A DNA stretch of 64,000 bases from Halovivax gelatinilyticus (GTDB lineage: Archaea; Halobacteriota; Halobacteria; Halobacteriales; Natrialbaceae). A program made the translations under genes and the position numbers. Positions 1 through 64,000 of the stretch are shown piece by piece. Every line of letters begins with the position of its first letter. Position 1 is the stretch's first letter. The notes under the pieces were generated by a model, which saw only the letters and a program-made list of their open reading frames with translations, was not told the DNA's origin and made no database searches. The stretch lies in the NCBI RefSeq assembly GCF_024300625.1, contig NZ_CP101322.1, forward strand, positions 2,617,992 through 2,681,991, read 5' to 3'.

Positions 1-269
1 CCGGCGACCGCTTCGTCGTGGAGTCGAATTCGCCCGGAGTCGGGCGTTTCGAGCCCGGCGATCAACCTGAGCGTCGTCGTCTTACCACAGCCGGACGGGC
101 CGAGCAGCGTCAGTATCTCGCCCTCTTTGACTCGCAGTGAGCACGCTTCGATTACGCACTCGTCGCCGTACGACGCGCGCACGTCGTCCAGTTCCAGTAC
201 CACGTCCGACGGCGACGGCTCGCGATCTGGTTCGTCCGTCGCCGACGCGAGTACGTGTTTGGAAGGCAT
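1..269 (-). CDS. ABC transporter ATP-binding protein, N-terminal part (runs off the window)
   Basis: Only the first 89 residues are inside the window; the gene continues past base 1. A linker of about 20 residues is followed by a standard ABC ATPase start: an A-loop aromatic (RASYG, near residue 34) and the Walker A motif GPSGCGKT at about residues 57-64, then TTTLRLIAGLE. The GPSGCGKTT form is usual in importers for iron(III), sulfate, thiamine or polyamines (FbpC/PotA/CysA type). The ATG at 269 is the only plausible start. It lies just downstream of a TATA-like box and a DtxR/Idr-like palindrome (295-317). This makes an iron-regulated importer, and so iron(III) as substrate, the best guess. 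The substrate is inferred from the operator, not from the protein. Confidence 0.85.
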   Translation of the reverse strand, partial: MPSKHVLASATDEPDREPSPSDVVLELDDVRASYGDECVIEACSLRVKEGEILTLLGPSGCGKTTTLRLIAGLETPDSGRIRLHDEAVA

Positions 270-294
270 GGATGTCCGGCGCTTTCGCTTCTAC

Positions 295-325
295 GTGTTT
301 AGGTGGGCCTAAAACACTTATATCT
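295..325 (-). promoter_or_regulatory. Minus-strand promoter with DtxR/Idr-like operator
   Basis: Read on the minus strand, a TATA-like GATATAA lies at 325-319. It is followed at once by a near-palindrome at 317-295 with arms GTGTTTTAGG and CCTAAACAC around a 4-base centre. The TTAGG/CCTAA core resembles sites bound by DtxR-family metal regulators (IdeR, and Idr/SirR in haloarchaea). The dyad covers the expected transcription start of the ABC ATPase gene that begins at 269, as a repressor site would. Confidence 0.6.
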
Positions 326-388
326 GCCGGTCTCTACTGCCGCGCGGGAATTCAACCCGGCGCACCCGTGAGACGTCTATCAATCTCG

Positions 389-859
389 TTACAGTTCGAC
401 GCCGCCGGGAATGAGGCTGTGCTGGCGCAGTAGACTCCCTTCGTCGTCGTAGACGAGAAACGTCCGCTTTTCGTAGGTGAGTAACTCTTCACCCTCTACC
501 CGGATCGTCACCTCGTATCGGCCTTCGTCGTCGTTCGACCGTTCGCCGTAGCCGCGGGCCGCCCGGATGAACGTGATGACGTCGTCGGCGTCGACGTTGA
601 GTTCGAGGACGAAGTCGCCGGTGAGCCGGTCGGTGACGCTGACGACGCCGCTGGCGCCGGATTCGACCGGTCCCTGCAGTCTGAGCGCGACGTCCGTTTC
701 CTCGCCAGCCAGGAGTTCCCCGTCGGGGCCGGTGAGGCGCGATTCCAAGTCCGGTCCCGAGCCGTCGAAATCGATCGTCACCGACGGCTTTTTCGGCTCG
801 CCGTCCGTTTCTATCCAGTCGACGTCGGCCACGTCGAGCGTGAAGTGTTCGCGCCTCAT
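389..859 (-). CDS. DUF5793 family haloarchaeal protein
   Basis: A 156-residue soluble acidic protein with no signal peptide or membrane segment. The ORF could be extended upstream to 1072, but that stretch is basic and unlike the rest. The ATG at 859 (MRREHFTLDV) gives the start I recall for the DUF5793 family. The centre (TGDFVLELN, then VITFIRAARGYGER) and the end (TFLVYDDEGSLLRQHSLIPGGVEL region) also fit the family as I remember it. Its function is unknown. It is divergent from the pilus ATPase at 1052, with about 190 bases between them that hold promoters for both. Confidence 0.75.
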   Translation of the reverse strand: MRREHFTLDVADVDWIETDGEPKKPSVTIDFDGSGPDLESRLTGPDGELLAGEETDVALRLQGPVESGASGVVSVTDRLTGDFVLELNVDADDVITFIRAARGYGERSNDDEGRYEVTIRVEGEELLTYEKRTFLVYDDEGSLLRQHSLIPGGVEL

Positions 860-1051
860 TCGGTACTTCGATGTTGGGTGTCCGACCGTATGAACGTAAC
901 GCCCACCACCGGTGAATCGAACGTCTCGTATCGGTGACTGTCGTCGTCCCGAACCGTTCGCTCGCTGGCGATCGTGCCACGTCAGCGATCGAACGGCCAT
1001 CCGATTTAAGACGCCACGTTCCCGATAGTTCCTACGCGACGACGGTACCCG

Positions 1052-2914
1052 ATGGTTCCAGACGACCCCCACGAGGCTCCAGATCCCCCGCAGGACGATT
1101 CACCGGCCTCGCAGTCGACCGACGATCAGTCGACCGAGAGCCGACTCGCCGCCCTCCGCCGGCGACTCGGGTACGTCGGTGACGTCCTCCGCGGCTCGCG
1201 AATCGAACTAGCCCGATACGACCCGAACGCACACGACCCGCTGGTGTCGTTCGACGTTCCCGTCGGGTTCTCGGAGATCGACCGATACTGGGTAAACGCC
1301 CCCTTCGCCTTCGTCTCGATCCTGTTCGATCCCGAGCGAAACGCCCACCAGTACACGGTCGTCGAACCCTCGCTTACGGACGAGGAGTCCGCGCTCCTCT
1401 CGACCGTCCTGGAAGACGTTCGCGACCCGCTGATCTACCGGGAGAGCGCCGTCGACGACATCGAAACGCGACTCGCCGACGCCGTCGGTGAACTGCTCGA
1501 ACGCTACGGCGTCGACGTCGGCGTCGAGACGTTTTACCGACTCTTCTACTACGTCTACCGGGACTTCCAGGGGTACGGACGGCTCGACCCGATCATGAAC
1601 GATCCACACGTCGAGGACATCTCGTGTGACGGATACGACCTGCCGATCTTCGTCTACCACGACGAGTACACGGACATCGAGACGACCGTCTCCTTCGACG
1701 CCGATGCGCTAGACGGGTTCGTCGTCCGTCTGGCCCAGCGGTCTGGTCGGCACATCTCGATCGGCGATCCGATGGTCGAGACGACCCTTCCCGACGGTTC
1801 GCGGGGTGAATTGGCGCTCGGTCAGGAGGTGACGCCGCGCGGCTCGGCGTTTACCATCCGAAAGTACGCCGACGAGCCGTTCACGCCGGTCGACTTGCTC
1901 ACCTACGGGACGTTCGACGTCGCCCAGCTCGCCTATCTCTGGCTCGCCATCGAACACAACAAGAGTCTGGTCTTCGCCGGTGGGACCGCATCCGGCAAGA
2001 CCACCAGCATGAACGCCGTTACGATGTTCATCACGCCGCGATCGAAGGTGTTGACCATCGAGGACACCAGGGAACTGCAGCTCTATCACGACAACTGGCT
2101 CTCGTCGGTCACCAGAGAGCGGATCCACGACGGGAACGACGTCACCATGTACGACCTCTTGCGGTCTGCGCTTCGACACCGACCGGAGTACATCGTCGTC
2201 GGCGAGGTTCGTGGTGAGGAGGCGATCACGCTCTTTCAGGCGATGAACACCGGTCACACGACCTATTCGACGATGCACGCGGACTCGGTTCAGACGGTGA
2301 TAAATCGCCTCGAGAACGAACCGATCAACGTTCCCCGGGCGATGGTTCAGAGTCTGGATATCCTGTCGATACAGAAGATGACGCGCGTCGACGGCGAACG
2401 GGTCCGTCGAAACGAGGTGCTCGCCGAAATCGAGGGTATCGACCAGCGGACGGGCGAACTCGACTACTCGACGACGTTCACCAGAGATGGCGAGACCGAC
2501 ACGTTCACCGAATCGGGAAGCTCGGTGCTAGAGTCGATTCGTGACGAGCGCGGCTGGACCGAACGCGAACTTCGCCTGGAGCGTAAGAACCGCGAGGCGT
2601 TTCTGGAGTACCTACGCGATCAGGGCATCTCCGACTACCGTCGCTTTACCGCCCTCGTAAACGAGTACTACGCGGATAAAGCGGCCGTCTTAGAGCGGAT
2701 CGGGAGGGACGACGTCATCGAAGAGACGCCCACCGGCCGTACGGAAGCGAGGACCGACGACGGTGACTCGACGGAGACGAACGATTTACCCGACACCGGC
2801 GATGCAGCGCTGACCGAATCGAATCGAAGCGCCCCCGCTGAATCGGAGGGTCAGACACATTCGGACCAAACTCCGGCCGACGGCGACCCCGTCGTCACGG
2901 ACGAGGGACGGTGA
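1052..2914 (+). CDS. Type II/IV secretion system ATPase (archaeal PilB/TadA type)
   Basis: A 620-residue hexameric motor ATPase that would drive assembly of archaeal type IV pili or a related surface structure at the cytoplasmic membrane. The N-terminal domain (to about residue 270) contains the conserved stretch around GYGRLDPIMNDPHVEDISCDG. Walker A is GGTASGKT at about 310-317, a TIEDTRELQLYH-type Asp box follows, and Walker B (YIVVGEVRGEEA) is at about 379-390, followed by the His-box region GHTTYSTMHADS. The last 70 residues are an acidic, probably disordered tail. A TATA-like TTTAA at 1005-1009 supports this start with a short leader. The membrane platform gene follows after 12 bases, a usual archaeal PilB-PilC pairing. 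No pilin gene is visible nearby. Confidence 0.93.
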   Translation: MVPDDPHEAPDPPQDDSPASQSTDDQSTESRLAALRRRLGYVGDVLRGSRIELARYDPNAHDPLVSFDVPVGFSEIDRYWVNAPFAFVSILFDPERNAHQYTVVEPSLTDEESALLSTVLEDVRDPLIYRESAVDDIETRLADAVGELLERYGVDVGVETFYRLFYYVYRDFQGYGRLDPIMNDPHVEDISCDGYDLPIFVYHDEYTDIETTVSFDADALDGFVVRLAQRSGRHISIGDPMVETTLPDGSRGELALGQEVTPRGSAFTIRKYADEPFTPVDLLTYGTFDVAQLAYLWLAIEHNKSLVFAGGTASGKTTSMNAVTMFITPRSKVLTIEDTRELQLYHDNWLSSVTRERIHDGNDVTMYDLLRSALRHRPEYIVVGEVRGEEAITLFQAMNTGHTTYSTMHADSVQTVINRLENEPINVPRAMVQSLDILSIQKMTRVDGERVRRNEVLAEIEGIDQRTGELDYSTTFTRDGETDTFTESGSSVLESIRDERGWTERELRLERKNREAFLEYLRDQGISDYRRFTALVNEYYADKAAVLERIGRDDVIEETPTGRTEARTDDGDSTETNDLPDTGDAALTESNRSAPAESEGQTHSDQTPADGDPVVTDEGR

Positions 2915-2926
2915 CGGGGTGAGTCC

Positions 2927-4990
2927 GTGTCGTACGCGAACTTCCTCCCGCTCGTCGTCTCCCTGTTGCTGGTGACGCCGGTCGCGCTCGCACGCGTCCA
3001 CCCGCCGACCGACCGGACACTCACTCGCGTGGCGATCTATCTCTTCGGTCGGTACGTCGACGAATTCCGGAGCGAACACCCCGCCCGTCGGCACGCCCTC
3101 CGGGCGGCGCACGCGCCCGACACCTACCGCGAGTACGGCGCGCGAACGTTCACGTTCGCGACGCTCGGTGCCGTGCTCGGCAGCGTTCTCGGGATCTACC
3201 TCATCTGGGGAATCCTCGCGATCCTGTCGATCGAGCCCGACGTTCTGCGGGAGTCGCTCCCGTCGTTACTCACGTTTCTCGCCAACTTCGGCGGCGTGCC
3301 GGAACTCGATCCGCGCGAACTGTTCGTCCTCTTTCTCGTCTCCTCGCTCACGCTCGGCGTGATCGCCGGCGGGGCGACCTACTGGCTTCGCTGGTGGTAT
3401 CCCTCCTACGTCGCCGACCGACGGGCGCGAGCGATCGAGGCGTCGCTCCCCTCGACGGTGGCGTTCTGTTACGCCCTCTCGCGGAGCGGGATGGAGTTTC
3501 CGCAGGCGATCCGCATCGTCGGTCGAAACGGCGACACCTACGGAACGGCCGCCGCGGAGTTCGACGTCGCCGTCAAGAACATGGACGTCTTCGGAACGGA
3601 CGTCACCGCCGCGTTACAGACGATGGGCCGGCGGACGGCGAGCCCCCAATTTCGCGAGTTCACCGAGAACCTCGTGAGCGTCCTGCAGAGCGGTCACAGC
3701 CTCTCGGACTTTCTCGAACGCCAGTACCACGAGTACCGGGAGGAAGCCGAATCGCAACAGGAGAGCATTTTGCGAATGCTCGCGACGCTGGCCGAGGCCT
3801 ACGTCACCGTTCTCGTCGCGGGACCGCTGTTTCTCATCACGATCCTCGTGGTGATCGGCTTCTCGATGGGTGAGACGATCGAGCCGCTCCGGGCGCTCAT
3901 CTACGTCATCCTCCCGTTCGGCAATCTGGCGTTCATGGTCTATCTCAGTATGCTTACCGATCGGATCAGTCCGGGCGGCGGGTCGGCTCCCACCGAACGA
4001 TTTGGCCGACGGCCGACACCGCCGATGACCGACGGCGGCGTCGCGACCAGTGCGACGGCGTCGACCGACCGGGCCCGGGCGAACCTGTCTCGTCTTCGAG
4101 TGTATCGTAAACTGCGCTCGATTCGCCGGATCCTGGGTCGACCACGGCGAACGCTCCTCGAACGACCGAGTCGGTTACTCTGGGTGACGGTGCCGCTGGC
4201 CGGGGCCGTCGTCGCGACGCGGCTCCCGGCGGCTGTCACGGACGGTCTGGGGGCCGTGGACGACGTCGCTGTCATCGCCGCCCTCTTCGTCACGGGAACG
4301 TTCGCCGTCGTCTACGAGATTCACCGCCACCGTATCGAAGCGGTCGAGGCGGCGGTACCGGACCTGCTCGACCGTCTGGCGAGCTTGAACGAGGCAGGGA
4401 TGCCGATCGTCTCGTCCGTCGACCGGATCCGTCGCTCCGACCTCGGCGTTCTCAACCCGGAACTCGATCGCCTCTGGGGCGACGTTCGGTGGGGATCGGA
4501 TCTGGAGGCGGCGTTTCGTCGGTTCGATCGGCGCATCCGAACGCGCGCGGTGTCCCGGATGGTAACGCTGTTGACCGAAGCGATGAACGCGAGCGGGAAT
4601 CTCGCGACGGTACTTCGAATAGCGTCGCGACAGGCTGCCGCGGACAGGCGGCTGGCACGCGAACGAAAGCAGACGATGACCGAGTACATGGTCGTCGTCT
4701 ACGTCTCGTTTCTGGTCTTCGTCTTCATCGTCGCCGTGTTGACCGCCTATTTGCTGCCGAACATGCCGGCGGAAACGGCGACATCGGCGAACGGCGACGG
4801 ACCCCTCGCCGACCTGGGCGGCGGCGACCGTGAGACCTATTCGATGCTGTTCTACCACGCGGCGGTAATTCAGGGGGCGACGTCCGGGTTCGTGGCGGGC
4901 CAGCTCGCGACCGGGGACGTTCGAGCCGGCGCGAAGCACGCCGCGTTCATGATGCTCATCGCCCTGGTGTTGTTCGGCGTCGTGCTGTGA
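2927..4990 (+). CDS. Type II secretion system F / TadC-like membrane platform protein (PilC type)
   Basis: A 687-residue integral membrane partner of the preceding ATPase, forming the base on which pilins are assembled. It holds two T2SSF-like units. The first has helices near 80-110 and 135-155, a cytoplasmic four-helix segment around residues 165-275, and more helices to about 345. After a Thr/Ser/Gly-rich linker the second unit runs to the C-terminus. The duplicated architecture is typical of haloarchaeal PilC. The start is a GTG at 2927, 12 bases after the ATPase stop, so the two are surely co-transcribed. A hydrophobic stretch from residue 5 supports this start. Confidence 0.88.
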   Translation: MSYANFLPLVVSLLLVTPVALARVHPPTDRTLTRVAIYLFGRYVDEFRSEHPARRHALRAAHAPDTYREYGARTFTFATLGAVLGSVLGIYLIWGILAILSIEPDVLRESLPSLLTFLANFGGVPELDPRELFVLFLVSSLTLGVIAGGATYWLRWWYPSYVADRRARAIEASLPSTVAFCYALSRSGMEFPQAIRIVGRNGDTYGTAAAEFDVAVKNMDVFGTDVTAALQTMGRRTASPQFREFTENLVSVLQSGHSLSDFLERQYHEYREEAESQQESILRMLATLAEAYVTVLVAGPLFLITILVVIGFSMGETIEPLRALIYVILPFGNLAFMVYLSMLTDRISPGGGSAPTERFGRRPTPPMTDGGVATSATASTDRARANLSRLRVYRKLRSIRRILGRPRRTLLERPSRLLWVTVPLAGAVVATRLPAAVTDGLGAVDDVAVIAALFVTGTFAVVYEIHRHRIEAVEAAVPDLLDRLASLNEAGMPIVSSVDRIRRSDLGVLNPELDRLWGDVRWGSDLEAAFRRFDRRIRTRAVSRMVTLLTEAMNASGNLATVLRIASRQAAADRRLARERKQTMTEYMVVVYVSFLVFVFIVAVLTAYLLPNMPAETATSANGDGPLADLGGGDRETYSMLFYHAAVIQGATSGFVAGQLATGDVRAGAKHAAFMMLIALVLFGVVL

Positions 4991-5033
4991 GGATCGAACC
5001 CCTTTTGGATCGACCGCGCGGAGTGTGCGAGAG

Positions 5034-5723
5034 ATGCCCGACCGGCGCGACGTCAGAGCGACCTACGAGCGGATCGGCGAACACTTCGCCACGACCCGCG
5101 AGTACGCCTGGCCGGAGGTAGAGTCGTTCGTCGAGTCGGTCGCGGCGCTCCAGGGCTCGAGAGCGGGTGTCGGGCTGGATCTCGGCTGTGGAAACTGCCG
5201 GCACGCGGAGGTGCTCGCCCCGCACGTCGACCGCGTCGTCGGGATCGACGCCAGCCGGCGTCTGTTGGACTCCGGTCGCGATCGCGCAATCGATCGGGGA
5301 TTCGTCGACCGACTGGCTCTCGTCCAGGCCGACGCCTCGACCTTGGCGCTGGTCGATGGCTGCGTCGATCTCGCCGTCTACGTGGCGACGCTTCACCACT
5401 TGCCGACGCGGACGGACCGACTCGCCAGCCTGGACGAACTCGCCAGGGTACTCGCCCCGGGCGGCCGCGCCCTGGTGAGCGCCTGGTCGACGGCCCACGA
5501 TCGCTTCGAGGAGGCGAGTCCCGACGACGAGGTGGGATTCGATACGACGGTCGACTGGACGTTGCCCGGTGGCGAGGTGGTCGAGCGATTCTACCACATC
5601 TACGCGCCCGCGGAGTTCGAGGCCGATCTCGAAGCGAGCGGCCTCTCGATCGCCGACTCGGAGATTTCGAGCGGGAACTGTTACGCCACCGTCGAGCCCG
5701 ACGAGAAAAGAGAAGTCACTTAA
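5034..5723 (+). CDS. Class I SAM-dependent methyltransferase, Trm9-like
   Basis: A 229-residue soluble methyltransferase. The N-terminal stretch (RATYERIGEHFATTREYAWP) resembles the tRNA uridine methyltransferase Trm9/ALKBH8, where a similar segment precedes motif I. Motif I is LDLGCGNC at about residues 48-55, the acidic end of strand 2 is VVGIDAS, and motif IV is near YVATLHHLP. A GTG three codons upstream (5025) is possible, but the ATG at 5034 lies about 28 bases after a TATA-like CTTTTGG, fitting a leaderless transcript. A role in wobble-uridine modification is inferred from this resemblance only. tRNA-Gly follows 26 bases downstream. Confidence 0.8.
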   Translation: MPDRRDVRATYERIGEHFATTREYAWPEVESFVESVAALQGSRAGVGLDLGCGNCRHAEVLAPHVDRVVGIDASRRLLDSGRDRAIDRGFVDRLALVQADASTLALVDGCVDLAVYVATLHHLPTRTDRLASLDELARVLAPGGRALVSAWSTAHDRFEEASPDDEVGFDTTVDWTLPGGEVVERFYHIYAPAEFEADLEASGLSIADSEISSGNCYATVEPDEKREVT

Positions 5724-5724
5724 C
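5718..5724 (+). promoter_or_regulatory. TATA box for tRNA-Gly
   Basis: ACTTAAC overlaps the stop codon of the preceding methyltransferase gene and lies about 29 bases before the tRNA 5' end, the usual spacing for archaeal tRNA promoters. Confidence 0.5.
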
Positions 5725-5749
5725 GGAGCACCTCCAATCGGCAGAGTGA

Positions 5750-5820
5750 GCGCGGATGGTCTAGTGGTAGGACCTGAGCCTTCCAAGCTCATGGCCCGGG
5801 TTCAAATCCCGGTCCGCGCA
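5750..5820 (+). tRNA. tRNA-Gly (anticodon TCC)
   Basis: The full cloverleaf can be folded by eye. The acceptor stem GCGCGGA (5750-5756) pairs with TCCGCGC (5813-5819), with discriminator A at 5820 and no encoded CCA. The D arm contains CTAGTGGTAGG. The anticodon stem TGAGC (5775-5779) pairs with GCTCA (5787-5791) around loop C-T-TCC-A-A, with the anticodon at 5782-5784. There is a 4-base variable loop. The T stem CCGGG (5796-5800) pairs with CCCGG (5808-5812) around TTCAAAT. It has no intron. Its 3' part is repeated twice downstream. Confidence 0.96.
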
Positions 5821-6076
5821 CTTTTCGAGGAACGGACGTGACGAGAACGTGCTCGACAAAGGGATTTGAGCCCTATCAGTCGCAGCGCGCACAGCGAAGC
5901 GAGCACGAACGTCTGATTTCGGTTCAAATCCCGGTCCGCGCATTTCTGCTGCGAGCAATTCCGCGAGCAGCAGGAATCGTACGAGGGATTTGAATTACGG
6001 AAGTCGCAGCCCGCACAGTGAGTGAAGCGAAGCGAGTGAGACCGTCTCGCATCTGGTTCAAATCCCGGTCCGCCCA
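5799..6076 (+). repeat. Tandem copies of the tRNA-Gly 3' end (probable attachment-site scars)
   Basis: The last 22 bases of the tRNA (5799-5820) recur exactly at 5921-5942 and with one change (CGCGCA to CGCCCA) at 6055-6076. The two intervening units (5821-5942 and 5943-6076) are also related: both contain GGGATTTGA (5861-5869 and 5985-5993), a GTCGCAGC(G/C)CGCACAG block and AGCGAAGCGAG. GGGATTTGAA is the reverse complement of TTCAAATCCC in the tRNA copies, so each unit carries an inverted pair. Serial integration at the tRNA 3' end, with later loss of the elements, would produce this. Short ORFs read through these units are artefacts. The 320 bases to 6140 hold no gene. Confidence 0.8.
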
Positions 6077-6140
6077 CTTCACACGCCTTCTCGAACTGAT
6101 TTATGGTGTTTTTCGGCCTGGCTCAAAACACCGTTCCATC

Positions 6141-6632
6141 TCACGGATCGAAGAGGTTCTGTGCGCGTCGGTAGATCGGACGTCCGAGCCAGTCGCGGGT
6201 TTCAGCCAGCTGTTCCACCCTGTCTCGGGCGTCCTCGGTTTCGAGAATGTCACGGTTGACGAGTGCCTTGAGGACAATCGGTGAGATCGCAACCTGGGCC
6301 CGTGTCACGGTCTGGAGTTCGGGGAGTGCTCGTAAATCGTCGGTAAGCAGAAAGTCGGCATCGAGTTTCTGGCAGAGTCCGACGCAGCTTGCTTCTCCCC
6401 GATCGATGCGAGATGTTTCGAGAGCAGGGTCCGCGACCGGGTGAACCGTAAACTGCGACCGGTTTTCGAGGACGTTCGCTGCGGCTTCCCCGTGTACGTC
6501 GGTGTATTCGGCAGTGGTTTCGAGCTCTTCGATTACCGTTTCTGTCGTATGCGTATTGAACGCTTCGAGAACGAGTTCCAACGCGTCAGCGGTAACGAGG
6601 GAGATGAGGGCGCTGGTATCGACGACGATCAT
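6141..6632 (-). CDS. PIN-domain protein, probable toxin of a VapBC-like pair
   Basis: A 163-residue protein with the PIN nuclease layout: the first acidic residue in IVVDTSALI (Asp5), a conserved Glu in the TVIEELE region, and the DRGEASCVGL and FLLTDDLRAL segments that supply the later acidic metal ligands. PIN toxins usually cut tRNA or mRNA. It starts directly after the stop of the upstream ribbon-helix-helix gene (TAA then ATG, no gap), so the two are translated together. It sits next to the tRNA-Gly attachment scars, a common place for such modules. The target RNA is unknown. Confidence 0.82.
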   Translation of the reverse strand: MIVVDTSALISLVTADALELVLEAFNTHTTETVIEELETTAEYTDVHGEAAANVLENRSQFTVHPVADPALETSRIDRGEASCVGLCQKLDADFLLTDDLRALPELQTVTRAQVAISPIVLKALVNRDILETEDARDRVEQLAETRDWLGRPIYRRAQNLFDP

Positions 6633-6935
6633 TTACAGGTCTGCGAGTTCGTCAGCGAGGTCGTCGCCCTGATCCAGAACGGTTTTGGAAGCGCGAACGG
6701 ATTCAGCGTCTTGACGTCCGGTGAATTCTTTCAGGGTTTCGAAGCCGATCTGGTCGTCGAGATAAAGTTCGACGACGGCTTCTTTGAACGTTTCGTCGTC
6801 TTCGACGGCGTCGAGATACTCCTGGAGCGCGTCTTTGACGATCTCGGTTCGGTTTTTGTGTGTCACTTCGGCTGCGATATCAGCTTTCTCCACCAGCTGT
6901 TCTGGAAGCCGGAAATTGACTCGTGTCGTACTCAT
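6633..6935 (-). CDS. Ribbon-helix-helix antitoxin/regulator
   Basis: A 100-residue protein whose N-terminus (TTRVNFRLPEQLVEKADIAA) is a ribbon-helix-helix DNA-binding fold: one beta strand, then two helices including NRTEIVKDALQEYLD. The C-terminal part is acidic and would bind and neutralise the PIN partner encoded immediately downstream. The ATG at 6935 fits better than a start 10 codons upstream, because it lies after the TATA box (6971-6977) and the TGTAC operator (6948-6963). Self-repression through these repeats is the usual mode for such antitoxins and is inferred here. Confidence 0.82.
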   Translation of the reverse strand: MSTTRVNFRLPEQLVEKADIAAEVTHKNRTEIVKDALQEYLDAVEDDETFKEAVVELYLDDQIGFETLKEFTGRQDAESVRASKTVLDQGDDLADELADL

Positions 6936-6947
6936 AACTCCACCCTC

Positions 6948-6977
6948 TGTACGTACATTGTACACAAGGGTTTATAA
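6948..6977 (-). promoter_or_regulatory. Promoter and TGTAC-repeat operator of the PIN/RHH pair
   Basis: On the minus strand a TATA box TTATAAA (6977-6971) is followed by three TGTAC half-sites in alternating orientation: 6959-6963, 6953-6957 and 6948-6952. They form the overlapping palindromes GTACATTGTAC (6953-6963) and TGTACGTACA (6948-6957). Half-sites at this spacing suit RHH dimers, and the sites overlap the expected transcription start. Confidence 0.65.
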
Positions 6978-6980
6978 TTG

Positions 6981-7406
6981 CTTCCTCCGCTACCACAATC
7001 TGGCTCCCAACATGCGCATACTCGCCATATTATGGCACTATCTTTTATTCATTGGATATAGAACTCGTCCGAGGGTGCGATATTGTCATCCAGGGCAGCC
7101 GAAACCGAGACCAACAACGATTCGCCAACCCCATCGCCCACACCAATAACTAAATTATTGTCTAACACGTCTTGGGGAACGGAAGTCACCCTCTACGGGG
7201 CGCTCAGAATTGCCCCGGGTGGTAGGACACCCGAGGCGTGGCTTCCGAAAACCAGCTGGGTTTTCTGTTGCCATGATACGCTACAAACCTTCGAGACAAA
7301 AAGGTCTCGCACGCCTGCGGTATCGACAGCGGACGCTTCGACCGGTTACCTCCCGAATTTCCCCGTCGACCAGCGATTGCTGGTCGTCGACGGTGGGTTC
7401 GCACCG
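6981..7406. other. Intergenic stretch without a convincing gene
   Basis: This stretch is AT-richer than its surroundings up to about 7160. One frame is open from a TTG at 7083, but it has no protein-like composition or promoter before the small zinc-finger gene at 7407. It may be decayed mobile-element sequence. No RNA gene or repeat is recognised in it. Confidence 0.45.
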
Positions 7407-7613
7407 ATGAGTCCGATGGCGCCCGGTTCGACCGCGCGATGCTATCGATGTTCGGACCCACTAGGTCGGTCCCACCGGGTCACGGTCACCGCTTCCCACG
7501 AAGGGCCAGGAACCGACGGATTCTGCACCGTCGAGCGGCGAATCTGTCTGGATTGTCTGGCGGCGATCGGATTGTTCGAGTTCGATCCCGACCATTTTGC
7601 GGTCGAATCGTGA
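7407..7613 (+). CDS. Small putative zinc-finger protein
   Basis: A 68-residue protein with two CxxC knuckles (CYRC near residue 12 and CLDC near 52) and an extra Cys before the second pair, so a C4 zinc site is likely. The end is acidic (FEFDPDHFAVES), as in many haloarchaeal small zinc-ribbon proteins. The same frame stays open far upstream, but the ATG at 7407 is the first credible start. No family is recognised. It lies in an accessory stretch; the 270 bases after it (7614-7883) show no gene. Confidence 0.5.
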   Translation: MSPMAPGSTARCYRCSDPLGRSHRVTVTASHEGPGTDGFCTVERRICLDCLAAIGLFEFDPDHFAVES

Positions 7614-7883
7614 GCGAACGCCCTGATCCGATCGGCGGTCGAGTTGAGTGCGTTCCGGTGACCGATTCGGCCACTGTGAAACCCCGAACGGAATGACTCG
7701 GTCCCGTGAACATAGAAATATGACAGTAGAAGTGCGTTCGAACGTCGTGGTTCGCGGCTGATTGGCGGTACGATGATCGGCGGTGGGCCGACGAAATACG
7801 CAGGTCCGTCGGCCGACCGATAGAAGCGGAGACGACGCCCGATCACGGTGGGCCGGGGTCAACACCTTGTGTCAATGAGTCGA

Positions 7884-8084
7884 TCAGGCGTTGTTCATCC
7901 GCTGGCTGGCGCGACGCCCACAGCGCTGACACTCGGTGACGCGATAGGGTTCGCGCGAGAACTGGCTGTTTTCTTCTTTGAGACTCTCGGTTCGCAGTTG
8001 CACCGACACTTCGTGGAGAGTGTCTAGATCACACTCGTCGCAGTACTCGGTGAGCCCGTCGAAGGCGTCGTCAGTAGTTGCCAT
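7884..8084 (-). CDS. DUF7835-like zinc beta-ribbon protein
   Basis: A 66-residue haloarchaeal small protein with two CxxC pairs, CDEC near residue 15 and CQRC near residue 53, separated by a conserved-looking centre (HEVSVQLRTES, then FSREPYRVTEC). This pattern matches the short zinc beta-ribbon proteins annotated as DUF7835, as I recall them. A strong TATA box GGTATAA (8116-8110 on the minus strand) lies about 30 bases before the ATG, so transcription is nearly leaderless. Such proteins are thought to act in regulation or protein contacts; the function is unknown. Confidence 0.75.
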   Translation of the reverse strand: MATTDDAFDGLTEYCDECDLDTLHEVSVQLRTESLKEENSQFSREPYRVTECQRCGRRASQRMNNA

Positions 8085-8252
8085 GTTTGTATATCTGGAA
8101 CATCTGCTAATTATACCTTTCCGTTTCGGAACTTCGCTCGTCTTGCTTGTTGATTTTCAAGGTTTCCTTGGCGGTTCATTTTTCTCCCTGTGACAAACAC
8201 GGTGAAGGGAAGAAACGCACACGCTTTCCCGTTTGCGGCTCTCGGTGTACAC

Positions 8253-8825
8253 GTGAGCACACCGAACGACGATCGACTCGCGTTTCGTGTCCTCGGGTGG
8301 CCGGCGGACGGGCCGACGCTCCGGCTCGACCACGAACGGTTCGCGTACGCCGGGAAGTTCGTCATGTCCTCTACCGGCAAGGCGGTCGTCCGCGAGGGCG
8401 AGGAAATCGTGGCTGCGGTCGCGTTCAACGCCGATCGGACGGATTCGACCGTCTGCTGGCTCCGGTACGTCACCGTTCGGGCTGACCGACGCGGCGACGG
8501 GCTCGGCCCGCGACTCTGTGCGTTCGTCCGCGACCGCGCCACAGATCGCGGATTCGACCGGGTGAAGATCGCCGTCAACAATCCCTACGCCTACGAGGCG
8601 CTCCACCGCGCCGGATTCGGGTTCACCGGCGACGCGACGGGCATCGCCGAACTCGTTCTGGTCTACCCGGAACCCGATCAGTCGGACGAACGCTATCGGG
8701 CGGGACTCGAGCGATTCGGCGACCGCGATCTGTCCGAGGACGAACAGGCGTTTCTCGATTCCCGGTTCGAGGCGGGCCGTCCCGCACGAATCGCCTCCCC
8801 GTACCGGTCCAACCACGACTCGTAG
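8253..8825 (+). CDS. GNAT family N-acetyltransferase
   Basis: A 190-residue acetyltransferase of the Gcn5-related fold. The strand-4/motif A region ([26 protein letters not shown]) has the acetyl-CoA pyrophosphate loop R-R-G-D-G-L-G, and [17 protein letters not shown] is the usual motif B. The C-terminal 45 residues are a charged extension. I chose a GTG at 8253, because the upstream 21 codons (possible GTG at 8190) read as a non-acidic, atypical sequence; the longer form cannot be excluded. The substrate is unknown. Confidence 0.75.
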
Positions 8826-8929
8826 CTGCCGTTCAAGGGGTGACTGAATGCCAATCGACGCGCCGTTGGTGTCCCGTCTTCCGGTCGAGACGCCAACGCT
8901 CAAATCCAGGTCGTCCCAATAGAAGATCG

Positions 8930-9910
8930 ATGGGAAACGCAGCACTTCGTGAGATCGCCGTCATCGACCCGATACCGTTCGCCGACCTCGAGGGATCGGT
9001 CGTCGCCGTCGACGCGCACAACTGGCTCTACCGGTACCTGACGACGACGGTCAAGTGGACGAACTCGGACGTCTACACGACCGCCGACGGGACGGAAGTG
9101 GCGAACCTCGTCGGGATCGTCCAGGGGCTTCCGAAGTTCTTCGAACACGACATCGTCCCCGTGATGGTGTTCGACGGCGGCCCCTCCGAGTTGAAAACCG
9201 ACGAGATCGAAGCGCGCCGAGAGCAGCGAGAGACCTACGAGGAACAGCTCGAAGCGGCGCGCGAGGCGGGCGATCCAGTCGCCATCGCCCAGCTCGAATC
9301 GCGCACCCAGCGACTGACCGACACGATCCAGGAGACGAGCCGGGAACTTCTCTCGTTGCTCGACGTGCCGGTCGTCGAAGCACCGGCGGAGGGGGAGGCC
9401 CAGGCCGCACACATGGTCCGTCGCGGTGACGCCGACTACGTGGGTTCGGAGGATTACGACGCGCTGCTCTTTGGTTCGCCCCGAACGCTTCGGCAACTCA
9501 CCAGCAAAGGTGATCCGGAGCTGATGGATCTCGAGGCCACCGAAGAAACACACGGTCTCACGCTCGAACAGCTGATCGACGTCGCCATCCTCATCGGAAC
9601 CGACTTCAACGAAGGTGTAACCGGCATCGGGCCGAAGACGGCGCTCTCACTGATCGGCGAGCACGGCGACCTCTGGAGCGCGCTCGAAGCCCGCGGCGAG
9701 CACGTCGAGCACGGCGACCGGGTTCGCCAGCTCTTTCGCGATCCGAACGTGACCGACGAGTACGACGTCTCCACGTCGCTCGATCCGGACCTCGACGCCG
9801 CCCGGTCGTACGTCTGTGACGAGTGGGCGGTCGCCGAAGACGAAGTGGCCCGTGGCTTCGAACGAATCGAAGCGTCGGTCGTCCAGGCGGGCCTCGACCG
9901 CTGGACGTAG
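8930..9910 (+). CDS. fen: Flap endonuclease 1 (FEN1)
   Basis: A 326-residue structure-specific nuclease that removes 5' flaps during Okazaki-fragment maturation and base-excision repair. The metal-binding acidic residues are all visible: Asp28 (VDAHN), Asp82 (FDGG), Glu154 and Glu156 (EGEAQAA), Asp175 and Asp177 (SEDYD), and Asp225 (GTDFNEG). A helix-hairpin motif GIGPKTAL follows. The last residues Q-A-G-L-D-R-W-T form a short PCNA-interacting peptide (Q-x-x-L-x-x-W). The start is the ATG at 8930 (MGNAALRE), the family N-terminus needed for the active site; the longer open frame to 8840 is not coding. Confidence 0.96.
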
Positions 9911-9968
9911 CGCGTTCTCGTTCGCCGTTCGGCCCGCCCATTCGTGCAATCCGCCGGACCCGCGAGGA

Positions 9969-11108
9969 TCACGGATTCAACTCGCTCGCCGCCAGTCGAC
10001 CGGCGCGGGCGCGAGCGCCGATGGCCGCGAGGTAGCCCGCCCCGACCGTCGCTTTCGCCGCGCGAGCCGGCGCGCCGGTGATCACTCTCGAACCGAGTGT
10101 GGCGACCGCGTCGTCGCCGACGCTGACGATCCAGCCGGGAGCGACGAATCGAAACTCGGCCAGCTCGACGGCGTCCGGCGAGTTTCCGGTTCGTTCGCCG
10201 TCGATCAGTCGCGAGACACTTTCGGCGGCGGTCCGAGCTTGCCGGGTCGCCGCCTGCGCACTGGCGGGGACGACCTCGTCGTCCGCGTCGACGACGCGAG
10301 CGGCGTCGCCGCACGCGAGCGTTCGGTCGTCGAGTCGCAGGTCGCTCCCGACGGTCGGTCGCTCGCCCGTCATTGCCTTCCCGCCGCGAATGCCGCCCGT
10401 CCAGACGAACCCATCGTACCGAACGGGGTCGTCGTCGAGTCGTTCGATCGTCTCGTCCGTCGCGCCCGTGACGGCCGCGTTGGTTTGAACGTCGACGCCC
10501 TGTTCGGTCAGCGTCCGCCTGATTGCTGACTGGAATCGGTCGGGAAATCCCGGCGCAACCCGCGGCGCTTGCTCGAGCAACAGGATTTCGACGCGGTCTG
10601 GCACCCCCTCAGCTCGGGCGAGCGCGGCGAGTTCGCCGGCGGTCTGAATTCCCGAAAGACCGGCGCCACCGACGACGATCCGCGGCGCTTGCGTCTCGAG
10701 AGACGCGAAGAACGACCGGCGAATCGTCCGGGCGTGAGAGAGCCGTTTGAGGGGCGTCGATCGCTCGCGCACGTCCTCGAGGCCGTGAAAGGCCGTCGTC
10801 GCGCCGAGACAGACGACGGCGTAGTCGTACTCGATCGGTCCGGTAGAACAGGTGACGGTCCGTCGCTCCCGGTCGATCGATTCGACGGTCGCGACGTGCA
10901 CCGTCGTCCGATCGAGTACGCTCGCGAGCGAGACGGTGATGTCGTTCGCGATCGCCGGCCGTCGGATCACCCGGTGAAGCTCGTGCTGGAGGACGTGATC
11001 CGGCGAGTCGTTCACGAGGGTGAGCGAAACGTCGGCGGGGACCGTCCGTTCGAGTTTCCTCGCAACCGTCAGGCCCGCGTAGCCGCCACCGAGGACGACG
11101 ACGTGCAT
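9969..11108 (-). CDS. FAD-dependent NAD(P)H dehydrogenase, NDH-2-like
   Basis: A 379-residue pyridine nucleotide-disulfide oxidoreductase-fold protein. The N-terminal FAD site is VVLGGGYAGLTVAR (residues 4-17), a second dinucleotide site follows the DAPRIVVGGAGLSGIQTAGE-like segment near 145-155, and ACGDAARV near 270 is the FAD ribityl motif of type II NADH dehydrogenases. No redox CxxC pair is present, so it is not a thioredoxin-reductase-type enzyme. It probably passes electrons from NAD(P)H to quinone at the inner face of the membrane. It lies 59 bases downstream of the ParB-like gene on the same strand. Confidence 0.82.
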   Translation of the reverse strand: MHVVVLGGGYAGLTVARKLERTVPADVSLTLVNDSPDHVLQHELHRVIRRPAIANDITVSLASVLDRTTVHVATVESIDRERRTVTCSTGPIEYDYAVVCLGATTAFHGLEDVRERSTPLKRLSHARTIRRSFFASLETQAPRIVVGGAGLSGIQTAGELAALARAEGVPDRVEILLLEQAPRVAPGFPDRFQSAIRRTLTEQGVDVQTNAAVTGATDETIERLDDDPVRYDGFVWTGGIRGGKAMTGERPTVGSDLRLDDRTLACGDAARVVDADDEVVPASAQAATRQARTAAESVSRLIDGERTGNSPDAVELAEFRFVAPGWIVSVGDDAVATLGSRVITGAPARAAKATVGAGYLAAIGARARAGRLAASELNP

Positions 11109-11167
11109 AGCTCGCTGTACGGGCCGGGGGACAGTAGGTCTAGGCGTGACCGCGGTCGTGGTTCGCG

Positions 11168-11920
11168 CTAGCCGGTATCGGCGAACTCCAGGTCCGCGTC
11201 GCGATCGGATCCGGCGCCGTCACCGATGTCATGGTCGTCTGCTTGGTCCTCATCATCACGTCCGTCCACTCGGTCCCCATCATCACGGTCGTCTGTTCGT
11301 TCCACCTCGGTTCGCTTGTCCGCTTGATCCCCGTCCGTCGAGACCCCGTCCTGGTGAGCCGTCGTATCACCGCTGTCAATTTTCGAATCCGAATCCTCTC
11401 CTGGGGCAACCTGATCCCGATGTGCGAGTTCGAACAGCTCTCTGGCCTCTTCGTCCGTCGCCTCGACGACTTCGACCGGGTGCGTCGCGAGTCCGACCCG
11501 TCTGCACGCTTCGATCCGTTTGTGCCCGTTTACCAGCTCGTAGCGTCCGCAACGCTCGTCGTCTATCGGGCGCACGACCGGGTAACTCCCGGTGAACTGG
11601 TCACGATAGGCGTAGCGCATGTCCTCGTCCGACGGCTCGAAGGCCTGATCGTGGTAGGGCGACGGTTCGATCTCGTCGACGGGAACGAGTTCGATCCGTT
11701 TTGACGGCGAGAGCGTCTCGACGACCTCGACGACCCGCACGTACACGGATCCGACCTTTCGGGTCTCGTCGTCGGTGATGTCGACGGCGTCGTGAATAAC
11801 CAGGCTCGACCGCTTGTGGTGGATTCGGTCGACCCACCCCTCGTAGACGCGCTTCGTTCCGTAAACGCGGACGTACTTACCTCGGAAACTCCAGTCTAAA
11901 CTGTTGTTGAAGGGATTCAT
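11168..11920 (-). CDS. ParB-like domain protein with acidic tail
   Basis: A 250-residue protein in three parts. Residues 1-75 look like a small beta-barrel (KYVRVYGTKRVYEGWVDRIH, then SSLVIHDAVDI) of possible Sm-like shape. Residues 75-165 contain the ParB/Srx core: VPVDEIEPSPYHD, PVVRPIDDERCGRYELVNGHKR and the GHKRIEACRR box. The last 75 residues are almost all Asp, Glu, Arg, Gly and Ser, and must be disordered. There is no helix-turn-helix and no ParA gene nearby, so chromosome partition is not implied. A regulatory or nucleotide-binding role is more likely. Confidence 0.72.
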   Translation of the reverse strand: MNPFNNSLDWSFRGKYVRVYGTKRVYEGWVDRIHHKRSSLVIHDAVDITDDETRKVGSVYVRVVEVVETLSPSKRIELVPVDEIEPSPYHDQAFEPSDEDMRYAYRDQFTGSYPVVRPIDDERCGRYELVNGHKRIEACRRVGLATHPVEVVEATDEEARELFELAHRDQVAPGEDSDSKIDSGDTTAHQDGVSTDGDQADKRTEVERTDDRDDGDRVDGRDDEDQADDHDIGDGAGSDRDADLEFADTG

Positions 11921-12034
11921 TGGTAGTGGCGAGGGCCGATGGCGATTCGGTGTCGGTTGGGCATTGGCTTATCGGTGTCGATACCGTCAATGAAATAATG
12001 GGATCGAAGGTGCGATTGGCTACGGACGATCGGT

Positions 12035-13012
12035 CTAGAACAGGTGATCGTCTTCGAGGAGTTTCGCGGGGCCGCCGACACTCCAGGTCGTCGTCGAGAC
12101 GCCGGTGTCGGAAACGGCCTCCTCGACTTCCTCGACGTATTCAGCGGTGGTATTGACGTAGACGCTCGCGCCGGTGTCGGTCGAGAAGTACGCCGGAATT
12201 CCTTCCTCGCGGAGCTCTCGAACCGTGTTGAAGACGGCGAGCGTGGCGGGTTGCCAGTAGACCCAGCCGTCCGGTCCGGTCATGGTCGTCGCGGCGAGGC
12301 TGAGCGAGTCGCGTTCGGCGAGTTCGAACGTTCGCTCGAAGTCGTCAGCGCGCAGGGCAGCTTTCATCTCGGCGAGCTGGTCCTGGACGAACGCGCGACG
12401 GGCGTCGAACATGTGGCTGTCGGCGGCTTCCTTGTGGGCGTCGTCGGTGTTCTTGTGGTACGGAACGAGCGCGACGACCGTTCGAAGGTCCTCGTGAAGC
12501 GTAGTCTGGAGGCGACGGGCGTAGCAGTCCTCGTCGGTGACGCCCTGAGTGAGAACGGAGAACGCGCCGGTAACCGCGCGGGCGGCCGAAGAGGAACCGA
12601 CGCGGGCGATGGTCGAAATCTCCGCGGGCGAGGCGTCGAGTTCGGCGGCCTCGGCGAGTGCGACGGCGGCCGCGGCGAAACCGGACGACGAGGAGCCGAG
12701 CCCGACGTTCGACGGGAAGCTGTTTTCGGACTCGATCCGGCAGGGGTAGACGGTGTGAGCGGCGTCGGACATCCCGCGCGCCTTCTCGACGACGCGTTCG
12801 AGGCGGTCGAAACCGGCTCCCTCGAGTTCCTCGCCGTCGACGACGTAGGTGTCGTCGTCGTACTCCATCGAGAATTCGACGGTGGTGCGCGTGTGGCTGG
12901 GAGCGGTACAGACGCTGATACTGTCGTGGTACGGGAAGCGCTCCAGGTCGTCTCTCAGTCCGTGATACTTGACGAGCCCCTGGATCGGATGTGCCATTGC
13001 CGTCGCTTTCAT
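12035..13012 (-). CDS. mvaD: Phosphomevalonate decarboxylase (MvaD family)
   Basis: A 325-residue GHMP-superfamily enzyme, needed in the haloarchaeal mevalonate pathway to turn mevalonate 5-phosphate into isopentenyl phosphate with ATP. It starts KATAMAHPIQGLVKYHG, typical of the family. The GHMP glycine/serine-rich loop NVGLGSSSSGFAAAA is at about residues 100-115, followed by an AARAVTGAFS-like segment and YFSTDTGASVYV near the end. A TATA-like CCTTTATGC (13044-13036) places the transcription start at the ATG at 13012; the ORF upstream of that is not coding. It is divergent from nth. Confidence 0.9.
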   Translation of the reverse strand: MKATAMAHPIQGLVKYHGLRDDLERFPYHDSISVCTAPSHTRTTVEFSMEYDDDTYVVDGEELEGAGFDRLERVVEKARGMSDAAHTVYPCRIESENSFPSNVGLGSSSSGFAAAAVALAEAAELDASPAEISTIARVGSSSAARAVTGAFSVLTQGVTDEDCYARRLQTTLHEDLRTVVALVPYHKNTDDAHKEAADSHMFDARRAFVQDQLAEMKAALRADDFERTFELAERDSLSLAATTMTGPDGWVYWQPATLAVFNTVRELREEGIPAYFSTDTGASVYVNTTAEYVEEVEEAVSDTGVSTTTWSVGGPAKLLEDDHLF

Positions 13013-13154
13013 ACCGTCACACGGGGGTGATGGTCGCATAAAGGTCACGGCTTTCAGACCAACCGCGCCGATTCGGGTGGGATCTCGGTTACACTCCGGC
13101 AGAACGCGACGCGGACCGAACTCCTCAAATGCGTGGTCTCGCAAGAAACGACCA

Positions 13155-13847
13155 ATGGGCGAACCGCACGACGACCCGGCGGAACAGGCGGAGACGGTGG
13201 TCGAGCGTCTCGAGGCGGAGTATCCCGATTCGACGATCTCGCTTCGGTACTCGAATCGACTCGAGCTGTTGATCGCCGTCATCCTCTCTGCGCAGTGTAC
13301 CGACGCCAGGGTCAACGCCGAAACCGAGCATCTCTTCGAAACGTATCGGACCGCCGAGGACTACGCGAACGCGCCGCAGGAAGAACTCGCCGAGGCGCTA
13401 AACTCGATCAACTTCTACAACAACAAGGCGGGCTACATTCGCGAGGCCTGTGCGATCATCGTCGACGAACACGACGGTGCGGTGCCGGATACGATGAGCG
13501 AACTGACCGACTTACCCGGCGTCGGTCGGAAGACGGCGAACGTCGTCTTACAGCACGGCCACGACGTCGTCTGCGGGATCGTCGTCGACACGCACGTTCA
13601 GCGTCTCAGTCGTCGACTGGGCCTCACCGAAGAAGAACGCCCTGAGGCGATCGAACGCGACCTGGTCGAACTCGTCCCCGAGGGGTACTGGGTTCAGTTT
13701 ACGCACCTCCTGATCGATCACGGACGGGCGGTCTGTACGGCTCGCAACCCAGAGTGCAGCGCCTGCGTGCTGGCGGACATCTGTCGGTCCGAGAAGGGTG
13801 ACGGCGAGGTCGATCTCGCATCTGGTGAACCCTGGGCGGCGAAGTGA
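13155..13847 (+). CDS. nth: Endonuclease III (DNA glycosylase/AP lyase)
   Basis: A 230-residue base-excision-repair enzyme that removes oxidised pyrimidines. The helix-hairpin-helix is LPGVGRKTANVV with catalytic Lys126, and the catalytic Asp145 is in VVDTHVQR. A [4Fe-4S] loop with Cys194, Cys201, Cys204 and Cys210 (C-x6-C-x2-C-x5-C) is complete. The ATG at 13155 gives the usual family length. The longer open frame to 12969 overlaps the divergent promoter region and is not coding. Confidence 0.95.
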   Translation: MGEPHDDPAEQAETVVERLEAEYPDSTISLRYSNRLELLIAVILSAQCTDARVNAETEHLFETYRTAEDYANAPQEELAEALNSINFYNNKAGYIREACAIIVDEHDGAVPDTMSELTDLPGVGRKTANVVLQHGHDVVCGIVVDTHVQRLSRRLGLTEEERPEAIERDLVELVPEGYWVQFTHLLIDHGRAVCTARNPECSACVLADICRSEKGDGEVDLASGEPWAAK

Positions 13848-13949
13848 TCGGCGGCCGCGCGACGTCCGACGAGTTGAAACAGCGAGACGCGAGCGTCGGG
13901 CTGACGCAAGCCCAAGCCCTTTTCCCGTAACCCCAGTACTGCCGCGCCG

Positions 13950-14192
13950 GTGACTGACATGGTCAACGAGAAAGACGAACACGGACTCGATGAGCACCCA
14001 GCGGCGGCCGAAGAGGACCGAGACGCCGAGGATGACGACGAGCTCCGGGCCGAACAGCAGGAGGCCCGGGAGAAGGGTGACGAGGAGGACCGCCGTCAGG
14101 ATATCGAACACGCCTCGCAAGATCGCGAGACGGACGCCTTAGAGCACGCGAACCCGAATTACCACCGAGACGAACCGCCGGAGGACAGCTAG
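13950..14192 (+). CDS. Small, highly acidic hypothetical protein
   Basis: An 80-residue protein of which about a third is Asp or Glu, with no hydrophobic core and so probably disordered. A TATA-like CCCTTTT (13917-13923) stands about 30 bases before the GTG at 13950; the ATG at 13959 is an equally possible start. The opposite strand is open as a seemingly hydrophobic ORF (13548-14120), but that is the expected antisense of GAC/GAG-rich codons and it runs into nth. Function unknown. Confidence 0.5.
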   Translation: MTDMVNEKDEHGLDEHPAAAEEDRDAEDDDELRAEQQEAREKGDEEDRRQDIEHASQDRETDALEHANPNYHRDEPPEDS

Positions 14193-14309
14193 GCGGGGAG
14201 CTCACGCCCGCCCTCGCCGGGGGTCGGCGATCCCGTTGTCCGTCACGTCGGTTGACAGCTGCCGACGTGGAACTGAACCTTTTTCACCGCGGTCTGTGAC
14301 CGAGCGAGT

Positions 14310-15374
14310 ATGCAGGAGACGCTTGCGGAGTGGCGGCCGGCCATCGACGAGGCCATCGCCGAGGTGTTGCCGCGAGACGTCGACGAGGCCTACCTCGAAT
14401 CGTACTTCGGCGAACCAACCTTTCAGTACGATCCCGAGGGGATCCAGCGAGCGCTCGCGGATCCGATCTGGGACCTGTTAGACCGCGGCGGGAAGCGCTG
14501 GCGCGCCGTCCTCTTTCTCGTCTTCGTCGAGGCGTTCGGCGAAGATCCCGAGGAATATCTCCCGTACGCGACGATTCCCGAAATTCTACACAACGGGACG
14601 ATCATCGTCGACGACGTCGAGGACGAGGCCGAAGAGCGACGCGGCGAGCCGGCGTTACACCACCGATTCGGCCGTGATGTCGCGCTCAACGCGGGCAACG
14701 CGATGTACTTCATCCCCTTGAAGATCATCACGCACAACCCGGCCGATCTCCCGTCCGAGCAGCGTCTGGCCGCCTACGAGATGCTCATGCACGAACTGAA
14801 CCGGACCCACCTCGGTCAGGGGATGGACATCTGCTGGCACAACGAGCCGGAGGTGCGAACCACCCGGGAGCAGTACCTCGAGATGTGCGCGTGCAAGACG
14901 GGCTGTCTGGGGCGGATCGTCGCCCGGCTGGCCGCGATCGTGACCGGACAGTCGGCGGACGTCGAACACCACGCCGCTGAGTACGCAGAGACCGTCGCCA
15001 TCGCGTTCCAGATCGCCGACGACGTCCTGGACGTCGAACACTCCCTCGGTCGGGCGGGTGACTTCGGCAAGGCCTTCGGAAACGACATTCGCGAGGGAAA
15101 GAAGACGCTTCTGGTCTTACACGCCATCGAGGAGAGCGACCCCGCGGACGCGGATCGACTGGCCGAGATCATCGCCGCCGACGAGAACACGGACGAAGAG
15201 ATCGACGAAGCCCTCACGCTCATCGAGGATTCGGGTGCGATCGAGTACGCCCGTGACCGGGCGGTGGGTCTCGCAGACACGGCAAAAGCACACGTCGACG
15301 CGCTCGACGCCGATCCAGCGGTAGCCGCAAAACTACGCTCGTTCGCGGACTTCGTCGTCGATCGAGACGTGTGA
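14310..15374 (+). CDS. Polyprenyl synthetase (geranylgeranyl/farnesylgeranyl diphosphate synthase type)
   Basis: A 354-residue trans-isoprenyl diphosphate synthase that makes the C20 or C25 precursors of archaeal ether lipids and quinones. The first Asp-rich motif DDVED is at about residues 100-104, preceded by ILHNGTIIV and followed by EERRG. The second motif is IADDVLD at about 236-242, then FGKAFGNDIREGKKTLL. Basic residues for diphosphate (RGGKRWR, near 61) are present. A CCTTTTTC box at 14279-14286 is right for a leaderless start at 14310. It is convergent with acs, with 12 bases between the two stops. Product chain length cannot be read by eye. Confidence 0.9.
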   Translation: MQETLAEWRPAIDEAIAEVLPRDVDEAYLESYFGEPTFQYDPEGIQRALADPIWDLLDRGGKRWRAVLFLVFVEAFGEDPEEYLPYATIPEILHNGTIIVDDVEDEAEERRGEPALHHRFGRDVALNAGNAMYFIPLKIITHNPADLPSEQRLAAYEMLMHELNRTHLGQGMDICWHNEPEVRTTREQYLEMCACKTGCLGRIVARLAAIVTGQSADVEHHAAEYAETVAIAFQIADDVLDVEHSLGRAGDFGKAFGNDIREGKKTLLVLHAIEESDPADADRLAEIIAADENTDEEIDEALTLIEDSGAIEYARDRAVGLADTAKAHVDALDADPAVAAKLRSFADFVVDRDV

Positions 15375-15386
15375 GCTATCGATCTG

Positions 15387-17372
15387 CTACTCTTCGCTCA
15401 CACGCGATTGAATCTCCTCGACGACCGCGGGATTGCGAAGCGTCGACGTGTCACCCAGTTCGTCGCCGGAGGCGACGTCTTCGAGCAGTCGGCGCATGAT
15501 CTTACCCGAACGGGTCTTTGGCAGTTCGGGCGTGAAGATGACTTCTTCCGGGCGGGCGATCGGGCCGATGGCGCCTTCGACGCCCTCGACGACGCGGTCG
15601 TACATGGCGTCGGACGCCTCCTGCCCGTCTTCTAAGATGACGTAGGCGTAGACGGCTTCGCCCTTGACGTCGTGGGTGCCGCCGACGACGGCGGCTTCGG
15701 CCACGCCGGAGACGCCGACGATCGCGCTCTCGATCTCCATCGTTCCCAGCCGGTGGCCGGAGACGTTGATCACGTCGTCGACCCGGCCGAGGACGGTGAT
15801 GTAGCCGTCGTCGTCCAGTTTTGCGCCGTCTTCGGGGAAGTAGACCCAGTCTTCGGGATCGTCGCTGTCGGTGTCCGAGTACTCGCGCCAGTACTCGTCG
15901 ATAAATCGCTCGTCGTTGTTGTACAGCGTCCGAAGCATTCCCGGCCACGGTTGCTGGACGGTGAGGTAGCCGGCGTTGCCCGGCTCGACGGGTTCGCCAT
16001 CGGTATCGACGACCGTCGCGTCGATACCTGGCAGCGGCGGCCCGGCGGAGCCGGGCTTCATGGTGTCGATACCGGGAAGGGTTGTGACCATCATACCGCC
16101 GGTTTCGGTTTGCCACCAGGTGTCGACGATCGGGCACCCCTCGTCCCCGATGTGTTTGTAGTACCACTTCCAGGCGCGGGGGTTGATCGGCTCGCCGACC
16201 GTTCCGAGCAGGCGGAGACTCGAGAGGTCGCGGCGCTCGGGGTACTCGCTTCCCCACTTCATGAACGCCCGAATCGCGGTTGGCGCCGTGTAGAAGACGT
16301 CGACGTCGTTCGTCTCGACCAGTTCCCAGAGGCGGTCGCGCTCGGGGTAATCGGGCGTCCCCTCGTACATCATCGTCGTCGTCCCGAGCGCGAGCGGCCC
16401 GTAGACGATGTAGGAGTGGCCGGTGATCCAGCCGATGTCCGCCGCACACCAGTAGGTGTCTTCGGGCTTGACGTCTAGGACGGCCCGGCTCGTCCAGGCG
16501 GTGTACGCGAGGTAGCCGCCGGTGGTGTGCTTGACACCCTTTGGCTCGCCGGTCGTCCCCGAGGTGTACATGAGAAAGAGCATGTCCTCCGCGTCGCGCG
16601 AGACGGGTTCGACCGACGCGCCCGCGTGCTCGTCGACGAGGTCGCCGTAGTCGTGTGCGCTCGCACCGAGGAAGTGTTTCAACTCGTCGCCGAGGCGGTC
16701 GACGACGACCGTTTCGACGTCGTGATCGACGCCGCGAAGCCCCTTATCGGCCTTCTCCTTGTGGTTGAGGGCGTCACCTCGGCGGTAGTAGCCGTCGCAG
16801 GTGACGAGGTACTCGCTCTCGGCGGCGTTCATCCGAGTCGCGAGCGCGTCGGCCGAGAAGCCGGCGAAGACGACGCTGTGGGGTGCGCCGATGCGGGCGC
16901 AGGCGAGCATAGCGATCGGCAGCTCCGGAATCATCGGCAGATAGAGCGTCACGACGTCGTCTTCCTCCACGCCGAGGTCACGAAGGGCGGCGGCGAACGC
17001 TTCTACCTCGTTCAGGAGGTCGCCATAGGTGTACGTACGTGTCTCGCCCGGTTCGCCCTCCCACTTGATCGCCGCTCGATTCTTCGATCCGTTCTCGACG
17101 TGACGATCGAGACAGTTGGCCGAGGCGTTGAGCGAGCCGCCGGTGAACCACTCGTAGAACGGCGGATTCGAGTCGTCGAGTACCGTCGCGTACGGTTCGT
17201 CCCACGTGAGCAGGTCCGCGGCCGCTTCCCAGCACTCGGGCCACTCCTCGGCGAACGATTCGCGAACGTCGGCGTCCGTGACGTTGGCCTGGTCCGTAAA
17301 CGATGATGGTGGATCGAACGATTCCTGCTCGGCGAGGCGGGCTTCGAGTTCCACCTCCGGTTCGTCACTCAT
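15387..17372 (-). CDS. acs: Acetyl-CoA synthetase (AMP-forming)
   Basis: A 661-residue enzyme that activates acetate to acetyl-CoA through acetyl-AMP. The adenylate-forming motif YTSGTTGEPKGVKHT is at about residues 270-283, TYWCAADIGWITGHSY and DTWWQTETGGM are acetate-specific segments, and the C-terminal motif LPKTRSGKIMRR contains the catalytic Lys near residue 620 that deacetylases usually regulate. The start at 17372 (MSDEPEVEL) is supported by a TATA-like GTTTATC (17407-17401) about 30 bases upstream; earlier Met codons in frame are not needed. Length is normal for the family. Confidence 0.95.
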   Translation of the reverse strand: MSDEPEVELEARLAEQESFDPPSSFTDQANVTDADVRESFAEEWPECWEAAADLLTWDEPYATVLDDSNPPFYEWFTGGSLNASANCLDRHVENGSKNRAAIKWEGEPGETRTYTYGDLLNEVEAFAAALRDLGVEEDDVVTLYLPMIPELPIAMLACARIGAPHSVVFAGFSADALATRMNAAESEYLVTCDGYYRRGDALNHKEKADKGLRGVDHDVETVVVDRLGDELKHFLGASAHDYGDLVDEHAGASVEPVSRDAEDMLFLMYTSGTTGEPKGVKHTTGGYLAYTAWTSRAVLDVKPEDTYWCAADIGWITGHSYIVYGPLALGTTTMMYEGTPDYPERDRLWELVETNDVDVFYTAPTAIRAFMKWGSEYPERRDLSSLRLLGTVGEPINPRAWKWYYKHIGDEGCPIVDTWWQTETGGMMVTTLPGIDTMKPGSAGPPLPGIDATVVDTDGEPVEPGNAGYLTVQQPWPGMLRTLYNNDERFIDEYWREYSDTDSDDPEDWVYFPEDGAKLDDDGYITVLGRVDDVINVSGHRLGTMEIESAIVGVSGVAEAAVVGGTHDVKGEAVYAYVILEDGQEASDAMYDRVVEGVEGAIGPIARPEEVIFTPELPKTRSGKIMRRLLEDVASGDELGDTSTLRNPAVVEEIQSRVSEE

Positions 17373-17480
17373 GATCACGTGAACGTTCATCGAAGGGCTG
17401 GATAAACGTTCGCCCGGTCGAAGGTCCGTCAGCAATCGCCGCGGTCGAATGCGGATACTCGAACGCTACGGTCGGGTCGT

Positions 17481-17870
17481 CTACCTCGCCAGACTCGGCG
17501 TTCCGGTCTCGACGTAGTAGTCTTTCATACTGACTACGTAGGCCAGGATCGCCAGGTTGAGCGTCAGGCCGAACAGACCGAACATGCCGATTCCGGAGTC
17601 CACGACGCCGTAGACGCGAATCAGCGCGTCAAGTCCGAAGACGCCCATCGCGACGTTCCAGGCCCACTCCTGGCTCGTAAAGAGACCGTAGGCCGCGGCA
17701 AATTGACCGATACCAATCCCGAAGATCACGAGCGAGAGGATCATGTTTGCGTCGTCGCCGATGAGTCCCGAGAGCCCGAACGCCGCGAGGCCGATCAGAA
17801 CCGAGTAGAGGCCGAACAGTATGGCTCCGATCGTCACGAGCACGACGCCGAGTGGTCGTCCGTCACTCAT
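17481..17870 (-). CDS. Four-helix small membrane protein
   Basis: A 129-residue integral membrane protein with four predicted helices, at about residues 8-32, 44-64, 72-92 and 94-112. It has no catalytic motif and no signal peptide; the first helix starts at residue 8. A TATA box TTTTATATC (17947-17939) indicates its own promoter with a leader of about 45 bases. It is similar in layout to short haloarchaeal membrane proteins of unknown function. It lies 108 bases upstream of acs on the same strand, so it may be read through into acs. Confidence 0.65.
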   Translation of the reverse strand: MSDGRPLGVVLVTIGAILFGLYSVLIGLAAFGLSGLIGDDANMILSLVIFGIGIGQFAAAYGLFTSQEWAWNVAMGVFGLDALIRVYGVVDSGIGMFGLFGLTLNLAILAYVVSMKDYYVETGTPSLAR

Positions 17871-18088
17871 CGATCGTCACCGTCGATGCTGCTGTGGTCG
17901 CTTCGTTTCCTGTCGACATCGAATTTCAATCAGATTCAAGATATAAAAGAGGTTCTGGCCGTCTACTCCTTTGGCACTTTATACTAAAAACTCTGCCATT
18001 TAATTTCGTCCACGAATTATTTCCTGACCAGGGACGTAGCCACTCGGCGAAGCCAACGATTATCTTCGCGCCGCCGGTATCGATTCGC

Positions 18089-18865
18089 ATGGCCGTCCTC
18101 GACCGACTGCGCGTCTACCCGGTGAAGGCGCTCGACGGGATCGACGTCGAGCGTGCGACGATAACCCCCGGCGGAACGCTCGCACACGACCGCGAATTCG
18201 CCATGTTCGACGCGGAAGGTGACGTCGTAAACGGTTCGCGCACGGCGCTCGTTCACGATCTCGCGACCGACTTCGACCCGGAGACGACGACGCTCTCGGT
18301 TCGCGATCCGGAGGGTGAGACGGTCCGATTCGCCCTCGACGATCCGGCCGAGCGAGAGCGAGCCCAGGCGTGGCTCGGTGGGTTCTTCGACCTCGATATC
18401 GTGCTCGAACGCGATCGACGACTCGGCTACGTCGATCGGCGGTCGATGGGACCGTCGGTGATCGCGACGGCGACGCTCGAGACGGTGGCTTCCTGGTTCG
18501 ACGAACTGACGGTCGACGGGGTTCGCCGGCGGATGCGCGCCAACGTCGAGATAGGTGACGTGCCGGCGTTCTGGGCCGACCGCTTCGTCGGCGAGGACGC
18601 CCCGACGTTCGAGATCGGTGGGGTCGAATTCGAGGGCGTCACGCCGTGTGTCAGGTGCGTCGTCCCCGAACGCGATCCGGACACCGGCGAGCGGACGCCG
18701 GACTTCCGCCGACGATTCGTCGAAAAGCGCCGGGAAACCTTTCCCGAGTGGGCCGACGCGAACGCCTTCGAACACGACTACTCGCTGATGACGATCGCCC
18801 GGATTCCAGAATCCGATCGCGGCCGAACGCTCACCGTCGGCGACGAAGTGACGATCGCCGAGTGA
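18089..18865 (+). CDS. MOSC domain protein
   Basis: A 258-residue protein of the MOSC_N plus MOSC arrangement: a beta-barrel N-terminus (LDRLRVYPVKALDG, then GTLAHDREFAMFD) and a C-terminal MOSC domain with the conserved Cys in GVTPCVRCVVPERD (about residues 183-196). Proteins of this type, such as the mitochondrial amidoxime reducing component and YcbX, bind molybdenum cofactor and reduce N-hydroxylated compounds. The ATG at 18089 lies about 28 bases after a GATTATC box, so the transcript is leaderless. The substrate is not known. Confidence 0.85.
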   Translation: MAVLDRLRVYPVKALDGIDVERATITPGGTLAHDREFAMFDAEGDVVNGSRTALVHDLATDFDPETTTLSVRDPEGETVRFALDDPAERERAQAWLGGFFDLDIVLERDRRLGYVDRRSMGPSVIATATLETVASWFDELTVDGVRRRMRANVEIGDVPAFWADRFVGEDAPTFEIGGVEFEGVTPCVRCVVPERDPDTGERTPDFRRRFVEKRRETFPEWADANAFEHDYSLMTIARIPESDRGRTLTVGDEVTIAE

Positions 18866-18927
18866 CGGTGCGAGTCGGCGACGACCCATCGGGTTGACGG
18901 TTCTCCGCGTCGAGGCTCGGAGTAGTC

Positions 18928-19479
18928 GTGACCGAAGACGAACGTCGCCGATGGAACGCCCGCGCCGAGCGTGGCGGTTACGCTCCCGGTCAGCGACCGG
19001 CGAGGGTCGTCCGGAGAGCGCTCGACGAACTTCCGGCTGGCCGGGTGCTCGATCTGGCAACCGGCGAGGGTCGAAACGCCATTTTCCTGGCCGACCGCGG
19101 CTGGACGGTCGATGCGATCGATATATCGACGGCCATGCTCGATCGGGCTCGCGAGCGCGCGCGATCGCAGTCGGTCGACGTGAACTGGATCCTGGCCGAT
19201 CTCGACGACTACTGCTTCCCGGAGGGAGTCTACGACGCGGTGACGATCAGCTACTTCGACGCGCGTCACCGGCTTCCCGCGGTGAAAGCCGCCCTCGCAT
19301 CCGGCGGCGTGCTCTGCTATCAGCACCACCTCACGACGGCTACCGACGGTCCGAGCGAACGCTACCGGTTCGAACCGGGAGAACTCCGGACGGCGTGTTC
19401 GGACCTCTCGGTCGAGCACTACGAGGAAGATCGAGACGGGAATCTGGTTCGGTTACTCGCGCGGCGAGTCGATCCGTGA
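18928..19479 (+). CDS. Class I SAM-dependent methyltransferase, TehB/thiopurine-type
   Basis: A 183-residue small methyltransferase. Motif I is VLDLATGEGRNAIFLA (about residues 40-55), motif II VDAIDISTAML, and the post-II region DLDDYCFPEGVYDAVTISYFD. The short length and the GRNAxFLA motif resemble TehB-like and thiopurine-methyltransferase-like enzymes that act on small molecules. The start gives MTEDERRRWNARAER, typical of that group. It ends 2 bases before the copied fragment of the mutase gene. Substrate unknown. Confidence 0.8.
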   Translation: MTEDERRRWNARAERGGYAPGQRPARVVRRALDELPAGRVLDLATGEGRNAIFLADRGWTVDAIDISTAMLDRARERARSQSVDVNWILADLDDYCFPEGVYDAVTISYFDARHRLPAVKAALASGGVLCYQHHLTTATDGPSERYRFEPGELRTACSDLSVEHYEEDRDGNLVRLLARRVDP

Positions 19480-19481
19480 AT

Positions 19482-19577
19482 TTATGCCAGACCGATCTGT
19501 TCGGTGTACGAGCCGTGTTCGGCCTCGAAGACCTCCATGATCTCGCCCATCGTCGTGTAGGCCTTGACGTAGTCGAT
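19482..19577 (-). pseudogene. Displaced copy of the 3' end of the methylmalonyl-CoA mutase gene
   Basis: These 96 bases match the last 96 bases of the intact mutase gene (21377-21472) in the same orientation, with only three differences. The copy includes the stop codon and encodes the last 31 residues of the mutase; two of the three changes alter an amino acid. Homology stops abruptly at about 19577, where AT-rich sequence begins. It has no start codon or upstream gene body. It marks one edge of the AT-rich island that ends at 21376. Confidence 0.85.
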
Positions 19578-19767
19578 GTCGAATTTCTACTCCATACTTT
19601 CCATCAAACCACGCTAAGTTCGGGAAATCTTATAAATTCGATCTGAATATAATTGAACTTCCTAAATAAAAGAAGATTGAAAACAACTTTCACTAATTCG
19701 CCTGAGCCAAGAACCCATAGAAACCATAATTTTGCAAGCCTAATTCTAATAACTTTCAATCGGAAGA

Positions 19768-19774
19768 TTTATAT
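19768..19774 (+). promoter_or_regulatory. TATA box for the Tat-exported island protein
   Basis: TTTATAT is about 30 bases before the ATG at 19801, giving a leaderless or nearly leaderless transcript. This supports the gene being active despite its foreign base composition. Confidence 0.55.
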
Positions 19775-19800
19775 TAGAAGTTAGGATATTAGCACCTGCA

Positions 19801-20628
19801 ATGTCTGAAAATGATGGCCAGATTGGTCGGAGAAAAGTGTTGAAATTACTGCCGGTAAGTGCACTACCAGCTTCAGGCCTCCTTGTAGGTACTTCTATGG
19901 CGACGGATCGAACTGAGAGCGTCAATACTGATTTCGATCCAACCAATGAACGAGAGGTAGCTGAATTTTTCGTGTCCGCAAGTGAAAGATCTGAATCGAT
20001 ACAGAACAAGTTGGGAAGCTCAACGAAGCAGAACGGTGTGCAGGACCGGACTGATGTCCTTCTGGAGTGGGCCAAGGAAATCGTCGACAATCTTTCCTCC
20101 GAACAAATTCAATCGGTTCTGGAACTTATTGACACATCTGAAATGATATTTGATAGCCACGCAACTATCAACAAATCGAAGGAGGAAAATGAGACGAATG
20201 GATGGGCCTTCGCTAGTTATGTAGATACTACTACGGCTTCCATCAGGGTCCCAATCTTAGGATACCGGGTCATTGATGTTCTGGATTTCACGCATGAAAT
20301 CGAGTGGGAGTATAAGCCACTTGAAGGTGTACGTAACGTCTCAGCTCGAGCACAGGGCGAGGGGAGTTTTCATCCTCCTGTCCACACGACCTATCAAGGT
20401 GATGATGGTGAAGACATTCAAATCCGTGCAGATGGTAATTACTTTGTTTCTGATATGGAGGGTAGCTTTCGACGGTGTGCCATTTTTCCTAGCGGTACCA
20501 CGTGTCCATTCACTGACCGCATGTATACACGGTTGGCTGGAAATTGGAACGGATCTGGAACGAGAACTCGTAGGGAATTTTATAGAGGGGGCACTTTTAC
20601 AGAAGTAACTGTTCCCCATCGTCGGTAG
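19801..20628 (+). CDS. Tat-exported protein of unknown function (AT-rich island)
   Basis: A 275-residue protein with a twin-arginine signal near the start (IGRRKVLKLL, then a hydrophobic stretch ending near SGLLVGTSMA at about residue 38). There is no lipobox Cys, so it is probably released or cell-surface bound. The mature part has an acidic helical region (residues 45-125) followed by a beta-rich half with only two Cys, in RRCAIFPSGTTCPF near residue 235. Base composition and codon use are much AT-richer than in neighbouring genes, a sign of transfer. No family is recognised. A halocin-type bacteriocin was considered, but the Cys-rich C-terminal domain is missing. Confidence 0.68.
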   Translation: MSENDGQIGRRKVLKLLPVSALPASGLLVGTSMATDRTESVNTDFDPTNEREVAEFFVSASERSESIQNKLGSSTKQNGVQDRTDVLLEWAKEIVDNLSSEQIQSVLELIDTSEMIFDSHATINKSKEENETNGWAFASYVDTTTASIRVPILGYRVIDVLDFTHEIEWEYKPLEGVRNVSARAQGEGSFHPPVHTTYQGDDGEDIQIRADGNYFVSDMEGSFRRCAIFPSGTTCPFTDRMYTRLAGNWNGSGTRTRREFYRGGTFTEVTVPHRR

Positions 20629-20655
20629 ATTTGTTTAAAACTTCTTTTATAGGAA
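20629..20655. terminator. T-rich convergent terminator region
   Basis: The 27 bases between the two convergent island genes are rich in T and A (TTTGTTTAAAACTTCTTTTAT). Short T runs on the coding strand are the normal archaeal termination signal, and the stretch could serve both genes. No stem is needed or seen. Confidence 0.45.
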
Positions 20656-21135
20656 TTAAGGAAGGTTTCCGTCGTCGGTGTAACAGTTAAATCGAAATTC
20701 CATTGAGTCGAGAATTTCACCTTCGTGATCCCAGATTTCTACAAGAAAATTACCGTGTTGTGGCGGTGGTCCAATTTGGACAGCATATAGTTCACCTTCA
20801 CCATCTCTATATCGGGGGTGTATATCTGGGGAGATCTCAGATGCATTCCTGTTGTCCCGTAGCGGAATGTCCGCGATCATGTCTCCGTCTCGATTGCGAA
20901 TAATCATCGCATCTATTTCTTCATCTGCTGGAGAATCTTCTGAAACTAGAATCCCTAGTGAAATACTGTCTTCACCTTCTAGTGTCCCAACTTCTAATAG
21001 TATATCTGATGTTATACCTTCTCCGTATGTCGAACAAGTGGCTAATGACGAATCATCAAGACATCCGCTAATTCCAGTAGTTAGCGCTCCTACCAACACC
21101 GAAACAAAAACTCTCCTTGATGTAACAGACACCAT
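20656..21135 (-). CDS. Putative exported lipoprotein of unknown function (AT-rich island)
   Basis: A 159-residue protein with a Tat-like N-terminus (SRRVFVSVLVGALTTG) and a lipobox ISGC near residue 26, so it is probably exported, lipid-anchored and cut before Cys. The mature domain (about 130 residues) is mostly beta strands and acidic, with one Cys pair possible (CSTYGEG early and FNCYTDD at the end). The ATG at 21135 is preferred to a TTG at 21150, because an AGAAATATC box lies about 28 bases upstream. It is AT-rich like its convergent neighbour. Family unknown; the fold may be immunoglobulin-like. Confidence 0.62.
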   Translation of the reverse strand: MVSVTSRRVFVSVLVGALTTGISGCLDDSSLATCSTYGEGITSDILLEVGTLEGEDSISLGILVSEDSPADEEIDAMIIRNRDGDMIADIPLRDNRNASEISPDIHPRYRDGEGELYAVQIGPPPQHGNFLVEIWDHEGEILDSMEFRFNCYTDDGNLP

Positions 21136-21292
21136 ATTTGGATGTAGCAATCCAGAAGAGATATTTCTGTTGGGTCGCTGCAGGCATTTAACCTTCTATC
21201 TACATATACTGTTCTCAAAACAATCATACAATACATGAATCTAACCGGACTATTGCTAAGAGGCCATCAGGAATTAGCAAAAATGTGGTAAC

Positions 21293-21347
21293 TATCGTTG
21301 ACCGTTGAATATGTCTCAACCGTCACAACGTCTGGTCAGCAACGATA
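21293..21347. repeat. Nested inverted repeats at the edge of the AT-rich island
   Basis: TATCGTTG..ACC (21293-21303) faces GGTCAGCAACGATA (21334-21347): the outer eight bases pair perfectly and an ACC/GGT step follows. Inside, GTTGA and TCAAC (21304-21320) form a second small stem. The structure lies 30 bases from the mutase gene end, that is, inside the island at its boundary. It could be a recombinase site, an element terminus or a structured RNA. Confidence 0.4.
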
Positions 21348-21376
21348 GAACACTCGATGCAAATCTTGGCTGCGTC

Positions 21377-23080
21377 TTATGCCAGGCCGATCTGTTCGGT
21401 GTACGAGCCGTGTTCGGCCTCGAAGACCGCCATGATCTCGCCCATCGTCGTGTAGGCCTTGACGCAGTCGACGATGTAGGGAATCGTGTTCTCGCCCCGC
21501 TCGATCGCATCGCGAAGTTCGTCGAGCGTCTCCGCGACGGCGTCGTCGTCTCGCTCGTCTTTGACGTTCTGGAGGCGATTTAGCTGTCGTTCCTTGGTCG
21601 CTTCCTCGTCGACGTGGAGGATGTCGGGGCTGGTGTCTTCTTCGAGCGTGTACTTGTTGACGCCGACGACGACCTCCTCTTCGCGTTCGACGCGCTCCTG
21701 GTACTCGTAGGAGGCTTCCTGGATCTCGCGGAGGAAGAAACCGTCGTCGATCCCCTGAAGGATGCCGTCTCGCACAGAGCCGTCGCCCATCTCGCGGATC
21801 TCTTCGATGTAGCGCATGGCTCGCGCTTCCGTCTCGTTCGTGAGCGATTCGACGGCGAACGAGCCGCCGAGCGGGTCGACGATGTCGGCGGTACCGGACT
21901 CCTCGGCGATGATCTGCTGGGTGCGAAGCGCGACGCGGACGGCCTCCTCGCCGGGCAGCGCGAGCGCCTCGTCGAAGCTGTTGGTGTGGAGACTCTGGGT
22001 GCCGCCCATCACGCTCGCGAGCGCCTGGATCGTCACGCGAACGACGTTGTTGAGCGGCTGCTGGGCGGTCAGCGACTGGCCGGCGGTCTGGGTGTGAAAC
22101 TTCAATCGCTTCGATTCGGGGTTCTCGGCGTCGTACCACTCGTCCATCACGTGAGCGTAGATGCGCCGGGCGGCGCGGAACTTCGCGACCTCCTCGAAGA
22201 AGGAGTTGTGGCAGTTGAAGAAAAAGGACAGACGTGGGGCGAACTCGTCGACGTCGAGGCCTCGGTCCATGGCGTCTTCGACGTAGCCGAAGCCGTCGGC
22301 GAGCGTAAAGGCGAGTTCCTGGATTGCTGTCGATCCGGCTTCGCGGATGTGGTAGCCCGAGACGGAGATGGGGTGGAACTTCGGCGTCTCTTCGGCGCTG
22401 AACTCGACGACGTCGGTGACGAGCGAGAGCGAGGGTTCTGGTGGAATCACCCACTCCTTCTGCGCGATGAACTCCTTGAACATGTCGTTCTGGAGGGTGC
22501 CGCGGATCTCCTCGCGCGGAACGCCCTGCTGGTCGGCCAGCGCGACGTACATCGCGTAGATGACCGGCGCGGAGGGGTTGATGGTGAAGCTGGTCGAGAT
22601 CTCTGAGAGGTCGATACCGTCGAAGAGGATCTCCATATCGCGCAGGGTGTCGACGGCGACGCCCTCTTTTCCGACTTCGCCCTCGCTCATCCGGTGATCC
22701 GAGTCGAGCCCCATCAGCGAGGGCATGTCGAACGCCGTCGAGAGGCCGGTCTGGCCCTGATCGATCAGGAAGTGAAAGCGCTCGTTCGTCTCTTCTGCGG
22801 TACCGAATCCGGCGAACTGACGCATCGTCCAGGTTCTGCCGCGGTACATCGTCGGGTACGGCCCGCGGGTGTAGGGTTGCTCGCCGGGGAAGCCGAGGTC
22901 ACCGTCGTAGTCCAGGTCGCCGACGTCGTCGGGCGTGTAGAGTCGATCCACCTCGAGGTTCGAGACCGTCGCGAACCGATCCTGTCGCTCGCCGAACCGA
23001 TCGAGCACGGGTTCGAGCGTCTCGGATTCCCACCGGGACTCCGAGTCGCGGATCGAAGCGAGTTCCTCGTCGTCGTACAT
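21377..23080 (-). CDS. Methylmalonyl-CoA mutase, large (catalytic) subunit
   Basis: A 567-residue catalytic subunit that interconverts (R)-methylmalonyl-CoA and succinyl-CoA. The cobalamin-binding domain is absent, as in archaea and some bacteria where a separate small subunit supplies it. Signature segments include PYTRGPYPTMYRGRTWTMRQFAGFGT (residues about 70-95), a TGLSTAFDMPS substrate loop, SGYHIREAG, and the TAGQSLTAQQPLNN region. Length equals other archaeal large subunits. It serves propionyl-CoA breakdown or the reverse route, for example with PHA degradation. Its 3' end is duplicated at 19482-19577. Confidence 0.94.
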   Translation of the reverse strand: MYDDEELASIRDSESRWESETLEPVLDRFGERQDRFATVSNLEVDRLYTPDDVGDLDYDGDLGFPGEQPYTRGPYPTMYRGRTWTMRQFAGFGTAEETNERFHFLIDQGQTGLSTAFDMPSLMGLDSDHRMSEGEVGKEGVAVDTLRDMEILFDGIDLSEISTSFTINPSAPVIYAMYVALADQQGVPREEIRGTLQNDMFKEFIAQKEWVIPPEPSLSLVTDVVEFSAEETPKFHPISVSGYHIREAGSTAIQELAFTLADGFGYVEDAMDRGLDVDEFAPRLSFFFNCHNSFFEEVAKFRAARRIYAHVMDEWYDAENPESKRLKFHTQTAGQSLTAQQPLNNVVRVTIQALASVMGGTQSLHTNSFDEALALPGEEAVRVALRTQQIIAEESGTADIVDPLGGSFAVESLTNETEARAMRYIEEIREMGDGSVRDGILQGIDDGFFLREIQEASYEYQERVEREEEVVVGVNKYTLEEDTSPDILHVDEEATKERQLNRLQNVKDERDDDAVAETLDELRDAIERGENTIPYIVDCVKAYTTMGEIMAVFEAEHGSYTEQIGLA

Positions 23081-23240
23081 GAGACGAGGTTACACAGGAA
23101 TCGACATTAGCCTTCGGGAACGGTCCGAATATGCGGTAGATCTTCGCCGACGAGTCACGCCGGAACCGACGGGTAGAGAGGGTGTGTGACCTGTTCAGAC
23201 GGCCGATGCTGCCAGCGGATCGTAACGATTATTACGCGGT

Positions 23241-23271
23241 GTAAAGGACGCTTTACTGTAAAGGAGACTTT
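23241..23271 (+). promoter_or_regulatory. Tandem dyad operators in front of the membrane-protein/XRE pair
   Basis: GTAAAG-GACG-CTTTAC (23241-23256) is a perfect 6-base dyad. It is repeated 17 bases on as GTAAAG-GAGA-CTTTCC (23258-23273), imperfect in the second arm. The second copy ends five bases before the ATG at 23278. Two equally spaced sites at the start of an operon that encodes a small XRE regulator suggest direct self-repression by that regulator. Confidence 0.6.
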
Positions 23272-23277
23272 CCACAC

Positions 23278-23694
23278 ATGCCAATACCCGAAACGCTGTC
23301 CGGCTATCCGCCGGAAACGTACAAGCGAGCATCGAACGCGAGTTACGCCGTGGGTATCGTCGGACTCGTCGCTGCGACGCTGTTCGGATACGAACTCGTC
23401 GGATTCGGCGTGTTCGTTCTGGGACTCGTCTTCGGAATGACGCTTCCCGCCTTGAGCGAACGGACCGTCCACGACGAGCGCGACGAAGAACACCTGGCCG
23501 AGACGGGTGGGATCGTCCTGTCGGTCTGGGGAATCGGTGGGCTCGTCGTCTTCGTCTCGATGGGCTTGCTCGAAGCTCTCGAGCAGTTCTCGCCCAGCAG
23601 CGAACTGAACGCCGCGTTCTACACCTGGAGTGCGTTCTGGGTGTTCTTCACGATCACACACGTCTTTACGCTCGTCCGCCGCCGGTACCGATGA
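23278..23694 (+). CDS. Four-helix membrane protein of the XRE-linked (DUF2178-like) type
   Basis: A 138-residue membrane protein with four helices, near residues 22-40, 42-60, 78-98 and 118-133, and a short cytoplasmic loop with HDERDEEH between helices two and three. Similar small four-helix proteins (DUF2178 and relatives) are typically encoded directly before a short Cro/CI-type regulator, as here. The next gene overlaps by four bases (ATGA). Two dyad sites occupy its promoter. Its role is unknown; it may sense membrane state and act on the regulator. Confidence 0.68.
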   Translation: MPIPETLSGYPPETYKRASNASYAVGIVGLVAATLFGYELVGFGVFVLGLVFGMTLPALSERTVHDERDEEHLAETGGIVLSVWGIGGLVVFVSMGLLEALEQFSPSSELNAAFYTWSAFWVFFTITHVFTLVRRRYR

Positions 23695-23888
23695 AGAACG
23701 ATCTCGCCGAACGTCGGGCCGACTCGGGCGAGAGTCAGGCCGACCTCGCGGCGGCCGTCGACGTCACCCGGCAGACGATCAACGCGATCGAGCGCGGCCG
23801 ATACGATCCCTCGCTCGAACTCGCGTTCGCGCTCGCGGCCCACTACGACAGTTCGATCGAGGACATTTTCGACCCGGACATCGAGTGA
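23691..23888 (+). CDS. XRE-family helix-turn-helix regulator
   Basis: A 65-residue protein that is almost entirely one HTH_3 domain: KNDLAERRADSGESQADLAAAVDVTRQTINAIERGRYDPSLELA, ending DIFDPDIE. This minimal size and the RQTINAIERGRYDPSL motif are typical of the YozG-like regulators found in bacteria and haloarchaea. It overlaps the membrane-protein gene by four bases and so is translationally coupled to it. The likely target is the pair of GTAAAG/CTTTAC dyads in front of the operon. Confidence 0.88.
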   Translation: MKNDLAERRADSGESQADLAAAVDVTRQTINAIERGRYDPSLELAFALAAHYDSSIEDIFDPDIE

Positions 23889-23905
23889 CCTCGCGCGAAC
23901 CGACC

Positions 23906-24754
23906 TCAGTAGTGGCCCATCACGCCGAGTCGACGGGCCCGTCGTACACAGAGGTGAAACGTCAGGTAGCCGGCGCAGAGGTACAGCAACCCAGCCGCCG
24001 TGAGGATAGCCAGATCACCAGCCTGGAACTCCCAGAGTGCGACGTTCTCGGTCATCGACGCGTGTAACATCGCACTGCCCTGGCTCAGCGGAAGCAGCCC
24101 CATCAGCCGAGACGTCTCCGTCGCGGGTACTGCAATCAGGCCGATGAAACCGAACTGCATGATCTGCTGGACGTTCTCGATTCGTTTGTACAGCAGCGAG
24201 AGTCCGGCGAACAGAAAGCCGATGCCGAGCACCGACGCCACGGCGAGCACCGTGATCACGGTGATCGTGAGGACGTCGATCGAGAGCGCGCGATCGGTCG
24301 TCGCGAGCATCACCGAAAGGAGCACGAACGAGAGCCCGACGCTGAACGCCACGTTCCAGACGGACTTGACCGCCATGACCTGGCCGATCCCGTGAGGCGA
24401 CATGAACAACTGTTCTAAGGTTCCCCACTGGGCTTCGCGCTGGATGTCCTGTGCCGTCGCGAAGAACGCGGCGAGGCTCGCTGTAAAGAGGAAGAATCCG
24501 ACGACGATCCCGTCGAGCGAGCTCTCGATCGCGGGCCCGGCCGCGGCCTGCCCGCCGTAGAAGATCATCGCGAAGAAGACGTACATCGTCACGAGCAGCA
24601 TGGAGGTGTTGATCCAGTAGCGTTTGAGCAGGATGAGTTGCTTTGCGAACACCGCTCGCGTGAGTCGTCGCGTCGCGATCAGTCGTCCCGTCTGCTCGCC
24701 GTCGGTCGCCTCCACGGTGGACGCAGGATACCCGTGTCCGCTTTTCGTCACCAC
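23906..24754 (-). CDS. ABC-2 type transporter permease
   Basis: A 282-residue permease with about six membrane helices (near 50-75, 80-105, 130-155, 165-195, 195-225 and 245-270) and the conserved amphipathic stretch EAQWGTLEQLFMSPHG typical of the ABC-2 family. Such proteins form the membrane half of exporters for drugs, polymers, or lipids. It begins inside the end of the ATPase gene (7-base overlap), so the two form one transporter. Substrate unknown. Confidence 0.85.
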   Translation of the reverse strand: MVTKSGHGYPASTVEATDGEQTGRLIATRRLTRAVFAKQLILLKRYWINTSMLLVTMYVFFAMIFYGGQAAAGPAIESSLDGIVVGFFLFTASLAAFFATAQDIQREAQWGTLEQLFMSPHGIGQVMAVKSVWNVAFSVGLSFVLLSVMLATTDRALSIDVLTITVITVLAVASVLGIGFLFAGLSLLYKRIENVQQIMQFGFIGLIAVPATETSRLMGLLPLSQGSAMLHASMTENVALWEFQAGDLAILTAAGLLYLCAGYLTFHLCVRRARRLGVMGHY

Positions 24755-25881
24755 CGATCCCCTCCGTTCGTCGCGCCGGTGTTCGAGTCCGTTTCACTCC
24801 CGTCCGTCTCGTCACGCTCGGGTTCGGCTCGTTCGTCGGTGATCTCGAGGAACACCTCCTCCAGGTCCGGTTCGAGCAGGTCGACCGACCGAAACGCGGC
24901 GCTCGAAGACTCGATCGTTCGCATCAGGTCGTGAAACTCCGGGCCGCGGACCGACGGGAGGTCGAACTGCGTTTGCCCGCCCTGTTCGACCCACTCGGTC
25001 GCCTCGAGGTCGGCTTCGAGCGCATCCTTCGTCTCCGCGGCGAGCGATCCGTCGAGTCGAATCCGGTAGGACTGGGTGCGAAACACCGACAGCAGTTCGT
25101 CGATCGAGTCGTCGGCGACGATCCGGCCCTCGTTCATGATCACCACGCGATCGCAGACGGCCTCGATGACGTCCATGTCGTGACTCGAGAGGACGACGGT
25201 TCGATCCTCGCGCTCGACCAGCCGGCGCAGTTCCCGGCGCAGGTCGAGCGAACTCTCGACGTCTAAGCCGAGCGTCGGTTCGTCTAAGAAGACGACGGGC
25301 GTCTCTCGGACGAGCGTACAGGCGAGCGACGTCTTCTGTTTCATCCCCCGGGAGAGTTCGTTGACGGTCGCGTCCGCCTTCTCGGTCAGGCCGACCTGCT
25401 CGATGAGCGCCTCGATCCGGTCTTCGTCGACCGGTCTGTTCGCGAGTCTGGCGAAGAATCTAATATTTTCTCTGACCGTCAACCGCCAGTAGACGTTTCG
25501 GGCTCCTTCGAGCATCGCGCTGACCCGCCCGTACCCCGCCCGCGGCGAGTCGACGACGTCGACCTCGCCGATCCGCGCCGACCCGTCGTCGGGAAGGATC
25601 AACCCGAGCAGGAGCTTGATCGTCGTGGTCTTGCCGGCCCCGTTCGGCCCAAGTACGCCGACGGCCGTCCCCCGTTCGATATCGAGGTCGAGTCCGTCGA
25701 CGGCCGTCACGCGGTCGTCACCCGATCCGTACGTTTTGGTGAGGTTCGTCGCTTCGACCACGGCGTCGTCCGTCTGCCACGTTTGCTCGCTCGCTGCCCG
25801 TGGGGTCCCGTCGATCGCTGACCCCACGGCCACGCTGTTACGGGGAGGGTTGGACTGATCTGGCTCTACGGTTTCGCTCAT
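24748..25881 (-). CDS. ABC-2 type transporter ATP-binding protein
   Basis: A 377-residue ATPase with a 43-residue N-terminal extension. Walker A is GPNGAGKTTT at about residues 80-89, the Q-loop and signature (ELSRGMKQK) follow, and Walker B is VVFLDEPTLGLD. After the ATPase core a C-terminal domain of about 90 residues ends in a conserved block (DLLEPDLEEVFLEITDER), as in exporters of the drug-resistance type. It shares an operon with the permease gene downstream. A dyad at its promoter (25884-25899) suggests a dedicated regulator. Confidence 0.9.
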   Translation of the reverse strand: MSETVEPDQSNPPRNSVAVGSAIDGTPRAASEQTWQTDDAVVEATNLTKTYGSGDDRVTAVDGLDLDIERGTAVGVLGPNGAGKTTTIKLLLGLILPDDGSARIGEVDVVDSPRAGYGRVSAMLEGARNVYWRLTVRENIRFFARLANRPVDEDRIEALIEQVGLTEKADATVNELSRGMKQKTSLACTLVRETPVVFLDEPTLGLDVESSLDLRRELRRLVEREDRTVVLSSHDMDVIEAVCDRVVIMNEGRIVADDSIDELLSVFRTQSYRIRLDGSLAAETKDALEADLEATEWVEQGGQTQFDLPSVRGPEFHDLMRTIESSSAAFRSVDLLEPDLEEVFLEITDERAEPERDETDGSETDSNTGATNGGDRW

Positions 25882-25883
25882 TC

Positions 25884-25913
25884 ACTCGTGGACACGAGTA
25901 GTTGGCCTATAAT
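25884..25913 (-). promoter_or_regulatory. Promoter and perfect dyad operator of the ABC exporter operon
   Basis: ACTCGTG-GA-CACGAGT (25884-25899) is a perfect 16-base dyad two bases upstream of the ATG at 25881. On the minus strand a TATA box ATTATAG (25913-25907) precedes it, so the dyad covers the predicted transcription start. This is a typical repressor position. The regulator gene is not in the immediate neighbourhood. Confidence 0.6.
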
Positions 25914-25976
25914 CATTTGCCGAAGGCCGCTTCTGTTTGGTGTATTACATGCTGGCCGCCGACGGCAGGCGACGTC

Positions 25977-26786
25977 TCATTCACCTTCGGCCTGCAATCG
26001 CTTCGTCGTCTCGACGAGCGGGTGTCTCGCGTAGTCGACGACCTCGATATCGTCCAGCGAGTCGAGATCCTCTTTCCTCGCCGTTCGGGCCATCCCGAGA
26101 TCGATGGCCTGGTGCGTTTCGATGACGTAGGCGTCCATCTCGTCGATCTCGAGGCGGTCGGCGGCGAGCGTCCGATGGTGACCGTCGGCGAGCAAGAGCG
26201 TGCCGGCGTTGTCGATCACGACGAGCGGTTCGGCCAGCCCGTGTTCGAGTTCGTAGCGCCGTCCCTCTAATTCGTCGGCGTAGACGCGTCCCTGCGTCGG
26301 GATCAGTTCCGAGAGCGGAACGGTCCGTCGCGTCTCGTCGAATTCGACGCCGTGGATGTTCTCTAGCGTGCGGATGAGCTTTCCCACCTTTTCGGGCGTC
26401 GCGCGCTCGATCTGACTGCGGATGACGTCGGCGTTCGAGATGATGCCGACGAGGTTTCCCGCGTCGTCGACGACCGGTAGCTTCTGGATGCCAGACCGGA
26501 GGATGACGCGGGCGGCGTCGGTCACCTTCATCTCCGGGTGGGCGACGATCAGGTCCGTCGTCATCACTTTCCAGATGGGTTCGTCGTCGTCGGCGAGGAG
26601 GAGGTCGCGGGCGCTGACGAATCCCTCGACTCGTCTGCGCTCACAGACCGGGTAGCCGCTGTGGTTTTCGCTCTCGGCGATGCGGACCGAGACCGCCTTG
26701 ACGGTCTCGTCGGGCGAAACTGTCGCGACGTCGGGGGTCATGTACTCGCCGACCTGGGGCTTGCTTCCACGCCACGCCTCGTCCAT
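25977..26786 (-). CDS. CBS-pair protein fused to a ParB/Srx-like domain
   Basis: A 269-residue protein. Two CBS domains occupy about residues 12-70 (YMTPDVATVSPDETVKAVS) and 72-130 (VMTTDLIVAHPEMKVTDA, then NLVGIISNADVIRS). After about 20 residues a ParB/Srx-like domain follows, with PLSELIPTQGRVYADELEG and the GHHRTLAA box near residues 200-212. CBS pairs bind adenine nucleotides, and ParB/Srx domains bind or split NTPs. The protein may thus sense energy state and act on a nucleotide or DNA target. A GTTTTTTG box at about 26808-26815 suggests its own leaderless promoter. Confidence 0.78.
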   Translation of the reverse strand: MDEAWRGSKPQVGEYMTPDVATVSPDETVKAVSVRIAESENHSGYPVCERRRVEGFVSARDLLLADDDEPIWKVMTTDLIVAHPEMKVTDAARVILRSGIQKLPVVDDAGNLVGIISNADVIRSQIERATPEKVGKLIRTLENIHGVEFDETRRTVPLSELIPTQGRVYADELEGRRYELEHGLAEPLVVIDNAGTLLLADGHHRTLAADRLEIDEMDAYVIETHQAIDLGMARTARKEDLDSLDDIEVVDYARHPLVETTKRLQAEGE

Positions 26787-26848
26787 ACCGGGTGGTCGTG
26801 CTCACGGGCAAAAAACGTGCGCGTTACGCGACCGTCGTCTGACCCCGA

Positions 26849-28315
26849 TTAGACGCCGTCGGCCTCGAACAGGACCTCGCTCTCGCGGGTGTACGAGCCC
26901 ACGGGCGTACCCGGCTGACTCTCGACCGCCTCGATGAACCGCTTCTCGACGACCTCCTCGACGGCCTCGACGATCGCGTCGGCGTGGACGTCGCCGTCAT
27001 CGACCCGTCCCAGCACGCCGATCTCCAGTTGCGCGCCGGCCATATCGCTGTGTCCGCCCGCGCTGCCGATCGGTTCGAACGCGTCTCGGATCACCTCGCC
27101 GAGATCGAGTTCTCGATCGCGTGAGCGCGCCGAGAGGTAGACCATCTCCGCCATAAACCCGTAGACGAGCGTCGTCCGAATTCCGTCCATCGAGAGCAAC
27201 CGATCGGCCGCCTGCGGGAGCGCGTCTCGGCTAGCGATCCGCCCGGCACTCGCGACGACGACGTCGTCGTACGTCGACCGCCCTTTGATCGCCCTGGCGA
27301 TCGTCTCGAAGGTCTCTGCGTCGATCGTCGGCTGCTCGATGCGTTCGAGCATCGCCCGATCGACGTAGGGTCTGAGCGTCGCCGCGGCTCTGAAATCGAG
27401 TGCCGTCGTCTCGCGGGTGAAGTCGTTCGTGTCGATCCGGATGCCGTACAGGAGTGCGGTGGCCGTCTTCCGGTCGAATCCGGTCTGAAACCGCTCTACG
27501 TACTCGGTCAACACGGTGCTGGTCGCGCCGGCGATCGTTCGGATGTCGACGAACCGGCCGGCGACCGGTCCACGCGGCGGGTGGTGATCGATAACGATGT
27601 CGACATCCGCGTCCGCCGGGAGTCCGTCGTTGATCCCGGGTCGCGAGTGGTCGACGAGTGCGATCGCCTCGTAGGCGTCGATATCGGACGACGCCTCTAG
27701 GGTTACGAGATCGAGATCTAGTAAGTTGACCATCGCCCGGTTCTCCTGGTGTGAGATCTCTCCGTAGTAACAGGCGTCGGCTTCGAGCCCGACCGACTCG
27801 GCGAGGCCGACGAGGGCGACTGCGCTCGCGATCGCGTCGGGATCCGGATTGTCGTGGGTGACGACCGCGAGCGGCCCGTCGATCGACGTCAGGACGTTCC
27901 GCAATCGACGAGCGGTCTCGGCTTCGGGGCTAGCCGCCCGATCGAGCACCCAGTTCGCGATCGCCCGCGTCGGCTCGACGACGTCGTTTGCGACCGCGTC
28001 GAGTCGTCGTCGCGCGTCAGCGGTTGGATTGCCCCCGATGTAGACGGTCAGTCGTGCTGCCGGGAACGCCTCTCGTGCGGCTTCAGCCGACTGCACGTTC
28101 CGATCGGTTCGATCCCCGGCGACGAGGACCGACCGCGGCGGGTCGAACGAGGCGATCGTCGATTGATCCGTCGGATCGCCGCGCTGGGCGGCGATTCCGC
28201 CCGCTCTGAGACGCTCGACCGTCTCCGGATCGTCGACGAGACAGGTTGTAGACTCGACGGCCTCGACGAGACGCGCGCCGACGTCGCCACAGCCGAGAAC
28301 GAGCCGAGGTACCAT
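26849..28315 (-). CDS. RCK_N-DHH-DHHA1 fusion phosphoesterase
   Basis: A 488-residue fusion. Residues 1-120 form a Rossmann RCK/TrkA_N-like domain (VLGCGDVGARLVEAV, then VYIGGNPTADARRRLD). A DHH phosphoesterase domain follows, with HDNPDPDAIASA near residue 155, VDHSRPGIND near 222 and the DHHPPRGP triad near 244. The C-terminus is DHHA1-like (SAGGHSDMAGAQ). The DHH active-site residues are present, so an exonuclease or cyclic-dinucleotide/nanoRNase activity gated by a bound nucleotide is plausible. It has its own GCTTTTA promoter (28347-28341) and lies 69 bases after nuoN. Confidence 0.82.
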   Translation of the reverse strand: MVPRLVLGCGDVGARLVEAVESTTCLVDDPETVERLRAGGIAAQRGDPTDQSTIASFDPPRSVLVAGDRTDRNVQSAEAAREAFPAARLTVYIGGNPTADARRRLDAVANDVVEPTRAIANWVLDRAASPEAETARRLRNVLTSIDGPLAVVTHDNPDPDAIASAVALVGLAESVGLEADACYYGEISHQENRAMVNLLDLDLVTLEASSDIDAYEAIALVDHSRPGINDGLPADADVDIVIDHHPPRGPVAGRFVDIRTIAGATSTVLTEYVERFQTGFDRKTATALLYGIRIDTNDFTRETTALDFRAAATLRPYVDRAMLERIEQPTIDAETFETIARAIKGRSTYDDVVVASAGRIASRDALPQAADRLLSMDGIRTTLVYGFMAEMVYLSARSRDRELDLGEVIRDAFEPIGSAGGHSDMAGAQLEIGVLGRVDDGDVHADAIVEAVEEVVEKRFIEAVESQPGTPVGSYTRESEVLFEADGV

Positions 28316-28384
28316 CGTCGCCGGATTGGGTCCTGGCCCGTAAAAGCTATCCGGCTTTCCGGGCTCGAAAACTGGATCGGTCGA

Positions 28385-29947
28385 TCAGGACAAGATCGCG
28401 CCGGCCGCGTCTATCGCCGCCTCGGCGACGGGTCCGAAGCCGGGCAGGATGGCGACCGTCATGACCGCCGCCGCGAGCACCGCCGCGTAGAGGCCGATCG
28501 GTCTGGCGAGTGGTTCGCGTTCTGTGAGCGGCTCTTCGATCCAGACGGCCTTTACGAGTCGCGAGTAGTAGTACAGCGAGAGCGCGCTGTTAACGACGAG
28601 AGCGGCCGCGACGATCAGCATCGCCGTACTGCCGACGCTGATCGCCCCCGTAAAGAGGACGTACTTGCTCCAGAACCCGCTGAGCGGCGGAACGCCCGCC
28701 AGGCTGAACATGAAGATCGTCAGCGCCAGACAGGCCATCGGGGCGCGTCGACCGAGACCGTTGTAATCTGCGAACGTCCGGCCGACGCCCCAGTACTCGG
28801 CCAGGCCGACGAAGAGGAACGCGCCGGTGTTCATGAAGGCGTAGACGAACAGGTGCATCAGCGCGGCACCGAGCACGAGGTCGCCCGCGCCGGCACCGGC
28901 CCCGGCCAGGCCGATAAGCGCGTAGCCGGCGTGACCGATCGACGAGTACGCGAGCATGCGCTTTACGTTGTTCTGGACGGCCGCGGCGAAGTTTCCGACC
29001 GTCATCGTGACGACGGCGAGCACCGCGAAGACGAGCGTCCAGTCGAAGCCGATCACGGCCGCCGTCGCCTCTAACGGGAACGCCTCGGCGAAGACGCGGA
29101 TCGTGATGACGAATCCGGCCGCCTTCGACGCCGACGAGAGGAAGGCGGCGATCGGTGCCGGCGCCCCTTCGTAGGCCTCCGGCGCCCAGAAGTGGAAGGG
29201 AACGCTCGCCATCTTGAACGCGAACCCGCCCAGAATCATCAGGAGGCCGACGCCGAGAATGCCGGTGTAATTCGCCACGTCGTAGGCCTCGCCGGTGACC
29301 GGGTGCTGGCCGGTCTCGCCGGAGATGGCGTCGGCGATTATCTCGAGGTGGAGGCCGCCGGTCGCCCCGTACACCAGGCTGATCCCGTAAATGAGGATCG
29401 CCGACGAGAGCGCACCCAGCAGGAAGTACTTCATTCCCGCCTCGACGCTCCCGCGGTTGTCCTTCAAGATGGCTACCAGGGCGTACGACGGCAGGCTCGC
29501 GAGCTCGAGCGCGATGAAGACCGTCACGAGGCTGTTCGCGGCCGCCATCGTCGCCATGCCGGTCGCCGCCAACAGGACGAGCGAGTAGTACTCGGCCTGG
29601 TAGGCGTGGCCGTCCATGTAGTCGTAACTCGCGATCGCGACGAGCGCCGTGACGATCGCGGTGACGATCATGAAGAACAGCGCCAGCTGGTCGACGACGA
29701 GCTGGTCTGCGAAGACGCCAACTTCGCCGAATCCGTCCGGCTCGGGCGTGCCGACGCCGGCGAGCAGGAACCAGACACCGACGACGAGCGAGCCGATCGC
29801 ACCGACGACGGTCGTCCCCGCGAGCAGCGAGCGGTCGGTCGATCCGGGGTTGATACTATCGAGCGTGAAGACGACCAGCGCGGCCAGCGCAAGGATGAGC
29901 GCCGGTGCGAGCGCGGTGATGTCGGGTAGCTGAATCGGTTCTATCAT
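28385..29947 (-). CDS. nuoN: NADH dehydrogenase-like complex subunit N
   Basis: A 520-residue antiporter-like membrane subunit of complex I with about 14 helices. It carries the subunit-N signatures ALELASLPSYALVAI (with the conserved helix-5 Glu), the FHFWAPEAYEGAPAPIAAFLSSASKAAGF stretch and SLAGVPPLSGFWSKYV. It translocates protons with subunits L and M. Last gene of the nuo operon; its start overlaps the stop of nuoM (TAATG). Length is as expected. Confidence 0.95.
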   Translation of the reverse strand: MIEPIQLPDITALAPALILALAALVVFTLDSINPGSTDRSLLAGTTVVGAIGSLVVGVWFLLAGVGTPEPDGFGEVGVFADQLVVDQLALFFMIVTAIVTALVAIASYDYMDGHAYQAEYYSLVLLAATGMATMAAANSLVTVFIALELASLPSYALVAILKDNRGSVEAGMKYFLLGALSSAILIYGISLVYGATGGLHLEIIADAISGETGQHPVTGEAYDVANYTGILGVGLLMILGGFAFKMASVPFHFWAPEAYEGAPAPIAAFLSSASKAAGFVITIRVFAEAFPLEATAAVIGFDWTLVFAVLAVVTMTVGNFAAAVQNNVKRMLAYSSIGHAGYALIGLAGAGAGAGDLVLGAALMHLFVYAFMNTGAFLFVGLAEYWGVGRTFADYNGLGRRAPMACLALTIFMFSLAGVPPLSGFWSKYVLFTGAISVGSTAMLIVAAALVVNSALSLYYYSRLVKAVWIEEPLTEREPLARPIGLYAAVLAAAVMTVAILPGFGPVAEAAIDAAGAILS

Positions 29948-31482
29948 TAGACGTCACCTCCGTGTAGTTCGACGATCGGGTCGGCGGCGTCGGTGATCAT
30001 CTCGAAGATCACGTCGGGGGCGACGCCGAGCAGGACGATCAACCCCAGCAGGACGATCATGGGCGCGATGTCGTGAATCGGTGCGCGTCCGATCTCGTAA
30101 TCGGTCTCGAGTCGGAACGGCCCGAAGAGACTCCGTTGCATCGCAAAGAGCAGATAGCCCGCGACGATCACGATGCCGAACATCGCGAGCGCGGTGAACA
30201 CGGGCGCGTAGGATAGAAGCTCGGAACCGAACGCGCCGTAGAAGATGGCGAACTCGGCGTAGAACCCGCTCATCAGCGGCAGGCCCATGTAGCCGAACGC
30301 GCCGGCGATCAGGATCCAGACGGCGATCGGCATCTTCGAAGCGAGCCCGGACATGTCGGTGACCATCCGGGTGTGGGTCGCGTTGTAGATGACGCCGACG
30401 GCCATGAACATCAGCCCGGAGATCAGGCCGTGGCTCACCATCTGGAAGGTGGCGCCGCCGATACCGAACTGGGTGAACGCGACCAGCCCGAGGATGACGT
30501 AGCCCATCGAGGAGACCGACGAGTAGGCGACGATGCGTTTCAAGTCGGTCTGGGCGAGCGCGAGCATCGCCCCGTAGATGACGCTGATCACCGCGACTGC
30601 GGCGATCGCCAGGGCGAACGTCTCGACCTGATCGGGGAACATGGTGAAGTTGAATCGCAACAGCGCGTACGTCCCCATCTTCAACAGGACACCGGCCAGC
30701 AGTACCGACGCGGGCGTCGGGGCCTCCACGTGGGCGTCCGGAAGCCAGGTGTGGAAGGGGACGACGGGAACCTTCACGGCGAAGCCAACGAAGAGCGCGA
30801 CGAAGATGAGCGACGCCAGCGTCGACGTGCCGAGACCGAACATGGTGTGCTGGAGTCCCTCGGCGTGGAACGCCTGCGTGAGTTCGGGCAGGGCGAAGCT
30901 GGTGACGGCGTCACCCATGGCGAAGACGAACGCCATGAACGCACCGAAGAGCACCAGCGAGGCGACGTTGGTGTAGACGAAGAACTTGATCGCGGCGTAC
31001 TTTCGACGCGGACCGCCCCAGATGCCGATGAGGAAGTACATCGGGATGAGGACGGCCTCCCAGAAGATGAACCAGACGAAGAAGTCCAGCGCGACGAAGA
31101 CGCCGAGCAGGTTGGCCTCGATAAAGAGCACGAGGCCGTAGAACTGCGACTGGCGCTCGTCGATCGGCGTCCACGAGCTGACGATCGCCAGCGTCGTGAG
31201 CACGGTCGTCAGTACCACGAGCGGCAGGCTGATACCGTCGAGGCCGACGAACCACGAGATTTCGTAGTCGGCGAGTGAGAACCAGCTCGCCTGCGATTCG
31301 AACGCGAGGTCGCCGCCGAGCAGCGCGTTACCGCTTCCGTCGAAGGCGGCGAACAGCCACAGCGAGATGGCCGCGGGAACGAGACTGACGACGAACGCCA
31401 GTTTGCCGGCGACGCGATTCGGTGCGAGGAACGTTACGGCTGCGCCGACGAATGTGACCGCGAGTAACAGCTCTATCATCAT
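29947..31482 (-). CDS. nuoM: NADH dehydrogenase-like complex subunit M
   Basis: A 511-residue antiporter-like subunit with about 14 helices. Conserved elements are the helix-5 Glu in FIFWEAVLIPMYFLIG, the helix-7 region VPFHTWLPDAHVEAPTPASVLLAGVLLKMG, and KRIVAYSSVSSMGYV. It belongs to the membrane arm of the complex, pumping protons. Its start overlaps the stop of nuoL by four bases (ATGA). Confidence 0.96.
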   Translation of the reverse strand: MMIELLLAVTFVGAAVTFLAPNRVAGKLAFVVSLVPAAISLWLFAAFDGSGNALLGGDLAFESQASWFSLADYEISWFVGLDGISLPLVVLTTVLTTLAIVSSWTPIDERQSQFYGLVLFIEANLLGVFVALDFFVWFIFWEAVLIPMYFLIGIWGGPRRKYAAIKFFVYTNVASLVLFGAFMAFVFAMGDAVTSFALPELTQAFHAEGLQHTMFGLGTSTLASLIFVALFVGFAVKVPVVPFHTWLPDAHVEAPTPASVLLAGVLLKMGTYALLRFNFTMFPDQVETFALAIAAVAVISVIYGAMLALAQTDLKRIVAYSSVSSMGYVILGLVAFTQFGIGGATFQMVSHGLISGLMFMAVGVIYNATHTRMVTDMSGLASKMPIAVWILIAGAFGYMGLPLMSGFYAEFAIFYGAFGSELLSYAPVFTALAMFGIVIVAGYLLFAMQRSLFGPFRLETDYEIGRAPIHDIAPMIVLLGLIVLLGVAPDVIFEMITDAADPIVELHGGDV

Positions 31483-33500
31483 ACGAACCAGCCTCCGTAG
31501 ACGCCGAGGGCGACGAGTAACGCGAGGAATCCGAGCACCAGCAAGGCGGCGTAGTTGGTCACCAGTCCGGTCTGAAGGCGCGAGACGCGACCGCCGCCGA
31601 AGAGACTCACGCTACTGACGCCGTTTACGAGCCCGTCGATGACGGTCTGGTCGAATCGGTCGGTAAAGCGCGCCGTCGGCAGCGTCACGTCGCGGGCGAG
31701 CCAGACCTGGTACTCGTCCTGGTAGTAGTTCGCTACAGCGATCTCACGTGCCCGACCCAGCCGCTCGGTGTGTCGAACCGGCTCGGGGACGTTGTACAGC
31801 TTCCAGGCGAGACCGGCACCGCCGAACGCGAGCGCGAGCGAGAGTCCCGCCGCGACGATGACGTCGAACGGCTCCCAGCCGGCGAGTTCGGTCGCGTAGA
31901 CGTCGCCGATGAGGTCGCTGTAGGCGAGGTAGGTCGCGCCCTCGACGCCGCCTTCGAGCCACTGGTGGAGGAACTCGATGTCGAGGTTCGCGAGTTTCGC
32001 CACGGGGGCGAGGTTCAAGACGCCGGCGACCACGGCGAGAACGCCGAGGACGACCAGCGGCACCTTTGCCGGGATGCCGATCCCGTGGGGCTTTTCCGCG
32101 GCGTCAGTTCGGGGCTCGCCGTGGAAGGTCAGCAAGATCATCCGGAAGGTGTAGAAGCCGGTGAAGAAGACGGCGACGAGCGCCATCAGGTAGGCGAGGA
32201 GGATGAGCGGCTCGTTCGCCCCGACGATCATCGCGTCGTAGAGGATCTCGTCTTTCGACCAGAAGCCGGAAAACGGGATGATGCCGGCGAGCGCGAGTGC
32301 GCCCGCGACGAACGTCCAGTAGGTGACGGGCATCTTCTCCTTGAGCCCGCCCATCTTCCACATGTCCTGTTCGTGGTGCATGGCGATGATGACCGCGCCG
32401 GCCCCGAGGAACAGTAGCGCCTTGAAGAAGGCGTGGTTGATCAGGTGGAAGACGCCGGCGACGTAGCCACCGACGCCCAGCGCGAGCATCATGTAGCCGT
32501 ACTGGCTAATGGTCGAGTACGCCAGCACCTGTTTGATGTCGTCTTTGACGCAGCCCATCGTGGCCGCGAAGAGCGCCGTAAAGCCGCCGACGAAGGCGAT
32601 TATCGCGAGCGCCGTCGGTGACAGGGCGTAGTAGCCGAACATCCGTGCGACGAGGTAAACCCCGGCGGCGACCATCGTCGCCGCGTGAATCAGCGCCGAG
32701 ACGGGCGTCGGACCTTCCATCGCGTCGGGCAACCAGGTGTGAAGCGGGAACTGGGCGGATTTACCCAGCACGCCGCCGAGCACCAGCAGTCCGGTGATCG
32801 TTATCCACTGCTCGGCGGAGAGATCGCCCGGAATCCAGGCGTCGCCCTCGCCGGCCAGTGCGTCCTGGGCCGCGTTGACGAACGACGCGTCACCTGCGAA
32901 GTTGAGCGTGCCGAAGGACGCCGCGATCGCCACGACGCCGATCAGGAAGAAGTAGTCCCCGAATCGCGTGACGAGGAACGCCTTCTTTGCGGCCGACGGC
33001 GCAGAGCGCGTCTCGTACCAGAAGCCGATCAGGATGAACGAGCACAGCCCCACCAGCTCGAAGAAGATAAAGGCCATCAGCAGGTTGTCCGCGATGACGA
33101 ACGCGAGCATGCTGAACGTAAAGAGCCCGAGGCCGGCGTAGTACCGCGGCAGGCCGGTCTCGCCCTCGGCGTTCATGTAGCTCAGGCTGAACACGTGAAC
33201 CAGGAATGCGATCAGCGAGACAACGACCAGCATCAGCGCCGAGAGCTGATCGACCAACGCGCCGAAGTGAAAGGTGATGTCGTCGGTCGCCACCCACGTG
33301 TAAAGCGATTCGTTGTACGGTTCGTCCGCGCTGTAGACGGCACCAACCATCCCCAGCGAGAGGACGAGCGATCCACCGGTCGCCACGATACCCGGAATCG
33401 CCCCCTTCATCGGCAGGTAGCGGCCGAAGAGTACCGTGATCGCGAACGCTACCAGCGGGAAGAGGACGATCGCGGGTGCGTAACTGAACAGTCCTTCCAT
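31479..33500 (-). CDS. nuoL: NADH dehydrogenase-like complex subunit L
   Basis: A 673-residue distal pump subunit with about 16 helices. It shows FFELVGLCSFILIGFWY (helix-5 Glu), the AQFPLHTWLPDAMEGPTPVSALIHAATMVAAG segment and IKQVLAYSTISQYGYMML, followed by a long C-terminal lateral-helix region (residues about 500-600). It starts one base after the stop of nuoK. Length matches other archaeal L subunits. Confidence 0.97.
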   Translation of the reverse strand: MEGLFSYAPAIVLFPLVAFAITVLFGRYLPMKGAIPGIVATGGSLVLSLGMVGAVYSADEPYNESLYTWVATDDITFHFGALVDQLSALMLVVVSLIAFLVHVFSLSYMNAEGETGLPRYYAGLGLFTFSMLAFVIADNLLMAFIFFELVGLCSFILIGFWYETRSAPSAAKKAFLVTRFGDYFFLIGVVAIAASFGTLNFAGDASFVNAAQDALAGEGDAWIPGDLSAEQWITITGLLVLGGVLGKSAQFPLHTWLPDAMEGPTPVSALIHAATMVAAGVYLVARMFGYYALSPTALAIIAFVGGFTALFAATMGCVKDDIKQVLAYSTISQYGYMMLALGVGGYVAGVFHLINHAFFKALLFLGAGAVIIAMHHEQDMWKMGGLKEKMPVTYWTFVAGALALAGIIPFSGFWSKDEILYDAMIVGANEPLILLAYLMALVAVFFTGFYTFRMILLTFHGEPRTDAAEKPHGIGIPAKVPLVVLGVLAVVAGVLNLAPVAKLANLDIEFLHQWLEGGVEGATYLAYSDLIGDVYATELAGWEPFDVIVAAGLSLALAFGGAGLAWKLYNVPEPVRHTERLGRAREIAVANYYQDEYQVWLARDVTLPTARFTDRFDQTVIDGLVNGVSSVSLFGGGRVSRLQTGLVTNYAALLVLGFLALLVALGVYGGWFV

Positions 33501-33501
33501 C

Positions 33502-33804
33502 TTACCACCTCATCGTCGTCGGTGCCGTCACGTCGATCGTGCCGTAGTTTCGGTGCAGTACCAGGATGATGCCCAGGCCGACGGCGACCTCCGCCGCCGC
33601 CAGCCCGAGAACGAACAGCGTGAACACCTGTCCGGTGAGCGTCCCGTAGTAGAGTGCGAATGCGACCAGGTTGATCGCCGCTGCATTAACCATCAACTCG
33701 ACGGACATCAAGAACATCAGGGCGTTGCGACGGGTCAGGATGCCGAACAACCCGATGCAAAACAGCGCGGCGGACAGGCCGAGGTAGTGCTCGATGCCGA
33801 TCAT
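33502..33804 (-). CDS. nuoK: NADH dehydrogenase-like complex subunit K
   Basis: A 100-residue three-helix subunit. The conserved acidic residue of the second helix appears in FLMSVELMVNAAAINLVAF, and helix 3 has the usual small-residue pattern with a buried Glu in LAAAEVAVGLGIILVLHRN. Both are part of the proton path next to subunit J. Its start overlaps the stop of nuoJ2 by four bases. Confidence 0.96.
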   Translation of the reverse strand: MIGIEHYLGLSAALFCIGLFGILTRRNALMFLMSVELMVNAAAINLVAFALYYGTLTGQVFTLFVLGLAAAEVAVGLGIILVLHRNYGTIDVTAPTTMRW

Positions 33805-34280
33805 CGGTCCTCACCTCCCTCGTCCGCAGGTGTCTCTGCGCTGTCTTCGGCCGGATCGATGTCGCGACCGCCGTCGGTTCCCGTAGCGGCGTCACCGGCT
33901 GAACCGGCGGACGCGTCGAGCGTCGAACTACCACTCGATCCGACGTCGCCGAACGCGGCGGGCCGGGCCGACTCGCCCTCGTCTTCGCGCTTTGCGAGGA
34001 CGAGCGAGGCGTCGAGCGCGGCGTCTAACACGATCGCGATCAGCAAGAACGCGAGCAAGAACGGCTCGGTCCCTGGAACGCCCTGTTCGGCCTGGAGCGT
34101 CTCGAAGTCGAACATGGCGTATCCGATGGCAGAGACGACCGAGACGTCTCCGAACTCGCCGAACTCGCCGAAATTGGCTCCGGCGATCGTGGCGACGAAG
34201 ACGGCGAGCAGCCCGAGCGCGAGTACGCCCGGAAGGAGCCGGCGGCCGAGCGGGACGAATCTCGGTCGATTCGTACTCAT
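33801..34280 (-). CDS. nuoJ2: NADH dehydrogenase-like complex subunit J, second half
   Basis: A 159-residue protein with two helices (about residues 14-36 and 72-95) that represents the C-terminal half of subunit J; haloarchaea split J into two genes. From about residue 98 the protein changes to a Ser, Ala, Asp and Glu-rich tail of about 60 residues with no predicted structure. This tail is unusual for subunit J and is probably exposed to the cytoplasm. It overlaps both neighbours by four bases, so co-translation is certain. Confidence 0.82.
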   Translation of the reverse strand: MSTNRPRFVPLGRRLLPGVLALGLLAVFVATIAGANFGEFGEFGDVSVVSAIGYAMFDFETLQAEQGVPGTEPFLLAFLLIAIVLDAALDASLVLAKREDEGESARPAAFGDVGSSGSSTLDASAGSAGDAATGTDGGRDIDPAEDSAETPADEGGEDR

Positions 34281-34561
34281 GGCTCACCACCCGTCGATTC
34301 ACCGACGGCGGAGTCGACCGGCTCGTCGGCCTGGGTCAACATTACGGCGAACGTGATCAGGATGAGCACCCCGCCGACGTAGACGAGGACCTGGATCACC
34401 GCGATAAACTCCGCCGCGAGCATCACGTAGTAGACTGCGACCGAAAGCAACGAGACGCCGAGCATGAGCGACGCGTGCCACGGATCTCTGAGCAGCACGA
34501 CGCCGAGGGCGCTCCCGAGGGTGACGGCGGCGAACAGGTAGAACGTAACGGCTTCCATCAT
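34277..34561 (-). CDS. nuoJ1: NADH dehydrogenase-like complex subunit J, first half
   Basis: A 94-residue protein with three helices (about residues 4-18, 30-50 and 55-75). The second and third contain the NuoJ core LMLGVSLLSVAVYYVMLAAEF and the IQVLVYVGGVLILITFAVML motif. The conserved tyrosine and glycine residues of the core that form the pi-bulge region of the E-channel are present. Its acidic end faces the cytoplasm. Confidence 0.92.
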   Translation of the reverse strand: MMEAVTFYLFAAVTLGSALGVVLLRDPWHASLMLGVSLLSVAVYYVMLAAEFIAVIQVLVYVGGVLILITFAVMLTQADEPVDSAVGESTGGEP

Positions 34562-35019
34562 TGGTAGTCCACCTCGCCGTCACCTTCGCCGATCCAGCCG
34601 CCGCGGTCGGGCTCTCTGGCCTCCAGCGGATCGATGTCTTTGTACCACGGAACGGCCTTCAACTGCTCTTTGTTGTAGACCAGGTCCGACTTCGTGTCGC
34701 CGGTGAACTCGAAGTTCTGTGTGAGCAAAATGGCGTCGGTCGGACAGACTTCCTCACAGAGGCGACAGTAGATGCACTGGCCGATGTGAAGGTTGTACTG
34801 TTCGCCGTTTCGCTGGTCGTCCATCACGATCTGGATGGTGTCGTTCGGACAGACCTTCTCACACTGGCGACACCAGATACACCGTTCCTGGCTGAACTTG
34901 TGGACGCCCCGGAACCGCGGGGAGACGTCCGGACTCTCTTCTGGATACTCGACGGTGAACGTCGAGCCGTCCAGTGCGTGTCGCATCGTCGTGGCCATCG
35001 ATTTCAGTAATCCGATCAT
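34558..35019 (-). CDS. nuoI: NADH dehydrogenase-like complex subunit I (2 x [4Fe-4S])
   Basis: A 153-residue ferredoxin-like subunit. Two complete cluster motifs are seen: CIWCRQCEKVCPND (residues about 47-60) and CIYCRLCEEVCPTD (about 87-100), giving two [4Fe-4S] clusters that pass electrons to subunit B. The N-terminal amphipathic stretch (LLKSMATTMRHAL) lies on the membrane. Four-base overlaps with nuoJ1 and nuoH. Confidence 0.97.
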   Translation of the reverse strand: MIGLLKSMATTMRHALDGSTFTVEYPEESPDVSPRFRGVHKFSQERCIWCRQCEKVCPNDTIQIVMDDQRNGEQYNLHIGQCIYCRLCEEVCPTDAILLTQNFEFTGDTKSDLVYNKEQLKAVPWYKDIDPLEAREPDRGGWIGEGDGEVDYQ

Positions 35020-36149
35020 GCAATCACCCCGGCGTCAACGAGGACGGCGACGATGATCGCCGTCAACAGCAGGTTCGCAAACGAAAGGACCAACAGTCCC
35101 TTCCAGCCGATTTCGATCAACTGGTCGATTCTCACCCGCGGCATCGCAGAGCGCAGCCACTGGGTGAGGAAGAACACGCCCCAGATCTTCACGAGGAACC
35201 AGAACAATCCAAGCCATTCGGGGCCTGGACCGGCCGGTCCGCCGAGGAAGATGGTCGCGATGATCGCCCCGCCGAGGAAGATGTGGATGAACTCGCCGAG
35301 GTAGATCAACACGAAGTTGACCGAGGAGTACTCGGTCTGGTAGCCGGCGACGATCTCGGTCGGCGCCTCGGGCGTGTCGAACGGGTTGCGCCCGACTTCG
35401 GCGAAGTTCGCGATCAGAAACAGCACGAACGCGAACGGATTGACGAGGGCGTACCAGGCCGGAATATCGAGGCCGATACCGGGTATCGTCGCGAGCGTGT
35501 TCTCCGTCTGTACGGCGACGATCTCCCCCATCTGGAGCGTTCCGGCGAAGATGACCACCGACATCCCGGTGACGATCAGCGGAATCTCGTAGGCGATGTT
35601 CTGGGCGACCGCGCGCAGTCCCCCGAGCATCGAGTACTTGTTCGCCGAGGCGTAGCCGGCCATCACGAGCCCGAGACTGGTGATGCTCGCGACGGCGAAG
35701 ACGAACACGAGCCCGACTTCGGGGTCGGCCAGGTGGATGCCGCTTCCCATCGGGATGACGGCGAAGCCCAGCAGCGCCGTACTTGCGATGATGATCGGCG
35801 CGATGTCGTAGGCCGGTCGATCGACGTTCTCGGGGACGATGTTCTCCTTCGAGAGCAGTCTGACCGCGTCGGGGATGATGATCCCGACTCCGCCCGGGCC
35901 GATCTGGTTGACCGCGATCCGGTCGGTGAACGCGGCGGTGATCTTGCGCTTGGCCCACGGACCGGCGAGTGCGGTCATCGCCAGCATCAGATTCCCGATC
36001 AGAAACGCGGCCAGAAACGCGGCGAACAACTCGCCGGCGAGGCCGAACTCGCCGAGACCCGTGAGGTCGGCGACCCGCTCGGGTAACAAGATCGTCCCGT
36101 CGTCCGCTTGCATCGGCGTGAGCGTCGCCCCTGTCTCTCCGGACGCCAT
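35016..36149 (-). CDS. nuoH: NADH dehydrogenase-like complex subunit H
   Basis: A 377-residue membrane subunit that forms the quinone-binding chamber with B and D. It has about eight helices. RIAVNQIGPGGVGI-like residues follow the first helix, and the characteristic ERxPFDxPEAxxELVAGYxTEY motif is present as RNPFDTPEAPTEIVAGYQTEYSS. The C-terminus WLRSAMPRVRIDQLIEIGWK is also conserved. The start at 36149 directly abuts the stop of nuoCD. Confidence 0.97.
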   Translation of the reverse strand: MASGETGATLTPMQADDGTILLPERVADLTGLGEFGLAGELFAAFLAAFLIGNLMLAMTALAGPWAKRKITAAFTDRIAVNQIGPGGVGIIIPDAVRLLSKENIVPENVDRPAYDIAPIIIASTALLGFAVIPMGSGIHLADPEVGLVFVFAVASITSLGLVMAGYASANKYSMLGGLRAVAQNIAYEIPLIVTGMSVVIFAGTLQMGEIVAVQTENTLATIPGIGLDIPAWYALVNPFAFVLFLIANFAEVGRNPFDTPEAPTEIVAGYQTEYSSVNFVLIYLGEFIHIFLGGAIIATIFLGGPAGPGPEWLGLFWFLVKIWGVFFLTQWLRSAMPRVRIDQLIEIGWKGLLVLSFANLLLTAIIVAVLVDAGVIA

Positions 36150-37823
36150 CTATCGGTCCACCTCCCCGAGGACGATGTCGAGGCTGCCGAGCGAGGCGAT
36201 CAGGTCCGGGATGAACTCGCCCTGGACCATCACCTCTAACGCCGAGAGGTTGTGGAAACACGGACTCCGGATCTTAAAGCGTGCGGGTTTCTGCGAGCCG
36301 TCCGAGCGGATGTAGATGCCGAGTTCGCCCTTGGCTCCCTCGACGGCACGGTAGGTTTCGGTGTCGGCGTCCGGCTTGAGCGTTCGCGGCACGTTCGACT
36401 GTATCTCGCGGTCGTCTTCCGGCCACTCTTCTAAGAGATCGACACACTGTTCGATGATCTTCGCCGACTCCTCGACCTCTTGCATCCGACAGAGGACGCG
36501 GCTGTAGTTGTCACAGCCGTCCATCGTCACGACGTCCCAGTCGAGTTCCGGGTAATAGCCGTAGGGGTCGTCACGCCTGAGGTCGTAATCGATCCCCGAT
36601 CCGCGCGCGACGGGCCCGGTACAGCCGTACTGTTTGGCGTCCTCGGGTGTGAGGATGCCCGTATCGACGCAGCGAATCTGGAAAATTTCGTTCGTGACGA
36701 GCAAATCCTCGTACTCGTCGAGTTTTGCCGGCAGTTCGTCCAGGAAGTCACGGGTCTTCGTGAAGAACTCTTCGCGGGGTTCCGGGAGGTCCCAGGCGAC
36801 GCCGCCGAGTCGGAAGTAGTTGAACATCAATCGCTGACCCGTGAGGTCCTCCAGAATGTCCTGGACGACTTCGCGGTCGCGAAAGGCGTACTGGAAGACC
36901 GCGGTGAAGTCACCGAAGACGTCCAGCGCGAACGTTCCGAGCGCGAGCATGTGACTCGCGATCCGACAGAGTTCGGCCCCCATCGTCCGCAGCACCTGCG
37001 CGTACTCGGGGACCTCGAGATCCGCGAGGTCCTCTGCCGCGCGCGCGTACGCCCACTCGTTCAGCAGACCGGCCGAGACGTAGTCCCAGCGGTCCGGGTA
37101 GGGCATGATCTGGTGGCGGTAATTGCCCTGTTGGCACATCTGCTCTTCACAGCGGTGGAGATAGCCGATGTCCGGGTCGACGTCGATGACTTGCTCGCCG
37201 TCGAGCACCGCCTTGACGTGGAGCACGCCGTGAGTCGCCGGGTGGTGTGGACCGACGTTCAAGAACATCGTGTCGCTTTCGGCGTCGCGTTCGTCGGCCT
37301 GGATCGGGTTCTCGTGTTCGGCGAAGCGGACGATCTGTGGCTTGTCCTGATCGTAATCGAGCGAGAGCGGGTGGCCCTGCCAGGTTTCTGGGAGCAGGAT
37401 CCGCCGCGGATCGGGGTGGCCCTCGTAGTCGATGCCGACGAGGTCGAACGCCTCGCGCTCGTGCCAGTCGGCCGTCCGGAAGACCGGTTCGGCCGACTGA
37501 CTGACCGGCTCGTCGACCGACGTCGGAACGACGATCGAGACCTCCTGGGTCGGGTCGGCGTAGGATTTCAGGTGGTAAATCGACTCGTACCGATCGGCGT
37601 ACTGCTGGGCGGTCAGACACGAGCAGTGATCGAAGTCGAGTTCGTCGCGCAGATCCGAGAGGACGCGCTGGACGTCGTCCGGTCGGACGACGAACCCGGG
37701 CGCGTTCAGGTGGTCGTCGCGACCGATCGCCCGCTCGCCGAGGACCGATTCGATGTCGGCTTCGGTCACGTCGTTGCCGACGGTCGAGACGTCGACCGAG
37801 GGGACTTCTTCGCCCGTGCTCAT
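36150..37823 (-). CDS. nuoCD: NADH dehydrogenase-like complex subunits C and D, fused
   Basis: A 557-residue fusion. Residues 1-170 are subunit C, with the signature [30 protein letters not shown]. From about 185 to the end is subunit D, with [44 protein letters not shown] and the final LGEVDR. The [NiFe]-hydrogenase Cys ligands from which D derives are not at the expected places, so no NiFe site is formed. This fused form is common in haloarchaea and in E. coli. Confidence 0.96.
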
Positions 37824-38545
37824 GGTGAATCAGCCCAGTTGTAGCGCATGACGAGGTCGTCCTCGTCGATCTGGTCTGCGAGTTTCTGTACGAGTTCGTC
37901 CTGTGGCAGGTCGCCGAACTCCTCGAGTTCGTACGGTTTGACCGTCACCGGCGAGGATTCGCCGTGTTTGATCCGCTCTTGCAGCTTGAGGATGCCGTAG
38001 ATCAGCGCCTCGGGTCGTGGCGGACAGCCCGGGACGTGGATGTCGACGGGGATGATCTCCTCTGCACCCTTGACGACGTTGTAGCCTTCCTGGAACGGGC
38101 CGCCGGAGATCGTACACGAGCCCATGCCGACGACGAACTTGGGTTCGGGCATCTGATCGTAGACGCGCTTCATGCGCGGGCCGAACTTCGAGACGATCGT
38201 TCCGGGGACGATGATGACGTCCGCCTGTCGGGGCGACGCTCGGGGAACGCCGGCGCCGAAGCGATCCAGGTCGTGCTTGATCGCGTACGTGTGGATCATC
38301 TCGATGCTACAGCAGGCGATGCCGAACTGCAGCATGAACATCGAGTTGCCGCGGACCCAGTTCATGAACTGGTCGAACTTCGTGAGGATGAACGGCGTCG
38401 AGCCGAAGGCCTCGCGGAGTTTCGAGTTCATCCGGTCGTCCGGACCGGGGCCCATTCTGGCCTCCTGGGTGGTTCTCGTGGGGGCCGTGCTGTCGTAGAT
38501 CTCCTGTCGGGGTTCACCCGACGTCGGTTGTGGTTCGTTGCTCAT
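37820..38545 (-). CDS. nuoB: NADH dehydrogenase-like complex subunit B
   Basis: A 241-residue subunit with the terminal [4Fe-4S] cluster N2 that reduces quinone. The ligands are in [12 protein letters not shown] (two adjacent Cys, near residue 77), [13 protein letters not shown] and [17 protein letters not shown]. An N-terminal extension of about 45 residues precedes the conserved core ([17 protein letters not shown]). Four-base overlaps join it to nuoA and nuoCD. Confidence 0.97.
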
Positions 38546-38946
38546 TTACGATCGACCTCGGACGTGACGCGGCTCGTTCGTGTCCACTGGACGGCTCCGT
38601 TGCGCCAGGCCCACGCGAGTCCGACCAGGAGGATCGCGACGAAGGCGAGCATCGGGGCCAGTGCCTCGATGGCGCCGTATTCGTCGAGTGCATCCGTGTA
38701 GACGACTGCCCATGGGAACAGCAGCGCCGTTTCGATGTCGAAGACGAGAAAGAGAAGCGCGACCATGTAGTACTGGATGTTAAAGCGGATGCGTGTCCCT
38801 CCTGTCGGGATCTCGCCACTCTCGTAGGTGGCGCGTTTGCTCGTTTCGGGAACGCTCGGCCGTAGCAGGTACGAGAGGGCCATCATCCCGATGGGGATGG
38901 CCACCGCCACGAACGCGAGTGCCCCGATCGCTATCCAATCGTTCAT
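38542..38946 (-). CDS. nuoA: NADH dehydrogenase-like complex subunit A
   Basis: A 134-residue three-helix subunit and first gene of the operon. It shows the typical core YESGEIPTGGTRIRFNIQYYMVALLFLVFDIETALLFPWAV, the loop that closes the quinone site. The ATG at 38946 is supported by a TATA box CTTATATGG (38984-38976); the longer frame up to 39327 runs into AT-rich, non-coding sequence. Confidence 0.96.
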   Translation of the reverse strand: MNDWIAIGALAFVAVAIPIGMMALSYLLRPSVPETSKRATYESGEIPTGGTRIRFNIQYYMVALLFLVFDIETALLFPWAVVYTDALDEYGAIEALAPMLAFVAILLVGLAWAWRNGAVQWTRTSRVTSEVDRK

Positions 38947-38975
38947 CTCGGTAACGTGCGGGGGTTCGAAACGCA

Positions 38976-38985
38976 CCCATATAAG
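38976..38985 (-). promoter_or_regulatory. Promoter of the nuo operon
   Basis: On the minus strand CCTTATATGG lies about 33 bases before the nuoA start, giving a leader of only a few bases. It is the sole clear promoter I see for the eleven tightly joined genes. The boundary between GC-rich operon and AT-rich island lies just behind it. Confidence 0.65.
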
Positions 38986-39603
38986 GGTTGATTCTTCGAA
39001 TTTCGGGTACGCAGGCCCCAGGGAGGCTGGTTCGTTGAAGATGCATGTGGTCGCTGGGTATGGACGTGAATATTGGGGCGGAAATTCAGAGGTAAGAGAC
39101 CGTTTGCGTATCCGGCTGATTGCATCGAAGTACGAGGATGACGAATTCGTCAAAAAACCACGGCAATCACCGCTGAAATGGTTGATATCGAATCCATTGA
39201 TTGTCCACATATCGTTGCGACGCGTGTTCAGACGATCGACTGCACGATCTACGACGGTTTGAGTTACTTGACGAGCGTCGCGCGTTTTGGTCTGCGATAA
39301 ACCCGTCGCTGTTGGCTCGGCTGTCACCGGCGGTTGCCGCTCAAATGTACCCGAAATCTGCGGTGCCGGTGTCCCTCAGATGGACTTTCACGAGGCGACG
39401 GATTCGCAAATGATCTCGCCTGAGAATTCTGTCTCGAATTGCTGGCGGGCTGCAATCAAGAATTGCAGCTCTGTTCGGACAACGAGCTTAGCGTCGTCTT
39501 GGCGACCGATCTGCTGGCGATCCAGCTTGGTAACTGTTTTCGAACAGCAATTGAAACAGAATTCTGTCCTTTACATAGCTGAATGAACTTCTCTGGGAGG
39601 AAG
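38986..39603. other. Non-coding stretch between nuoA and the small membrane-protein gene
   Basis: About 600 bases of mixed, slightly AT-rich sequence without a credible ORF: the open frames have no protein-like composition. Two small structures can be seen: CTGCAAT-CAAGA-ATTGCAG (39450-39468), a perfect 7-base stem, and the palindrome ACAGAATTCTGT (39556-39567). They could be terminators or remnants of an insertion element. I recognise no transposase. Confidence 0.45.
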
Positions 39604-39807
39604 TTACCTCTCTTCCTCGCGCGTTGAACGTCTTTTCACTAACAAATAGTACTCTTTGACAACTGCGTACACCGTTACTAGTAACCCTAGCCATAATACG
39701 AAAAACCAGGTTCCTTCGGCGTACGGAGCGATCTCGTTTAGTATGAGGTTGATCCCTGCGAATAGTGTTATCTGTATACCTAGTATACTGAGTAAGACTC
39801 TTTCCAT
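39604..39807 (-). CDS. Small two-helix membrane protein
   Basis: A 67-residue protein with two hydrophobic helices (about residues 3-25 and 33-52) and a basic and acidic end (VKRRSTREEER). A TATA-like run GTATTTTAGTAT (39837-39826 on the minus strand) lies about 26 bases before the ATG, supporting a leaderless gene. Base composition is AT-rich like the rest of the island. No family is recognised. Confidence 0.6.
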   Translation of the reverse strand: MERVLLSILGIQITLFAGINLILNEIAPYAEGTWFFVLWLGLLVTVYAVVKEYYLLVKRRSTREEER

Positions 39808-40076
39808 GATTGGTATACGGATATTATACTAAAATACGTTACGAGAAAAATGTACTGTGTCTATTTTTTTGATGTTTCATGACCGCTCCCGAACCAGCGA
39901 CGAATAACTGCTCGGATTATACAGAATCAAACCTATTATAATAATACCATTATAAACTAGTCAGTGGGTATGACCTCCGAACAGAGCCATTTTCCGTGGT
40001 TACGTTCCTATTACCACGGAGACGTTCCACAGTCTAGGTCATAGGCAAACCATTTGTTGTCTCGGTGGCTATTAAC

Positions 40077-41231
40077 TCAACGCCCGCCCAATCGAAGTCC
40101 CCATCGAAGATCAGCATCAACTTCTAGTATTCTCGTTGAACCCCCACAGTTATCGTTGTATTTTGCCACGGATCCTATTTCGAATTCAGAACTATACTTT
40201 GCGGAAGGACCACTTGAAGACATTACTTCCCATTCATGATGCGTTTTCGCGTCCAACGATGTAGTTCGATCCGTTATTCCCGATTTATCCATCTCTATGC
40301 CGGTGGAATATCCGAGCGAAAGATTTGGATTCTGATCCAAGTCTAAGCCGATCGACGCACTGCGGGATTTCGTCACGTCTTCTATCGTTTGTACCGGATC
40401 GAGGCCGACCAGCATGGTTGGGCCACTGAATCCATTCCCTGGCTGGTCCCAGTCGTGATGGATGTCGGCTTCACGGTTGCGCCATCCGGTATGGACGGTA
40501 TTGCTGGCACAGTAATCATCGTGTCCATCGAGACAGTGCTCTCTGCCTGATTCCAATCGTACCTTCGTCCGGGCAGCAATTCGTTCGTCATCCCACGATC
40601 TTCTGATTCTGTTGTGAAATATGACCGCACCTGGTCTGATGTCTCCCCCGAATCCCGTACTTGCTTCTTTTGGCGCCTCCCAGTGGACGTAGTCATTCGC
40701 GGTACTGTCCCAATCGCCCCAATCAATATCCCAATCTTGCGGTGTGGGTTCATCCGAACTCTGTATTGAATTCGAGATGGACTTCGCATCATCTAAGTAT
40801 TGATCAGCTTTGGCACGGAGTCTATCCGTTGTCTCGGTCGATTCATCACTCGTCACTTCCGAACCGCCTGTGTGACCACCGGATACGATGTATTGTTCTT
40901 GGATCGTGCTGTTGTCACCGCTCTCACTCATCAAAATATTGTACCCGAGTATTCGATCGTTCTCGAACGTCGTTAAATCTAGGTACACTTTCGTTTCGCT
41001 ATTTGAACGGGTAGCGGATTGTTTCGCAAAGTCCTCACGTAGCTCTCCGATGGCATCTTCATCAATCGGTTTTTCAATCGATCCTCGCAGCAAATCGTAC
41101 TTATCGGATCTAGTCTCACCATTTCGTATTGCACTCGTCGTTGGAAGTACCGAGAAGGCTCCGATCGCTCCAGCAGCTTGTAACACTGCTCTTCGACCGT
41201 TGCCTCTCCATTTTCCTTCTTCCATGCCCAT
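40077..41231 (-). CDS. Large Tat-exported protein of unknown function (AT-rich island)
   Basis: A 384-residue protein. The N-terminus NGRRAVLQAAGAIGAFSVLP is a twin-arginine signal without a lipobox, so it is released or remains at the surface. The first 150 residues of the mature part are acidic and partly helical. The second half is beta-rich, with alternating polar and small residues (SASIGLDLDQNPNLSLGYST), a possible Cys pair (REHCLDGHDDYC) and a further Cys (DNCGG). The TATA box TTATAT (41253-41248) fits a leaderless start at the second ATG (41225) better than at 41231. No family is recognised. The beta-strand pattern faintly recalls pore-forming toxins, a guess only. Confidence 0.68.
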   Translation of the reverse strand: MGMEEGKWRGNGRRAVLQAAGAIGAFSVLPTTSAIRNGETRSDKYDLLRGSIEKPIDEDAIGELREDFAKQSATRSNSETKVYLDLTTFENDRILGYNILMSESGDNSTIQEQYIVSGGHTGGSEVTSDESTETTDRLRAKADQYLDDAKSISNSIQSSDEPTPQDWDIDWGDWDSTANDYVHWEAPKEASTGFGGDIRPGAVIFHNRIRRSWDDERIAARTKVRLESGREHCLDGHDDYCASNTVHTGWRNREADIHHDWDQPGNGFSGPTMLVGLDPVQTIEDVTKSRSASIGLDLDQNPNLSLGYSTGIEMDKSGITDRTTSLDAKTHHEWEVMSSSGPSAKYSSEFEIGSVAKYNDNCGGSTRILEVDADLRWGLRLGGR

Positions 41232-41638
41232 ATATTATAGCGATAGAATATAAGCCCATTTGAGAGAATTTAGTAGTAACACTAATATTAAATATTTATC
41301 ATATTAGATGGTGCGGGGGTGATATCTGGCATATTCAACCAAAATCCAAATATAATCATTGAGTCTATCCTGAATTATCCTTCTTCCCTAATTTTCAAAA
41401 TTTTGCCTCGACTGAATAGTGCGAGCGAAATAATGCCGGGTCGGTAGGCTGATGCCTAACCGAAGTTTGGTGGTCGACCAGAGATACCATCTCGATATAA
41501 TGAAGGGATGGTTCCGGAAATCGCCTCATATCGTGGGTATGCGCTCACCAGCTACGACGTGAGTGTCAGATCGTCGTCGTCGATCGAACGAGTGGTCGGG
41601 CGCCATCGCCAGCACAGAAACTACCTGCCACTCATCGA
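41232..41638. other. Non-coding stretch at the right edge of the second AT-rich island
   Basis: About 400 bases. The part up to 41400 is strongly AT-rich and holds the promoter of the Tat-exported protein gene. A TAGGC-TGAT-GCCTA stem is at 41444-41457. GC content rises gradually from about 41500. I see no gene, no repeat of a neighbouring gene end, and no integrase. Confidence 0.45.
41248..41253 (-). promoter_or_regulatory. TATA box of the Tat-exported protein gene
   Basis: On the minus strand GCTTATATTC contains TTATAT at 41253-41248, about 25 bases before the ATG at 41225. A second AT-rich run (TATAATATATG, 41240-41230) overlaps the first ATG. Confidence 0.5.
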
Positions 41639-42421
41639 TCAGATATCCCGACGCGTAAACGCCACGACGGCGATCGCCACGAGCACGGCGAAGACGATCA
41701 GCAACACTGCCGCGTCACCGTAGGCGTACTCCTCGTGGACGAGGATCTCCGTCTCCTCGTAGTATCGACTCGGTGTGAGCGCACCGACCCACTCCAGATC
41801 TTCGTTGATCCGCGAGAAGGCGTCGATCAACCAGAGAACGAACACGACCGTGATCGCCGCCGCCCGAGCGCTTCTCACGTGGCCGGCGACCGCCGAGATG
41901 GCGAGTCCGATCGTCCCGCAGACGAGCAGGTACGGGATCGAGAGGAGGTGGACCATCGCGAGCGCGACCGGGTCGATCGACTCGCCGATCACCAGCGCGC
42001 CGACGTAGACGACGACCGGAACGGCGACGTTCAGGACGACGATCGGCACCCACAGCGACGCCACCTTCTGGAGGACGACCGACTCCCGCGAGACCGGGTT
42101 CGAGAGCGTGAGGTCCATCCGCCGGGACCGCACGTCGGCCGCGATCAACCCTGCCCCGACGTACGCGAAGTAGATCGCGAGCAGGACGACCCAGAAGAAC
42201 GAGTAGACCTCCGCGGCGATGAAGCCCTCGATGGTGTCGAGGGCGTCGATCCCGAACATCTCGAAGAAGAAGTCCGGAAAGCCTTCCATGAGCTCGTCGA
42301 TCTCCTCCTCGATGCCGGGAAACATCGAGAAGTACATCGCGGACAGCAGGGCGAAGACGACGACGAGCGCCACCGAGCCGCGGACGCGCTTTCGCGATTC
42401 GAGGCGGAGGATGGCCGTCAT
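41639..42421 (-). CDS. ABC-2 type permease, second paralogue
   Basis: A 260-residue permease with six helices that ends in a short ITxxTRRDI-type tail. It shares with the preceding paralogue the conserved cytoplasmic stretch MDLTLSNPVSRESVVLQK near the middle, the start TAILRLES, and similar spacing throughout. The two probably form a heterodimer with the ATPase upstream. The start at 42421 is the ATG that aligns with the paralogue; the longer frame to 42481 is not needed. It lies 84 bases after the first permease gene. Confidence 0.88.
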   Translation of the reverse strand: MTAILRLESRKRVRGSVALVVVFALLSAMYFSMFPGIEEEIDELMEGFPDFFFEMFGIDALDTIEGFIAAEVYSFFWVVLLAIYFAYVGAGLIAADVRSRRMDLTLSNPVSRESVVLQKVASLWVPIVVLNVAVPVVVYVGALVIGESIDPVALAMVHLLSIPYLLVCGTIGLAISAVAGHVRSARAAAITVVFVLWLIDAFSRINEDLEWVGALTPSRYYEETEILVHEEYAYGDAAVLLIVFAVLVAIAVVAFTRRDI

Positions 42422-42505
42422 CGAGACCCCTCCGCGTTCCCCGGTCGGTCGGCGACGGTTCGTCTCCGGGCGCGGTCGCATCGCGGAACGTACGGGTCGT
42501 CCATC

Positions 42506-43288
42506 TCAGAGATCCCTCCGGACGAAGATTGCGGTTGCGACGGCCACGAGCGCGAGAAACGCCGCGAGGAGGATTCCCGCGTCGCCGTAGGCATACTCGT
42601 CGTGGACGAAGATCGCCGACGAGTCGTAGTAGTACGCGGGACTGACGTAGCCAACCCACTCGTAGTCGGGCGACATTTCGGCGATCCCTTCGATTAACCA
42701 GAGGAGAAACACCACTCCGATCGCTCCGAGCTGGGCGGTCTCGACGCGATCGATGGCGACCGAGAACACCAGGCCGATCCCGGCACAGACGAGTAGGTAC
42801 GGGACCGAGAGGAGGTGAGCCACCGTGAGGACGAGCGGATCGATCGATTCGCCGAGAACGCCGACCCCGGCGAGAACAATGGCGATCATGCCCGCGTTCA
42901 GGACGACCAGCGGGAGCCACATCGCCCCGATCTTCTGGAGGACGACCGACTCGCGGGAGACCGGATTCGAGAGCGTCAGATCCATCCGTCGCTCGCCGAC
43001 CTCTCGCGAGATCGTTCCGGCGCTAACGTAGGCAAAGAAGATACCGCCGAAGAGAACCCAGAGGAGCGGATACGCGTAGCCGGCGACGAAGCCCTCTATC
43101 GTGTGGATCTCTTCGAATCCCAGAAACGCCTGCAGAACCGGCGGCATCGCCTCATCGAGAACGTCCGCTTCGTCGGCGAAGCCGGGAAACGCGGCGAACA
43201 GGAACCCCGCGACGAGGGCGAACAGTCCGACCAGCAGGGCCGACGGGCGCAGGAGCCGAACCGACTCGAGCCGGAGGATCGCGTACAT
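42506..43288 (-). CDS. ABC-2 type permease, first paralogue
   Basis: A 260-residue six-helix permease. It begins YAILRLESVRLLRPSALLVG, has an extracellular loop with DEADVLDEAMPP, and carries the same MDLTLSNPVSRESVVLQK block as the next gene. The two arose by tandem duplication. The start codon shares one base with the stop of the ATPase gene (TAATG), so the two are translated together. Confidence 0.88.
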   Translation of the reverse strand: MYAILRLESVRLLRPSALLVGLFALVAGFLFAAFPGFADEADVLDEAMPPVLQAFLGFEEIHTIEGFVAGYAYPLLWVLFGGIFFAYVSAGTISREVGERRMDLTLSNPVSRESVVLQKIGAMWLPLVVLNAGMIAIVLAGVGVLGESIDPLVLTVAHLLSVPYLLVCAGIGLVFSVAIDRVETAQLGAIGVVFLLWLIEGIAEMSPDYEWVGYVSPAYYYDSSAIFVHDEYAYGDAGILLAAFLALVAVATAIFVRRDL

Positions 43289-44205
43289 TACGCCTCCGTG
43301 GTGATATCGTCCTCGCGGTCGTCGACCGTTCCGTTCCCGTAGTAGTGCTTGAAGATATCGTCGAGCTGTGGGTTAGCGATCTCGATGTCGGCGACGTCGT
43401 ACTCGGTCAGGTGCGAGAGCAGCGCGTTGTACTCGCCGGTGTAGGTGAACTGGATCGAACGGTCGACGATCTCGACGTCGATCATCGACGGCGTGGTGAA
43501 CGCCGCTTCGTCGAGCGGCTCGTTCAGAAGGATCCTGACGTCTTTTCCACCCTGTTCGATGAGGGTGTCGATGTCCTCTAAGGCGACCAGTTCGCCGTCC
43601 CTGATAATACCCACCCGGTCGCATATCCGCTGGACTTCGCTCAGGACGTGCGAAGAGAAGAAGATCGTCGTCCCGGCGTCGCGTTCCGCCTCGAGGAAGT
43701 GATGCAACCGGTCCTGCTTCAACGGGTCGAGGCCGGAGGTGGGCTCGTCCATGATGACCAGATCCGGATCGTGCATGAACGCGTTGACGATGCCGAGCAT
43801 CTTCTTGTTCCCGTGGGAGTACTCCTCGATCTTCCGGTCTAACGGGGGGTGAAACAGCTCGAGCATCTCCTCGCGTCGGTCGTCACCCCGCATCCGGGCG
43901 AAGTGGTCGAGCACCGCTCGGCCCGTCAGTCGCTCTTCGAACCCGAGATCATCCGGCAGGTAGCCGATCCGGGCTTTCGTCTCGACGAGCGCCCGTCGGT
44001 CTCGGATGTCCGTCCCGAGAACTGTCGCGGAGCCGTCCGTGGGTTTGATGAGCCCCAGAAGCAGCCGTATCGTCGTCGTCTTCCCAGCGCCGTTCGGCCC
44101 CAGGTAGCCGAAGATCTCGCCCTCGTCGACGGCGAACGTCACGTCGTCGTTCGCGCGTACGTCTCCGTAGTGTTTGCTGAGCCCGTCCAGCTCGATAACT
44201 CCCAT
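43288..44205 (-). CDS. ABC-2 type transporter ATP-binding protein
   Basis: A 305-residue ATPase of the CcmA/NatA type. Walker A is GPNGAGKTTT (about residues 35-44), the signature region reads EEYSHGNKKMLG (a G-N-K variant of LSGGQ), and Walker B is DLVIMDEPTSGLDPLKQD. Its C-terminal 85 residues form the extra domain typical of exporters with two permeases. The ATG at 44205 begins GVIELDGLSKHYG, a standard start. Three-gene operon with the two permeases. Confidence 0.92.
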   Translation of the reverse strand: MGVIELDGLSKHYGDVRANDDVTFAVDEGEIFGYLGPNGAGKTTTIRLLLGLIKPTDGSATVLGTDIRDRRALVETKARIGYLPDDLGFEERLTGRAVLDHFARMRGDDRREEMLELFHPPLDRKIEEYSHGNKKMLGIVNAFMHDPDLVIMDEPTSGLDPLKQDRLHHFLEAERDAGTTIFFSSHVLSEVQRICDRVGIIRDGELVALEDIDTLIEQGGKDVRILLNEPLDEAAFTTPSMIDVEIVDRSIQFTYTGEYNALLSHLTEYDVADIEIANPQLDDIFKHYYGNGTVDDREDDITTEA

Positions 44206-44273
44206 GGCGACGGTTTCGCGGGCTGATACGAAAAAAGCAGGTGGTGATTCCACCGGGTAAACCGCCGAAGACG

Positions 44274-44915
44274 TTAGTCCCGTTCGGCCGAGAACGTCGC
44301 CGTCCCGTCGTCGTGCAGTCGCTTCGAGACCTGCCCAACACCCTCTCGCAAATCGTCGTGGTAGACGACCAGCCGATCGCGAAGTTCCTCGTGTTTTCGG
44401 GCGAGGATCTGGGTCGCCGAGAGCGCCGCGTTGAACGACTTGCCGGCGTCGACGGCGACGATGGGCGCGCCCGTCGGCATCCCGATGACGCTGTCGACGG
44501 ACTTCTCCTGGACCGGAACGCCGATGACGGGAAGCGGGTACGCGATCGACGCCGTCATGTTCGGCAGGTCGGCCGACTTCCCGCCCGCCCCCGCGATGAT
44601 GACCTCGATGCCGCGGTCTTCGGCTGTCTCCGCGTAGGCGGTCATCAGGTCCGGCGTCCGGTGGGCCGAGGTGACGTACGTCTCGAAGGTGAATCGCTCG
44701 GACGGCGGGTCGTCGAAGTCGGTCTGTTCGGCGAAGCCGAGTTCGTCGACGAGCGCGTCGTAGGCCCCGCGCCGTCGGCCGCCGGTCAGCATCACCTCGA
44801 GGTCGGAATCGCTCCCCATGACGATACCGACGTCGGGGGTTTCGGCGGCGGGACGGTCCCGTGTGGCTTCCTCCCGAAGGCGTTCGATCAACTCGGAGAC
44901 GGCCGTTTCGGTCAT
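44274..44915 (-). CDS. purE: N5-carboxyaminoimidazole ribonucleotide mutase (PurE)
   Basis: A 213-residue purine enzyme that converts N5-CAIR to CAIR. The core has GIVMGSDSDLEVM (about residues 30-42), TSAHRTPDLM, IAGAGGKSADLPNMTASI and IGVPVQEKSVDSVIGMPTGAPI. It is longer than bacterial PurE (about 165), with an N-terminal helix of about 28 residues and a C-terminal extension of about 45. A CCTTTCATAG box (44949-44940) gives it its own promoter. It lies 136 bases downstream of purK, the previous step. Confidence 0.94.
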   Translation of the reverse strand: MTETAVSELIERLREEATRDRPAAETPDVGIVMGSDSDLEVMLTGGRRRGAYDALVDELGFAEQTDFDDPPSERFTFETYVTSAHRTPDLMTAYAETAEDRGIEVIIAGAGGKSADLPNMTASIAYPLPVIGVPVQEKSVDSVIGMPTGAPIVAVDAGKSFNAALSATQILARKHEELRDRLVVYHDDLREGVGQVSKRLHDDGTATFSAERD

Positions 44916-45051
44916 GGGGAGAGGTTGCTTCCGGGTCGCTATGAAAGGTGTGGGTTGGCTATCGATACGGACGTACTCGGTTCGGCCCGATATTCGTCAA
45001 TAGACCTGTGGTAGATCTCTCCCACTCGCGAATCATCGTCGTGTACCGACG

Positions 45052-46224
45052 TCACTCCTCGAACGTCACCGCCTTTCGAAGCCCGGTCGCCCGCGAGAGT
45101 AGCGTCTCGACGTCCTCCGCTCCGGATCCAGTTACCGTGACGTGGCCCATCTTCCGAAGGGGACGGGCCTCTTTCTTCCCGTACCAGTGGAGGTGGGCGC
45201 CGGGCGTCTCGTGGATTCGTTCGACGTTTCTGAGCGTGGCGGGGACCGTTTCGTCGACGTCGGCGAGCAGGTTGACAAGCACCGTTTCACAGCGCAATTC
45301 GGTCGATCCGAGCGGCCAGCCCAGCACCGCTCGAACGTGCTGTTCGAACTGCGAGGTGCGCGCGCCCTCGATGGTCCAGTGGCCGGAGTTGTGGGGTCGC
45401 GGTGCGATCTCGTTCAAGAGGATCTCGCTCTCGCCCCCCGGCGTCTCGCGCTCGAAGAACTCGATTCCGTACACCCCGCGACCGTCCATCACGTCGAGGA
45501 CGTCGAGGGCCACCTCACGAGCGCGTTCTCGCGCGGCGTCGCTCGAGCGGGACGGAACGATCGTTTCCCTGAGGATCTCCTGCCGATGGACGTTCTCGCC
45601 GACGGTGAACGTTTCGCGCTCGCCGTACCCCTCGACGGCGATGACGCTCACCTCTCGCGCGTAGTCGACGAACGACTCGACCATCGCGGGACCGGCGACC
45701 GCCTCCAGCGCCGCCTCCGCGTCGTCTTTCGACTCGACGGGGACGTTCCCTCGGCCGTCGTAGCCGCCCGTCCGGGCTTTGAGCATGACGGGTGCCCCGT
45801 AGTCGTCGATCGCCGCCCGAATGTCCCCGGCGTCGTCGACCGCGCGGAACGGCGGGACGGGAATTCCGGCGGCTTCGAGTTCGCGCTTCTGGACGAGCTT
45901 GTCGTGAATCGTCCGCAGCGTTCCCGGCTTCGGGTGGATCGGGACGCCGGTCTCATCGCCTACCCGTTCCAGTGCGTCCTGGTCGGCGAGTTCGATCTCG
46001 AATGTGAGCGCGTCCGAGCGCTCGGCGAGACGCCGGATGGCGTCCTCGTCGTCGAAGTCGGCGACCAGCTGATCGCGGACGACCGGCGCGGCCGGACAAT
46101 CGGGCGTCGGATCCAGGACGATTACCTCGACGCCCAGCGGCGCGGCCGCTTCGCCCAGCATTCGTCCGAGCTGTCCACCACCGACGACCCCGAGCGTCGG
46201 TCCCGGCGTCCGTAACGTCGTCAT
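45052..46224 (-). CDS. purK: N5-carboxyaminoimidazole ribonucleotide synthase (PurK)
   Basis: A 390-residue ATP-grasp enzyme that carboxylates AIR with ATP and bicarbonate. It begins PTLGVVGGGQLGRMLGEAAAPLG, typical of PurK, and contains the ATP-grasp segments KARTGGYDGRGNVPV and the metal-binding EILLNEIAPRPHNSGHWTIEGARTSQFEQH. A TATA-like CTTATG (46254-46249) lies about 27 bases upstream of the ATG at 46224, fixing that start. Works with PurE. Confidence 0.95.
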   Translation of the reverse strand: MTTLRTPGPTLGVVGGGQLGRMLGEAAAPLGVEVIVLDPTPDCPAAPVVRDQLVADFDDEDAIRRLAERSDALTFEIELADQDALERVGDETGVPIHPKPGTLRTIHDKLVQKRELEAAGIPVPPFRAVDDAGDIRAAIDDYGAPVMLKARTGGYDGRGNVPVESKDDAEAALEAVAGPAMVESFVDYAREVSVIAVEGYGERETFTVGENVHRQEILRETIVPSRSSDAARERAREVALDVLDVMDGRGVYGIEFFERETPGGESEILLNEIAPRPHNSGHWTIEGARTSQFEQHVRAVLGWPLGSTELRCETVLVNLLADVDETVPATLRNVERIHETPGAHLHWYGKKEARPLRKMGHVTVTGSGAEDVETLLSRATGLRKAVTFEE

Positions 46225-46445
46225 TGACGGTCGTTGCAGGGGCCGGCGCATAAGAATTCTCACTTTGCACGGGCGCTATCCGTCGGGTCTGCCCGACTCG
46301 AACGCCGCCACTCCGATGAACGGTCAGGTCATTGAATAGAATGGGCGGCGAAGGCCACCGTAATGCACGTCGGATCGCCGATCGAGCGTGACGGGTTCGG
46401 TCCGGACGGCCGCACATCCCGATGCGTCTGGTCCAGCAGTACGCA

Positions 46446-46450
46446 GGAGG
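46446..46450 (+). promoter_or_regulatory. Shine-Dalgarno sequence of the ABC ATPase gene
   Basis: GGAGG lies 13 bases before the ATG at 46464, indicating a leadered transcript in contrast to the leaderless genes around it. A further AGGAGG lies about 7 bases before the coupled permease start at 47399. Confidence 0.4.
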
Positions 46451-46463
46451 GTGATCGTCCCGT

Positions 46464-47402
46464 ATGAACGCGATCGAACTGCAGGGGCTGACCAAGCGCT
46501 TCGGCTCGGTCACGGCCCTCGACGACGTCTCGTTCGCCGTCAGGGAGGACGAGATCTTCGGCTTTTTGGGGCCGAACGGTGCCGGGAAGTCGACGACGAT
46601 CGGACTGCTGCTCGACTTCGTCAGGCCAACGGCTGGCTCGGCGACCGTGCTCGGCCACGACGCCCAGCAAGAGAGTCGAGCGGTGCGCCAGCGAACGGGA
46701 CTGCTCTCCGATCGCTACTCGCTGTACGATCGATTGACCGGTCGCCAGCACCTGGAATTTGCGATCCGGGCGAAGGACGTCGACGACGACCCCTCCGAAT
46801 TGCTCGCTCGGGTCGGCCTCGAGGACGCCGCCGATCGCAAGGCGGCCGAGTACTCGACGGGGATGGGTCAACGACTAATGCTCGCGGCGGCGCTGGTTGG
46901 CGAACCCGACCTGCTCATCCTGGACGAACCGTCGACGGGGCTCGATCCGCGCGCGGCCAAAAAGATGCGCGATCTGATCGAGACCGAACGCGACCGCGGT
47001 GCGACCGTGTTCTTCTCGTCTCACAGTCTCGAGCAGGTCGAGGCCACCGCCGACCGCGTCGCCATCCTCAACGACGGGCGGTTGGTCGCGCTCGATACGA
47101 TCGGCGGGCTGCGGTCGACCATGGGCTCGAGTACGCGACTTCGCGTGCAAGTCGATCGCCCCGACGGTGCGGCGCTCTCGGCCGTTCGCGATCTGGACGG
47201 CGTGTGGGCCGTCGATCCCGAGGGACACACGCTTTCGGTCGAGTGCGACCGCGACGCGAAGGTGCGTATCATCACGACGCTCGACGCACACGACGTCGAC
47301 GTCATCGACTTTACGACCGACGAGCGGTCGCTCGAAGCCGTGTTCATGAACTACACTGACGAAGGAACCGGATCGAAACCGGATCAGGAGGCAAACCGAT
47401 GA
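46464..47402 (+). CDS. ABC-2 type transporter ATP-binding protein
   Basis: A 312-residue ATPase. Walker A GPNGAGKSTT is at about residues 37-46, the signature is EYSTGMGQRLML, and Walker B LLILDEPSTGLDPRAAKKM. Its C-terminal domain (about 90 residues) has the fold seen in NatA-like and gliding-type exporters. It overlaps the permease gene by four bases (ATGA). Third ABC-2 system in the window; substrate unknown. Confidence 0.92.
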   Translation: MNAIELQGLTKRFGSVTALDDVSFAVREDEIFGFLGPNGAGKSTTIGLLLDFVRPTAGSATVLGHDAQQESRAVRQRTGLLSDRYSLYDRLTGRQHLEFAIRAKDVDDDPSELLARVGLEDAADRKAAEYSTGMGQRLMLAAALVGEPDLLILDEPSTGLDPRAAKKMRDLIETERDRGATVFFSSHSLEQVEATADRVAILNDGRLVALDTIGGLRSTMGSSTRLRVQVDRPDGAALSAVRDLDGVWAVDPEGHTLSVECDRDAKVRIITTLDAHDVDVIDFTTDERSLEAVFMNYTDEGTGSKPDQEANR

Positions 47403-48244
47403 ACTGGCCGTCGATCCGCTGGCGTGCGGTCGCGATCAAGGACTTTCAGGACGCCGTTCGCTCGAAGTCCTTGCTGATCGTGACGACGTTGCTCGTGGTG
47501 TTCATCGCCGGCGCGGCGTTCGTCTTCGGCGAACTCTTCGACGACGGCGGATCGACGGCGACGCTGGGGCTGTCGCTCGCGGCGCCATCGGCGTTTCTCG
47601 TCCCGATCCTCGCCCTGCTCGTCAGCTACCGATCGATCGCCGGCGAGCGCGAGACGGGAAGTATCCGATTCGTCCTCGGGTTACCGCACTCGCGGGCGGA
47701 CGTCCTCGTCGGCAAGTGGCTCGGCCGATCGGCGGTCGTCGCAGTCGCCATCCTGGTCGGGTTCTCCGCCGGCGCCGTCGTCGCCCTGGTAACGTACGAA
47801 CTCGATCCGGTGGGATTCGTCGGATTCACGCTGTTGACGCTGTTACTCGGGCTGGTGTACGTCGCGATCGGAACCGGCCTCTCTGCGTGTACGGACTCCG
47901 GGGCGAAGGCCGGCATTCTCGTCCTCTCGGTGTTCGTCCTGTTCGAGTACCTCTGGGGACTGATCGGCCTGCTCTTCTTGTACGTCCTGGGCGGATTCGA
48001 CCCGTCGTTTGCGACTGCCCCGGGCTGGTACGAGTGGTTCACCGCGATTTCGCCGAGCGCGTCATATCAGTACGCGATGTTCGAACTGGTTCCCGGCGGC
48101 GCGTCCGCCGCAATGGCCGAACCCGGTGGGGAGGTAGCCATGGGAGCGCTTCCCGTCTGGGTGCCGTTCGTGGTGTTGGGTGGGTGGATTACGTTGTTTC
48201 TCGCGCTCGGCTACTGGCGATTCGAGCGAGCCGACCTGACCTGA
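47399..48244 (+). CDS. ABC-2 type transporter permease (NosY-like)
   Basis: A 281-residue permease with six helices. The motif SIAGERETGSIRFVLGLPHSRADVLVGKWLGRS in the first cytoplasmic loop places it in the NosY/ABC-2 group of haloarchaea. A large hydrophobic C-terminal half ends in WITLFLALGYWRFERADL. Coupled to the ATPase gene by overlap. NosY proteins help copper-centre assembly of nitrous-oxide reductase, but no nos genes are seen here, so the role is open. Confidence 0.88.
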   Translation: MNWPSIRWRAVAIKDFQDAVRSKSLLIVTTLLVVFIAGAAFVFGELFDDGGSTATLGLSLAAPSAFLVPILALLVSYRSIAGERETGSIRFVLGLPHSRADVLVGKWLGRSAVVAVAILVGFSAGAVVALVTYELDPVGFVGFTLLTLLLGLVYVAIGTGLSACTDSGAKAGILVLSVFVLFEYLWGLIGLLFLYVLGGFDPSFATAPGWYEWFTAISPSASYQYAMFELVPGGASAAMAEPGGEVAMGALPVWVPFVVLGGWITLFLALGYWRFERADLT

Positions 48245-48330
48245 CCAGCCGCGGCGACGAGAACTACCGATCGGTCGCAATTTCGGGCACAAACGGTATC
48301 TCTTTATTTCGGCCGTCCGACCCCTCGGGT

Positions 48331-48741
48331 ATGCCCACGCTCGGACTGGTGGTCGCACAGTTCAATCGCCCGATCACCGGAGAGATGGAGGAAGTCGCCC
48401 GCGAGGCGGCGGCCGACGCAGGTGCCGACGTCGAAACGATCGTCTCGGTGCCGGGCGTCTACGACGCGCCGCTGGCCGCAGACCGGCTCGCCCGACGCGA
48501 GGCGATCGACGCCGTCTGCGTTATCGGTGCCGTCATCACCGGCGATACGGATCACGATCAGGTGATCACCGACGCCGCCGCCCAGCGTCTCTCCGACGTC
48601 AGTCTCGAGCGGGACACTCCCGTCACGCTCGGCGTGACGGGTCCCGGGATGTCCGCTGCCGAAGCCAGAGAACGCGTCGAGAACGCCGAAAAGGCCGTCG
48701 ACGGCGCGCTGACGCTGCTCGCGGAATTGCCGGAACCCTGA
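48331..48741 (+). CDS. ribH: 6,7-dimethyl-8-ribityllumazine synthase (RibH)
   Basis: A 136-residue enzyme of the penultimate step of riboflavin synthesis, acting as a large oligomer. It starts TLGLVVAQFNRPITGEM, where Phe11-Asn12 belong to the substrate site, VPGVYDAPLAADRL follows, and the catalytic His75 is in GAVITGDTDHDQVI. It is shorter than bacterial RibH (about 155) because the C-terminal helix is reduced. A CTTTATTTC box (48302-48310) puts the transcription start at the ATG. A long ORF upstream in the same frame is not coding. Confidence 0.93.
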   Translation: MPTLGLVVAQFNRPITGEMEEVAREAAADAGADVETIVSVPGVYDAPLAADRLARREAIDAVCVIGAVITGDTDHDQVITDAAAQRLSDVSLERDTPVTLGVTGPGMSAAEARERVENAEKAVDGALTLLAELPEP

Positions 48742-48777
48742 ATCCCCGAGAACCAATCCATAGACCGTACCACAGCA

Positions 48778-49962
48778 ATGCACTTCGCAGACCGAATCAC
48801 GAGAGTCGAACCGTCCGCAACGCTCGCCATCTCCGCGCTCGCCTCCGAACTCGAGGCAGAGGGCGCAGACGTCGTCGACCTGAGCGTCGGCGAACCCGAC
48901 TTCCCGACCCCGGAGAACGTGGTCGAAGCCGGTCAGGAAGCGATGGCCGCCGGCCACACCGGTTACACCACGCCGGCGGGCATCCCCGAACTGCGTGAAA
49001 CGATCGCCGAGAAGCTCCGTGCTGACGGCCTCGATCACGATCCCGACGAGATAATCGTCACGCCCGGCGCCAAACAGTCGCTGTACGAGGTCATCCAGAC
49101 GCTCGTCGACGACGGGGACGAGGTCGTCCTGCTCGATCCGGCCTGGGTCTCCTACGAGGCGATGGTAAAACTCGCTGGCGGCTCACTCGTTCGCGTCGAC
49201 CTCTCGCCCTACGACTTCCAGCTCGAACCGGCACTTTCCGACCTGGAGAACGTCATCTCCGACGGAACCGACCTGCTGATCGTCAACTCGCCGTCGAACC
49301 CGACGGGGGCGGTGTACTCCGAGGCCGCGCTCTCCGGCGTCCGCGATCTCGCCGTCGAACACGACGTCACCGTCGTCTCTGACGAGATCTACGGCGAGAT
49401 CACCTACGGAACCGAACCGACGAGCCTCGGTTCGCTCGACGGTATGGCCGACCGAACCACCACCGTCAACGGCTTCTCGAAGGCGTACTCCATGACCGGC
49501 TGGCGCCTTGGCTACTACGCCGGGCCGTCGGAACTGATCGAACAGGCCGGGAAGCTCCACTCCCACTCGGTCTCGTGTGCAACCAACTTCGTCCAGCACG
49601 CCGGCGTCGAAGCGCTCACGAACACGGACGAGGCGGTCGCCGAGATGGTCGCCGCGTTCCGCGATCGACGTGACCTCCTGGTGGACCTGTTCGCCGACGA
49701 GGGCGTCGACCTCGCCGTCCCGGACGGGGCGTTCTACATGATGATTCCGGTCGGCACGGAGCCGGGCGGCTCGGAGTCGAGCGGCGACGGGCCGCGAGTG
49801 ACCGACACCGAATGGTGTGAACGCGCTCTCGAGGAAGCACACGTCGCGACGACGCCTGGCAGCGCGTTCGGTGCGCCGGGCTACGCTCGACTCTCCTACG
49901 CGGCGAGCGAGGAGCGCCTGCGCGAGGGTGTCGAACGACTGATCGAGAACGATTTGCTCTGA
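48778..49962 (+). CDS. Class I/II pyridoxal-phosphate aminotransferase (aspartate type)
   Basis: A 394-residue aminotransferase. It has the Schiff-base Lys235 in VNGFSKAYSMTGWRLGY, VNSPSNPTGAVYS, the DEIYGEITY region and the C-terminal Arg in YARLSYAAS. Closest in pattern to the aspartate/aromatic aminotransferases of the 1-gamma group, so glutamate-oxaloacetate exchange is likely; the exact amino acid cannot be read. It follows ribH after 36 bases. Confidence 0.9.
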   Translation: MHFADRITRVEPSATLAISALASELEAEGADVVDLSVGEPDFPTPENVVEAGQEAMAAGHTGYTTPAGIPELRETIAEKLRADGLDHDPDEIIVTPGAKQSLYEVIQTLVDDGDEVVLLDPAWVSYEAMVKLAGGSLVRVDLSPYDFQLEPALSDLENVISDGTDLLIVNSPSNPTGAVYSEAALSGVRDLAVEHDVTVVSDEIYGEITYGTEPTSLGSLDGMADRTTTVNGFSKAYSMTGWRLGYYAGPSELIEQAGKLHSHSVSCATNFVQHAGVEALTNTDEAVAEMVAAFRDRRDLLVDLFADEGVDLAVPDGAFYMMIPVGTEPGGSESSGDGPRVTDTEWCERALEEAHVATTPGSAFGAPGYARLSYAASEERLREGVERLIENDLL

Positions 49963-50084
49963 GCGCACTCTCGGCGATCGACTTGCTCTGACCGCGGCGT
50001 CTGACGAACGCGGAGTGAAATCGATCTCCGTGTCCGCATTCTTGGACCTGGGGGACTAACTCACTCGTCGATGTGTGGTGTCCT

Positions 50085-50231
50085 ATGAGCTATCAGACGA
50101 CCCTCGGATGGTCGCTCGTCTCGTCGGGTATCGTAACGCTCGTCCTGAAACTCCTCCCCGGTGACTCGCTGTGGTGGGGTCTCGGATTGCTGGCGCTCGG
50201 AATCTGGGTGTTGTACGTCCGTCGGACGTGA
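50085..50231 (+). CDS. Short two-helix membrane protein (48 aa)
   Basis: A 48-residue ORF, shorter than usual annotation cut-offs. It encodes MSYQTTLGWSLVSSG followed by a hydrophobic helix (about residues 9-24), the turn PGDS, and a second helix (about 28-44) ending in YVRRT, giving a positive-inside topology. Codon use and third-position GC match the neighbouring genes. The base sequence around it has no other gene. No family is recognised. Confidence 0.5.
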   Translation: MSYQTTLGWSLVSSGIVTLVLKLLPGDSLWWGLGLLALGIWVLYVRRT

Positions 50232-50246
50232 ACTGGCTCCTACGGG

Positions 50247-50672
50247 TCAACCGCGTCGATCGAGAATCTCGCCGACGATAAGCCGACTCGAGTAGAGTTC
50301 GTCCTCGCCGGGTTCACAGCCGCTCGCCCGCCTGAGTTCACACTGAATTTCCCGTCGCTCGAGTTCGTCGGTGATGGCCTCCTCGTCGTGGTGCTGGTCG
50401 TGGCCGAGGGCGATGACGTCGGGACGGAGTTCCTCGATCGGAACGAAGATGTCCGACTCGTGACCGAGGACGGCGCGGTCGACGGGTTCGAGCGCGTCGA
50501 CGACGTCGCGGCGCTGGGTGGCCGGACAGATCGGTTTCTCCTTGTGATCGACGTTCGCTCGGCGGGCGACGATCACGATCAGTTCGTCGCCCATCGCGGC
50601 CGCCTCGCGCAGGTAGTGGACGTGGCCGGGGTGAAGGAGATCGAACGTTCCCTGTGCGACCACGCGCGTCAC
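50247..50672 (-). CDS. ribL: FAD synthetase (archaeal RibL)
   Basis: A 141-residue cytidylyltransferase-fold enzyme that transfers AMP from ATP to FMN. The nucleotide motif [10 protein letters not shown] is at residues 8-17 and the second motif, in [10 protein letters not shown], is at the end in a form close to the ISSTxI region of the family. RibL is the archaeal FAD synthetase and differs from the bacterial RibF. It lies 107 bases downstream of the JAMM gene on the same strand. Confidence 0.92.
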
Positions 50673-50778
50673 GGCAGCTCGCCCCCTGTCCGACTGCTCG
50701 GACGCGTTCGACCGTCAGCGCAGACTCGTTTGTCAGCGCAGACTCGTTTCGACGCGATTGGTACGCTTCGGTCGGTCC

Positions 50779-51288
50779 TCAACTCCATTGGAGCTCCTCG
50801 TCGATGTCTTGCTGCGTGAAGTGAAAGAAGTCCTCCGTGTCCGGGAGGTCGACGTCGATCACGTTGAGCGTCGTCGGTTGGCCGCTCGAGTCGAACGCCT
50901 TCCAGTCGTGGCGGCCGTACGGGGCGCCGACGATCATGTGCACAGAGCCCCGACCGAACGTCTCGAGGTCGGCCTGGCTCGGCCGGAGGACGCCGTTCGG
51001 GTGCGAGTGGACGCTCCCCAGCGCTTTGGAGTCGTTCGGTATCGTACTCGTTCGAACCGTCGCACTCACGCTGTTCTGCTCGGTTCCGGGCATCACGAGG
51101 ACGTCCGTGATGATCACCCCGTCCCGATCGAGCCCGAGTCGAGACGCGTCCGTCCCTCGGAGAAAGCCCATGTACTCGTTCGGGTGGGTCTCACTGGAGG
51201 CCTCGATGATGAACTCGAGCGTCTCCTCGGCGATTCCGAGGATCTCGCTCGAGCGAAACAGCGACGAGAGCAGTCCCATACCTTCCAT
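50779..51288 (-). CDS. JAMM/MPN+ metalloprotease-like protein (Mov34 family)
   Basis: A 169-residue protein with a full zinc-peptidase motif: Glu38 (NEYMGF), then His94-Ser-His96 and, eight residues on, Ser104 and Asp107 (HSHPNGVLRPSQAD). Such archaeal JAMM proteins include desampylases that remove SAMP ubiquitin-like tags from proteins; this one could be that or a second paralogue. Start at 51288 with a further ATG at 51279. It sits between ribL and the histidine kinase gene, both on the same strand. Confidence 0.88.
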   Translation of the reverse strand: MEGMGLLSSLFRSSEILGIAEETLEFIIEASSETHPNEYMGFLRGTDASRLGLDRDGVIITDVLVMPGTEQNSVSATVRTSTIPNDSKALGSVHSHPNGVLRPSQADLETFGRGSVHMIVGAPYGRHDWKAFDSSGQPTTLNVIDVDLPDTEDFFHFTQQDIDEELQWS

Positions 51289-51303
51289 CTGGGCTCTCCG
51301 TTG

Positions 51304-52761
51304 CTAAACGTTGCGGATCGTCCGATCGTCGGCCCCGCGTTGTAACTCGATCGTGACGACGTTCCCGCGCGGTTTGCGATCGTCGAACCTGAGCGAGCCA
51401 CCCGAGCGCCTGACTATCCACTGAACGAGCCAGAGGCCCAGTCCCGTTCCGTGAAAGAGCGGTTCGGGCGTCAGCTCGTCCGAGAGGACGTCTCGTTCCA
51501 TCTCCGGAATCGGCGGGCCGTCGTCTGCGACTTCGATCGTGACGGTTTCGCTCTCGCGTCGAACGGCGATCGATATCGTCGGCTCGGAGCGATCGTTGTG
51601 AATAACGGCGTTTTCGACCAGCTCGACGATCGCTCGCTCCAGCTTCGCGATTCCAATGGCTCTGACGGGTGAAATCGAACGATCGATCGTAACGTCGTCG
51701 AAGCGCGTTTCGACCACCCGCACCGCGCGTTCGACGGTGTCGGCGACGTCGACGACGGTCGGATCGTCGTGACTGGTCAACACGTCGACGATCGGTTGCG
51801 TCTTCGCGGCGGTCGCTAACAGTCCGTCGATCCGATCGACCATCGCTTCGATCTCCTCTGTATACTGGGACGATTCTTCGGCGATCATCTCGGCGTAGCC
51901 GCGGACGACGGTCATGTCGTTTCGAAGGTTGTGTCGCAGTAAGTGACTGATCACCTGGAGTTGCTCTGCGCGCTCTCGCCGATTCGTCACGTCGGCGATG
52001 AACCCCTCGATTCGCGTTCGCTCGCGATCGATCCAGCGGCCTCGCTCCCACACCCACCTGGTCGTTCCATCGCGGGTAACGATCCGGTAGGTCAGTTCGA
52101 ACGCGTCTAATTCGTCTTTCGTCTCCTGGATCGTCTTCCACGTCGGATCTCGATCCGCTTCGTGGATGACGTCTTCGCCCCAGCTCACCGCTCCTCGCTC
52201 GAATTCTTCGGCCGTATAGCCGGTCAGCGCCGCACACTCGCCGTGAATGAACGTCATCGGCCAGTCGGGTTCGACCCGAGACCGGTAGACGATACCTGGA
52301 AGCGTCGAAACCAGAGATTCGAGGTCGTCGGCGAGTCGAAACCGATCGGTGAGGCGTCGATCGCGGTCGATCGCCCGCTCGAGACGGGCGGCGAGCAACG
52401 ACGGTTCGTCGCCCATCGCGTGTACGTCCGCTACGCCGACATCGAGCGCTCGTTCGAGCGCAGTCGGCGACTCGCCGTAACAGACGATCGGCGTCGCCGG
52501 ATGGCGCTCGCGAATCTCGTCGAGTCCGCTCGCCACGTCGGGGGAAACGGCTTCGATAGAGACCACGAAACACGACGGTTCGCGACCGTCGAACCGACTC
52601 CACCCCGAGACGGTGACCGAGAGCCGGTCGCTCGCCGATTCGATCGACGACGCCAGCGATTCACCGCACGCCCGGTCGTCCGTTAGCAAGACGATGGCGT
52701 CCGGATTGCGAGCCCGCTCCGGCGATCCGTCGGGTGATCGATCGGACGGCGCTCGCGTCAT
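51304..52761 (-). CDS. PAS-sensor histidine kinase with a degenerate receiver-like domain
   Basis: A 485-residue soluble sensor kinase. Residues 21-130 look like a response-receiver domain, but the phosphoacceptor Asp is replaced: strand 3 reads CFVVSIEAVSPD. A PAS domain spans about 145-260 (ALTGYTAEEF, then WVWERGRW). The phosphoacceptor His277 is in HLLRHNLRND, and the ATPase has an N box (ELVENAVIHND), the DDGPPIP region and GTGLGLWLV. This layout is typical of haloarchaeal sensor kinases. Start at the ATG 52761; the longer frame to 52836 is not coding. It ends 15 bases before the JAMM start. Confidence 0.88.
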   Translation of the reverse strand: MTRAPSDRSPDGSPERARNPDAIVLLTDDRACGESLASSIESASDRLSVTVSGWSRFDGREPSCFVVSIEAVSPDVASGLDEIRERHPATPIVCYGESPTALERALDVGVADVHAMGDEPSLLAARLERAIDRDRRLTDRFRLADDLESLVSTLPGIVYRSRVEPDWPMTFIHGECAALTGYTAEEFERGAVSWGEDVIHEADRDPTWKTIQETKDELDAFELTYRIVTRDGTTRWVWERGRWIDRERTRIEGFIADVTNRRERAEQLQVISHLLRHNLRNDMTVVRGYAEMIAEESSQYTEEIEAMVDRIDGLLATAAKTQPIVDVLTSHDDPTVVDVADTVERAVRVVETRFDDVTIDRSISPVRAIGIAKLERAIVELVENAVIHNDRSEPTISIAVRRESETVTIEVADDGPPIPEMERDVLSDELTPEPLFHGTGLGLWLVQWIVRRSGGSLRFDDRKPRGNVVTIELQRGADDRTIRNV

Positions 52762-52956
52762 ACCCGGTCTTCTCAACACCTCGCTAAAAGAGTACTGGCA
52801 GATTTGACCGGTACCGTCGCGTACGCCCGTCGGCACTCCCGATTCGAAGTCGGCGTACCCGGCCCGATCGACCGAAAGGCACCGATTCGCCCGGCGAACC
52901 GCACCGATCCTCGCTTGATAAGCGTTATACGGCCCGGTCGCAAACGACTGTCAACG

Positions 52957-54852
52957 ATGACACGCGAGACCGCCGGCGGAGCCGGCGAGCGCGAGGCGGT
53001 CGTTTACGATCTCGACTCGGAGTGTACAACCGACGATCTCGAGTACGAGACGCCATACCTCGCAGAAATCAACGGTATCGTCGAATACGGGATCTTCGTC
53101 GATCTCTCGGAGTCCGTTTCGGGACTCGTCCACGAATCGGTCCTGGAAGGGACCTATCGGGTCGGTCAGGAACTCGTGGTCGAACTCGAAACCGTTCGAG
53201 ACAACGGCGACCTCTCGTTCGCACCAGTGGACGCCGAACCGACCGACGTCGAAGCCGTCGGCCACGACGTTTCGCTCACCGGAACCGATCGACTCGAAGC
53301 GAACGTCGGCGAGCAAATCACGCTCGAGGGCGAGATCGTCCAGATCAAGCAGACCGGCGGCCCCACGATCTTCCACGTCGCCGACGAGTTCGGCGTCGTC
53401 ACGGCCGCCGCGTTCGAGGAAGCCGGCGTTCGCGCCTACCCCTCGGTCGAACTCGGTACCGTCGTCCGACTCACCGGGACTGTCGACCGTCACGACGGTT
53501 CGATCCAACTCGAAGTCGAAGGGCTGTCGACGCTCGACGACGAGGACGAAACCGACGCACGAGAGCGACTCGAAGCCGCCCGTGACGAGCGAGCCGAACC
53601 GGCCGACGTCGAACCGCTCATCGACTGGCCGGCGTTCGAATCGCTCCGACCCGAACTCGCCGAGGTCGCCCGTCGGCTGCGCCGGACCGTCCTCGAGGGA
53701 CGGCCGATCCGAGCGCGCCACCACGCCGACGGCGACGGCATGTGTGCGGCGGTTCCCGTCCAACTCGCACTCGAGCGATTCATCGCCGACGTTCACGAAG
53801 AGCCGGCCGCGCCGCGACACCTCTTCAAGCGTCTGCCGAGCAAGGCGCCGTTCTACGAGATGGAAGACGCGACGCGCGACCTGACTTACGCGCTCGAAGA
53901 CCGCGACCGCCACGGGCAGCAACTGCCCCTGTTGCTCATGCTCGACAACGGCTCGACCGAGGAGGACGTCCCCTCCTACGAGACGCTCGCCCACTACGAC
54001 ATCCCGATCATCGCGATCGATCACCACCACCCGGACCCGGACGCCGTCGAATCGCTTCTCGACGCCCACGTCAACCCCTACCTCCACGGCGAAGATTACC
54101 GCATCACCACCGGAATGCTCTGTGTCGAACTCGCGCGGATGATCTATCCCGACCTCACCGACGAGATTCGTCACGTTCCCGCCGTCGCCGGATTAGCCGA
54201 CCGCTCGAAGGCCGATGCGATGACCGAGTACGTCGAACTCGCTGCCGACGCGGGCTACGAGGAGTCACACCTGCGCGACGTTAGCGAGGCGCTCGATTAC
54301 GCCGCCCACTGGCTGCGCTACAGTCCCGGTAATCGACTCATCACGGACGTCCTCGGCATCGACTGTGACGAATCTCACCACCGCGATCTCGTCGCAATGC
54401 TCGCCGAAAGCGCCCGTGACGCGGTCTCTCACCAGCTCGAAGCGACGACGCCCCACCTCGAACACGAGTCGCTCGAAAACGGCGCACACCTCTATCGGAT
54501 CGACGTCGAAAACTACGCACACCGATTCACCTATCCGGCGCCCGGAAAGACCACCGGCGAGATCCACGACCGGAAGATCACCGAGACCGGCGATCCCGTG
54601 ATCACGGTGGGCTACGGTCCAGACTTCGCCGTCCTCCGAAGCGACGGGGTCCGACTCGACATCCCCGAAATGGTCGCCGAACTCAAAGCCGAGCTTCCGG
54701 GAGCCGGCATCTCCGGCGGCGGCCACCTCGTCGTCGGATCGATCAAATTCGTCCGCGGCAAGCGCGAGGCCGTCATCGACGCACTCGTCGAGAAGATGGC
54801 CCGGGCGGAGATCGACGAAGCGCTGACAACCGCGCCGGCGCTGGACGACTGA
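52957..54852 (+). CDS. S1-OB-DHH phosphoesterase (RecJ-like)
   Basis: A 631-residue protein in three parts: an S1 RNA-binding domain (about residues 35-90: ETPYLAEINGIVEYGIFVDLSESVSGLVHES), an OB-fold domain (about 105-190: EQITLEGEIVQIKQTGGPTIFHVAD), and a DHH nuclease (from about 235) with RARHHADGDGMCAA, LMLDNGSTEEDV, IDHHHPDP and the C-terminal GGGHLV. The DHH active site is complete. It is of the archaeal RecJ/Cdc45-like group that partners the replication fork or degrades single strands. A GTTATAC box (52923-52929) precedes the ATG at 52957. Confidence 0.9.
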   Translation: MTRETAGGAGEREAVVYDLDSECTTDDLEYETPYLAEINGIVEYGIFVDLSESVSGLVHESVLEGTYRVGQELVVELETVRDNGDLSFAPVDAEPTDVEAVGHDVSLTGTDRLEANVGEQITLEGEIVQIKQTGGPTIFHVADEFGVVTAAAFEEAGVRAYPSVELGTVVRLTGTVDRHDGSIQLEVEGLSTLDDEDETDARERLEAARDERAEPADVEPLIDWPAFESLRPELAEVARRLRRTVLEGRPIRARHHADGDGMCAAVPVQLALERFIADVHEEPAAPRHLFKRLPSKAPFYEMEDATRDLTYALEDRDRHGQQLPLLLMLDNGSTEEDVPSYETLAHYDIPIIAIDHHHPDPDAVESLLDAHVNPYLHGEDYRITTGMLCVELARMIYPDLTDEIRHVPAVAGLADRSKADAMTEYVELAADAGYEESHLRDVSEALDYAAHWLRYSPGNRLITDVLGIDCDESHHRDLVAMLAESARDAVSHQLEATTPHLEHESLENGAHLYRIDVENYAHRFTYPAPGKTTGEIHDRKITETGDPVITVGYGPDFAVLRSDGVRLDIPEMVAELKAELPGAGISGGGHLVVGSIKFVRGKREAVIDALVEKMARAEIDEALTTAPALDD

Positions 54853-54937
54853 GTCGCCCGTTTCGTACGAACATTCGCCTCTGGCAAATATCGATCCGAG
54901 ACGGTGTTTTACTGTCTCGCTCGGCGAACGACTACCG

Positions 54938-57613
54938 ATGACGATCCACAACAGAGACGTCCGACAGGACGTCCGGGAACTCGGGTCGGTCCTCGGAGCG
55001 GTCCTCACCGAGCAGACGTCCCAGCGGGACTTCGAGACCGTCGAATCGTGTCGGACGGCCGCAATCTCCTACCGAACAGGTAACATCGATAGTCGAGAGC
55101 CGCTGCGTGTCGAACTCGACGGTCTCACTCCGAGTCAACAGCGTGTCGTCGCTCGCTCGTTTACGACGTATTTCGAACTCATTAACCTGGCCGAAGAGCG
55201 AGCGCGCGTTCGATCGATACGGGCGTCGGCCGAAGACGGCCCGCTCGAAGACAGTATCGCCGCGGCGATAGAATCGCTCTCCGATGCGGATCCGGAGACC
55301 GTCGCCCGGGTCCTTGACGACGTCCTGATCGAGCCGACGTTCACCGCGCACCCGACGGAGGCGCGTCGGAAGACGATCAAAGCGAAACTTCGGGAAATAG
55401 CCGTCGCCCTGGAGGAACTCGACGAGAAACTGCTGACGCACGACGAGACAGACCGGATCTGGCGCGCACTTCGCGCGGAGGTGACGGGACTCTGGCAGAC
55501 GCTGCAGGTCAGAAACCGTCCGCCGACCGTCGAGGACGAAGCGCGAAACGTCCAGTGGTATCTCGAGCGCACCCTCTTCGACGTCGTGGGCGACGTCTAC
55601 GACGAACTGGACGCCGGGTTCGAGTCGATCGATGTCCCCCCGCTCGTCTCGTTTCGATCGTGGGCGGGAAGCGATCGCGACGGGAACCCGTACGTCACGC
55701 CCGACGTGACCGCGGCGACGCTCGATCGCCAGCGCCGAATCGTCCTCGAGCGCTATACCGAGGAACTCGATCGCCTCGTCGGCGTACTGAGCCAGGATCG
55801 GAACCGACTGTCGCTCGGTTCGGCGTTTTCAGCGTCGCTCGAGGCGGATCGACGCCGCTTTCCCGACCGGGCGGCCCAGATCGACGATCGATACCCGGAC
55901 GAACCGTACCGGCGCAAGCTCTCGTTCGTTCGAACGCGACTTTCCCATACCGCCGACGACCGGCACGGGGGATACGCCGACCCCGACGAACTGCGCGCGG
56001 ATCTCGAACTCATCGCGGAGAGTCTCCGGGAAAACGGGGCGGAGACGGTCGCACGAGTCCACGTCGATCCGCTGGTCAGGAAGGTGGAGACGTTCGGATT
56101 CGCGCTCGCGAGTCTCGACCTTCGCGACCACCGTAAGCGACACACCAACGCCATCGCCGACGTGCTCGACCGTTCTGGGATCGAGTATCGTGCGCTCGAC
56201 GAAACCGAACGCGTCGACGTGCTAACCGACGCAATCCAGCGCGACGAGCCGGTTATCGACGTCGCGGACACCGACGGGCTCTCCGATGAGTCGACGCAGG
56301 TGCTGGCGCTGTTTCGCCGCCTCGCCGACTGGCACGACGAGTACGGGGTCGACGCGATCGACACGTACTGCATCTCGATGACGGAAGAGCCGAGTCACGT
56401 CCTCGAAGTCCTCTTTCTCGCCGATCAAGCCGGCATCATCTCCCTGCCGGATCGGTGTGATCTAGATATCGTTCCGCTGCTAGAAACGGAGTACGCACTC
56501 TCGGGGGCACGCCGTATCATGGAGACGCTGTTCGAGAACGACGTCTACGCCCACGCTCTCGCCGCGAGGGGCGGCGTCCAGGAGATCATGCTGGGGTACT
56601 CCGACTCTAACAAGGAGAACGGATTTCTCGCCGCGAACTGGTCGCTCTATCGGACCCAGCGACGACTCGCTCGCATCTGTGCCGACAACGACGTGACGCT
56701 TCGGCTCTTTCACGGCCGCGGCGGATCCATCTCCCGCGGCGGCGGACCGATGAACGAGGCGCTGCTCGCCCTGCCGAACGACACGGTCACCGGTCCCGTG
56801 AAGTTCACCGAGCAGGGCGAAGCGATCGCCGAAAAGTACGCTAACCCGCACGTCGCCCGGCGGAACGTCGAACAGATGCTGAACGCCCAGATTCGGGCCA
56901 GACGCCGGGCGATAGACGGATCGGGCGAACCGCCCCCGGAGATGTGGCTCGATGCGATGGAGCGGATGGCAGACGCCGCCAGAACGGCGTACCGTGACCT
57001 GCTCGAGAGCGACGGGTTCGTCAGATACTTCGAGCAAGCGACGCCGATAACCGTCATCGAGGCGCTCGATCTCGGCTCTCGACCGGCCTCACGTAGCGAC
57101 GAACGCACGGTCGAGGACCTGCGGGCCATCCCCTGGGTCTTCTCGTGGACGCAGTCTCGTTGTATCCTTCCCGGGTGGTACGGCCTGGCGAGCGGAATCG
57201 ACGCCTACCTCGAGGCGGGCGGCGACGTCGAAACCCTTCGGACGATGTACGACGAGTGGCCATTCTTCAGGACCACGCTCGACAATGCCGCCCAGTCGCT
57301 GGCTCGAACCGACCTCGAGATCGCCGCAGAATACGCGGAACTCGCCGATGATCGACTCAGAGAATCCTTCTTCCCGCGATGCCGGGCGTCCCACGACCGC
57401 GCCGTCGAGTTACTCGCGACGATTCGTCGCCGGGAGTCGTTGATCGGCCGCCCCTGGCTCGAATCGTCGCTCGCCCGTCGCAATCCGTACGTCGACCCGT
57501 TGAACCTGCTTCAGACGTCGTTACTCGCCACGGACGACCGTTCGCTTCTCGAAGAGCGAACGCTCAGACTGACGGTGATGGGCATCGCGGCCGGGATGAA
57601 AAATACCGGGTGA
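54938..57613 (+). CDS. ppc: Phosphoenolpyruvate carboxylase
   Basis: An 891-residue enzyme that makes oxaloacetate from PEP and bicarbonate. The active-site His is in FTAHPTEARRKT (about residue 138), LGYSDSNKENG (near 551) and LRLFHGRGGSISRGGGP (near 590) are the other signatures, and the C-terminus ends GMKNTG as required for effector binding. It is the long bacterial type, not the short archaeal PepcA. A TTTTAC box at 54907-54912 supports the leaderless start at 54938. Convergent with the next gene without any gap. Confidence 0.96.
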   Translation: MTIHNRDVRQDVRELGSVLGAVLTEQTSQRDFETVESCRTAAISYRTGNIDSREPLRVELDGLTPSQQRVVARSFTTYFELINLAEERARVRSIRASAEDGPLEDSIAAAIESLSDADPETVARVLDDVLIEPTFTAHPTEARRKTIKAKLREIAVALEELDEKLLTHDETDRIWRALRAEVTGLWQTLQVRNRPPTVEDEARNVQWYLERTLFDVVGDVYDELDAGFESIDVPPLVSFRSWAGSDRDGNPYVTPDVTAATLDRQRRIVLERYTEELDRLVGVLSQDRNRLSLGSAFSASLEADRRRFPDRAAQIDDRYPDEPYRRKLSFVRTRLSHTADDRHGGYADPDELRADLELIAESLRENGAETVARVHVDPLVRKVETFGFALASLDLRDHRKRHTNAIADVLDRSGIEYRALDETERVDVLTDAIQRDEPVIDVADTDGLSDESTQVLALFRRLADWHDEYGVDAIDTYCISMTEEPSHVLEVLFLADQAGIISLPDRCDLDIVPLLETEYALSGARRIMETLFENDVYAHALAARGGVQEIMLGYSDSNKENGFLAANWSLYRTQRRLARICADNDVTLRLFHGRGGSISRGGGPMNEALLALPNDTVTGPVKFTEQGEAIAEKYANPHVARRNVEQMLNAQIRARRRAIDGSGEPPPEMWLDAMERMADAARTAYRDLLESDGFVRYFEQATPITVIEALDLGSRPASRSDERTVEDLRAIPWVFSWTQSRCILPGWYGLASGIDAYLEAGGDVETLRTMYDEWPFFRTTLDNAAQSLARTDLEIAAEYAELADDRLRESFFPRCRASHDRAVELLATIRRRESLIGRPWLESSLARRNPYVDPLNLLQTSLLATDDRSLLEERTLRLTVMGIAAGMKNTG

Positions 57614-58102
57614 TCAGGCCGACGCAGGGATCTCGACGACTTCCTGATACCACTCCGCCGCGAGCGATTCGAGGCGATCTTCCGCCTCTGACGCCTGGAG
57701 GACGTCTCCCGTTCCCTGCCACTCGATCGATACCTTCGACAGCGGGGCGAGTGCGAGACCGGTGACGGTGATCGAACCGGCCGACGTGCTGACGACCCAC
57801 GAGGTCCGACCCCAGCCGTCGGCGTGACTGACCGCTTCGACAGATGCGCCGTGTTCGTCCCAGTGGTCGGCCAGACCCGCAGTAATCCGCTGTAACCGTC
57901 GCTGGCCGAGGACGTGTGCACAGATTCCGACGATCGTGAGCGCGCAAAACGCGACGGCTGCGAACTCAATCCCGCCGTACGGGACGTTGAGCGAGGCGGC
58001 GAGGCCGGCCAGGACGACGACGAGGGCGACGATTCGCGGGTCGATCGCCGTCGGCACGCCGCCGTCCCACCGTCCGGTCTCCGTCGAAGCGTCTCCTGTC
58101 AT
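57614..58102 (-). CDS. Hypothetical membrane-anchored protein
   Basis: A 162-residue protein with two N-terminal hydrophobic helices (about residues 22-40 and 45-62) followed by a soluble acidic domain of about 95 residues (LADHWDEHGASVEAV, then SITVTGLALAPLSKVSIEWQG, then SEAEDRLESLAAEWYQEV). The ATG at 58102 (MTGDAST) is preferred over 58123. Its stop codon abuts the stop of ppc, so the two transcripts must overlap. No family is recognised. Confidence 0.6.
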   Translation of the reverse strand: MTGDASTETGRWDGGVPTAIDPRIVALVVVLAGLAASLNVPYGGIEFAAVAFCALTIVGICAHVLGQRRLQRITAGLADHWDEHGASVEAVSHADGWGRTSWVVSTSAGSITVTGLALAPLSKVSIEWQGTGDVLQASEAEDRLESLAAEWYQEVVEIPASA

Positions 58103-58169
58103 TGGCTGACGAACGCCGACCATCGGGGTAACGTGCCGGCTGTCTCGATTCGCCAGTTAAGTGGGCCCG

Positions 58170-60269
58170 TCATCGAGCGTTCGTGCGGTCGCGGTGGCGC
58201 GTCGACTCGTCGTCGGTCGCGTCGTCACCGCCCGATGTCGACCGTGGCGGTACACGCGTCTCCGGCGGCGGTCGATCTCGGTCGCCCGCGTGGCTCGACG
58301 ATTCAGCGGCGATCACTGGTTCTCGGTTCCGACTACTCCTCTCTCGGCTCGCCGGTTCGACGCCGGCAGAGCCCTCGATGACGATCGGCCGCGGCGGTAG
58401 TTCATCCGATCTGTCGCCCTCGGGAGGGAGCTGACCGGGTGTGGCGCTGAACTCGACGTATCGGTGGGTTACGATCACGACGAGCGCGACTCCGCCGAGG
58501 CCGACCAACACCAGTTCGACCGGAATCGACCACGTCGTCTCGTCGTTCCAGTCGCCGTCGAACACCGACGCGTAGTAGGCTGCAGCCTCCTCACCGTGGA
58601 GGACGAGTGCGACCTCCCGATTCTGATCGAGCGAGTGGTCGTTCCAGTTGTGACTCCCGAGGATCGTCACCTCACCGTCGATGACGACGCCCTTGGCGTG
58701 AACGCGATCGAATCGATCGCCGCCGTCGGTCCGGTGTACGTCGATCGGGAGGCCGTCACGTTCGGCGATCGATTCGATCCGCGACGCCAGCTCGCGGTTC
58801 TCGTCGGATACGTACCACGAGTCGTCGAGCAGTATGGAGACTTCTACCCCCTCTCTGGCGGCGTCGATCGCGGTTTCGAGTAACGAAAATTCGGGACCCT
58901 CGATCTGCACCTGGACGATCTGAATCGACTCCTCGGCCGATTCGAGCAACTCCTCGAACCGATGTCTGGCGTTGTCCGGCGAGATCAGAAGTTCCACGGT
59001 CTCGACGTCGACGGCCTCCGGCGGGTGGTGTTCGGGAAACGATCCCGTCGACGGATCGTCCTCGACGAACGAGGTCCACGCCCGGAACTCCGCCCACGGC
59101 GTCGCGTCGTGACCGGTCGCGTCGGCCTCGAAGATCGCCGCGAGTTCGTTCGCCAGGTCCTCGTTCTCGACGGTGACGCCCCAACCGCGGCTCGCCCGTC
59201 CGCCGACGCCGGCGGGCTTCCAGTTCTCCGTCGTCACGAGGATGGCGTCGTCGACGACGGCGTACTTCGGGTGATGAAAGCCAAAGCGGGCGGCTTCCCC
59301 GCCGGTCGCGTGAACCGTCGCCCCGGCCGCGTCGAGTTCGACGAGGTGATCGTCGGTCGAGCGTTCGATCCCGCCGACCGGGCTGGCTTCGACGAGGACG
59401 TCCACCTCGACGCCGCGGTCCAGCGCGTCCGTGAGGGCGTCGGCGACCGCATCGTCGGTGAACGTGTACCCCGCGAGCGCGATCCGTTCGTCCGCTCCGT
59501 CGATCGTCTCCAGTACGTGTTCCGGCGAGTCGGGCAGGACGAACGCCGTCGCCCCGTGGGGCTCGACCGTCGCCGTCGGCAGACAGGTCGCGTCCTGGGG
59601 CCACCACTCGCCGCGATAGATTCGGTGCGTGCCGTCGGGGTGGTCGGCGGTCGCGTCGGCCTGGCGGTACCAGATTTCGGCGTCGGGTGCCCGATCGTAG
59701 ACGACCGTCTCGATCGGCCCGTTCTCGTCTTTCACCGTGAGTTCGTCGCCGCTCGCGGCGAGTCTCACCGTCCCGTTCAGCTCGACGATCGGATCGTCGG
59801 TGAGCGTCGCCGTCTCGTTTGGGGCGGTTGAGAGGGCCACCCGCGTCGCGGGAAGCGGGGAGGGTACCGACGCCGTCGTGTGCCCGTCGGTGATCGAAAG
59901 CGATCCGACGTCGGTCTCGGGAACTGTGAGAACGACGTACTCGCCCTCGTTACCCTCGATCGGGGGGTTCGGGTAGAGTTCGACAATGTGTGGTCCGTTC
60001 GAGGCGGTCGGTTCCTCGACCGGACAGTCGGGATCTGTCCCCGCCGGAAGTCGATCCAGCCGATGGTCGGAGGGATTGTCCGCGAGGAGTGGCTCGTCGG
60101 TGGGTTTCGGGGCGGCTTCGGAGACGGGAACGGACCCCGCGAGGATGAGCCCGAAGAGCGAAAGGAATACGAAGAGCGTGAGAACCCGCCTAGCGAGACC
60201 GAGCACCGACCGTACGTGGCGCGTGCTGGCCGTGGGTGGGACAGTTCGCGCGCGAGGCGGACGGGTCAC
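58170..60269 (-). CDS. Secreted phospholipase-D-superfamily protein with two HKD motifs
   Basis: A 699-residue membrane or surface protein. An N-terminal signal (hydrophobic stretch 30-48) is followed by a lamin-tail-like domain (about 93-195: HIVELYPNPPIEGNEGEYVVLTVPE) and a linker. The first PLD domain (about 245-385) has His333, Lys335 and Asp340; the second (about 425-570) has His524, Lys526 and Asp531. One membrane helix follows (about 581-602) and then a 95-residue Arg, Asp, Ser and Pro-rich cytoplasmic tail. Both HKD sets are complete, so the enzyme could hydrolyse phosphodiesters, of lipid or DNA, outside the cell. Confidence 0.87.
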   Translation of the reverse strand: MTRPPRARTVPPTASTRHVRSVLGLARRVLTLFVFLSLFGLILAGSVPVSEAAPKPTDEPLLADNPSDHRLDRLPAGTDPDCPVEEPTASNGPHIVELYPNPPIEGNEGEYVVLTVPETDVGSLSITDGHTTASVPSPLPATRVALSTAPNETATLTDDPIVELNGTVRLAASGDELTVKDENGPIETVVYDRAPDAEIWYRQADATADHPDGTHRIYRGEWWPQDATCLPTATVEPHGATAFVLPDSPEHVLETIDGADERIALAGYTFTDDAVADALTDALDRGVEVDVLVEASPVGGIERSTDDHLVELDAAGATVHATGGEAARFGFHHPKYAVVDDAILVTTENWKPAGVGGRASRGWGVTVENEDLANELAAIFEADATGHDATPWAEFRAWTSFVEDDPSTGSFPEHHPPEAVDVETVELLISPDNARHRFEELLESAEESIQIVQVQIEGPEFSLLETAIDAAREGVEVSILLDDSWYVSDENRELASRIESIAERDGLPIDVHRTDGGDRFDRVHAKGVVIDGEVTILGSHNWNDHSLDQNREVALVLHGEEAAAYYASVFDGDWNDETTWSIPVELVLVGLGGVALVVIVTHRYVEFSATPGQLPPEGDRSDELPPRPIVIEGSAGVEPASRERSSRNREPVIAAESSSHAGDRDRPPPETRVPPRSTSGGDDATDDESTRHRDRTNAR

Positions 60270-60337
60270 GTCGCTCCCTGGCTGCGTTCTCGGTTATAAA
60301 CTGTCGGGAGCGGCCGGGAAGCTGAATCCCTGGTCGA

Positions 60338-61708
60338 TCAGTCGCCGATCGCGTTTCGGGCGCGCTCGGCTTCGGCCTGGACGAGGTATGTCCGATCGTC
60401 GGCGAAGGCGGAGACGGCTTCGAGGGCGTCTTCGGTGCCGATCTGACGTAACGCCCAGGCGGCGCTGGCGCGGACGGTGTCGCTCTCGTCGCTCTCGACG
60501 CAGTCTGCGAGCGGGTCGATCGCGCGGGTGTCGCCGATCAGCCCGAGCGCGCGGGCGGCGTGGCTGCGGATGGTTTCGTCGTCGTCGGCGAGTTGGTTGG
60601 CCAGGGGCTGAACCGCCTCGGTGGGTCCGATCTCGCCGAGCGCGCGGAAGGTGGTCGTGCGCATGTTGACGTCGCCGGAGTCGACGTAGCCGAGCAGGGT
60701 GTCGACGGCCTGTTCGTCTTCGACGCCGATCGTCCCGAGGATGGCGATCGCGTTCTCGTCGCGACGCTTCGCCAGCCCGAGCATGGGTTCGATGGCCGCC
60801 TCGTCGCCCATCCGTTGTAAGGCTTCGAGGCAGTGTTCTTCCATGAAGCCGGAGTCGAACGAGTCGAGTGCGAGCAGGATCATCTCGACGTCGCCTCGCT
60901 TTTCGTGTACTTTCAGCGCGTGCCACTCCGGCGGGAAGTCCTTGACGTGATCGAGCACGTCGTAAAACCCCTCGCGAGTGAGTTGCTCGCGTACCTCGAG
61001 GTCGTCCCAGTCGGTCGCGTCGTCGACGCCGGACTGGATCTCGTCGGTCACGGTGAGCAAGGCGGCAATCGTTTCGGCGTCGTCGTCCGGATCGAGGTCT
61101 GCGTCCTCGACGGCGTCGACGAGGTCGTCGATCACGTCGACGAAGCCGTTTGCGGCCACCTCGATACGTTCGTCGAGTTCGCTTCTCGAACCCTCGGTCG
61201 GTCGCTCAACCTCACCAGTTACCGATTCGTCGATGCTGAGCGGCGTGTCGAGTGCGTCTTCGGATTCTTCGACGGCGGTTTCGACGGCCGCGTACAGCTC
61301 CGCGATGCCTTCGACTGTCCAGCGCGTTCCGCCTACGTCACCGCTCGCGCCGTTGAACTCCGAGACGACGTCCTCGGCGTAGGGGCCGCGCTGGTCTTCG
61401 ATGCCGGATTCGACGTCGTCGAGGGCGTCGCCCACGTCGTCGTGTTCGTCTCTGACGTCCTCGTAGGGGTCTTCGGGTGCTTCTTCGTCCTCGTCGTCCG
61501 GCTCCTCGGGCGGTTCCGGGATTTCGATCGCCTCGTGGGTCTCGCGGACTTCCCCGAGGGTGGTTTCGACCTCGTCGAGATCGGGTTCGGTTTCGGCGGC
61601 CTCGAGGTCGGCTTCGAGCGCCTCGACGTCCTCGCCGATCGTCGCGAGTTCGGCTTCGATTTCGGCGACCGGCGGTGATCCGTCGCCGTCGTCCGACTCG
61701 TCGGTCAT
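60338..61708 (-). CDS. HEAT-repeat protein with acidic coiled-coil N-terminus
   Basis: A 456-residue protein. Residues 10-110 are acidic and helical (probable coiled coil) with a proline-rich patch (EIPEPPEEPDDEDEE). A middle helical domain runs to about 265. From there six or so HEAT/PBS-lyase-like repeats follow, with motifs such as VNMRTTTFRALGEIGPTEAVQPL and IRSHAARALGLIGDTRAIDPL. The repeats of about 31 residues form a scaffold for protein binding. Function unknown; common in haloarchaea. Confidence 0.8.
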   Translation of the reverse strand: MTDESDDGDGSPPVAEIEAELATIGEDVEALEADLEAAETEPDLDEVETTLGEVRETHEAIEIPEPPEEPDDEDEEAPEDPYEDVRDEHDDVGDALDDVESGIEDQRGPYAEDVVSEFNGASGDVGGTRWTVEGIAELYAAVETAVEESEDALDTPLSIDESVTGEVERPTEGSRSELDERIEVAANGFVDVIDDLVDAVEDADLDPDDDAETIAALLTVTDEIQSGVDDATDWDDLEVREQLTREGFYDVLDHVKDFPPEWHALKVHEKRGDVEMILLALDSFDSGFMEEHCLEALQRMGDEAAIEPMLGLAKRRDENAIAILGTIGVEDEQAVDTLLGYVDSGDVNMRTTTFRALGEIGPTEAVQPLANQLADDDETIRSHAARALGLIGDTRAIDPLADCVESDESDTVRASAAWALRQIGTEDALEAVSAFADDRTYLVQAEAERARNAIGD

Positions 61709-61783
61709 GCCCGCACCCGCCGGCGAGTCGCCGACCGCGGTTCGCTGGGCGTCATCATGTTCGACGATCCGGCGTAAATCCCC

Positions 61784-62503
61784 CTAAGCGTTTCCATACA
61801 CCTTCGAGGCGAAGGCGCCGCCGCGCCAGTACAGCAACGGCCCGAGCGTGAGGTAGGCGATTCCCAGGGTCAACAGCGCGTACGGGAACGTTCGACCCGC
61901 CGCCTCGGGAATGAGAATCGCGAGGACGTGGACGACGCCCATGATCATCGCGTCCCTGGCCAGCAGGTCGGGATAGCGGATGCGCGCGACCATCAGGTAA
62001 CAGAACGCGACCGTCGCCCCGAGGATCAGCCAGGGGTCGGTGACGCCCGCGAGAACAGCCGCGCCGAGGATCGTCGCCGCGAGCGTCGTCTGGACGCCCT
62101 CGGTGAACTCGTCGGCGGTATCGTAGGCGGTGTAGAGGCCCAGGCGGGTGACCGCCATGCCGACGAAGAGGCCACAGACAAGTCCGATCCCGGCGAGTTC
62201 GACGCTCCAGGCCGTCGAATCGATGTCGAAGCCCTCGGCGATGACGACGAACGCCAGGACGGCCGGTGCGATCGCGAACGACGCCACGTCGGCCAGCGAG
62301 TCCAGGTGCGGGCCGACGGGCGTTCCGCCGTAGCGTCGCGCGACCACGCCGTCGAGTCCGTCGAGAACCGCTGCCAGCAGGACGATCCGTGCGGCCAGCT
62401 GGACGTCGACGAAGGCCAGGACGACGGCGAGAAAGCCGACGACGGCGTTCGCGACCGTGACGACGTCGGCCGCGCCCAGGCGACCGACGAACCGGGGAAG
62501 CAT
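61784..62503 (-). CDS. pssA: CDP-alcohol phosphatidyltransferase (archaetidylserine synthase type)
   Basis: A 239-residue membrane enzyme with about eight helices that joins serine to CDP-archaeol. The family motif DGLDGVVARRYGG...GPHLDSLAD (residues 48-72) carries the catalytic Asp residues 48, 51, 68 and 72; the gap after A-R is one residue shorter than in bacterial PssA. In haloarchaea a PssA of this kind provides lipid for proteins anchored by archaeosortase ArtA. The assignment to serine rather than inositol or glycerol is by resemblance. Confidence 0.85.
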   Translation of the reverse strand: MLPRFVGRLGAADVVTVANAVVGFLAVVLAFVDVQLAARIVLLAAVLDGLDGVVARRYGGTPVGPHLDSLADVASFAIAPAVLAFVVIAEGFDIDSTAWSVELAGIGLVCGLFVGMAVTRLGLYTAYDTADEFTEGVQTTLAATILGAAVLAGVTDPWLILGATVAFCYLMVARIRYPDLLARDAMIMGVVHVLAILIPEAAGRTFPYALLTLGIAYLTLGPLLYWRGGAFASKVYGNA

Positions 62504-62616
62504 ACTCCTCGATTGGCGGTCGGTCGACCTTACGTGTTTCCGTCTCCGCGCGGGTCCGTGCGACAGCGAACGCGTTCGGTGGTTCGATCGTCGAACCCGG
62601 CCCCGGAATCGGGCCG

Positions 62617-62624
62617 GTTATACG
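62617..62624 (+). promoter_or_regulatory. TATA box of the halocyanin gene
   Basis: GGTTATAC lies about 27 bases before the ATG at 62647, consistent with a leaderless transcript. Confidence 0.5.
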
Positions 62625-62646
62625 ATCTGCGCCCGAAGCCAAGTGT

Positions 62647-63096
62647 ATGCGACGGCGTGCGTTCCTCGCGACCGGCGGCTCGGCCGGCCTACTCGCCCTA
62701 TCCGGCTGTACCGCAGTCGGCGACGCCGCGGACGCGCTCTTCGGCGGTGCGGAGTACGACATCGGGATGAGTCGTAACGCGTTCGATCCCGAACGCTACG
62801 AAGCCACCGTCGGCGAGCGCGTCGTCTGGAAGAACACGAGCGAGTCGGTCCACACGATCACGGCCTACGAGAGCTCGATCTTCGACACGGCCGAGTACTT
62901 CGCCTCGGGCGGCTACGAGAGCGAACAGGAGGCCAGAGACGCCTGGCACTCGACGGGTGGCGGCGGGTTCGACACCCGCGAAACGTACGCCCACACGTTC
63001 GAAACGCCAGGCGAGTTTCCGTACTGTTGTATCCCACACGAGTTCGACGGTAACGACGACGTTCGGATGGTCGGCACCGTCGTGGTCACCGAGTAG
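62647..63096 (+). CDS. Halocyanin-like blue copper lipoprotein
   Basis: A 149-residue exported electron carrier. The N-terminus has a Tat motif (RRRAFLATGG) and a lipobox LSGC (Cys21), so the protein is lipid-anchored at the outside of the membrane. The copper site has His69 (SVHTITA), Cys128 or Cys127 in PYCCIPHEFD, His131 and Met141. An extra Cys next to the ligand Cys is unusual. It would shuttle electrons to a terminal oxidase. Leaderless promoter upstream. Confidence 0.9.
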   Translation: MRRRAFLATGGSAGLLALSGCTAVGDAADALFGGAEYDIGMSRNAFDPERYEATVGERVVWKNTSESVHTITAYESSIFDTAEYFASGGYESEQEARDAWHSTGGGGFDTRETYAHTFETPGEFPYCCIPHEFDGNDDVRMVGTVVVTE

Positions 63097-63229
63097 CGGA
63101 CTCTGAGCGACGGCTTCTCCGCCAACCCGCTCGTGTCGTCCGATGTGGGCGACGATCGGACCTTCTTATCGATATCCGCAACTCTGTCCGTTTCGACGTA
63201 CCGAAAATGATCGCGTCGCTCGCAGAAAC

Positions 63230-63871
63230 TCAGTCGTCGGCTTCGACGTCCGACTCGTCGACGTCGACGGCCGTCTCCTGTTCTTCGGCCACCTCGTCCG
63301 GGTGGGCTTCGAGCGTCGCCTTCTGGATCTCGACGCGTCGCAGTGGGTAGATTGTCTTCGCCTCACCGTAGATGGCAGAGGAGAGTCGGCCCTGGACGAC
63401 GCTGTCGATGACCTCCTCGAACGTGCGGTCCTCTGCGGCCGACTCGACCATCTCGACCATCGTCTCGCGGATGGCCTTCTCCTGGCTCGCGTCTGCACCC
63501 TTGGTGGTGAACGCGACGGGCTGGATCTGGACGCGGTAGTCGTCGGTCGTCAAGACCGTGACGTACGCCTCGATCTTCGAGGCACCGCGTCGAACCAGCG
63601 ATCGAAGGTAGTCGCGGGTGAGCGAGTGCGCTTCGAACTCCGTGTACGCGGCGTCGCTGCCGACGTCCGTGATGCGGAAGGTGAGCTTCGTGTTGTTCTC
63701 GCTCGCGTTGTTCGTCAACTCGCCGAGCGTCGTTTCGATCGTTCGGTCGAGTACCTGTTCTGGCTCGTCAGCGGGAGTTTCGCCGAGCTCCTGCCGGTCG
63801 AACTGCTCCGGTGCGAGCACGGTGTACCACCGCTTTTCCTGCTTTGCGCGTGAAACTGATCGTTCACTCAT
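63230..63871 (-). CDS. rps3ae: 30S ribosomal protein eS1 (S3Ae)
   Basis: A 213-residue ribosomal protein. The N-terminus is basic and reads SERSVSRAKQEKRWYTVLAPEQFDRQELGETP; the central parts FRITDVGSDAAYTEFEAHSLTRDYLRSLVRR and the C-terminal region with YPLRRVEIQKATLEAHP are typical of the archaeal protein. It overlaps the preceding gene by four bases (ATGA) and so lies in an operon with it. Confidence 0.96.
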   Translation of the reverse strand: MSERSVSRAKQEKRWYTVLAPEQFDRQELGETPADEPEQVLDRTIETTLGELTNNASENNTKLTFRITDVGSDAAYTEFEAHSLTRDYLRSLVRRGASKIEAYVTVLTTDDYRVQIQPVAFTTKGADASQEKAIRETMVEMVESAAEDRTFEEVIDSVVQGRLSSAIYGEAKTIYPLRRVEIQKATLEAHPDEVAEEQETAVDVDESDVEADD

Positions 63872-64000
63872 GTTTTATCGTTAGTGTTGTCTGTCGTCTG
63901 GTGGTTCGCATCCGCCGATCGGGCGGATGGGCTCGGTTCGGTTCTCGCCGCGTTCACGATTTGATCGGCAACCTCGAGGTTGACGATCGTGTCGTCGACC
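63868..64000 (-). CDS. C-terminal end of a probable KEOPS subunit Pcc1 (runs off the window)
   Basis: The last 43 residues of a protein are inside the window: VDDTIVNLEVADQIVNAART, then a Ser, Asp, Thr and Asn-rich tail ending NDKT. The VDDxxVNLxVA stretch is like the end of haloarchaeal Pcc1, the dimerising subunit of the KEOPS complex that makes t6A in tRNA. In haloarchaea a pcc1 gene commonly precedes rps3ae. Only this end is visible, so the identity rests on that stretch and the gene order. Confidence 0.5.
   Translation of the reverse strand, partial: VDDTIVNLEVADQIVNAARTEPSPSARSADANHQTTDNTNDKT

Follow-up and report, generated by a model that had tools for sequence, protein, structure and literature searches.

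The window, a 64-kb stretch of the Halovivax gelatinilyticus genome, contains an intact tRNA-Gly gene (anticodon TCC) followed on the same strand by two related units (Table 1). The original prediction had described three tandem tRNA-Gly 3′ ends in this region, starting at positions 5799, 5921 and 6055 and spaced by 122 and 134 nt. Positions and spacings are correct, and there are three copies, but the first of them (5799–5820) is the T-arm/acceptor 3′ part, the final 22 nt, of the functional tRNA gene; hence there are two extra units rather than three. The 22-mer GGTTCAAATCCCGGTCCGCGCA is exact in the first two copies and carries one mismatch in the third. No further copies with up to three mismatches were found on either strand of the 64-kb window, where the expectation from shuffling is 0. 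Each extra unit also contains the inverse of the T-arm, as had been claimed (GGGATTTGAGCCC in unit 1 and GGGATTTGA in unit 2). In both units a second hairpin, H1, lies immediately 3′ of the tRNA-end copy, and the inverted arms enclose a conserved core, AGTCGCAGC...GACCGTCT. The hairpin of unit 1 has a single-strand fold z-score of −4.9. Directly past the array, on the minus strand (6141–6965), are a PIN-domain-like protein (6141–6632) and, upstream of it, a small CopG-like protein (6633–6965); from their sequences, the two genes read like a VapBC-type toxin–antitoxin pair.

Table 1. Features of the tRNA-Gly(TCC) array, in window coordinates
Feature	Position	Strand	Evidence
Intact tRNA-Gly (anticodon TCC), anchor of the array	5750–5820	+	Rfam RF00005, 70.8 bits, 5750–5820; ARAGORN, 5750–5821
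Unit 1, 122 bp: H1, hairpin, tRNA 3′-end copy	5821–5942	+	Homologues behind other tRNAs
H1 of unit 1: T-run, then GAGGAACGGACGTGACGAG; hairpin motif GA-RC-loop-GY-GA	5821–5860	+	Motif in 134 of 162 parsed units
Hairpin of unit 1: inverted T-arm (5861–5873), P2, conserved AGTCGCAGC/CGAACGTCT, GNA apex, T-arm	5861–5932	+	R1, 84.7 bits, E 6e-18
tRNA-Gly 3′ end, second copy, exact	5921–5942	+	22-mer search
Unit 2, 134 bp: H1, hairpin, tRNA 3′-end copy	5943–6076	+	22-mer search
H1 of unit 2: TTTCTGCTGCGAGCAATTCCGCGAGCAGCAGGAATC	5943–5984	+	Close H1 likenesses behind other tRNAs, e.g. Phe, Thr
Hairpin of unit 2: inverted T-arm (5985–5993) to T-arm	5985–6066	+	R1, 69.3 bits, E 7e-14
tRNA-Gly 3′ end, third copy, one mismatch; right end of the array	6055–6076	+	22-mer search

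BLAST of 5822–6076 against the same genome returned dozens of relatives, nearly all of the strong ones located immediately downstream of other tRNA genes (Phe, Ser, Ile, Thr, Leu, Val, Cys, Pro, Glu, Ala, Lys and others). Relatives are present downstream of 20 of the 41 tRNA genes, and the covariance model R1 has 31 matches in the genome. With ~20 relatives in its own genome, a sequence confined to the tRNA-Gly locus is ruled out.

R1 matches are found in 36 of 41 genomes of relatives and, among 242 haloarchaeal genomes, in 234 (~97 %). In a phylum-wide sample, which doubles as a false-positive control, R1 matched 22 of the 24 haloarchaeal genomes and none of the remaining 124. The genomes without an R1 match at E ≤ 1e-6 are G033 (one contig, 98 % complete), G032, G034, G050, G080, G098, G037 and G211. 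Placement is restricted too: of the 127 R1 matches in four complete congeneric genomes, 114 are located less than 1 kb downstream of a tRNA gene and on its strand, against ~0.55 % at random. Within these genomes 79 tRNAs carry one to five units, with the first hairpin beginning 38–229 nt past the tRNA, and no reverse-oriented unit near a tRNA is present among the 127 matches. Real unit numbers exceed those reported, because R1 misses core variants of the GGTTC type. At Leu-TAG (L044), Ser-TGA (L121) and Glu-TTC (L173), such variants have an internal loop that is symmetric and of the GGTTC type (..CCGAGGTTC..GGTTCTCGG..). On the Natrinema thermotolerans megaplasmid CP031304.1 (L061:2918–3022), one unit follows a tRNA-Glu-like gene with an insert, either an intron or the mark of a pseudogene; ARAGORN makes no call there.

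Reading downstream of all 41 Rfam-found tRNAs reveals a common plan. The tRNA 3′ end is followed by a T-run and H1 (GA-RC-loop-GY-GA), the inverted T-arm, an outer loop strand, P2, AGTCGCAGC, a variable tip, GACCGTCT, P2′, the second loop strand, and a copy of the T-arm and acceptor of that same tRNA. The outer stem of the core hairpin is formed by the inverted T-arm paired with the T-arm copy. The median length of parsed units is 125 bp. In Natronorubrum bangense (NZ_CP031306.1, L060:4144–4230), extra H1 hairpins, free of core hairpins, lie past the tRNA-Gly unit, which suggests that H1 is able to stand alone.

The hairpin was compared in two alignments: A1, a plain sequence alignment of 24 hairpins from behind different tRNAs, and A2, comprising 113 hairpins from the four congeneric genomes. 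Three stems, each with compensatory changes, and a tip of variable length are evident in both. Double changes are already apparent in A1 in 7 of the 16 pairs predicted by RNAalifold. In A2, which was fitted to the model so that its figures lean towards it, 91.9 % of cells pair compared with 78.8 % after shuffling, and covariation is 0.323 compared with 0.118±0.006 (none of 500 shuffles reaches the observed value). The signal collapses when the partners are slid. At A2 columns 20/143 of the inner stem, for example, the pairs are CG (58), GC (31) and UA (10).

C(GNA)G is a motif of very stable DNA mini-hairpins. It is present in 98 of the 113 hairpins, and such tips suit single-stranded DNA. Use of the GCGAAGC mini-hairpin has been described (e.g. 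PMC4686876). On the tRNA strand, G-U pairs outnumber A-C mismatches in the outer stem (55 versus 11), the inner stem having 5 versus 10, and folding is slightly better for the tRNA strand than for its opposite. The strand test is mixed and does not separate RNA from DNA; the wobble excess of the outer stem and the folding difference suit RNA as well and speak against a reading as DNA alone. The units might accordingly be read as RNA elements, transcribed behind the tRNA and folding as a pre-tRNA trailer or small RNA that would affect tRNA maturation, decay or dosage, the pairing between inverted arm and T-arm being the working part. Stem covariation, the wobble excess together with the slightly better folding, tandem G.A motifs on the tRNA strand and the constant location of units on that strand would all fit. 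However, about half of the tRNAs have no units and the set varies by species, integrated islands (described below) part arrays from their tRNA, and the T-runs immediately past the tRNA may stop transcription earlier. The whole acceptor strand is copied, moreover, although the pairing needs no such copy. A search of nine stretches against Rfam 15 matched no family, the only hits above gathering scores being tRNA and 5S rRNA. A known structured RNA family was rejected on this outcome, which also speaks against an RNA role; such a role is regarded as quite unlikely.

Units are matched to the tRNA behind which they stand. The 19 nt 3′ copy fits its own tRNA better than every other array-bearing tRNA of the same genome in 102 of 111 units, and in 101 of the 111 no other T-arm matches the inverted arm better than its own does. 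Among 162 units, the 19 nt copy is identical to the tRNA in 94 and has at most one mismatch in 132. The matching holds even between orthologues: Gly-CCC pairs GTTCAATTCCC with GGGAATTGAA, and Leu-TAA pairs CAAATC with GATTTG in G002 and CGAATC with GATTCG in other species. Near-identical cores are also found behind different tRNAs, with differing outer stems.

Arrays were compared at the species level, with one genome per species. Orthologous tRNA-Gly(TCC) genes, adjoined by the same methyltransferase gene in several genomes, are followed by 0, 1, 2 or 5 units; unit number therefore differs between related species, variation between strains having been named as support in the original prediction. 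The five-unit array of G001 at this tRNA has the order ABAB′C, and ABA arrays occur at Tyr in the H. gelatinilyticus genome and at Gly-CCC in G001. The sister species G002 and G003 share two units at Val-CAC, 96 % and 93 % identical, in cleanly reversed order. Clean reversal of two units is also apparent at Ser-CGA, where 60-base blocks are up to 92–95 % identical, and partial reversal, involving one unit or H1 modules, at Ser-TGA, Lys-TTT and Leu-TAA. In the same pair of species, order is kept at Cys with a one-unit difference at the tRNA side, and one and two units have been gained or lost at the tRNA side of Glu and Phe, respectively. A script count of pair order across five genomes gave 5 reversed and 4 conserved pairs; new units in G002/G003, counted by eye, are proximal in about 5 cases and distal in 4.

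Exchange is also evident within units. Among pairs at the same tRNA, the hairpin is at least 92 % identical while H1 is at most 67 % identical in 10, and the reverse pattern is seen in 7. The swapping of H1 and hairpin partners and the reordering of units place the breakpoints at T-arm copies, which are direct at unit ends and inverted between H1 and hairpin. Inheritance in place is nonetheless frequent relative to chance; the nearest neighbour in another genome is located at the same tRNA for 28 % of units, versus 4 % after shuffling.

Rearrangements of this kind could arise in passive tandem repeats, by ordinary recombination, whether unequal or at microhomologies, in a polyploid genome, with stems kept matched by template-switch correction of near-palindromes and no dedicated recombinase. 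Direct repeats of ~20–25 bp recur every ~125 bp, and no associated enzyme has been found (see below). ABA and ABAB′ are the exact intermediates of a change from ab to ba, and ABA/ABAB arrays are compatible with simple unequal recombination too. Haloarchaea commonly undergo repeat-mediated deletions, and those at short direct repeats have been documented in Haloquadratum (PMC3119063). However, passive recombination does not explain the tight binding of units to tRNA genes, nor why the same AGTCGCAGC/GACCGTCT core is kept class-wide behind different tRNAs even where it is unpaired. It is considered a rather unlikely account of the arrays.

R1 matches far from tRNAs are mostly no true orphans but lie at the distal ends of integrated islands (Tyr, Arg-TCT, Thr-CGT) or in an insert-bearing array (Phe); a few have no such assignment. 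The tRNA-Thr(CGT) island of G001 has a 28-bp att on both sides and an integrase gene adjoining the array side. Islands of 17–19 kb at tRNA-Tyr of G001 and G004 and at tRNA-Arg(TCT) of the H. gelatinilyticus genome have a short acceptor-strand att and the integrase end beside the array. These last three (L156, L149 and L155, respectively) form one family, in which the integrase ends just before the array-side att; similar island left ends are found in G002 at Ala-CGC, Tyr and Arg-TCT. The islands stand between tRNA and array, and separate the two by 11–19 kb. None of four islands and one island-end remnant has a unit as its own end. A second such island in G001 has an end that starts at the 3′ copy of a unit, which indicates that islands can use unit copies as att sites. 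The proposed association with integrases is confirmed to this extent: the 3′ copies of units coincide with insertion places of integrase-bearing islands.

Movement of the unit itself by att-site integration is a different matter. In BLAST against phages, all of the best 20 matches listed are inside the tRNA part of the query, and among 2.9 million viral contigs of IMG/VR there was one pattern match, which R1 did not confirm; a phage-borne unit was rejected on these outcomes. The satellite element envisaged in the original prediction is thus upheld as regards its tie to tRNA 3′ ends, beside many kinds of tRNA and class-wide. Its suggested spread by way of the att site is not, given that islands lack the unit as their own end, that units are nearly absent from viral contigs and that many are inherited in place. 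The other suggestion, a ladder of old insertions, would make the units remnants of integrative elements that entered and left the tRNA att site. The direct repeats do have the sequence of the tRNA 3′ end, islands with integrases insert at the same places, and Haloquadratum is known to have provirus-linked partial tRNA copies, 22 and 43 bp long (PMC3119063). Scars of different elements, however, would not have in common one conserved, covarying, tRNA-matched hairpin, which such a ladder leaves unexplained; the units contain no element genes, and the intact islands examined do not end in a unit. Scars of this type are a very improbable source of the units.

Genes are rare within arrays. The Phe array of G004 contains a 1.65-kb insert with a single ATPase_2/DUF234 gene (L152:776–2173). 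In the H. gelatinilyticus genome, a gene of apparently the same archaeal ATPase family is directly behind the Lys-TTT array (L023:727–1800). A Pfam scan of 84 ORFs from the islands and the array surroundings of this genome found no array-associated gene, only ordinary neighbours, integrases and the two ATPase_2/DUF234 genes. Each of these domains had two members in the scan. The ATPase genes are possible cassette cargo.

No recombinase was found to track the arrays: tyrosine recombinases are about as numerous in genomes that lack units as in those that have them, and in one genome their number is only 2 alongside at least 20 units. A search for the integron integrase IntI (TIGR02249) gave nothing above the cut-off in eight unit-bearing genomes and no match whatever in the H. 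gelatinilyticus genome.

The reading preferred here, with a probability of roughly 0.4, is that the three tRNA ends of the window form one array of a class-wide, gene-poor cassette family that recombines at tRNA-end repeats and has an attC-like hairpin. Cassettes would be exchanged by recombination at the tRNA-end/T-arm copies, the actor most probably being a tRNA-targeting tyrosine recombinase supplied in trans. The hairpin may be kept because it is recognized in folded single-stranded DNA, in the manner of integron attC sites, and the tRNA T-arm would be the fixed receiving site. If a single folded site is made up of the inverted arm and the T-arm, the lack of reverse-oriented units near tRNAs is expected, although homologous recombination is compatible with it too. 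A more far-reaching form of this proposal, a class-wide integron-like system in which T-arms receive and tRNA-matched folded hairpins donate, served by a non-IntI tyrosine recombinase and carrying mostly geneless cassettes with an occasional gene (such as the ATPase gene of the G004 Phe array), is possible but doubtful.

The family appears to be a haloarchaeal tRNA-linked non-coding repeat that neither Rfam nor the open literature searched describes; earlier notice in the subscription literature is possible. A large share of the tRNA loci annotated in haloarchaea would gain a feature, and many of the partial tRNA copies at these loci would be explained. The family would also offer a natural test for structure-guided (attC-like) recombination outside integrons or, if the units act as RNA, a class-wide element downstream of tRNA genes.

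Short mobile repeats known from haloarchaea include MITEs and PATEs (PMC3119063). The units resemble these in being small, non-coding, dispersed, palindromic and prone to repeat-mediated deletion, but differ in their location at tRNA 3′ ends, their single orientation and the adaptation of each copy to its host tRNA. Integrative elements that target tRNAs by SNJ2-type tyrosine integrases share with the units the direct repeats of the tRNA 3′ end and the same insertion places. The integrase families of SNJ2, HSTV2 and pR1SE are restricted to Halobacteria (reviewed in PMC8371274), as is the unit within the sampled phylum. In contrast to such elements, the units are ~125 bp long, geneless, devoid of an integrase, present several to a site and absent from the islands examined as part of them, and they have a conserved, covarying hairpin.

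The consensus of the attC outer box is GTTRRRY/RYYYAAC. The haloarchaeal unit instead has GTT followed by C (GTTCAAA or GTTCGAA in A1 and A2). Integron cassettes mostly carry ORFs, whereas the haloarchaeal units are nearly all geneless, the single-gene insert at Phe in G004 being the one found. The lack of an IntI match above the cut-off, the wrong outer box and the mostly geneless cassettes rule out membership of the integrons, which, like CALINs, do occur in archaeal MAGs (PMC9668308). The likenesses are nevertheless extensive. As in integron and CALIN arrays, there are tandem modules at a fixed receiving site whose order and number are reshuffled. As in attC, there is an imperfect hairpin with an outer box, an unpaired spacer, an inner box and a variable tip, its structure kept while the paired bases vary. 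Unlike integrons, however, haloarchaeal genomes contain many arrays, a second hairpin, H1, is present in nearly all cassettes, and each array is seated on a tRNA T-arm and has an outer box that copies the tRNA in question.
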